Shown here one piece after another: positions 1-32,253 of a stretch of 32,253 nucleotides of DNA. The notes under the pieces were generated by a model. The model did no database searches and was not told the DNA's origin. It saw only the letters and a list, made by a program, of their open reading frames with translations. This DNA comes from Bacillota bacterium (lineage in GTDB: Bacteria > Bacillota > Dethiobacteria > Dethiobacterales > Dethiobacteraceae). The stretch spans positions 1 to 32,253 of the forward strand of contig JAAYLG010000078.1 in the NCBI GenBank assembly GCA_012522075.1, written 5' to 3'. Position 1 is the first letter of the stretch. Every line of letters begins with the position of its first letter. Made by a program: the position numbers and the translations under genes.

Positions 1-757
1 ACCCAGACTGGATTGAGGATCGGCTCAATTACTGGGATCAGTATGGCGTCCAGGGCGGAAACATGCTTGATGGCAATGCAAAAAAGCAGGTAGGGGATGC
101 CCAGTTGAAAAACGCCCAGGGCAAGCAATGCCAGCCAGCCGCCCGCATTTAGTGCGGGTTGCCGCCAGAGAAATGGCAGAGCAATGACTACTGTCAGCAA
201 ATTGCCGCAGAGGACGGATTAAAGCGGGGAGCCGTCTTTTTGTTTGCGCAAAAAAAGCGCCATGGCGCCAAAACTGATGCCGCTCAGGATACCGCAAATG
301 TTGCCCAGGGCTTTGCCCGGCGTCAGGCTGTCAAGGACAAAGAGCACTATCCCAACCATGACAACCAGCACGGTGAGCCAGTCTTCACGGGTTGTGCGCT
401 CTTGCAAAAACCAGGCGCTAAAGAGGGCTACATATATAGGTGCCGTATACTGCAGCAGGATAGCGGTACCGCCGTTGTCATTTTGGTGGCTGCCACCAAA
501 GTGATAACCGTACAGGCATAAGCAAGGGCTGCACCCCACTGTGCCCGGGAGCCGCTCCAGCGCGGCCGCCCGATGGCGGCCGCAAAAATGGCGGCGGCAA
601 TGGCGCTGCGTCCGCCGGCAATGGCCAGAGGGTGCCAGGGGATCAGCTTAATCAGAATACCGGCGCTGCTCCAAAGCAGGGCGGCAATGACAAGCAGTGC
701 CACAGCCTGCCTGCGGCTTAGCTTTTTATCTGTCAGGCCGTATCTCAACATCCACAC
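1..757 (-). pseudogene. EamA/DMT-superfamily transporter gene, broken and cut by the window edge
   Basis: Read on the minus strand from ATG at 757, the conceptual protein is a drug/metabolite-transporter (EamA) permease. It opens with a hydrophobic segment (AVALLVIAALLWSSAGILIK) and later has the family-typical ILLQYTAPIYVALFSAWFL. The reading frame is broken twice. Near 470 one base appears lost from a GGG run: the first frame reads ATKMTTAV where the next frame continues GTAILLQYTAP. A TAA stop lies in frame at 219-221, after KQKDGSPL. Beyond the stop the same frame stays open and transporter-like (GNLLTVVIALPF, LGVFQLGIPYLLF, DAILIPVIEPILNPVW) to the window edge. Family members have about 300 residues and 10 membrane helices, so most of the gene is visible. 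Substrate is unknown. Either this is a real pseudogene or there are sequence errors; two different lesions favour decay. Confidence 0.8.
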
Positions 758-800
758 CTGTTTCAGCCGTTTTTCTGTACTAAAATCTCCGGGCTGTCGT

Positions 801-814
801 GATATAATTATATC
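801..814. promoter_or_regulatory. Perfect 14-bp palindrome in a divergent promoter region
   Basis: GATATAATTATATC is its own reverse complement. It contains a consensus -10 hexamer TATAAT on the plus strand (803-808) and another on the minus strand (807-812). On the minus strand, TTGTCA (829-834) lies 16 bases upstream as a weak -35; no good -35 is visible for the plus strand. The site sits between the divergent transporter and methyltransferase genes. It could be two overlapping promoters, a repressor operator, or both. Confidence 0.45.
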
Positions 815-842
815 ATATACGGAAGGGGTGACAACCGGAAAG

Positions 843-2030
843 ATGGACGGGGAAAATGCTTACCTGGCAATTGTTCTGCCGCAGGCGGCAACCGTGGCGG
901 ACTGCCGGACAGTGGCCGCCTTCAACCGTTTTTTCCCGCCCGGCGATGTTTATGCCCGGGCGGAAGAAGGCAAGGTTGTCATTTACTTGAAACAGCTTGA
1001 TTTCAAAAAGCTGAAGGAGTTTACCGCCGCCCGGCCCGATAAGCTGGCGCAGCAGATCTACCGGGCCATAGACAGCATTAAAAGTTACAATATCCGGGGC
1101 GGCAAGCGGATTTATGCCAATTACGGCGCAGAACGCAAAGTCAAGCAGCGCAAACTGAAAGAGGAAAAACGGGATAAAGTCTTTTACGCCCGGGCGCATG
1201 ATTTCGCCCGTGAAAATAATGTTGTGCCTCCCGCCTACGAAAACAGGATTATCTGCGGCGACAGCCAGGAAATACTAAAGGCTTTGCCGGACAACTGCGT
1301 TGATCTGATTTTTACTTCGCCCCCTTACAATTTCGGCCTGGAGTATGCGGAACAGGATGACGACCATTACTGGCAGGATTATTTTAACAAACTTTTTGCC
1401 GTCTTCGACCAGTGTATCCGGGTGCTGAAGTTTGGCGGCCGCATTGCTGTCAATGTGCAGCCCCTTTTTTCCGACTATATTCCCACTCACCACCTGGTCA
1501 GCAATTATTTCATGCAGAAAAAGCTGCTCTGGAAAGGGGAGATCCTCTGGGAAAAGAATAATTACAACTGCAAATATACCGCCTGGGGCTCCTGGAAAAG
1601 CCCGGCCAGCCCTTATTTAAAATATACCTGGGAATTCATTGAAGTTTTCTGCAAGGGCAGCCTGAAAAAAGCGGGAGCAAAAGAAAACGCCGACATTACA
1701 GCCGAGGAATTTAAAAACTGGGTAACGGCAAAATGGTCAATTGCACCTGAGCGCAAGATGCAGGAATACGGCCACCCCGCCATGTTTCCTGAAGAACTGG
1801 CCCGCAGGGTGATAAAGCTTTTCAGCTTCCGGGGGGATTTTGTACTCGACCCGTTTAACGGCGTGGGGACTACCACAGCCGTGGCGCAGCGGCTGGGGAG
1901 GAATTTTTTAGGCATTGATATAGCGGAAGAATACTGCGAGAAGGCGCGGGCCCGGCTCGCCGGTGCCGGCGGCGGGCCGGGTGGACACGTAAAAAAGAGG
2001 GAGCACGCCGGCAGTGTGCTCCATGTTTAA
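843..2030 (+). CDS. Solitary site-specific DNA methyltransferase (N4-cytosine/N6-adenine type)
   Basis: The protein of 395 residues has the catalytic motif TSPPYN at 158-163 (target-base binding) and the SAM-binding motif DPFNGVGTT at 336-344. The order, catalytic motif before SAM motif, is that of beta-class amino-methyltransferases. TSPPY is common in enzymes making N4-methylcytosine, but N6-adenine methylation cannot be excluded. The first 130 or so residues are a lysine-rich extension outside the catalytic core and were not recognised. ATG 843 was chosen because GGAAGGGG lies about 15 bases upstream; GTG 828 is in frame but sits directly on that site. No restriction endonuclease or specificity gene is nearby, so it is probably an orphan (regulatory or remnant) methylase. 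Its 3' end overlaps the convergent ABC ATPase gene by 4 bases. Confidence 0.88.
   Translation: MDGENAYLAIVLPQAATVADCRTVAAFNRFFPPGDVYARAEEGKVVIYLKQLDFKKLKEFTAARPDKLAQQIYRAIDSIKSYNIRGGKRIYANYGAERKVKQRKLKEEKRDKVFYARAHDFARENNVVPPAYENRIICGDSQEILKALPDNCVDLIFTSPPYNFGLEYAEQDDDHYWQDYFNKLFAVFDQCIRVLKFGGRIAVNVQPLFSDYIPTHHLVSNYFMQKKLLWKGEILWEKNNYNCKYTAWGSWKSPASPYLKYTWEFIEVFCKGSLKKAGAKENADITAEEFKNWVTAKWSIAPERKMQEYGHPAMFPEELARRVIKLFSFRGDFVLDPFNGVGTTTAVAQRLGRNFLGIDIAEEYCEKARARLAGAGGGPGGHVKKREHAGSVLHV
1991..2022 (-). terminator. Intrinsic terminator of the amino acid ABC operon
   Basis: A 7-bp stem (GGAGCAC 2000-2006 with GTGCTCC 2016-2022, 9-base loop) is followed on the minus strand by a T-rich tract (complement of the A-run at 1991-1996). 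It lies just past the ATPase stop codon and inside the 3' end of the opposing methyltransferase coding sequence. Confidence 0.7.
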
Positions 2031-2788
2031 TGCTCGAAACGGTTAAGGAAGGCTTTTGTCCGCTCATTTTGCGGGTTGTCAAGCACCGCTGCGGGAGGTC
2101 CTTCTTCCACGATTACCCCTTCATTCAGGAAGATAACATGGTCGGCCACATCACGGGCAAACCCCATTTCATGGGTGACAATCACCATTGTCATCTTTTC
2201 CGCTGCCAGCTGGCGGATAACTTTCAGGATTTCCCCCGTCAGTTCCGGGTCCAGGGCGGAAGTAGGTTCATCAAAGAAGAGAATTTTCGGCCTTAACGCC
2301 AGTGCCCGGGCAATGGAAACACGCTGTTGCTGGCCGCCGGAAAGCTGGTAGGGGTAAGCATGCTCTTTGTCGGAGAGGCCCATTTTGGCAAGCAGTTCCC
2401 GGCCGATTGCCAGCGCTTCTTCCCTGTCTTTTTTCTGGACAGTAATTAAGGCGTCGGTAACATTTTTTATGACGGAAAAATGGGGGAAGAGATTGAAGTT
2501 TTGAAATACCAGGCCGACGTAGCGCCGGATTCTGCGCAGGTTTGCTGGGTGAGCATAAACAGCCTTCCCCTCCGGACCGGTTGTTGCCGCTTTTTCTCCC
2601 AGATAAACCAGTTCGCCGCTGTCTATCGTCTCCAGGAAGGTGGCGCAGCGCAGCAGGGTGGATTTGCCCGAACCGGAAGGGCCGATGACGGCTACAACCT
2701 GCCCTTCATTTACTTCCAGGGAAACATCGCGCAGCACTTCCAGGCTGTCAAAACTTTTCTTGAGGTTTTTTATCTCCAGGATTTTCAT
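2027..2788 (-). CDS. Polar amino acid ABC transporter, ATP-binding protein
   Basis: This 253-residue ATPase powers the importer encoded with the two genes upstream. All nucleotide-binding motifs are intact: Walker [10 protein letters not shown] (36-44), Q-loop Gln96 in VFQNFN, signature LSGGQQQR (149-156), Walker B ILFFDE (169-174) and switch His206 in VTHE. Length and the sequence around Walker B ([10 protein letters not shown]) fit the GlnQ/ArtM/HisP group of polar amino acid importers. The start ATG at 2788 is 8 bases after the permease stop, so the two are co-transcribed. It is the last gene of the operon and is followed by a hairpin terminator. The exact amino acid carried cannot be read from the sequence. 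Confidence 0.95.
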
Positions 2789-2796
2789 ATTTTCAC

Positions 2797-3447
2797 CTAC
2801 TGGTAGTAACTTAAGCGCTTCTCCACCGCTTCCATGGCAAAGGCAACAACAATATTGCAGATGTAATAAAAAACGCCGGCAACGACAAAGGGCAGCATAT
2901 TGCTCTGCGCCGCCGCAATGGCTTTGGCGGTTGTAAACATTTCGCCGACTGAAATGGCAAAAGCCAGCGACGTGTCCTTGACCAGGGTTATAACTTCATT
3001 GGTCACGGCGGGCAGAATGCGTCTTACCACCTGGGGGAAAATGATACGCACAAAAGTCTGTGTTTTATTGTAGCCGAGGACCTGGGCCGCTTCATACTGT
3101 CCTACCGGCATGGACAAAATGCCCCCGCGGTAAATTTCGGCGAAATAAGCTGCATAATTTAAGGAAAAACCGATAATGGTGGCAATAAAACGGTAGCCGT
3201 GTCCGAGAGGAATGCGAAAAAGATAATAAGGCCCGAAATAAACAAGCATTAATTGCAGTACCAGCGGCGTACCGCGCATGATGGAAATGTAAAACTTGAT
3301 AAGATTGCGGAGCAGAAAGTTTTTGGACATGCGGCCGAAAGCCACCAGCAGGCCGAGGGGCAGGGAAAAGAGCAGCGTCAGGGCAAAAATGGCCATGGCC
3401 ACAAGCAAGCCCTCAGCCAGCTTCATAACCAGCAAAGAAAATGCCAT
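2797..3447 (-). CDS. Polar amino acid ABC transporter, permease
   Basis: This 216-residue inner-membrane protein belongs to the HisM/GlnP permease family. Residues 5-40 are hydrophobic, followed by the family hallmark IMRGTPLVLQLMLVYFG. The cytoplasmic coupling loop that docks onto the ATPase is present as YEAAQVLGYNKTQTFVRIIF with VVRRILPAVTNE after it. Length is normal for the family. Since only one permease gene is present, a homodimer is likely. The start ATG at 3447 has GGAGGTAGCT upstream (minus strand). A 10-bp hairpin separates it from the binding-protein gene, which would let the binding protein be made in excess. Confidence 0.95.
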   Translation of the reverse strand: MAFSLLVMKLAEGLLVAMAIFALTLLFSLPLGLLVAFGRMSKNFLLRNLIKFYISIMRGTPLVLQLMLVYFGPYYLFRIPLGHGYRFIATIIGFSLNYAAYFAEIYRGGILSMPVGQYEAAQVLGYNKTQTFVRIIFPQVVRRILPAVTNEVITLVKDTSLAFAISVGEMFTTAKAIAAAQSNMLPFVVAGVFYYICNIVVAFAMEAVEKRLSYYQ

Positions 3448-3478
3448 GGGAGCTACCTCCGTAATTCACTTACGTGCA

Positions 3479-3510
3479 AAGAAAGGGCCATCCGGGGACA
3501 GCCCTTTCTT
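3479..3510 (-). promoter_or_regulatory. Intercistronic hairpin between binding-protein and permease genes
   Basis: AAGAAAGGGC (3479-3488) pairs perfectly with GCCCTTTCTT (3501-3510) around a 12-base loop. On the minus strand no good U-tract follows, so full termination is unlikely. Such hairpins behind binding-protein genes usually protect the upstream mRNA from 3' exonucleases or cause partial termination; that role is inferred here. Confidence 0.6.
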
Positions 3511-3531
3511 GTGCCGTATCCGCCGCCAAGC

Positions 3532-4305
3532 CTATTTTTTCCCTAAGGTAGTAATATCCTTACCGAACCATTCTTCTGATATTTTTGCCATTGTCCCGTC
3601 GGCGGCCATTTCTTCCAGTTTTTCCTGGACTTTGTCCCGCAGTTCCGTATTGCCCAGCAAAAATCCTACGCCGTATTGTTCGGAAGCTATTGATTCTTCC
3701 AGCACCTTGTAATTGGCGCCTCTTTTCTGAATCTTGTAGTTGGCTACGATTTCATCCATGGCCACCGCATCGAAGGCTCCCGCTTCCAGGTCCATGAGAG
3801 CGGTTTCGTAATTGTCCGTCGTCACCAGTTCTTTAAAGGTGCTTGTCAGTTCCGGCTTGTCCTCCAGGGCGTACTGGGCGCTGGAATCAATCTGGACAGC
3901 CACCACTTTGCCCGCCAGGTCGGCCAGCGTTTTTATGTCTGAATCTTTACGGACCACAATTACCTGTTCATTGTCCATGTAGGGCTCCGTCCAGGTATAG
4001 AGATCCTCCCGGCCGTTCATGGTAAAACCGTTCCAGATGCAATCAACATTGCCCGATTTCAGTTCCTCGTCTTTTGCATCCCAGGCAATGGGCTGCAGCA
4101 CCAGTTCCATGTTGAGGCGCTTGGCTACCTCGGCTGCCAGGTCCAGGTCAAAGCCCACATACTTGCCGTCGTCGCCGACAAAACCCATGGGCGGGAAGTT
4201 CTGGTCGAAACCGACAGTAAACGTCCCTTCCTTTTTTTTGCCGCAGCCACTTAGACCGGCGGCCAAAACAAGAGCAATCAATAGTACTGTAAGTATTTTT
4301 TTCAT
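3532..4305 (-). CDS. Amino acid ABC transporter substrate-binding lipoprotein
   Basis: This 257-residue protein begins with a lipoprotein signal: a Lys-rich start, a hydrophobic core and the lipobox LSGC with Cys21 as the lipid anchor. The rest matches family 3 solute-binding proteins, with FTVGFDQNFPPMGFVGDDG near the start of the mature domain and GFDLDLAAEVAKRLN after it, then ELKSGNVDCIWNGFT in the ligand region. It captures the amino acid outside the membrane and delivers it to the permease. It is the first gene of the three-gene importer operon. GGGGGAG precedes the start on the minus strand. Ligand specificity is not evident. A TTTACT / TAGCAT pair spaced by 17 bases lies upstream. Confidence 0.95.
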   Translation of the reverse strand: MKKILTVLLIALVLAAGLSGCGKKKEGTFTVGFDQNFPPMGFVGDDGKYVGFDLDLAAEVAKRLNMELVLQPIAWDAKDEELKSGNVDCIWNGFTMNGREDLYTWTEPYMDNEQVIVVRKDSDIKTLADLAGKVVAVQIDSSAQYALEDKPELTSTFKELVTTDNYETALMDLEAGAFDAVAMDEIVANYKIQKRGANYKVLEESIASEQYGVGFLLGNTELRDKVQEKLEEMAADGTMAKISEEWFGKDITTLGKK

Positions 4306-4338
4306 ACTGGAAACTCCCCCTTTTTAGTCTCTTCCGTT

Positions 4339-4367
4339 ACTATGCTAACACGTTAACGCATTAAAGT
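4339..4367 (-). promoter_or_regulatory. Candidate promoter of the amino acid ABC operon
   Basis: On the minus strand TTTACT and TAGCAT are separated by 17 bases, upstream of the binding-protein gene. Both are 4 of 6 matches to the sigma-A consensus. The spacer contains the small dyad TAAC-GT-GTTA, which could serve as an operator. Evidence is modest. Confidence 0.35.
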
Positions 4368-4400
4368 AAATAGCCACTTTTGCCTGCCGTGTTAAATAAT

Positions 4401-4438
4401 AAGGCAACCGCACCGTTAATGTGGTGCGGTTGCCTTTT
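4401..4438 (-). terminator. Intrinsic terminator after the FNT channel gene
   Basis: A perfect 13-bp stem, AAGGCAACCGCAC (4401-4413) with GTGCGGTTGCCTT (4424-4436), has a 10-base loop. In the minus direction it is followed by a T/A-rich run (complement of 4391-4400). On the plus strand it ends in TTTT, so it may also work in the other direction. It lies 11 bases beyond the channel gene's stop codon. Confidence 0.75.
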
Positions 4439-4448
4439 GAGCAAGCAG

Positions 4449-5285
4449 TCAACGCGTATCACGAAAGGTGATTGATTTTTTGATGCGCAGAATAGCGGTG
4501 GGAGTATCCGCATCTTTCAGGGCATAAACGTAATGGTAAATGAAGGGGATGAAAACTGCTCCTCCCAGAATATTGCCGATCGTTACAGGAATCAGGTTTG
4601 CGGACCAGACTTGCCCCCAGCCAATATCTGCTCCCAAAAACCTGGCCAGCGGCAGGAAAAACATATTGGCAATAGAGTGTTCAAAGCCTGAAAAGACAAA
4701 AAGCATAATCGGGAACCAGATAGCAAAAATTTTGCCCGCCATTTCTTTGGCTCCCGCCTGCATCCAGCAGGCCAGTACCACTAAAATGTTGCAGAAAATA
4801 CCGCTGATGAGTGCCTGTAAAAAAGTCTGCCCTAATTTTCCGGAAGCGATTGCAACTGCTTTGTCAATTATTGCTTCGGAGCCGTAAATACTGGTTTTGG
4901 ATAAGAGCAGGGCCAGCAGGACTGCACCAATGAAGTTGCCGATATAAACGATAACCCAGTTTTTAAGGAGCTGCGCCGGGGAGATGCGGCGGTTGGCAAC
5001 TGCCAGTGTCATTAAATTGTTGCCTGTAAAAAGTTCCGCCCCGGCGAGAATAACAAGCATCAGGCCGACAGGGAAGACGGCTGCTCCGGCCAGTCTGGCA
5101 AGACCGGGATCAAGGCTTGAAATGAACGAGTTTGCCACAATGTTGCCGTGTCCGCCCAGACCGATGAACAAACCGCCAAGAATGCCGAGCAGCAATAATT
5201 TGACAGCCGGTGAAGTTCCTTTTTTAAAGCCGGTTTCAATCCACGCCTCGCAAATTTTACCGGGCGAAAGGCAGCTGTTCTCCAT
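4449..5285 (-). CDS. Formate/nitrite transporter (FNT) family channel
   Basis: This integral membrane protein of 278 residues matches the FocA/NirC/FdhC family. Family signatures are KLLLLGILGGLFIGLGG in the first helix region, LMVILAGAELFTGN, NWVIVYIGNFIGAVLLA, and FEHSIANMFFLPLA in the second half. FNT proteins form pentameric channels for formate, nitrite or related small anions; which one is carried cannot be decided. ATG 5285 is preferred over GTG 5294 because AGGGGTGAG lies 5-10 bases upstream of the ATG and overlaps the GTG. It is a single-gene unit with its own strong promoter and a hairpin terminator. Confidence 0.93.
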   Translation of the reverse strand: MENSCLSPGKICEAWIETGFKKGTSPAVKLLLLGILGGLFIGLGGHGNIVANSFISSLDPGLARLAGAAVFPVGLMLVILAGAELFTGNNLMTLAVANRRISPAQLLKNWVIVYIGNFIGAVLLALLLSKTSIYGSEAIIDKAVAIASGKLGQTFLQALISGIFCNILVVLACWMQAGAKEMAGKIFAIWFPIMLFVFSGFEHSIANMFFLPLARFLGADIGWGQVWSANLIPVTIGNILGGAVFIPFIYHYVYALKDADTPTAILRIKKSITFRDTR

Positions 5286-5341
5286 TTTTCTCACCCCTGG
5301 GAGTATAATGTATCAGACTTGTATATACTAGATCAGCCTAA

Positions 5342-5370
5342 ATTATACCATAGATTTTGCCCTCTGCCAA
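5342..5370 (-). promoter_or_regulatory. Strong sigma-A promoter of the FNT channel gene
   Basis: On the minus strand TTGGCA (5365-5370) and a perfect TATAAT (5342-5347) are separated by exactly 17 bases. The -10 lies about 57 bases upstream of the channel start codon, giving a leader of roughly 50 bases. Confidence 0.75.
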
Positions 5371-5471
5371 CACAGACAGTTAAAAAATGCGGCAGGAGCG
5401 GCGCACACGGCTTTTGGGTGTAAGGGAAAGGGAAAAAACTGCATAGTGTTGAATATGTAAAGGCAAGCTTT

Positions 5472-5499
5472 TTGCAGCCTCTTTATGTGCAAGTACTAT
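5472..5499 (+). promoter_or_regulatory. Candidate promoter of the HIT/PRA-PH/YjbQ cluster
   Basis: TTGCAG (5472-5477) and TACTAT (5494-5499) are spaced by 16 bases in the 294-base gap before the HIT gene. The match is fair (4 of 6 and 5 of 6). Nothing else was recognised in this gap apart from the opposing FNT promoter. Confidence 0.35.
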
Positions 5500-5579
5500 C
5501 TTGCCTGCCCGGGAAATTACAGCCGGGAAAACCCGGTTTTGGGGCCGGGCATAAAGTCTGAAGTGAGCGGGGCAGTAGC

Positions 5580-5921
5580 ATGGGCAGATGTATTTTTTGC
5601 GAACTGACAGGCAGCAGCCTGCTGTGTGAGAATGAACTGGCCAAAGCTTTTTATGACAATTATCCCGTTAATGAGGGGCATACGCTGGTAGTGCCCAAGA
5701 GGCATGTGGCCACGCTGTTTGAAGCCGGCGCCGAGGAGCTGGCGGCAATCAACGATCTCATTTTTCAGGTCAGGGAACTGCTGGAGGGAAAATACCGGCC
5801 TGACGGTTATAATGTGGGAGTGAATGTGGGAGAAACGGCGGGACAGTCTGTCTTTCACCTGCATTATCACGTCATCCCCAGGTACATTGGGGATGTGGAA
5901 AATCCCCGGGGCGGCATATAG
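5580..5921 (+). CDS. HIT-family nucleotide hydrolase/transferase
   Basis: This 113-residue protein carries the histidine triad HLHYHVIP (His93, 95, 97), in which the middle His is the nucleophile in family enzymes acting on nucleoside phosphoramidates or dinucleotides. The N-terminal CIFCEL (Cys4, Cys7) is the zinc-binding half-site common in bacterial HIT proteins, and NEGHTLVVPKRHVATLFE is the conserved first half. Length is normal. The ribosome site is weak (GAGCGGGG about 8 bases upstream). Fourteen bases separate it from the next gene, so they are probably co-transcribed. Confidence 0.93.
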   Translation: MGRCIFCELTGSSLLCENELAKAFYDNYPVNEGHTLVVPKRHVATLFEAGAEELAAINDLIFQVRELLEGKYRPDGYNVGVNVGETAGQSVFHLHYHVIPRYIGDVENPRGGI

Positions 5922-5935
5922 TTCCTTATCCGCTG

Positions 5936-6301
5936 GTGGAATTGCGCGGTGAACATGTACATAATAAGCTTGTCCGGGACGGTATTCCGGAACTGATTCG
6001 CCGGGCCGGCAAAACCCCTGTCTGCCGCATTGCGGCTGAAGAAGAATTCGGCAAGTTGTTGCAGGAAAAACTGTATGAAGAGGTCAGGGAATTTGTCGCT
6101 TCCGGGGAAGTGGAAGAACTGGCCGACATCCTGGAGGTGGTGGCCGCCCTTGCGGAAAGGAAGGGTGTAGGCCTGCAGGAGCTTTTGGCAATGGCGGCGG
6201 CCAAGCGTGAAAAACGGGGTGGCTTTGCCGGCCGGATTGTGCTGGAAAAAGTACTGGAAAAAAACGCTGTTGCCGGAGGGAAAAATGAAAACCTACCGTA
6301 A
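5936..6301 (+). CDS. MazG/PRA-PH-like nucleotide pyrophosphohydrolase
   Basis: The 121-residue protein starts near the motif [13 protein letters not shown], typical of the phosphoribosyl-ATP-pyrophosphohydrolase-like branch of the all-alpha NTP pyrophosphatase superfamily. Metal-binding acidic residues are visible as [11 protein letters not shown] followed by [11 protein letters not shown], matching the EExxE...ExxD pattern. It probably hydrolyses an unwanted or damaged nucleoside triphosphate; the substrate is unknown. GTG 5936 was taken as the start; no good Shine-Dalgarno is visible, so it may depend on translation of the HIT gene 14 bases upstream. Its end overlaps the yjbQ start by 17 bases. 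Confidence 0.82.
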
Positions 6302-6701
6302 AGAACTGTGGTTTGAAGTCAAAACCAGGCGTGCACTGATAAATATTACGGACCAGGTGGAGGCTTGTCTTAAAGAAAGCGGGATTAAGGAAGGCCTCCT
6401 GCTTTGCAATGCCATGCATATTACTTCCAGTGTGTTTATCAATGATGACGAACCCGGGCTGCACCGGGACTTTGAGCGCTTCCTGGAAAAGCTGGCGCCT
6501 GAGAAGCCTTATGACCAGTACGAGCATAACACTTTTGAGGATAATGCCGACGCCCACCTGAAACGGACCATTATGGGGCGGGAAGTGGTGGTGGCCGTCA
6601 CAGGCGGTAAACTTGATTTCGGTCCGTGGGAGCAGATCTTTTACGGTGAGTTTGACGGCAAGCGCAGGAAAAAGGTGCTGGTAAAGATTATCGGCGAGTA
6701 G
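6285..6701 (+). CDS. yjbQ: YjbQ/UPF0047 family protein
   Basis: This 138-residue protein matches the YjbQ family, annotated as secondary thiamine-phosphate synthase because members can replace ThiE weakly; the true role is unsettled. Conserved blocks are [29 protein letters not shown] and [19 protein letters not shown], with the family's conserved His and acidic residues. ATG 6285 has GGAGGG five bases upstream, inside the end of the preceding gene. No other thiamine gene lies nearby. It is the last gene before a terminator. Confidence 0.9.
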
Positions 6702-6733
6702 CCCGGCCGGCGGGACGACCAAGCGTCGGCAGG

Positions 6734-6759
6734 AAAAAAGCCCGGTGGCGGGCGTTTTT
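6734..6759. terminator. Bidirectional intrinsic terminator between yjbQ and the VanY-type gene
   Basis: GCCCG (6740-6744) pairs with CGGGC (6749-6753), with an A-run before and a T-run after. It can therefore end transcripts from both convergent genes. It overlaps the stop codon of the minus-strand peptidase gene. Confidence 0.65.
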
Positions 6760-7657
6760 AATCTTTCCATTCTTGCGGCTGTTCCATTAACCATTCGGTC
6801 AGGGTTACTCCCGCTTCCCTCCAGGCAGCCGCATTTTCCACGCCAATATAGCGGAAATGCCAGGGTTCATAAATATAGCCTGTAATCTCGGTCGACCCTT
6901 TGGGGTAGCTGAGAACAAACCCGTATTTCCAGGAGTTTTCCGCCAGCCACTTGCCGATGTCGGTTTCTCCGAAGCTGTCCGACAGGCTGTGCCCCGGTAC
7001 AACCAGGTCCACGGTGGTGCCCAACTGGTGTTCCGACTGGCCGGCGCGGGCGCTGAAGGTGTTTGCTTTTTCCTCGCCGTGGGCGGCTGCATAGTTGGCA
7101 AAAAGGCGCTCCTGGGTGCTGTAGCTGCGGTAGGCAGATGTGACGAGAAAAGAGAACCCGTCGTTTTGTGCCGCTTCCCACATGACAAGCAGGTGTTCAC
7201 AGGCTTCTTTTCTTAATTTATAGGGGTAGTCATTGGCCCACAGCTCCCGGGGGATTTCCACCAAATCGGCCGGTTCATAATCCCCGAGGGTTGTTTTTTT
7301 TGTGACAAGTGCCAGCAAATAGTCCCCGTCTGCGATTACAGGCAGATCATCTCCGGGCGGCAGGATGTCTTGGGGCTCTTGTACGGCAGGCGGCTCTTCC
7401 ACGGGCGAAGGGTCTTCCGCCTTTGGGTCTTCCTGCTCGGGCGGCGGGGGCGGCGCATCAACAGGTTCCTCCGGCGGCAGTTTCGTGCCGTTGTCGCCGG
7501 GAGGCGGGCTGTCAGGCTTGCCGAAAGTTAAAAGCAGCCTGGGGTGAAAAAAATATAAAAAAGCGGCGGCGACAAAGAGTACGGCCAGTAAGGGCAACAG
7601 CCGCCGACGTTTGGTTCTTTTTGTTGTTGTCCGGTAAACTGCGGTCTGGTATTTCAT
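6758..7657 (-). CDS. Membrane-anchored D-Ala-D-Ala carboxypeptidase, VanY/M15B family
   Basis: This 299-residue protein trims the terminal D-alanine from peptidoglycan stem peptides. It has a basic N-terminus, one membrane segment (about 20-37), a proline/acid-rich linker (about 48-105) and a C-terminal M15B zinc peptidase domain. Zinc ligands are visible as His210 and Asp217 in SEHQLGTTVDL and His267 in EPWHFRY, with catalytic Glu264. SAYRSYSTQERLF is also family-typical. The start ATG 7657 has AAAGGAGCAGG upstream. The domain points outward from the membrane. It is transcribed alone. No vanRS, vanHAX or other resistance genes are nearby, so a housekeeping wall role is more likely than glycopeptide resistance. 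Confidence 0.93.
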   Translation of the reverse strand: MKYQTAVYRTTTKRTKRRRLLPLLAVLFVAAAFLYFFHPRLLLTFGKPDSPPPGDNGTKLPPEEPVDAPPPPPEQEDPKAEDPSPVEEPPAVQEPQDILPPGDDLPVIADGDYLLALVTKKTTLGDYEPADLVEIPRELWANDYPYKLRKEACEHLLVMWEAAQNDGFSFLVTSAYRSYSTQERLFANYAAAHGEEKANTFSARAGQSEHQLGTTVDLVVPGHSLSDSFGETDIGKWLAENSWKYGFVLSYPKGSTEITGYIYEPWHFRYIGVENAAAWREAGVTLTEWLMEQPQEWKD

Positions 7658-7904
7658 CTTCCTGCTCCTTTACGGTTGCTTTCTTTCATCATATGTTCGC
7701 GCCGGGATTACGCATCTCCTTCATGGCACAAAAAGAAGTTTAACAATGCACCTGTCTGGTGTTGTGCCGCAATAGGGCGTCAATGTATCCTACTCTTTGA
7801 AAGTGGTTGCGCCGTGAAAGAAAATGTGGCATATTTAAGGGAAAGTTTGTTTTATTACACGGGAATTGGCAAAGGCATGACAACAAAAGGCGGAGGAAAG
7901 AAAG

Positions 7905-8660
7905 ATGGGCAATGCAAGGGAAGTACAGCGAAATTTCGGCATGCGGGCGGCTGCTTACCGCCAAAGCAGAACCCACGGAAACCGGGCGGACTTGGAGCGC
8001 ATGCTGAAGCTGCTGGCGCCGGACAGGAATGCCGTGGCGCTGGATGTGGCCACTGGCGGCGGGCATACCGCCTGTGCGTTGGCACCGTATGTTAAAAGCG
8101 TGACAGCCATTGACATAACACCGGAAATGTTACGGGAGGCGGCCGTTAATGCCGGGACATTGGGCCTTAATAATATAAGTTTTCAGGCCTGTGATGTGCA
8201 CAACCTGCCTTTTGCCGACGGGCAGTTTGACCTGGTTGCCTGCAGGCTGGCAGCGCACCATTTTTATGACATTAAAAAAGCACTGCAGGAAATGTGCAGG
8301 GTGCTGAAAAAGGGCGGCAAACTATATATTCTGGACTGTTCCGTCTGCGACGGGGAAGAGGCGGAAAGAGAAATAAACAGAATGGAAAAAATCCGGGACA
8401 GCTCCCATTACCGTTCATATTCCCCGCGTCAGTGGCTGGCGTTGCTTGGGGAATTGCCGCTTGTCCTCGGGGAACACAGGCTAATGCAACAACAGTATGA
8501 CTTGCCTGAATGGTTTGAGCGGATGGGAACGGGACCTGCGGAGCAGCGGGAGATTTTCCGCATCCTGCAGAATTTGTCTCCCGCCTGCCGGGCACTGTAT
8601 CCTTTCGGAGAGGATTTTATTGCCACCTACCGCTTTGAATGTGTAGCGGTAAAGTGTTAG
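7905..8660 (+). CDS. Class I SAM-dependent methyltransferase (UbiE/Methyltransf_11 type)
   Basis: The 251-residue protein has the SAM-binding motif I VALDVATGGGHTA (44-56), an acidic motif II in SVTAIDITPEML, and the later FDLVACRLAAHHF and LKKGGKLYILD motifs of the UbiE-like family. The N-terminal FGMRAAAYRQS is also typical. The substrate is unknown; small-molecule substrates are common in this group. ATG 7905 is preceded by GGAGG nine bases upstream. It is divergent from the VanY-type gene across a 247-base gap in which only weak promoter-like sequence was seen. Confidence 0.9.
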   Translation: MGNAREVQRNFGMRAAAYRQSRTHGNRADLERMLKLLAPDRNAVALDVATGGGHTACALAPYVKSVTAIDITPEMLREAAVNAGTLGLNNISFQACDVHNLPFADGQFDLVACRLAAHHFYDIKKALQEMCRVLKKGGKLYILDCSVCDGEEAEREINRMEKIRDSSHYRSYSPRQWLALLGELPLVLGEHRLMQQQYDLPEWFERMGTGPAEQREIFRILQNLSPACRALYPFGEDFIATYRFECVAVKC

Positions 8661-8751
8661 TTTTTGTTTCCGTAAAAGCAGAGGAAATGGTAAAATAATG
8701 TTACTGCAGCCCGGTTGCAAAATAACTAGCCAGAGAGGTGAAGTTTGGTTG

Positions 8752-9330
8752 ATGCAGAGGACAATTCCGACAAGAGAAGAAGCGTACAGGCTGCTAACCG
8801 AGAATAACTAGAGTGACAGGCTTATTAAACACGCTCTGACTGTAGAGGCGGTAATGCGGCATTTTGCCGGGCTCTTTCAGGAAGACCCGGAAAAGTGGGG
8901 TATTATCGGTCTGATTCATGACTTGGACTATGAACGGTACCCGGACGAGCACTGCGCAAAAACCAGGGAAATCCTGGCGGAACGCGGCTGGCCGGAAGAT
9001 TATATCCGCGCGGTTGTCAGCCACGGCTGGAAAGTGTGTTCCGATGTGGAGCCTGTAGAACGCATGGAGAAAGTTTTATATACCATTGACGAGCTGACGG
9101 GGCTGATTGCAGCCACCGCCTTGATGCGGCCCAGTAAAAGCATTATGGATACGAAAGTAAAATCGGTAAAGAAAAAATGGAAGCAGAAAGGTTTTGCCGC
9201 CGGAGTGAACAGGGAGGTTATTGCGGAAGGTGCAAAACTGCTGGGGATGGAGCTGGATGAAATTATTGCCGAAACAATTAAAGGAATGCAGAAAGTAGCT
9301 GCAGAGATAGGCCTTCTGGGTAATCTGTAG
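8752..9330 (+). pseudogene. HD-superfamily hydrolase gene with an in-frame amber codon
   Basis: From ATG 8752 (GAGAGGTGAAG upstream) the frame reads MQRTIPTREEAYRLLTENN, meets TAG at 8809-8811, then continues SDRLIKHALTVEAVMRHFAG and LIHDLDYERYPDEHC to a stop at 9330. The part before the stop and the part after it together match the start of a widespread small HD-hydrolase family. The metal-binding His is in KHAL and the His-Asp pair is in IHDLD, so the first His lies between the amber codon and the only good internal start (ATG 8854). Restarting there would lose that ligand. It is therefore either a recent nonsense mutation, a sequence error, or a suppressed stop. The rest of the frame is undamaged. 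Confidence 0.75.
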
Positions 9331-9333
9331 CAC

Positions 9334-9404
9334 AAGCCCGCCTGGCGGGCTTCGGAATGCAGGCAAACCGCTCTTAAGCAGTAATGCTTAAAGAGCGGTT
9401 TTTT
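9334..9404 (+). terminator. Tandem hairpins; strong intrinsic terminator before the chemotaxis operon
   Basis: First, AAGCCCGC (9334-9341) pairs with GCGGGCTT (9345-9352). Second and stronger, CCGCTCTTAAGCA (9368-9380) pairs with TGCTTAAAGAGCGG (9385-9398) with one bulged base, followed by six T (9399-9404). This insulates the chemotaxis operon from upstream transcription. Confidence 0.85.
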
Positions 9405-9438
9405 GCATTGCCACAAAAGAAAAACTGCCCGAAGCAGA

Positions 9439-9465
9439 TAAAGTTTTGTCGGTTCTTGCCGATAA
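9439..9465 (+). promoter_or_regulatory. Sigma-D (sigma-28, FliA-type) promoter of the chemotaxis operon
   Basis: TAAA (9439-9442), a 15-base spacer and GCCGATAA (9458-9465) match the sigma-28 consensus TAAA-N15-GCCGATAA at every position. Transcription should start near 9472, about 29 bases before the TetR start codon. It places the operon under the motility sigma factor. Confidence 0.9.
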
Positions 9466-9500
9466 AAGCAGTAAGTTATTATTTACTAACTGGAGGTAAA

Positions 9501-10124
9501 ATGGGCTACTCATTTCTCCACCGGAAAGAAAGGATTATCCTGACCACTATTGATGTGATCAATGAATACGGCATTCAAGGTATATCTACCAGGGAGGTGG
9601 CCAAAAGACAGGGAATTACGGAAGCGGCTGTTTTCAAGCATTTCCCGAGAAAAGTGGACTTACTTAATGCCGTGCTTGATTTTTATGCACAGTATGACAA
9701 AGACATCAGCATGTCATCTTTACAGCAGAAAGATTATCTACAGGCTATTTTTTACTTCGTGACAAGATATGCCGAGTATTATGAAAACTACCCGCAAATT
9801 ACGGCAGTTACCCAATCGTATGACGTGTTGGCCTGTGAAGCTGATTTCCGTGAGAAAATTAAAAAAATCTATTTCGGGCGCCTGACGACGCTCCAGATCC
9901 TGGCCGCCAAAGCCCGGGAGGCCTGGCTTTTGTCCTGCGAACTGTCAGCAGCGCAACTGGCGGAAATTATACTGGGCTTTTTCCATGCAGCCTGCCTGAC
10001 ATGGCGTTTTCAGACATATGCTTTTTCCCTAAAAAAGTATGTGGCATCCACACTACAAGTCCTATTAAATTCTTTAATTACAGACAGGAAGAAAGAGGGC
10101 GTGAGAAAATGGCAAGAGTTTTAA
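9501..10124 (+). CDS. TetR-family transcriptional regulator, first gene of the chemotaxis operon
   Basis: This 207-residue protein has a TetR helix-turn-helix in its first 55 residues: ILTTIDVINEYGIQGISTRE followed by VAKRQGITEAAVFKHFPRK. The C-terminal ligand/dimer domain is all-helical and not assignable to an inducer. ATG 9501 has TGGAGG five bases upstream. It lies just downstream of the sigma-D promoter, and its 3' end overlaps the cheY start by 16 bases, so translation is probably coupled. It may repress its own operon or relay a chemical signal to motility genes. A TetR gene at the head of a che operon is unusual. Confidence 0.9.
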   Translation: MGYSFLHRKERIILTTIDVINEYGIQGISTREVAKRQGITEAAVFKHFPRKVDLLNAVLDFYAQYDKDISMSSLQQKDYLQAIFYFVTRYAEYYENYPQITAVTQSYDVLACEADFREKIKKIYFGRLTTLQILAAKAREAWLLSCELSAAQLAEIILGFFHAACLTWRFQTYAFSLKKYVASTLQVLLNSLITDRKKEGVRKWQEF

Positions 10125-10465
10125 TCGTTGATGATGCTGCATTTATGAGGATGGCGATAAAAAACATGCTTCTGAATCACGGATATGAAGTCGCAGGTGA
10201 AGCGGAAAACGGTTTGGCTGCAGTAAAGAAATACATGGAATGCAAACCGGACATTGTCACCCTTGATATTACCATGCCGGAGATGAACGGCCTGGAGGCG
10301 CTGAAGGCCATCATGAAAATTGATCCCAAGGCAAAAGTGGTGATGGTCTCTGCCATGGGGCAGGAAAATATGGTCAAAGAAGCAATCTTAAGCGGCGCCA
10401 AATCATTTATTATTAAACCTTTTAAAGAAGACCACGTCATCAAAACACTGCAAAAAATCCTCTAA
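10109..10465 (+). CDS. cheY: Chemotaxis response regulator CheY
   Basis: A single receiver domain of 118 residues. The acidic pocket is Asp8-Asp9 (LIVDD), the phospho-acceptor is Asp53 (TLDITMPEMNG), the switch Ser is in VMVSAMG, and the conserved Lys is in FIIKPF. In Gram-positive bacteria CheY-P binds the flagellar motor switch. There is no output domain. It begins inside the end of the TetR gene and lies 19 bases before cheA, its probable kinase. A second stand-alone receiver closes the operon, so one of the two might act as a phosphate sink; this one is the likelier motor-binding CheY by position and sequence. Confidence 0.93.
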   Translation: MARVLIVDDAAFMRMAIKNMLLNHGYEVAGEAENGLAAVKKYMECKPDIVTLDITMPEMNGLEALKAIMKIDPKAKVVMVSAMGQENMVKEAILSGAKSFIIKPFKEDHVIKTLQKIL

Positions 10466-10484
10466 AGAATGGAGGCGGGACGGG

Positions 10485-12536
10485 ATGGCTGATAAGTTTA
10501 TCAATGACTCAATGCTTGAAGTTTATGTTTTTGAGACTTTGCAGAATATTGAGCAGCTGGAGAATGCGGTGCTGGAAAGCGAAAAAACCGGCAGGTATTC
10601 TGCAGCCGCCATCAATGAAGTTTTTCGCATCATGCACACCATCAAAGGGTCTTCCGCCATGATGATGCTGGACAATTTGGCGGAACTGGCCCACAAGATG
10701 GAGGATTTATTTTACTACATACGTGAAACGCAGCCAAAGCAGGTGGATTACGCAGCCTTGTCCGACTTGGTATTGTCAGGAATTGATTTTATCCAGGCGG
10801 AACTGAAAAAAATTCAAAACAAGGAGCCGGCGAATGGAGATGTGTCAGACCTGCTGGCGGCAATTACAGCTTTCCTTGAACACTTAAAGGCCGCCAACGG
10901 CGATTTTAAACAGGAGCAGAACACACTTCCGGCACAACCTGCCGCAGGCGGTGGACAAGCCGCGCAGCCCGCAGGTAAATTGGCTGCATATGAGGCGGTG
11001 CTCTATTATGAGGAAGGCTGTGAAATGGAAAATATCCGTGCTTACGGCGTCATTCACAATCTACAGGAGATGGTGGAGGATCTTTACTACCGGCCGGCCG
11101 ATATTCTGGAAAATGATGAAACGGCAGCCTATATTCGCGAGCACGGCTTTACCGTTGGCGTGCTCACCGCCAGGCCGGCGGAAGAGATGCGGCGGTTTTT
11201 TGAAGATGTACTGTTTTTGGAAAAGCTGGAATTCCGGGAGCTGGACGCAGCCACTTTTACGGCACGTAAAAGCGGCGCAGCTACAGGCCGGGCACAGGTG
11301 AAGGCGGCGACAGCCGAATTCGGGGAAAATGAGGAAAAATCCGGGGCACAGAAGGCGGCCGCCGTGGCAACGGCCGGCCAAGGCATGATCAGTGTTAATG
11401 TGGCCAAGCTGGACAAACTGATGGACCTGGTAGGCGAAATGGTGATTGCCGAGGCCATGGTGGTGCAGAACCCGGACTTGGCCGGACTGGAACTGGAAAA
11501 TTTCCGGCAGGCCGCCAGGCAGTTGCATAAGATTACCAGCGAAATTCAGGACCTGGTGATGTCTGTGCGTATGGTGCCGCTGGCCAACACTTTTCTCAAA
11601 ATGCAGCGTATTGTGCGTGATATGAGCAAGAAACTGCAGAAAGAAGTGAAGCTGCAGTTAATTGATGAGGATACGGAAGTTGACAAAAATATCATTGAAC
11701 ATATTTCCGACCCCTTGATGCATTTAATCCGCAACGCCGTTGACCACGGACTGGAAACGGCGGAGGAACGCCTGGCAGCCGGCAAGGACAAAACGGGGAC
11801 TGTGGTCCTGGAAGCACGCAATGTGGGCAACCATGTCCTGATTATGGTACGGGACGACGGCAGGGGGCTGGACAAAGAAAAAATTCTCAGACGGGCGGAA
11901 AAGAACAACATACTAACCAAGCCGGCTGAGGAAATGACGGAAAAGGAGATCTTCCAGTTGATTTTTCTCCCCGGCTTTTCCACCAGTGAGCAGATAACGG
12001 AATACTCCGGGCGCGGCGTGGGCATGGATGTGGTGGCGAAAAACCTGGAAAAGGTGGGCGGATCGGTTTCGGTAGACAGTGTGAGCGGCCAGGGGACAAC
12101 TCTTACGCTCAAACTTCCGCTTACCATGGCTATCATTGAGGGCATGAACCTGACCGTAGGCCGGGCGCGCTATACCATACCCATCAGTGCCATTAAGGAA
12201 TCAGTCCGGCTGGAGAACCACAAATTGATCAAGGATACTGACGGGAATGAAATGCTTTTGGTCCGGGGCGAATGTTATCCCATTATTCGCCTGCATGAGT
12301 TCTTTAAAATCCCGACGGAGGTTACAAACCTGGAGGATGGCATCTTTATCCTGGTGGATTACGAGGACAAACCGTTCTGCCTCTTTGTGGACGATTTGCT
12401 TGGACAGCAGGAAGTGGTGGTTAAAGCCCTGCCCCGTTATATTCAAAACAAACGGATCAGGGGCATTGGCGGCTGCACCTTGCTGGGGGACGGCAGTATC
12501 AGCCTTATTCTTGACGTGAGCGGTTTTGTGGCGTAA
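10485..12536 (+). CDS. cheA: Chemotaxis histidine kinase CheA
   Basis: This 683-residue kinase phosphorylates CheY and CheB in response to receptors. Domains in order: P1 Hpt with phospho-His51 in MHTIKGSSAMM; a CheY-binding P2-like domain (about 165-255, EGCEMENIRAYGVI); a P3 dimerisation helix pair (about 300-370, DKLMDLVGEMVIAE); a P4 ATPase with HLIRNAVDHGLE (N-box), RDDGRGLD (G1) and GRGVGMDVV (G2); and a P5 CheW-like domain at the C-terminus (about 550-683). Length is normal. ATG 10485 has GGAGGCGGG upstream. It is 40 bases before the cheW start and 19 after cheY. Confidence 0.96.
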   Translation: MADKFINDSMLEVYVFETLQNIEQLENAVLESEKTGRYSAAAINEVFRIMHTIKGSSAMMMLDNLAELAHKMEDLFYYIRETQPKQVDYAALSDLVLSGIDFIQAELKKIQNKEPANGDVSDLLAAITAFLEHLKAANGDFKQEQNTLPAQPAAGGGQAAQPAGKLAAYEAVLYYEEGCEMENIRAYGVIHNLQEMVEDLYYRPADILENDETAAYIREHGFTVGVLTARPAEEMRRFFEDVLFLEKLEFRELDAATFTARKSGAATGRAQVKAATAEFGENEEKSGAQKAAAVATAGQGMISVNVAKLDKLMDLVGEMVIAEAMVVQNPDLAGLELENFRQAARQLHKITSEIQDLVMSVRMVPLANTFLKMQRIVRDMSKKLQKEVKLQLIDEDTEVDKNIIEHISDPLMHLIRNAVDHGLETAEERLAAGKDKTGTVVLEARNVGNHVLIMVRDDGRGLDKEKILRRAEKNNILTKPAEEMTEKEIFQLIFLPGFSTSEQITEYSGRGVGMDVVAKNLEKVGGSVSVDSVSGQGTTLTLKLPLTMAIIEGMNLTVGRARYTIPISAIKESVRLENHKLIKDTDGNEMLLVRGECYPIIRLHEFFKIPTEVTNLEDGIFILVDYEDKPFCLFVDDLLGQQEVVVKALPRYIQNKRIRGIGGCTLLGDGSISLILDVSGFVA

Positions 12537-12575
12537 CACAAAAATTACAAGAAAGCAAGCGGAAGGGGTTTGCAT

Positions 12576-13067
12576 ATGGTCGAATATGTCGGTTTTCAGG
12601 GATATGAGGAGGAAGAGGATACACTGCGCGGCAAGTATCTGACCTTTTTGATCGGCAGTGATTCTTACGGCATCGAGCTGCGCTATGTAACGGAGATTAT
12701 AGGTATCCAGCCGGTGACGGAAGTGCCGGAACTGCCTGATTATATCCGTGGGGTCATTAATCAGCGCGGTCGCATTATTCCCATCATGGATGTACGGCTG
12801 CGGTTCCGGAAACCTTTTCGCGAATATGATGACCGGACCTGTGTGATTATTGTGGAAATGAGCGGGATTACCATGGGGCTGGTTGTGGACAGTGTTGCCG
12901 ATGTCCTCTCCATCCCGGATGAAAATATTGTGGAACCGCCGGAAATTCAAAAGAATTATAACCGTTATGTCCTGGGAATTGCCAGTGCCGGTGATGATGT
13001 AAAGCTGATATTGGATTGCAATAAAATTCTAACAGACGACGAAGTGGAACAATTATCTCAATTGTAG
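12576..13067 (+). CDS. cheW: Chemotaxis coupling protein CheW
   Basis: CheW bridges CheA to receptors in the signalling array. The 163-residue protein is one CheW SH3-like domain: YLTFLIGSDSYGIELRYVTEI, then ELPDYIRGVINQRGRIIPIMD and MGLVVDSVADVLSI, all canonical blocks. About 20 acidic residues precede the domain, slightly longer than usual. ATG 12576 was chosen over TTG 12570 because GGAAGGGG (12561-12568) is at the right distance from the ATG. The gene is followed after 12 bases by the receptor gene. Confidence 0.95.
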   Translation: MVEYVGFQGYEEEEDTLRGKYLTFLIGSDSYGIELRYVTEIIGIQPVTEVPELPDYIRGVINQRGRIIPIMDVRLRFRKPFREYDDRTCVIIVEMSGITMGLVVDSVADVLSIPDENIVEPPEIQKNYNRYVLGIASAGDDVKLILDCNKILTDDEVEQLSQL

Positions 13068-13079
13068 GAGGGGAAAGCA

Positions 13080-14939
13080 ATGAAACTGTTTACAAACCGC
13101 CGCCTTTTTACCAAAATTCTGTTTTGCTTCCTAATTGTGGCGGCAATAACGGGCCTTGTAGGCTATCTAGGAGTAAAAAATATCAACGATCTTGCCGACG
13201 GTATAGCTGAAGTTTATGAAAAGCAGGCACTACCTATTTACCAGGCATCTAAACTGCTTTCTCTTTTCAATCAGATGCATGCAGATGCACGGGATATGAT
13301 CCTTGCTGAAGAAATTGGGAAGATTAATGAAAACTATAACAGCATCCGCAGGTGGAACACCCAGATTACAGTCTTGGCGGAAGAATTCAGCAAACTACAG
13401 CACACACAACTCATCGACCAGGCTTTTAGCGATTTTCTGGCAAAAAAGGATGCTTATTTTGCAAATATAGAAAAAATATATCCTTTGGCCAAGGAAAACA
13501 ATGATGCGGAGGCAATTCAGCTCTTGTACGGGGAAATGGAAGAAGAAGCCACCGCGCAGCAGACGGCTTTGCATAGATTAATGGAGCTGGCGCTTGAAGA
13601 TGCAAAAGCCAATGCGAGAGATAATAGGGAACAGGCTGCCGTGGTAGCAAGCGCTTTACAGATGTGGGGCGTTCTGGCCATAGCACTGGCTTGTGTTATG
13701 GGCTTTCTGATTTCCCGTCATATTAGTAAGCCCATCAATAAACTTGTTGTGGCCGCCAACGCCTTGGCGGAGGGCAGACTTGACATTACCATTGATATTG
13801 ATACCAAGGACGAAGTAGGCATTTTGGCCAGTGCCTTTAAGAAAATGACCGATAATATAAATTACGCCCTTACCAATATCTGGACTGCCGCCGAACAGGT
13901 TGCTTCCGGAGCCAAGCAGGTGTCCGATTCCAGCATGGTCTTGTCCCAGGGAGCGACCGAACAAGCCAGCTCGATTGAAGAATTGACCGCCTCGCTGGAA
14001 GAAGTGCTGACGCAAACAAGGCTGAATGCGGAAAACGCCAACAAAGCCAGCGAGGTGGCCAATGCGGCTAAAAATAATGCCCGGCAGGGAGATGCACAGA
14101 TGCAGGAACTGTTGACGGCCATGGAAGAAATCAATACTTCTTCTGATAACATTTCGCGCATTATCAGAGTTATTGACGAAATTGCCTTCCAGACAAATAT
14201 CCTGTCACTGAATGCAGCCATTGAAGCGGCAAGGGCCGGCCAATACGGAAAAGGTTTTGCCGTAGTAGCGGAAGAAGTGCGCAATCTGGCGACACGCTCC
14301 GCCGATGCCGCCAAAGAAACCGCCGAGCTGATTGAACTGTCCAGGCAAAAGGCGACGGAAGGAAAGCGCATTGCCGGGCAGACAGCCGAAGCCCTGGAAA
14401 AAATTATTGACAGCATTACAGAAGTAGCCGGCATTATGGGCGAGATTGCAGTGGCTTCCAATGAGCAGGCTACCGCCATTGGCCAGATTAATGACGGAGT
14501 GATGCTTGTTTCCGATGTCACCCAAAGCAATTCCGCTACTTCGGAAGAAACGGCGGCCGCCAGTGAAGAGCTGGCCGGGCAAGCCGATCTCCTGAAAAAC
14601 CAGGTAGCCCGTTTTACTTTGAAACCGGAAGGAACCGTCTTGCCCGAGGAGGCAGGCGGGGAAGAAAAAACGGCGGGCAGGAAGAAAAAACGGGGCTTAA
14701 AAGCCGTGCTAAAAAGCTTTGCCGGGCGGGTTGTGCGCAGAAAAAGACAGGCGGAAGTAAAACAGGACAAAGAGCCGGAAGCCGAGCAGGTTGCAGGAGG
14801 ACAGGAAGAAGAGCTTTCCCGGCAGGAGGCGGCAGCAGGGGTGGAAATAAAACTGCCCAATGAGGAAAGCTCTGCCGCAGAAAAACAAACAGCGAGCAGG
14901 GACAGCTTAAGCGACAGCGATTTTGGCAAATACTCCTAA
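13080..14939 (+). CDS. Methyl-accepting chemotaxis protein with a long charged C-terminal tail
   Basis: This 619-residue receptor has a first membrane helix (about 12-32), an extracytoplasmic four-helix-bundle-type sensor (about 33-185), a second membrane helix (about 190-212), a HAMP domain (about 213-265) and a long cytoplasmic signalling coiled coil. The tip is near-canonical: [20 protein letters not shown] followed by [18 protein letters not shown]. The ligand is unknown. After the signalling domain, at about residue 511, comes an extra tail of about 109 residues: a basic stretch (534-557, [12 protein letters not shown] and VVRRKRQ) then Glu/Gln/Ala/Ser-rich sequence. No CheR/CheB-tethering pentapeptide is at the end. 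AGGAGGGG precedes ATG 13080. Its place inside the che operon suggests a core receptor. Confidence 0.95.
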
Positions 14940-14948
14940 AGAAGGTTC

Positions 14949-15866
14949 GTGGTTCGTTTGGCGAGGATGCAACGGTTGCAACAGCATAGCCCCAAAAACA
15001 CAGTATCGGCAGAAAAGACGGCTCCGGTTGCAGGTGGTGCAGGCATGTCAGGTGTAAGAAATATAACCGACGAAGAATTTAAGAGGCTGGCAACATTCAT
15101 TAAAAAAAATTACGGCATTTATCTGAAACCGGAGAAAAAGACGCTGCTGGTGGGGAGATTGCAAAACCTGCTGGTGGCCGGAAATTACCGGACATTTACG
15201 GAATACATTGACGACCTGATCTCCGACACAACCGGGGAAGCTGTCATTAATCTCCTGAACAGGATTACAACGAACCATACCTTTTTTATGCGGGAGGCGG
15301 AACATTTTTACTTCTTTCGTGATGAAGTACTGCCTTACCTGAAGGAAAGCATTTCTAACCGTGACCTGCGTGTCTGGTGCGCAGCCTGTTCCACCGGTGA
15401 GGAAGCATATACCTTGGCCATGATTATCGATGAATTTTTCGGGGCGGAAGCTGCATTCTGGGATACCAGAATTCTGGCCACGGACATTTCCAGGCAAGCA
15501 TTGGAAATTGCCAAAAAAGGGATTTACAGCAATGAAAGGATTGAGCCGCTGCCGGCCTCCTGGAAGCTCAAATACTTTGACCGGTATGATGCGGATAATG
15601 TCATAGTAAAGGATCGTATCAAAAACAATGTTATCTACAGGACATTCAACTTAGTGGAGCGTGTTTTCCCGTTCCGCCGTAAATTACATGCAATTTTCTG
15701 CAGGAATGTAATGATCTATTTTGACAACGATACAAAGACTAAACTGGTTAACAAGTTTTATCACCTCCTGGAAGACGGCGGCTATCTTTTCATCGGCCAC
15801 TCTGAATCATTAAACCGGGAAACCACGTCTTTTAAATATGTACGGCCTGCCGTCTACAGAAAATAA
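14949..15866 (+). CDS. cheR: Chemotaxis protein methyltransferase CheR
   Basis: CheR methylates receptor glutamates using SAM during adaptation. The N-terminal helical domain (ITDEEFKRLATFIKKNYGIY) is followed by the SAM-binding domain, with the signature LRVWCAACSTGEEAYTLAM, and then ILATDISRQALEIAKKG, IFCRNVMIYFDN and LFIGHSESL. GTG 14949 gives 305 residues with GAAGG upstream. About 32 residues before the first family block are low-complexity, so an internal start at ATG 15045 (273 residues, the usual size) is possible. It follows the receptor gene by 9 bases and precedes cheB. Confidence 0.93.
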   Translation: MVRLARMQRLQQHSPKNTVSAEKTAPVAGGAGMSGVRNITDEEFKRLATFIKKNYGIYLKPEKKTLLVGRLQNLLVAGNYRTFTEYIDDLISDTTGEAVINLLNRITTNHTFFMREAEHFYFFRDEVLPYLKESISNRDLRVWCAACSTGEEAYTLAMIIDEFFGAEAAFWDTRILATDISRQALEIAKKGIYSNERIEPLPASWKLKYFDRYDADNVIVKDRIKNNVIYRTFNLVERVFPFRRKLHAIFCRNVMIYFDNDTKTKLVNKFYHLLEDGGYLFIGHSESLNRETTSFKYVRPAVYRK

Positions 15867-15897
15867 TACGCACGTGACAGGTCGGGAGAGTGCAACT

Positions 15898-16935
15898 GTG
15901 TCGACAGCAAAGCGTAAAATCAAAGTCTTAGTCGTTGATGACAGTCTTGTTTTCCGTGAAATTGTTGCCAGAGGATTGGCTCATGACAGCCAGATTGAGG
16001 TTGTGGCAACCGCAGTGGATCCATATGATGCCCGTGATAAAATACTGGCTTACCGCCCCGATGTTATGACTTGTGATATTGAAATGCCCAAAATGAACGG
16101 GATTGAATTCATCCGGCGCCTACTGCCGCAATACCCGCTGCCGGTAATTGTTGTCAGCACCACGAGCGGGGCCGTTTTTGATGCTTTAAACGCCGGGGCG
16201 GTGGAGTTCATAAGCAAACCGGACCTTTCCTCCCACCGGCATATTCAGCACTTTCTTGCTGACCTGGCGGAAAAAATCAAAATTGTGGCAAGAAGTAAAA
16301 TCAAGGTTGCAGGTACGCCACGCCGGGTAGTGCTGCCACCGAGCCGGGCCGGCACTTCTTCATACTGTCGACAGGTAATTGCCATCGGCTCTTCCACAGG
16401 CGGCACCGAGGCGCTGCACTATTTGCTCAGTCATTTGCCTGCAGATATTCCCGCCATTCTCATAGCCCAGCATATCCCGCCCGTTTTTTCCCGTCTTTTT
16501 GCTGAACATCTTGATGCGCAGACCGCTTTTACAGTCAAAGAAGCGGAGGGCGGTGATGTCCTGGAGGCGGGCAAAGTGTTTATTGCACCGGGTGACAGGC
16601 ACCTGAGGCTGAAGCGGCAGGCGGGGCGCTACCTGACCGAGGTGGCCGAAGGGGAAAAAGTGAACGGGCACCGTCCTTCCGTGGATGTCCTTTTTGAATC
16701 AGTGGCCGAAGCTGCCGGCGACAAAGCAGTGGGCATTATTCTGACGGGTATGGGAGCCGACGGCGCCCGGGGCATGCTGCAAATGCGCCGCAAGGGTGCG
16801 CGGACCATCGGGCAGGACGAGCAGTCAAGCGTGGTTTACGGTATGCCCAAAGTGGCTTATGAAATCGGAGCGGTGGAGAAACAGGCTCCGCTCTCCGAAA
16901 TCCCGGATTTATTACTGGAAGCTTTGAGCAGGTGA
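15898..16935 (+). CDS. cheB: Chemotaxis receptor methylesterase/deamidase CheB
   Basis: CheB removes receptor methyl groups when phosphorylated by CheA. Numbered from GTG 15898 (345 residues), the receiver domain has Asp14-Asp15 (VVDDS) and phospho-Asp60 (TCDIEMPKMNG). A linker (about 130-158) leads to the esterase domain with its catalytic triad Ser166 (GSSTGGTEA), His192 (AQHIP) and Asp288 (LTGMGADGA). GTG 15898 is favoured by GGGAG about ten bases upstream and because the receiver begins right after it. ATG 15838, overlapping cheR, is in frame and would add 20 residues. Four bases separate it from cheD. Confidence 0.95.
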   Translation: MSTAKRKIKVLVVDDSLVFREIVARGLAHDSQIEVVATAVDPYDARDKILAYRPDVMTCDIEMPKMNGIEFIRRLLPQYPLPVIVVSTTSGAVFDALNAGAVEFISKPDLSSHRHIQHFLADLAEKIKIVARSKIKVAGTPRRVVLPPSRAGTSSYCRQVIAIGSSTGGTEALHYLLSHLPADIPAILIAQHIPPVFSRLFAEHLDAQTAFTVKEAEGGDVLEAGKVFIAPGDRHLRLKRQAGRYLTEVAEGEKVNGHRPSVDVLFESVAEAAGDKAVGIILTGMGADGARGMLQMRRKGARTIGQDEQSSVVYGMPKVAYEIGAVEKQAPLSEIPDLLLEALSR

Positions 16936-16939
16936 GTAC

Positions 16940-17410
16940 ATGGAGATTATAGTTGGCATCGGAGAATGTGCTGTCACAAACCGGAGTGAGGCAAAACTGA
17001 AAACATTTGCTCTGGCTTCCTGTGTGGCTGTAACCGCATACAGCAAAATTCGCAGGGCGGCGGGCATGGTTCATATTGCCCTGCCTTTTCCCCCGCATAC
17101 CGAGGCTGCCAGGCAGCGCCCGGCTTATTATGCCACCACCGGTATTCCCCTTCTGCTGGAAAAAATGCACCGCGAATTCGGCTGCCTGCGCACGGAACTG
17201 CAGATAGGTGTTTTTGGCGGAGCCGATTCCGCACGCGACAAAGATTATTTTTCCATTGGCAAAAAAAATATTGCAGCGGTAATGAGACTGCTGTCGGCCA
17301 TGCACCTTGCGGCAAGCAGCATCGGGGTGGGCGGCGATGTCAGCCGGACTGTGGAAATGGATGTGGCTACCGGTAAAGTTACCATTACCACGCAGCCAAT
17401 TATCATCTGA
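16940..17410 (+). CDS. cheD: Chemoreceptor glutamine deamidase CheD
   Basis: CheD deamidates specific receptor glutamines and, in Bacillus-type systems, is controlled by CheC and CheY-P. The 156-residue protein has catalytic Cys28 in TFALASCVAV and His45 in GMVHIALP, at the positions known for the family, plus conserved VFGGADSARD and IGVGGDVSRTVEM. ASC replaces the usual GSC. ATG 16940 has AGGTGAG upstream. No cheC is visible in this operon, so CheD may act with a CheC encoded elsewhere or with another partner. Confidence 0.94.
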   Translation: MEIIVGIGECAVTNRSEAKLKTFALASCVAVTAYSKIRRAAGMVHIALPFPPHTEAARQRPAYYATTGIPLLLEKMHREFGCLRTELQIGVFGGADSARDKDYFSIGKKNIAAVMRLLSAMHLAASSIGVGGDVSRTVEMDVATGKVTITTQPIII

Positions 17411-17432
17411 TTCAATGAAGAAGGAGGAAGTT

Positions 17433-19351
<1,919 letters not shown>

Positions 19352-19364
<13 letters not shown>

Positions 19365-19789
19365 TCGCGGAAGACGACCCTGCCAGCAGGCAATTCTTAT
19401 GCAAATTTCTCTCTCAATACGGTGAATGCGACCAGGTGGTGGACGGCTTGGAAGCAATTGATGCCTATGTGATGGCTATGAAAGACAACGACCCGTATGA
19501 CCTCATCTGCCTGGATATCATGATGCCGAAAGTTGACGGTGTTAAAGTATTAAAAGCGATACGGGACCTGGAACGGCAGAATAACATTCCGCCCTCTGAA
19601 AGTGTTGTCATTATTATGATTACCGCACTGGGCATGACAGATCATGTTCATGAAGCATTTGCCCTGGGCTGCAATGCCTACGCAGCCAAACCCATTGATA
19701 CCGAGAAATTTGCCAAGATGCTGAAAAAACTGAATATTTTCCCGTCATCCGCTTTGGAAAACGCCGCTGCAGAAGAGGCTGCCCCTTGA
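19352..19789 (+). CDS. Stand-alone CheY-like response regulator
   Basis: A single receiver domain of 145 residues with acidic Asp8-Asp9 (LIAEDDP), phospho-Asp55 (CLDIMMPKVDG), Thr in IMITALG and Lys in YAAKPI. A short Ala/Glu-rich tail follows. There is no DNA-binding or enzymatic output. AGGAGGG precedes ATG 19352, which lies inside the hybrid kinase gene, so translation is coupled. The sequence MMPKVDGVKVL and the kinase pairing suggest it receives phosphate from the hybrid kinase and/or CheA. It may act on the motor, or as a phosphate sink. It closes the chemotaxis operon. Confidence 0.92.
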
Positions 19790-19868
19790 GCAAAACAAAG
19801 TGCTCTGCTGCATGAAATACCTTCCCGCACTCTGAATAAACATGCCGTTCCGACCAGCCACTGCATGA

Positions 19869-20042
19869 CGACTTGCATTTATCAGTGTTCATTCACGGAT
19901 TGTGGCAGCAGCCGACGTTTACGATGCCATGATCACCCTCCGCCCGTATAAAGACAGTCTGGCTTCCTTTGCCGCCTTTGAGTTGTTCAGCACAGTGGGC
20001 ATGGCACCGCCGTCCCTGTTGTCAGAACCAAATCCGGAATAA
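19869..20042 (+). pseudogene. Fragment of an HD-GYP domain gene
   Basis: An open stretch of 57 codons with no usable start reads FISVHSRIVAAADVYDAMIT then LRPYKDSLASFAAFELF. This is the segment after the GYP motif in HD-GYP cyclic-di-GMP phosphodiesterases (family pattern RIVAVADVYDAMTSDRPYRxALS). It is entered from a TGA stop at 19866-19868 and ends at TAA 20040-20042. The HD and GYP motifs that should precede it are not found in any frame between 19790 and 19868. It is therefore a non-functional remnant. Family identity is strong; why only this piece survives is unknown. Confidence 0.7.
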
Positions 20043-20133
20043 AAGACCTGGCCAGGGAAAAAACATCCGCATTGTAAAAATGCTGTAACAAAACGGGCTG
20101 CAGGCTGTCTCCGGGAAAATACAGATTCGCCAG

Positions 20134-20160
20134 AAAACGCAGAATTCCCCTGCGTTTTTT
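20134..20160 (+). terminator. Intrinsic terminator downstream of the chemotaxis operon
   Basis: AAAACGCAG (20134-20142) pairs with CTGCGTTTT (20150-20158), with a 7-base loop and a T-tract to 20160. It is the first good terminator after the last chemotaxis gene. A second hairpin without a T-tract follows: TGCCGCAA pairs with TTGCGGCA around TTGC at about 20177-20196. Confidence 0.7.
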
Positions 20161-20211
20161 GCGTGCCCGGGCAAACTGCCGCAATTGCTTGCGGCACCGG
20201 CAGGAGAAATA

Positions 20212-20240
20212 TTGTGTTCCCGTGGTAACAATGTTACAAT
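20212..20240 (+). promoter_or_regulatory. Candidate promoter with an overlapping dyad
   Basis: TTGTGT (20212-20217) and TACAAT (20235-20240) have an ideal 17-base spacing. The dyad GTAAC-AAT-GTTAC (20225-20237) overlaps the -10 and could be an operator. It points at the broken FMN-binding gene, so it may be a relic; it could also serve the RNA methyltransferase further on. Confidence 0.4.
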
Positions 20241-20416
20241 AAATATCCGGTTATTTGTTATTTTTTGGGGTAAGAGCGGTGGAAATGAATTTCCCCGAAC
20301 GGGCCATAGTGAAAAAATTGCAGGGGTAAGCCGGACTGTGGAAAATATTTCGCAGGCTGGGATAGACAGGCTCTGCGCTGCTCTCTACGGGGAACAGCCT
20401 GCGGGATAGCAGGTAA

Positions 20417-20599
20417 GAGCACGCATTTATTGACATCCAGCGGCATGACCACGGCAGGGGTGCGGCGGCTGAAAAAATTACCGACCGCATTATTGCAGAA
20501 CAGTCGCTGAAGGTAGACACAATTTCCGGCGCCACCTACAGTAGCAAAGTAATCCTCAAATCAGTAAAAAAAGCCTTAGTCCAGGCTGGAACTTCCTGA
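20417..20599 (+). pseudogene. Fragment of an FMN-binding domain gene
   Basis: Sixty codons without a start read EHAFIDIQRHDHGRGAAAEK, ITDRIIAEQSLKVDTISGAT and YSSKVILKSVKKALVQAGTS, then TGA. The block VDTISGATYSSKVILKSV is the diagnostic covalent/non-covalent FMN-binding motif of the FMN_bind family (pattern vDaiSGATySSkai). The frame is closed upstream by TAA 20414-20416, and the N-terminal half of the domain was not recognised. A short open frame from ATG 20285 (MNFPERAIVKKLQG) may be the old start but cannot be tied to the family. It is a decayed gene for a small flavin-binding, probably redox-active, protein. Confidence 0.75.
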
Positions 20600-20692
20600 A
20601 CTCTTTCATTTTGCCCTGAGCAGGCAAGCTTTTACTGCTTGTGGCAACAGGCTGCTTATATCTCATTACCCTAACCGGACAAGGAGACATGT

Positions 20693-21832
20693 ATGGCAAA
20701 AATTGAACTGATCGCTACCGCCGCTTTCGGCCTGGAAGCCGTGGTGGCCGCCGAACTGAAAGAACTGGGATATAAAGACCAGCTGGTGGAAAACGGCCGT
20801 GTTACTTTTTACGGCGATGAGGCAGCTATTTGCCGGACCAACCTCTGGCTGCGCTCCGCCGACAGGGTGCTTGTAAAGATGGGGGAGTTCGAGGCCGTCA
20901 CCTTTGATGAACTTTTCGAGGGGACAAAAGCTTTGCCGTGGTCGGAGTGGCTGCCGCGTGATGCCGCCTTTCCTGTCACCGGTAAAACTGTCAAATCCAA
21001 ACTGTTCAGTGTACCTGACTGCCAGGCTATTGTCAAAAAGGCCGTGGTGGAAAAAATGAAGCAGGCTTACCGCCAAAGCTGGTTTCCCGAGAGCGGCGCG
21101 TGCTTTAAAATAGAGGTTGCCATCCTGAAAGACAGGGCTACATTGACGCTTGATACCAGCGGTGCCGGGCTGCATAAACGCGGCTACCGGGAACTGACAG
21201 CCGCCGCACCGCTCCGGGAAACGCTGGCAGCCGCCCTGGTACGCTTAAGCAAATGGCCCCCGGAGCGGGTGCTGGCAGATCCTTTTTGCGGTTCGGGAAC
21301 CATTCCCATTGAGGCGGCCATGCTGGCTTTAAATATTGCCCCCGGCGGCAAGCGCAGTTTCAGCGCGGAAAATTGGCCGCGCATACCTGAACGCCTGTGG
21401 CGGCTTGCCCGGCAGGAAGCGGAGGATCTTGCCTGCCGGGAGCGGAAGGTGCGTATTCTGGGAACAGACATTGATGAAAAGGTGCTGCGCCTGGCACGCC
21501 ACCATGCCCGCAAGGCGGGCCTGGAAAACATGATCCATTTTCAACGCATGCCTTTTTCCGCTTTCCGGTTCCGCTACAAATATGGTTACCTGCTGTGCAA
21601 CCCCCCTTACGGTGAGCGGTTGGGGGAAGTGCGGGAAGCGGAAAATATTTACCGGGAGTTGGGCCGGTTGCTTCTTGAGCACTTGCCCACCTGGTCCTGT
21701 TTTGTCTTAACGTCGCATAAAGGCTTTGAGCGGCTTTTTGGCCGGCCGGCCACAAAGAAAAGGAAACTGTACAACGGCAGGATTGAATGCCACTATTACC
21801 AGTATTTCGGTCCTGAACCGCCGACCATCTAA
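20693..21832 (+). CDS. THUMP-domain 23S rRNA guanine-N2-methyltransferase-like protein
   Basis: This 379-residue protein belongs to the RlmL/YpsC group of class I SAM-dependent RNA methyltransferases. An N-terminal THUMP RNA-binding region (about 40-160; NLWLRSADRVLVKMGEFEA) precedes the Rossmann methylase domain. That domain has SAM-motif residues DPFCGSGTIPIEAA (196-209) and the catalytic NPPYGER (303-309), which signals methylation of an exocyclic amino group. The likely product is an m2G in 23S rRNA, as for the family; the exact site is unproven. AAGGAGA precedes ATG 20693. Its stop overlaps a short downstream open frame as TAATG. Confidence 0.92.
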   Translation: MAKIELIATAAFGLEAVVAAELKELGYKDQLVENGRVTFYGDEAAICRTNLWLRSADRVLVKMGEFEAVTFDELFEGTKALPWSEWLPRDAAFPVTGKTVKSKLFSVPDCQAIVKKAVVEKMKQAYRQSWFPESGACFKIEVAILKDRATLTLDTSGAGLHKRGYRELTAAAPLRETLAAALVRLSKWPPERVLADPFCGSGTIPIEAAMLALNIAPGGKRSFSAENWPRIPERLWRLARQEAEDLACRERKVRILGTDIDEKVLRLARHHARKAGLENMIHFQRMPFSAFRFRYKYGYLLCNPPYGERLGEVREAENIYRELGRLLLEHLPTWSCFVLTSHKGFERLFGRPATKKRKLYNGRIECHYYQYFGPEPPTI

Positions 21833-21921
21833 TGCGGACCGAGGCAGAACTGGAAGCGCTCCTGGTAGGGCTGTTGCAGGGGCAGGAGGAAAGGACAGGG
21901 AGGATGCTGAGAATTGTATGA
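21832..21921 (+). CDS. Small open frame of 29 codons, translationally coupled
   Basis: The start ATG overlaps the stop of the preceding RNA methyltransferase gene as TAATG, and the frame ends inside the start of the next gene. The peptide MRTEAELEALLVGLLQGQEE followed by RTGRMLRIV looks helical and amphipathic. No family is recognised. It could be a real small protein, or simply a coupling cistron that carries ribosomes to the TTG start of the oxidoreductase. Confidence 0.3.
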   Translation: MRTEAELEALLVGLLQGQEERTGRMLRIV

Positions 21922-22986
21922 TCTTGCCATTGTCGGTGCGGGGCCGGCGGGTGCGACGCTAGCCAGGCTGCTGGGTCGGCGCTATCGGGTTTTGCTTTTG
22001 GAGCGGCGTGACCTCAGGCGTCCTGCCGGCAGCAGCTTGGCACACAAATGCTGCGGCGGGCTTTTGGCTCCCGATGCCCAGAAAACCCTGGGCATTATGG
22101 GCCTCGCCCTGCCAAAAGATGTGCTGGTGGAGCCGCAGCTTTTTGTTGTCCGCACCATAGATTTGCAAAGCGGGCAGGAGCGTTATTACCAGCGTTTCTA
22201 CCTCAACATGGACCGGGAAAAGTTTGACCGTTGGCTGCTGTCCCTGGTACCGGACACAGTGGATGTCTGCTGTCCTGCCATGGTAAAAGAGGTGCGCCGG
22301 GAAGACAGCCTGTACAGGCTGCAGTTTTTACGGGAAGGAGAAACCTGCGAAGCTTATGCAAGGTGCCTTGTCGGTGCGGACGGGGCCGCTTCCCTTGTGC
22401 GCAAAAGGCTTTTTGCCGGGAGAAATGAACAAAAGCTGTATGCGGCTATCCAGGAATGGTTTCCGGTACAGGAAGCCCTTCCGTATTTTTCTGTCTTTTT
22501 TGACCGGCGGCTGACCGATTTTTACGGGTGGACCATCCCCAAAGGCCGGATGCTCATTCTGGGCGCCGCCCTGGCACCCGGCGGAAACCCCATTGCAGCT
22601 TTCGGTGAACTGAAGCGGAAGCTTGCCGCCTATGGCTACGGTTTAAGGACAGTTGCAGAAGGGAAGGGGCTTTCATTGTCCGCCCGCGCCATGCACCGCA
22701 CTCCCTGACCGACGGCTGCGGTGCCGCTCTTATCGGTGAGGCGGCGGGTTGGATCAGTCCCAGTTCGGCGGAAGGGTTCAGTTTTGCTTTTCGCAGTGCG
22801 CTTGCATGTGCCCGGAGCCTTGAAGGAGGTCTTGACGGTTTTACAGAGCGCTACCGCAGGGAAACCGGCGTCCTGTGCCGCCAAATCCTGCAAAAAAACA
22901 TTAAACTTCCGTTCATGTATCACCCTGTGCTGCGCAGGCTGGTCATGGGACTGGGATTGGCGGCGGTGAATGTTAAGAAAAATTAA
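21914..22986 (+). pseudogene. FAD-dependent oxidoreductase (geranylgeranyl-reductase-like), frameshifted
   Basis: The protein begins with an FAD-binding dinucleotide motif YDLAIVGAGPAGATLARLLG. It continues with family blocks such as AHKCCGGLLAPDAQ and LNMDREKFDRWL up to RTVAEG. At 22658-22667 GAAGG occurs twice in tandem. With one copy the frame would run on as VAEGAFIVRP, then GAALIGEAAGWISPSSAEGF (the second FAD-contact motif) to TAA at 22986. With two copies the frame shifts and stops at 22708. The rest of the second frame is intact, so the lesion is recent. The start is TTG 21914, with GGGAGG ten bases upstream. Full length would be about 355 residues. The family acts on prenyl or other hydrophobic substrates, but the substrate here is unknown. 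Confidence 0.85.
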
Positions 22987-23046
22987 TCACTTAGGCGAAT
23001 TCTGTAAATAAAAAGTAACATAACTCGACTCTTAATTTGCTATGAT

Positions 23047-23061
23047 GAGAGTACGACTCTC
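23047..23061 (+). promoter_or_regulatory. Short dyad just upstream of a lipoprotein gene
   Basis: GAGAGT pairs with ACTCTC around ACG. It lies right after TATGAT (23041-23046), a possible -10 without a clear -35, and 20 bases before the lipoprotein start. The motif CGACTCT also occurs about 27 bases upstream. It could be an operator or a 5'-leader hairpin. Confidence 0.3.
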
Positions 23062-23080
23062 TAGGCAGAAGGTGCCTCTG

Positions 23081-24037
23081 ATGAAAAGATATATTTTAAC
23101 ATTGCTGGCTATGCTTTTGGCATTAACCGGGTGTGCCACATTGGAGTTGAACAACCTGCAGCCCCAAGCGGCTGAGCTGGATGTTTTGGAAGATGAAAAA
23201 GTTACCCGCCTCGCGGATATTGATTTTGTTCCCGTTCCCGGCTTTGCCTACACCGTCTTGCTGGAAGAAGGCTTGACCGGCGGGAATAAAGTATTTTACC
23301 GCCGTTTTATCACTTACGATGCGACTGGTGATGAAGTTCACGAGTTTGTCACGGAGGCGGAGCTTCCCCGCTCTTTTCCGTCAGCCGGGGAGGCCAGGGA
23401 ATACCTGACAAGAGTGACACCCGAGAAACTGCTTTTACCTGAGAATACTTATATAAGTGACAGCGTGCACTGCTCCTGGGAAGAGGAAGCTTATCCCGCC
23501 GCTGTGGAAGAGGAGCAGCGCATTTCCCTGGCGGCTCTGAAACGCCTTGGCGCCGTGTCAAGGCTGAATGAATTTTATGTAATCGACAAAAACCCTGAAA
23601 CACTGGTGGCGGCAATTGAGGAGACGGAAGCAAGCATAGCCGACGTGGCAGACAGTTTTGTTGTTGAACGTACCCTGGAATCGTTGCCGCAGTCATTTGT
23701 TTACCGTATCCGCCTGGCATTGCCCGGCAAAATGCAGGCTAACAAGCTTACGGAAGCAAGTGTGAGCCTGAAGTACCAGATTGATGAATTGGGCAACCCG
23801 CTGCACCTGGTGCTTCTTTACAGTGCCGCTTTTCAGAACGGCCTTGGTGATGGAGACATGACATTGCTGAACAGGATGGCCGCTTTTGTCAACGAAATGG
23901 TAGACACACTAAAAGAACAACTGGACCTTTTTGGGGTAAACAGTAACAACCCGTCCTTGACTTACAGCAATGTTACCCTCTTTTACGAAGAAGAAAAGCT
24001 CCCGGACAGCTTATGCCGCAAAATAGAAAACCGCTAA
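23081..24037 (+). CDS. Lipoprotein of unknown function
   Basis: The 318-residue protein has a clear lipoprotein signal: MKRYILTLLAMLLALTGC, with the lipobox Cys at residue 18. The mature part is acidic and mixed alpha/beta with no recognised catalytic motif. Repeated acidic stretches (DEVHEFVTEAELPRSFPSAG) and long predicted helices (LLNRMAAFVNEMVDTLKEQL) are seen. AGAAGGTG precedes ATG 23081; the frame is open further upstream to 23042 but the signal peptide fixes this start. It lies just upstream of the heme-type sensor kinase gene in the same direction, about 97 bases away, so it might be an accessory sensor; that is a guess. Confidence 0.8.
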   Translation: MKRYILTLLAMLLALTGCATLELNNLQPQAAELDVLEDEKVTRLADIDFVPVPGFAYTVLLEEGLTGGNKVFYRRFITYDATGDEVHEFVTEAELPRSFPSAGEAREYLTRVTPEKLLLPENTYISDSVHCSWEEEAYPAAVEEEQRISLAALKRLGAVSRLNEFYVIDKNPETLVAAIEETEASIADVADSFVVERTLESLPQSFVYRIRLALPGKMQANKLTEASVSLKYQIDELGNPLHLVLLYSAAFQNGLGDGDMTLLNRMAAFVNEMVDTLKEQLDLFGVNSNNPSLTYSNVTLFYEEEKLPDSLCRKIENR

Positions 24038-24134
24038 AGCCGGTGCGACCCGCTTTGGCAGCAAAAAGGATTTTTTGCCACCTCTGTCGAACACCACAGA
24101 AACTATGGTGACTGGACAAGGGTGGTTTTTTCAT

Positions 24135-25811
24135 ATGTATTTGCCGCGGCGGAATTCCCTGGGAGGACGGTGTTTTTTCATCATCAGCCTTTTGTTTATT
24201 GCTCTTTTGCTTTTGGATTATGTTTTAAGCAGCAAGTATTACTATTGCTGTGAGCTGAACAAACTGCACACGCAAGCGGAAGTAATTACGGAACAGTTTA
24301 TAGCCATGCGCTCTTTTATTGCCTCCCAGCAGGACAGGATCAATTATGACAGCAAGGGCAATTTCGAATTTAAACACTTGAATCCGGCAGCGGTAGGCAA
24401 AGGTGTGGGCGACATCCTGGCCGAACGGACGGACTACAGTATTAAACAAACCAGGATGCAGGTCCGCAACCCGGGAAACGCCCCTGATGAGTTTGAGCGT
24501 GAGGCGCTGCAGCAGTTTGCGGCAGACCACAGCTTAAAGCATGTTGAAACTACCGCCGAGCTGGACGGGGAACCGGTCTACCGCCATATTATGCCGCTTT
24601 TTGCGGAGGAAGACTGCCTCGCCTGTCATGGTACGCCGGCGGGGGAGATAGATGTGGCCGGCTTTCCCAAAGAAGGCTTGCAAGTCGGTGATTTGGCCGG
24701 TGCAATCAGTGTAACCATCCCCATGGCAGACAGCCTGGCTGCCTTGCGGCAAAACCGTTTCAGCCTGGTGCTTTTCAGTACGATTCTCGGGGTGGCGATT
24801 TTGACCGCCGTGCTTTTTGTCACCGGCCGCCTGGTTATCCGTCCCCTGCAGGAGCTTAAAGACCGGGCGATAAAAGTGGGCGAAGGCAATTTGGATGTGT
24901 CCTTTGATGATGTGCCCGCCTACGGGGAAGTTGCCACCTTGGCGCAGGAATTTTCCGCCATGCTGGCGAAACTTAAAGATTTATACCAGAATATGGAGCG
25001 TAAGGTCAGAACGCGCACCAGGGAACTGGAAGTGGCCAATCTGCGCCTGAAAGAGGGGCAAAAGGTTCTGGCACAACTTAATCAGAAACTTTCCGAAAGC
25101 AACCGCTTGAAAAGTGAGTTTTTGGCGACTATTACCCATGAGTTGAAAACGCCTCTTACTTCTATTGTGGCTTTTTCCGAATTGCTGTTGGATGAGATTC
25201 CCGGCCCGCTTAATGAAGAGCAACGGGAAAACCTGATGGATATCAAAACAAGCTCCCAGCAGCTGATGATTATGATCAGCGATATCCTGGACATGGCCAA
25301 ATATGACGCGGGCCATCTGCGCCTGGAGATGGAACGGGTGGACCTGAATGACATTTTCCGTGTGGTGCGGCGGACTATGTCGGCTATTGCTTACCAGAAC
25401 AATGTGCGGCTGTATGTCCACCCGGTTAACCTGCCGCTGGTATATGGTGATCCGGAAAGGATCCGTCAGATGATCGTTAACCTGGTTTCCAACGCCATTA
25501 AATTTTCCAAGGAAGAGGGCGAAATCCATGTGTCGGCGGCTGCGGAAGGCGATTTTGCCGTTATTACAGTCAAAGACAACGGCGAAGGCATCGCCCCGGA
25601 ATTTTTGCCCCACATTTTTGAGCGATTCCGCCAGGGAGACAGTTCCAACCGCAGGCGCCGCAGCGGCACCGGCCTGGGACTGGCTTTGGTGAAAACGCTG
25701 GCTGAATTGCAGGGCGGTCGCGTAGGTGTGTCCAGCCAGTTGGGAGAAGGTACCGAGTTCTATATTTACTTGCCTTTTGCCGGGAAAGGAGGACAGGAAC
25801 ATGAGCGGTAA
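24135..25811 (+). CDS. Membrane histidine kinase with Tll0287-like (DUF3365) sensor and CxxCH heme motif
   Basis: Numbered from ATG 24135 (558 residues): membrane helix 1 (about 13-31), an extracytoplasmic Tll0287-like domain (about 40-205) containing CLACH (Cys161, Cys164, His165), the c-type heme attachment signature, then membrane helix 2 (about 209-232), HAMP, coiled coil, HisKA with His335 in TITHELKTP, and an ATPase domain (NLVSNAIKF, KDNGEGI, GTGLGLALV). It probably senses redox state or a gas through heme and phosphorylates the next gene's product. ATG 24135 was chosen with AAGGGTGG about nine bases upstream. TTG 24075 is in frame but lies inside a GCAAAAA/TTTTTGC stem. Its end overlaps the regulator by 11 bases. 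Confidence 0.92.
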   Translation: MYLPRRNSLGGRCFFIISLLFIALLLLDYVLSSKYYYCCELNKLHTQAEVITEQFIAMRSFIASQQDRINYDSKGNFEFKHLNPAAVGKGVGDILAERTDYSIKQTRMQVRNPGNAPDEFEREALQQFAADHSLKHVETTAELDGEPVYRHIMPLFAEEDCLACHGTPAGEIDVAGFPKEGLQVGDLAGAISVTIPMADSLAALRQNRFSLVLFSTILGVAILTAVLFVTGRLVIRPLQELKDRAIKVGEGNLDVSFDDVPAYGEVATLAQEFSAMLAKLKDLYQNMERKVRTRTRELEVANLRLKEGQKVLAQLNQKLSESNRLKSEFLATITHELKTPLTSIVAFSELLLDEIPGPLNEEQRENLMDIKTSSQQLMIMISDILDMAKYDAGHLRLEMERVDLNDIFRVVRRTMSAIAYQNNVRLYVHPVNLPLVYGDPERIRQMIVNLVSNAIKFSKEEGEIHVSAAAEGDFAVITVKDNGEGIAPEFLPHIFERFRQGDSSNRRRRSGTGLGLALVKTLAELQGGRVGVSSQLGEGTEFYIYLPFAGKGGQEHER

Positions 25812-26511
25812 AGTAACCAAGATCCTGGTGGTGGATGATGAGCCGAAAATCCGGCGCATTGTTGAGCAGAGCCTGCGGAAGGACGCTTACAAAGTGATCC
25901 ATGCGGCGGACGGGCGAGAAGCAATCCAGAAAGTGGAAGAGGACCGCCCGGATTTAATTGTGCTGGATTTAATGATGCCGGAAATGGACGGTTTTGAAGT
26001 CTGTAGGGTATTGCGCAGCAAAGGGGACAATACACCGGTAATTATCCTTTCCGCCATAGATGAGCTGGAGGATAAAGCCCTGGGTTTTAACCTGGGCGTG
26101 GACGACTATGTGACCAAACCTTTCAGCCCCTCGGAACTGGCACTGCGCGTAAAAGCCGTACTGCGCCGTGTCGCCGGCGAGGAGCTTGCTCCCCGCCTCC
26201 GGCTAGGAACATATGACGACGGCCGTCTATATATTAACAGTAAAACACGGGAAGTGAAACTGAACGGCAAGGATGTATACCTGACGGCAAAAGAATTTGA
26301 CTTGCTATGGGTGCTGGCCAACAATCCCGGCGTGGTTTACAGCCGGGACCAGTTGCTTGATCTGGTCTGGGGCAATGAATATTTCGGCGATACAGGCACG
26401 GTAACCGTTTTAATCCGGCGTATCCGGGAAAAAATAGAGAAAGACCCGGCTAACCCCACTTATTTGCGGACAGTCTGGGGCATAGGTTATAAATTTGAAC
26501 CGGCCCCCTAA
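25801..26511 (+). CDS. OmpR/PhoB-family response regulator, partner of the heme-type kinase
   Basis: The 236-residue protein has a receiver domain with Asp12-Asp13 (VVDDEPK), phospho-Asp56 (VLDLMMPEMDG) and Lys in VTKPFSP. A C-terminal winged-helix DNA-binding domain follows (about 140-234; LTAKEFDLLWVLANNPGVVY and RRIREKIEKDPANPTYLRTV). It should act as a transcription factor when phosphorylated by the kinase encoded directly upstream. GGAGG precedes ATG 25801 within the kinase gene, so the two are translationally coupled. acpS follows after 13 bases and is probably co-transcribed. Target genes are not evident from the window. Confidence 0.95.
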   Translation: MSGKVTKILVVDDEPKIRRIVEQSLRKDAYKVIHAADGREAIQKVEEDRPDLIVLDLMMPEMDGFEVCRVLRSKGDNTPVIILSAIDELEDKALGFNLGVDDYVTKPFSPSELALRVKAVLRRVAGEELAPRLRLGTYDDGRLYINSKTREVKLNGKDVYLTAKEFDLLWVLANNPGVVYSRDQLLDLVWGNEYFGDTGTVTVLIRRIREKIEKDPANPTYLRTVWGIGYKFEPAP

Positions 26512-26524
26512 AGGCGGCAGGAGC

Positions 26525-26941
26525 ATGTATCGTGAGAACAAAGCGGCGTTACGCTGCGGAGTGGATATCATTGAAATCGAGAGAGTAGCCCGGGTATATG
26601 CCAGGCGTCCCCGCCTGTTTCTGAAACGTCTCTTCACGGCGCGGGAGCAGGAGCAACTGGCGGTAAAACGCCATACCGCCCGGCACCTGGCGGCCCGCTT
26701 TGCCGCCAAAGAAGCCGTGTTTAAACTGCTGGGGCTGGGGATTGGCGACCTGGACTGGACCGAGGTGGAAATCCTTTCCCTGCCCGGGGGAGAACCGGTT
26801 GTGCATCTTTTCGGCAAAGCGGCCAAAAGGGCTGCAGAGCTGTCCCTGTCGTCTGTAGCTCTCTCGCTGAGCCATTGCCGTAAATATGCCGTAGCTTTTG
26901 CCACAGCCCTGGTCTTAAAAAAAACTCCTCCTGCCCCTTGA
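26525..26941 (+). CDS. acpS: Holo-[acyl-carrier-protein] synthase
   Basis: AcpS transfers 4'-phosphopantetheine from CoA to acyl carrier protein. The 138-residue protein has the two family signatures GVDIIEIERV (Asp14, Mg2+ ligand) and ARFAAKEAVFKLLG (metal-binding Glu), plus ALSLSHCRKYAVAFA near the end. GGCAGGAG precedes ATG 26525. The C-terminus KKTPPAP is encoded within the terminator stem. It sits directly behind the response regulator gene and ahead of the iron-sulfur operon. Confidence 0.95.
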   Translation: MYRENKAALRCGVDIIEIERVARVYARRPRLFLKRLFTAREQEQLAVKRHTARHLAARFAAKEAVFKLLGLGIGDLDWTEVEILSLPGGEPVVHLFGKAAKRAAELSLSSVALSLSHCRKYAVAFATALVLKKTPPAP

Positions 26942-26956
26942 CGGAGGAGCTTTTTC
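26925..26956 (+). terminator. Intrinsic terminator after acpS
   Basis: CTCCTCC (26925-26931) pairs with GGAGGAG (26943-26949), followed by C and five T. It includes the acpS stop codon in the loop and ends the kinase-regulator-acpS transcript. Confidence 0.8.
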
Positions 26957-26969
26957 CTGTTACTCTAGA

Positions 26970-26996
26970 ATAAATCCGACTAAATAGATCGGAATA
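26970..26996 (+). promoter_or_regulatory. IscR-type operator/promoter ahead of the iron-sulfur operon
   Basis: The core CCGACT-AAATA-GATCGG closely resembles the type 1 IscR site (consensus half YYGACT, 5-base AT-rich spacer, AGTCRR). The imperfect dyad TCCGA (26975-26979) and TCGGA (26989-26993) is centred about 25 bases before the regulator's start codon. A possible -35, TTGACG (26938-26943), has a poor -10 (TACTCT) at 17 bases; TAGAAT (26966-26971) overlaps the operator edge. Confidence 0.5.
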
Positions 26997-27008
26997 GCTA
27001 GTGATAGA

Positions 27009-27443
27009 ATGAAAATCACTGCCAAGGGCGAATACGGCGTTCGCGCCATGGCCATGCTGGCGCAGGATTTCCGTGCCGGTCCCATCCCGCTGCGCGAAAT
27101 TGCCGACAGGGAAGGCATTTCGTATCAATTCCTGGAGCAAATTTTTTTGCCGCTGCGCCGGGCGGGCCTGATTACCTCGGTCAGGGGGGCCAAAGGCGGC
27201 TATGCCTTGGCGCACCCGCCGGAAAAAATCAAGGTGGGAGACATAGTGCGCATCCTGGAAGGCCCCATTGCACCGGTGGACTGCGTGGCTGAAGGGAACG
27301 AGAGTAGCTGCAAGCGCAAAAGCATTTGCCTGACGCGCGGTATCTGGGAAAAGTTGCGGGACACAATGTCGGAAGTGCTTGATGAAATAACCCTGGCCGA
27401 TGTTGCCATGATGTCGCACAAGACAAATAAGGAGGGCAGTTAA
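27009..27443 (+). CDS. iscR: Rrf2/IscR-family iron-sulfur-sensing repressor
   Basis: The 144-residue protein is a winged-helix Rrf2 regulator: MKITAKGEYGVRAMAMLAQ, IPLREIADREGISYQFLEQI and SVRGAKGGYALA are canonical. Three cysteines (Cys92, 101, 107) sit where IscR holds its [2Fe-2S] cluster, with spacing C-x8-C-x5-C. It probably represses the iscS-iscU operon when clusters are plentiful. No clear Shine-Dalgarno precedes ATG 27009, unlike its neighbours. One base separates its stop from the iscS start, with AAGGAGGG near its end serving iscS. A cysteine-metabolism (CymR-like) role is less likely given the cysteines. Confidence 0.92.
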   Translation: MKITAKGEYGVRAMAMLAQDFRAGPIPLREIADREGISYQFLEQIFLPLRRAGLITSVRGAKGGYALAHPPEKIKVGDIVRILEGPIAPVDCVAEGNESSCKRKSICLTRGIWEKLRDTMSEVLDEITLADVAMMSHKTNKEGS

Positions 27444-28607
27444 ATGCAAAAGGTTTACCTTGATAATGCGGCGACCACAAGAATGCATGACGAGGTACTT
27501 GCAGCGATGCAACCGTATCTGACCAACGTCTACGGCAACCCCTCCAGCATCCATTCTTTCGGCCGCGAAGCACGCAAAGCAGTTGAAGAGGCACGGGAAA
27601 AAACTGCTGCAGCCCTGGGGGGCGAACCACGGGAGATTATTTTTACTTCAGGCGCCACGGAAGCCAATAATGTTGCCATTCGCGGCGTGGCCCGCGCTTT
27701 GCAGCAAAAAGGCCGCCATATTATTACCACGGCCGTGGAACATCACGCGGTACTGGATGCCTGCAAGGCGCTGGAAGCGGAAGGCTTCAAAGTAACTGTT
27801 TTACCGGTGGACGCCTACGGCATGGTGTCCCCCCGGGATGTGGCCGACGCCATTACCGACGAGACTATTCTTGTTTCCGTCATGCTTGCCAATAATGAAG
27901 TGGGGACTGTCATGCCCGTGGCGGAAATCGGGAAAATTTGCCGTGAACGCGGTGTGGTTTTCCATACCGATGCGGTGCAGGCCATCGGCGTCCTGCCCGT
28001 TAATGTGGATGATTTGCAGGTAGACCTGCTTTCCCTTTCCGCCCATAAATTTCACGGCCCCAAGGGGGTTGGCGCCCTCTACGTGCGCAAGGGAACAAAA
28101 CTGAAAGTTTTCAGTTTCGGCGGCGCCCAGGAACGAAAACTGCGGCCCGGCACGGAAAATGTGGCCGGCATTGTGGGTCTGGGCAAAGCCATAGAGCTGG
28201 CCGTCACCGACATGGAGGCCAAGGTGAGCCGCATCAAAGCCATGCGCGACAAGCTGATGACAGGGCTCCTTTCCATCCCGCATACCAGGCTGAACGGCCA
28301 CCCGGAAAAAAGGCTGCCCGGTTATGTGAATATCTCGTTCCAGTATGTGGAAGGAGAATCCATGATCTTAAGCCTTGACTTGAAAGGGATTGCTGTTTCC
28401 AGCGGTTCTGCCTGCACATCAGGTTCACTGGACCCGTCCCATGTCCTCATGGCCATGGGGTTGGATCACCAGACGGCGCACGGCTCGTTGCGCCTGACCC
28501 TGAGTGCCTATAACACGGAAGAAGAGATTGACTACGTTCTGTCTGTCATGCCGGAAATAGTTGCACGCCTGCGGGCCATGTCGCCTGTTTATCCGGGTAA
28601 AGATTAA
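27444..28607 (+). CDS. iscS: Cysteine desulfurase
   Basis: This PLP enzyme removes sulfur from cysteine to supply Fe-S cluster assembly. The 387-residue protein begins VYLDNAATTRMHDEVL. It has GATEANN, the conserved VEHHAVL, PLP-Lys202 in LSAHKFHGPKG, and a persulfide-forming Cys324 in SSGSACTSGSLDPSHV. The short loop with SACTSG is that of IscS/NifS group I enzymes. AAGGAGGG lies just before ATG 27444. iscR precedes and iscU follows after 17 bases. Confidence 0.96.
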   Translation: MQKVYLDNAATTRMHDEVLAAMQPYLTNVYGNPSSIHSFGREARKAVEEAREKTAAALGGEPREIIFTSGATEANNVAIRGVARALQQKGRHIITTAVEHHAVLDACKALEAEGFKVTVLPVDAYGMVSPRDVADAITDETILVSVMLANNEVGTVMPVAEIGKICRERGVVFHTDAVQAIGVLPVNVDDLQVDLLSLSAHKFHGPKGVGALYVRKGTKLKVFSFGGAQERKLRPGTENVAGIVGLGKAIELAVTDMEAKVSRIKAMRDKLMTGLLSIPHTRLNGHPEKRLPGYVNISFQYVEGESMILSLDLKGIAVSSGSACTSGSLDPSHVLMAMGLDHQTAHGSLRLTLSAYNTEEEIDYVLSVMPEIVARLRAMSPVYPGKD

Positions 28608-28624
28608 CCAGGGAGATGAAGGTA

Positions 28625-29008
28625 ATGTACAGTGAAAAAGTTATGGACCATTTCATGAACCCGCGCAATGTGGGGGAAATAGAAAATGCGGACGGCATCG
28701 GCGAAGTCGGCAATATGAAGTGCGGCGATATTATGCGCATCTACCTCAAAGTTAGCGACCAGGAAGTTATTGAAGATATAAAGTTCCGCACCTTTGGCTG
28801 CGGCGCCGCCATTGCCACCAGTAGTGCCATCACCGAAATGGTGAAAGGAAAAACGCTGGCTGAAGCCTGGGAAATAAGCAACAAGCAGGTGGCCGAGGAA
28901 CTGGGCGGCCTGCCGGAGTCAAAAATGCACTGCTCCAACCTGGCCGCCGATGCCTTAAAGAGGGCCATTGAAGACTACCGTAGCCGGAAAGCGCAGCAGG
29001 AAGCGTAA
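28625..29008 (+). CDS. iscU: Fe-S cluster scaffold protein IscU/NifU-like
   Basis: This 127-residue scaffold holds nascent clusters. Three ligand cysteines are present: Cys33 (KCGD, with the exchange-promoting Asp35), Cys59 (FGCGAA) and Cys103 (HCSNLA). ATG 28625 was chosen because MYSEKVMDHFMNPRNVGE is the family's usual start and GGGAG is nine bases upstream; ATG 28616 is in frame and too close to it. No C-terminal NifU (NFU) domain is present. In Clostridia this protein with IscS forms the minimal ISC machinery. The Nnr gene follows after a 73-base gap. Confidence 0.95.
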   Translation: MYSEKVMDHFMNPRNVGEIENADGIGEVGNMKCGDIMRIYLKVSDQEVIEDIKFRTFGCGAAIATSSAITEMVKGKTLAEAWEISNKQVAEELGGLPESKMHCSNLAADALKRAIEDYRSRKAQQEA

Positions 29009-29081
29009 AGGGAAGACGCCGGTTCCGGCCCGAGCTCTCGCAGCGCGCCTTCCCGTCTTGCCGAAGAAAGGAGTGGGTGGA

Positions 29082-30623
29082 ATGTGGCTGGTAACTGCGG
29101 CGGAAATGCGTGGACTTGATGCCCGCACAATCAATGACTACGGCATTCCCGGCATGGTCCTGATGGAAGCCGCCGGCTTGGGGGTGGCGGAACGTATCAG
29201 GGCGCTGGGTACAGGACCGAACCTTACAGTTGTGGCCGGGAAGGGCAACAATGGCGGGGACGGCTTTGTCGTGGCCCGGCGTCTTTGCCAGGAGAAAAAT
29301 GTTACCGTCTTTACTGTGGCGCCGGATGAGGAATACGGCGGGGATGCACTGCAAAACCTGCAGATTTTACGCAGGCTGAAGCTGCCGGTACTTTGCCTGC
29401 GCACGGAAGAAGGACGCAAAGCTTTTGCAGTGGAACTGGCGCGCTCGGATCTGATTGTAGATGCCTTGTTCGGCACCGGCCTTTCCCGCGAACTGGATAC
29501 TTATTACAAGGATATTATTACCGCCATTAACGGCAGCCCGGCGCTGGTCGTAGCCGTAGACATTCCTTCCGGCATTAATGCCGATACCGGCCAAAGCATG
29601 GGGGCTGCCGTCCGTGCCGTGGAAACTGTCACTTTTGCCCTGCCCAAAAACGGCCATTACCTTTATCCCGGAGCGGGGTGCACCGGCCGCCTGACCGTGG
29701 TGGACATCGGCATACCGCAGGAATTGTATGCCGGGCTGAAAAACTGTGTCCTGACGCCTGCCGTGGTCAGGCCGCTGCTTGTGGACAGGCCGGCGGACAG
29801 CCATAAAGGCACTTTTGGTTCCGTCCTCCTGGTTGCCGGCTCGGCCGGCATGTCCGGCGCGGCCGTCCTGGCGGCCCGTGCAGCACTGCGTGGCGGTTGC
29901 GGCCTGCTGTACGCGGCGGTGCCCGCCTGTATCCGCACTGTGCTGGCGGCTCAGGTGCCTGAAGCCATTACCGTGGCACTGCCGGAGGCTGCGGAAGGCA
30001 GCCTGCTGCCCGAGTCAGCCGCCCTGCTGCAGGAAAGGTGGGCAACCTGCCATGCCGTGGCAGTCGGACCGGGCTGGACACAAGCCACGGAGTTGCAGTC
30101 CCTATTAAACGATATTATTACCGAGTGCCCCCTGCCGCTGGTGATTGACGCGGACGGACTTAACCTTTTGGCCGGCATGCCGGATGCCCTGGCACGGCGC
30201 ACGGCACCCGTTGTCCTTACTCCCCATCCCGGTGAGGCGGCGCGCCTGCTGGGGGTGAAAACAAAAGACATCCAGGCGGACAGGTTTGGCAGCGCTCGCA
30301 GACTCGCCAGGCGCTTTCATGCCACCGTGGTCTTAAAAGGCGCACATACAGTTGTGGCGGAGCCCGACGGGACCATCGCCGTAAACACCACGGGCAACAG
30401 CGGCCTGGCCACCGCCGGCAGCGGTGACGTCCTGACCGGCCTTTTGGCGGCCCTTTTGGCCCAGGGGCTGGATACAGCCTCCGCCGCCCGCCTGGCCGTT
30501 TTCCTGCACGGCCTGGCAGGCGATCTGGCGGCGGCGGAAGTTGGGGAGCGGTCCCTGCTGGCCGGCGATGTTGTTAATTATCTTTCCCAGGCATATCTTG
30601 CGCTGCAGGAAAATACTTTATAG
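29082..30623 (+). CDS. nnr: Bifunctional NAD(P)H-hydrate epimerase / ADP-dependent dehydratase
   Basis: This 513-residue enzyme repairs damaged NAD(P)H. The N-terminal YjeF_N epimerase domain (about 1-215; TAAEMRGLDARTINDYGIPG and VVAGKGNNGGDGFVVARRL) interconverts R and S hydrates. The C-terminal ribokinase-like domain (about 225-510; GSVLLVAGSAGMSGA, LTPHPGEAARLLG and GSGDVLTG at 446-453 with catalytic Asp449) dehydrates the S form using ADP. Length is standard for the fusion. AAAGGAG precedes ATG 29082. It is likely part of the iscR operon, followed by two envelope genes. Confidence 0.95.
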   Translation: MWLVTAAEMRGLDARTINDYGIPGMVLMEAAGLGVAERIRALGTGPNLTVVAGKGNNGGDGFVVARRLCQEKNVTVFTVAPDEEYGGDALQNLQILRRLKLPVLCLRTEEGRKAFAVELARSDLIVDALFGTGLSRELDTYYKDIITAINGSPALVVAVDIPSGINADTGQSMGAAVRAVETVTFALPKNGHYLYPGAGCTGRLTVVDIGIPQELYAGLKNCVLTPAVVRPLLVDRPADSHKGTFGSVLLVAGSAGMSGAAVLAARAALRGGCGLLYAAVPACIRTVLAAQVPEAITVALPEAAEGSLLPESAALLQERWATCHAVAVGPGWTQATELQSLLNDIITECPLPLVIDADGLNLLAGMPDALARRTAPVVLTPHPGEAARLLGVKTKDIQADRFGSARRLARRFHATVVLKGAHTVVAEPDGTIAVNTTGNSGLATAGSGDVLTGLLAALLAQGLDTASAARLAVFLHGLAGDLAAAEVGERSLLAGDVVNYLSQAYLALQENTL

Positions 30624-30716
30624 AGAGGGATTTTACCCATGGCAAAAGGATAAGCCGGCAGGTTGCACAGCCGCCCGCCGGCTGTCTGCAATCAAGGGAA
30701 AAAGGGGGAGAGAAGC

Positions 30717-31751
30717 TTGTCCCGCATTTTGTCCCGCATCATGCCGGCTGTCCTGCTGGTGCTTATGTTTCTGCCCGTGGGCTGTACCGTCACGGGAGAA
30801 AAGCTCTTATCGCAGATTGAACGCAGACTGGCCAAACTGGACGGTTACTACGCAGAGTGTGACGTGGAAATTTTCACGGAAGAAAGCATCCAGGTCTATG
30901 ATGTCAAACAGTGGCATGCTTTTCCCTCGCGCTGGCGCGTGGAAGTGGGGGCCGGCGAGGAGAGCCAGGTCTTTATTTGCGACGGCCGCCAGATCTGGGT
31001 TCACCAGCCGTCCCTGGGAGACTACTACCGCCTGGAGATAACGGAAACGACCAGGGAAAACGCCGCCCCTTTTTTACTTTACGGCTACCTGCAGCAGCTG
31101 CTTGAGGCGGAAAGCTTTACTTTCCGGGGCGAAGCGGAAATGAACGGCGGGGTTGTCTACAGGGTAGATTTTCCCGGACCACTGGCCGGCGAGGCGGTCA
31201 GCCTCTGGCTCAACCGGAAGTCTTTCCTGCCCGAGCGGATGGAGCTTTCCCTCGAGGGGAAACTTCTCTGCCGGGTCAAAGTCAAAAACTGCGAGCTTAA
31301 TCCCGCTTTTTCGTCAGACCTTTTTACTTTCACGCCTGACGGTGCAGGCAAAGTAAGCGCCCACTGCGAGATAGCGCCCCTTACCCTGGAAGAAGCAAAA
31401 AAAGGCTGGCCGGGGCCGGTGTATCTTCCCGCCTACCTGCCCGGGGGAGCCAGGCTGCATGCCATTTCCCGCGTGCAGGAAGGCGACAGGGAACAGTTGA
31501 TTTGCGTTTTCCGGGGAGAGGTGCCCATTACTTTTGTCCAGGCACCGGCCGGCGAGAAAGGGCTTTTTGCCGGCAGCCGCAGCCGCAGGGTAGTCATTGG
31601 CAAAAATACCGGCTTTTTTCAACAAAACGCGCAGGACAATCTGGCTTCCCTTTTCTGGTCTGACGGGGAGAGGGATTTTGCCCTCTCGGGCGTGTTGTCC
31701 TTGCAGGAGTTGGTGAAAATCGCCGCCTCGCTCTTTCCTGACGGAGAGTAA
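30717..31751 (+). CDS. LolA-like outer-membrane-lipoprotein-sorting-family lipoprotein
   Basis: The 344-residue protein starts at TTG 30717, with GGGGGAG six bases upstream. It has a lipoprotein signal (MPAVLLVLMFLPVGC, lipobox PVGC). The mature part reads YYAECDVEIFTEESIQVYDV, WRVEVGAGEESQVFICDGRQ and EAVSLWLNRKSFLPERMELS, the pattern of LolA-like (MucB/RseB-type) beta-cradle proteins. A C-terminal DUF4367-like segment follows (WPGPVYLPAYLPGGARLHAI). In Gram-positive-type anaerobes such proteins are anchored outside the membrane; their ligands are not known. A gene of this type after nnr is a familiar order in Peptococcaceae, from general knowledge. Confidence 0.85.
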   Translation: MSRILSRIMPAVLLVLMFLPVGCTVTGEKLLSQIERRLAKLDGYYAECDVEIFTEESIQVYDVKQWHAFPSRWRVEVGAGEESQVFICDGRQIWVHQPSLGDYYRLEITETTRENAAPFLLYGYLQQLLEAESFTFRGEAEMNGGVVYRVDFPGPLAGEAVSLWLNRKSFLPERMELSLEGKLLCRVKVKNCELNPAFSSDLFTFTPDGAGKVSAHCEIAPLTLEEAKKGWPGPVYLPAYLPGGARLHAISRVQEGDREQLICVFRGEVPITFVQAPAGEKGLFAGSRSRRVVIGKNTGFFQQNAQDNLASLFWSDGERDFALSGVLSLQELVKIAASLFPDGE

Positions 31752-31799
31752 GCACATTCTCCGCCATGTCGAATAGGATGGTAGCGGGAGGTGTGCTGC

Positions 31800-32000
31800 A
31801 TGGGCAAGGACGAAGGACTGCCGCCCTGCCCTACAGGGCTGTTTTTAGAAATTGCCCCCGGTGACACATTGTTTAAAATCGCCAGGGAGCAGGGCGTAAC
31901 CGTAGAAGGCATCCTGGCTTTAAATCCGGGGCTGGACCCGAAAAATTTACAGGTGGGCACTTTCATCTGCCTGCCGCTGCCGCAAAAAAGTGGAAAATAA
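31800..32000 (+). CDS. Small LysM-domain protein
   Basis: The 66-residue protein is essentially one LysM peptidoglycan-binding repeat (FLEIAPGDTLFKIAREQGVT, VEGILALNPGLDPKNLQVGT, then FICLP). ATG 31800 has GGGAGGTG six bases upstream; GTG 31791 is in frame but lies within that site. No signal peptide or membrane helix is present, so it is probably cytoplasmic, forespore-related or exported in another way. It follows the LolA-like gene by 48 bases and is the last gene before the insertion sequence. Confidence 0.85.
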   Translation: MGKDEGLPPCPTGLFLEIAPGDTLFKIAREQGVTVEGILALNPGLDPKNLQVGTFICLPLPQKSGK

Positions 32001-32253
32001 AAGCCCGCCGGAGGCGGGTCAGACTGTAGACAAAAATGGCCTTTAGGAAGCAAAACCTAAAGGCCAAATTCTTTTTTAAACATAAAATTGCTGCAATATT
32101 AGAACGCACCTCCTGCAGCGGGGAGGTTGTGGGCGGTAATGTCCGTTGTTTCCGCTTCCACATGGCCAGCTTTTTCAGATTCATGCATGCAAAAAGAAGC
32201 GTGAGATAGTGCTGCACTTTTCTCAAGCCTCTAAGCTGCGTGTAGCGCATCCC
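31963..32253 (-). CDS. IS1182-type transposase, C-terminal part (cut by window edge)
   Basis: Read on the minus strand from the window edge, MRYTQLRGLRKVQHYLTLLF then ACMNLKKLAMWKRK matches the C-terminus of IS1182-family DDE transposases (pattern RYTRLRGLxKVxxxxLLTFACMNLKKLA). The 5' part lies outside the window. The terminal residues FVYSL are encoded by the element's end, TTTGTCTACAGTCTG. The frame has no stop inside the element: it runs on into host DNA, through the terminator stem and the 3' end of the LysM gene, ending at 31963-31965. Whether an intact element lies beyond the edge cannot be seen. Confidence 0.85.
   Translation of the reverse strand, partial: GMRYTQLRGLRKVQHYLTLLFACMNLKKLAMWKRKQRTLPPTTSPLQEVRSNIAAILCLKKNLAFRFCFLKAIFVYSLTRLRRAFIFHFFAAAAGR
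32003..32019 (+). terminator. Terminator stem of the LysM-ending operon, interrupted by the IS end
   Basis: GCCCGCC (32003-32009) pairs with GGCGGGT (32013-32019, last pair G-T), directly after the LysM stop. The expected T-tract is absent: the IS end begins right behind the stem. Similar GCCCG/CGGGC hairpins with T-runs occur elsewhere in the window (6740-6753). Confidence 0.5.
32020..32253 (-). mobile_element. Partial IS1182-type insertion sequence
   Basis: The element runs from about 32020 (CAGACTGTAGACAAAAATGG, taken as the terminal sequence because it encodes the transposase C-terminus on the minus strand) to the window edge. No flanking duplication can be checked, since the other end is outside. 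The exact first base of the element is an estimate. Confidence 0.65.
32037..32077. terminator. Strong hairpin inside the IS end
   Basis: TGGCCTTTAGG (32037-32047) pairs perfectly with CCTAAAGGCCA (32056-32066) around an 8-base loop. A T-rich tract (CTTTTTT, 32071-32077) follows on the plus strand. It would stop host transcription entering the element and may replace the host operon's lost terminator function. It lies within the transposase coding frame. Confidence 0.7.

Follow-up and report, generated by a model that had tools for sequence, protein, structure and literature searches.

The window analyzed here is a contig of 32,253 nucleotides from a Bacillota bacterium of the family Dethiobacteraceae, and belongs to an assembly of 2.07 Mb in 221 contigs that is 93% complete. 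It carries the overlapping genes (by 11 nt) of a sensor histidine kinase and a response regulator, with a lipoprotein gene upstream and acpS downstream (Table 1). The kinase and regulator ORFs lie where the original prediction had placed them, the overlap bears out the coupling proposed for the pair, and the lipoprotein noted upstream is a real ORF with a lipobox. The profile search found Response_reg and Trans_reg_C domains in the regulator, which hence belongs to the PhoB/OmpR type. In the kinase, hydrophobic segments at about residues 7-35 and 208-238 flank a PF11845 domain and a HAMP domain follows the second of them, so that the domain between the segments is predicted to be extracytoplasmic, as had been proposed.

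It had also been proposed that the pair drives acpS, and here our data point elsewhere. The gap between the regulator gene and acpS is 127-248 nt in some relatives versus 13 nt in the window, and a box of the regulator type was not found ahead of acpS; the conserved box is located instead before the lipoprotein gene. acpS is thus probably a co-transcribed passenger.

Table 1. Features of the kinase-regulator locus and the evidence for each
Feature	Position	Strand	Evidence
Putative regulator-binding box, TGTAAA-N5-AGTAAC, direct repeat with 11-bp period	23003..23019	+	conservation, alignment
Lipoprotein, 318 aa, lipobox LTGC; likely regulator target	23081..24037	+	ORF translation, AlphaFold
Sigma-H-like promoter (AAAGGATTT-N12-GTCGAAC) with 0A-box core TGTCGAA, 5' of the kinase operon	24065..24092	+	conservation
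Sensor histidine kinase, 558 aa: TM, sCache_heme, TM, HAMP, HisKA (His335), HATPase_c	24135..25811	+	ORF translation, domain profiles
Tll0287-like / sCache_heme extracytoplasmic sensor domain	24261..24722	+	PF11845, PDB 5B82 match
CLACH heme-c attachment motif: Cys161, Cys164, His165	24615..24629	+	translation; invariant in relatives
Response regulator: receiver (Asp56, by sequence) and Trans_reg_C, PhoB/OmpR type	25801..26511	+	domain profiles
acpS (holo-ACP synthase), 13 nt 3' of the regulator gene, probably co-transcribed	26525..26941	+	profile, spacing
Strong terminator-like hairpin followed by a U-run, closing the operon	26919..26956	+	RNA fold -13 kcal/mol, z -2.8

The sensor domain and its CxxCH motif

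PF11845 matches residues 43-196 of the kinase (E 1e-29, 104.2 bits against a curated cut-off of 24.1, and 107.4 bits in another scan), and a phmmer comparison with Tll0287 of Thermosynechococcus (PDB 5B82) gave an E-value of 4.8e-9 with the CxxCH motifs of both proteins aligned, the one of Tll0287 also being CLACH. The numbering of Cys161, Cys164, and His165 in the original prediction is correct, and the motif sits within the domain, in an insertion before its last strands according to the alignment to Tll0287, as is characteristic of the family. It is invariant in all the orthologues aligned and retained in the paralogues compared, which rules out its occurrence by chance (one row, L104, was left out of the sensor alignment because of a wrong reading frame). 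The AlphaFold model of the sensor, made from the single sequence, was unusable (pLDDT 47).

This domain, DUF3365/Tll0287, has been defined in a 2026 preprint as sCache_heme and placed among the Cache domains, with CXXCH conserved at 99% (PMC12889525), and the members tested contain covalent heme (PMC12889525, PMC8396549). The type of sensor is therefore already described, and the kinase of the window is a further member. With the published signalling proteins (PMC12889525) it shares the domain, the motif, the TM-HAMP-kinase layout, the missing axial Cys, and the presence of heme-c maturation genes in the genome, and it differs in its host, a Bacillota MAG. The domain has been called rare or absent in Bacillota (PMC12889525). 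In our sample of the phylum, 44 genomes out of 399 encode PF11845, as do nine of the 20 genomes of the family, mostly in kinase-length frames, which is a refinement of that statement and not a contradiction, because the taxon definitions may differ.

A search for cytochrome c maturation genes, suggested along with the original prediction, was positive. One contig carries a mixed heme-c maturation set (L019:6158-10841), in which genes for a CcmA-like ABC protein, CcmB, a CcmC-like protein, and CcmE (with a CPSKY motif) are clustered with those for ResB and CcsA, and this rules out a genome devoid of a maturation system. It could be argued that these genes serve other cytochromes and that the CxxCH is a structural or a zinc/thiol motif that carries no heme in vivo; we consider this very improbable, given the near-universal conservation of the motif, the covalent heme of the members tested, and the maturation cluster itself. 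Very probably, then, the outward-facing domain binds heme covalently and reads NO or the redox state.

As for the choice between these two signals, published work distinguishes a stand-alone member with Cys/His heme, which acts as a redox type, from a TM-HAMP member without the Cys, from Pseudomonas azotoformans, which is a stable NO binder (koff 6.25e-4 per s) that forms no stable oxy complex, each type being represented by one protein (PMC12889525). In our alignment, one position has two states, Cys in L108, L110, and the Desulfosporosinus sequence L012, and Pro in most of the others, including Pro84 of the window kinase. Tll0287 likewise has a Cys near this position; it shares with the window sensor the domain sequence, CxxCH, and the RNP.N.P and GDL motifs, but it is a stand-alone protein with Cys/His heme, whereas the window protein has Pro at the Cys position and is fused to a kinase. 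Two of the features that mark the signalling (Cluster 2) NO-sensor type, fusion to a signalling module (here HAMP, HisKA, and HATPase_c) and absence of the axial Cys, were found. With Pro84 in place of the Cys of Tll0287, the kinase fits, as judged from sequence, the open-site, signalling-type (NO-sensor) class. Some Cys-type sensors of the alignment also sit in kinase-length ORFs, so the Cys/no-Cys division does not coincide exactly with that between stand-alone and fused proteins.

The same heme-c sensor could instead respond to redox potential, oxidation freeing or exchanging a distal ligand, as proposed for the Geobacter chemoreceptors GSU0582 and GSU0935. These belong to the same domain family and have an extracytoplasmic heme-c domain, TM, and HAMP like the window kinase; they were taken as redox sensors, since their spin and ligation shift with redox (midpoints of -156 and -251 mV), and their heme also binds CO and NO (PMC8396549). 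They differ from the window kinase in their MCP output and in the use of Met60 as distal ligand, and the sequence match to 3B47 is weak (E 0.15). In addition, His81 is invariant among the orthologues of the kinase and could be a switchable ligand. However, Met60 of GSU0935 could not be aligned residue by residue. Moreover, other sensors bearing the same motif have Arg, Tyr, or Gly in place of His81, which weakens it as a distal ligand across the family; this residue may belong to the pocket or act as a ligand only occasionally. As the published signalling-type protein acts as an NO binder (PMC12889525), a purely redox signal seems to us rather unlikely. Thus, of the original proposal of a covalent heme reading redox state or a gas, the heme c is a strong implication of the domain family and of the maturation cluster, and a gas, NO, is favored over pure redox because Pro84 replaces the axial Cys and the published signalling-type member binds NO stably (PMC12889525). 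Second sCache_heme kinases are present in some members of the family (L021, L023, L024, and L033), and these have Arg or Tyr where the window kinase has His81.

Conserved elements upstream of the lipoprotein and kinase genes

The box preceding the lipoprotein gene lies 21 nt before a TATGAT -10 element at 23041-23046. In 248 kb from 15 loci, all seven matches to its strict form fall at the lipoprotein-upstream site (about 0 expected), and it is also perfect in G029, on another contig. Because this conserved box is a WalR-like repeat, of the kind bound by PhoB/OmpR-type regulators, the lipoprotein is likely the best candidate target of the regulator. Across 98 genomes of the class, the protein was found solely in members of this family. 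As a point against this assignment, G019-G021 and G031 lack it, both at the locus and in the rest of the genome. It matched no Pfam family in the profile search, and its AlphaFold model, which is confident (pLDDT 84), matched no PDB fold at E<=0.001.

The box could also belong to WalR or another OmpR-family regulator, the lipoprotein gene being then a mere neighbor. It is one base off the WalR consensus, TGTWAH-N5-TGTWAH (PMC9210968), and the genome encodes a paralogous regulator with 50% identity to that of the window. The window pair has its regulator class and type of binding box in common with WalRK, but its sensor and gene neighbors are different and its regulator scores 228.1 bits with the YycF/WalR NCBIfam equivalog profile, under the 340-bit cut-off. 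Besides, the presence of the box largely follows that of the regulator, since it is perfect in eight of the nine readable genomes with an orthologue, and decayed (G014) or absent (G028) in genomes that have the lipoprotein without one; G025, with an orthologue and a degenerate box, is a counter-example. We therefore hold a WalR-type owner to be a serious alternative, albeit an improbable one, and keep the regulator of the pair as the candidate that would act at this box. Another repeat, TGTAAA-N5-TGTAAC at 20073-20089, lies in a gene-poor stretch far from the next gene and recurs only in one congener (G016), and it was dropped as a second box.

The kinase gene is preceded by a different element, AAAGGAWWW-N11/12-GTCGAA, which was found in 13 of the 14 loci read, whichever sensor the kinase carries. 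The 11 matches to its strict form in the same 248 kb are all at the kinase-upstream site, where 0.25 would be expected; G018 and G031 have a one-base difference in the -35, and in G022 the element differs and the locus is cut near a contig end. In the window, the -35 fits the sigma-H consensus (RNAGGAWWW/RNNGAATWW; PMC8510167) and the -10 is GTCGAAC, as against GTCGAAT in G026, G027, and G032. The -10 overlaps TGTCGAA, the core of the Spo0A box (PMC3485338). The same composite element precedes spo0A in the source genome (L087:79-923, with AAGGA...TGTCGAAT upstream), and it recurs where contig C5 (L081) ends. A sigH gene was not found in the 93%-complete source assembly, and 16 of the 20 family genomes have one.

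Instead of a sigma-H promoter, this element might be no more than a Spo0A box, or else a promoter for sigma-A, as TGTCGAA is an exact 0A-box core (PMC3485338) that is invariant beyond what sigma-H would need, and the -10 of the window is GTCGAAC and not GAAT. Yet AAAGGA is co-conserved at a fixed spacing that fits the sigma-H consensus (PMC8510167), and the same composite stands upstream of spo0A. We consider the Spo0A or sigma-A interpretation rather unlikely, and keep that of a sigma-H-like promoter overlapped by a 0A box.

Sensor exchange at the orthologous locus

An orthologue of the regulator is present in 15 of the 20 family genomes, the one of the window included, and is 86-97% identical in the 14 relatives. 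The gene order is kinase, regulator, acpS, Rrf2 regulator, iscS, and iscU, as far as the contigs extend (nine of these loci are on the same contigs as the loci of another set that we compared, and the two are not independent). The kinase has the heme domain at nine of the 15 loci and a MASE3 domain (PF17159; E 1e-72 in L015) at five (G024-G027 and G032), the contig being cut at the remaining one (G029). The MASE3 sensor, for which we know of no ligand, is membrane-embedded and replaces the heme domain, and the kinases that carry it have no CxxCH. Their kinase half is 67-70% identical to that of the window kinase; along the alignment with the latter, identity is 5-20% up to a sharp junction near residue 280 and 80-90% from there on, and therefore TM-sensor-TM-HAMP was exchanged as a block. 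Loss of the maturation genes as the cause of the swap is ruled out, because ResB is kept in the three MASE3 genomes tested.

In the tree of the kinase core, the MASE3 kinases cluster together (100/98), whereas the tree of the flanking genes places the genus of the window among the MASE3 genomes, beside G024/G025 (95/96), an arrangement that the kinase core rejects (p-AU 0.004). Given this conflict, at least two exchanges of the kinase gene, or of its sensor, probably took place, by replacement or recombination.

Proposed function

According to our proposal, heme c would be attached outside the membrane with His165 as proximal ligand, and the distal site would be open or weakly ligated, because Pro84 occupies the Cys position of Tll0287. 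Either NO, the likeliest signal, would bind to the heme, or the redox or spin state of the heme would change, and this would alter the signal through HAMP and thereby the activity of the kinase and the phosphorylation of the regulator, which would act at the box 5' of the lipoprotein gene. The operon would be made as cells enter the transition or sporulation state, and in related genera the MASE3 sensor would drive the same kinase core and regulator. As read from the genomes, the kinase thus most likely senses NO (or redox) outside the membrane and, in the transition state, switches a PhoB/OmpR-type regulator that acts on a local lipoprotein. We consider this scheme, from the signalling-type sCache_heme kinase to the lipoprotein box and the MASE3 counterparts, reasonably probable as a whole. 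A Bacillota lineage in which the domain had been described as rare would thereby have a heme-c sensor kinase, linked to a candidate target and to control of the sporulation type.

More tentatively, we suggest that the locus descends from one ancestral sigma-H/Spo0A-linked two-component system in which a sensor cartridge, c-heme Cache or MASE3, was swapped at least two times while the kinase core, the regulator, the promoter, and the target box stayed fixed. Sensor exchange on a fixed output is the less ordinary part of this work, beyond the known kind of sensor. If the cartridge is indeed exchangeable, both sensors would report interchangeable signals (NO- or respiration-related) to the same regulon, which would offer a handle on the ligand of MASE3. 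Because an unrelated sensor serves the same kinase and regulator in sister genera, chimeras would allow a direct test of what the heme sensor shares with MASE3.

Other genes of the window appear altered. At 20420-20597 there is a remnant of an FMN_bind gene, apparently decayed, whose intact counterpart in L014 shares 68% identity with it over 50 aa. The geranylgeranyl-reductase-like FAD gene at 21914-22708 encodes 264 aa versus 357 in L005 and is probably truncated or frameshifted, and the HAD phosphatase gene that relatives have between this gene and rlmL is missing in the window.
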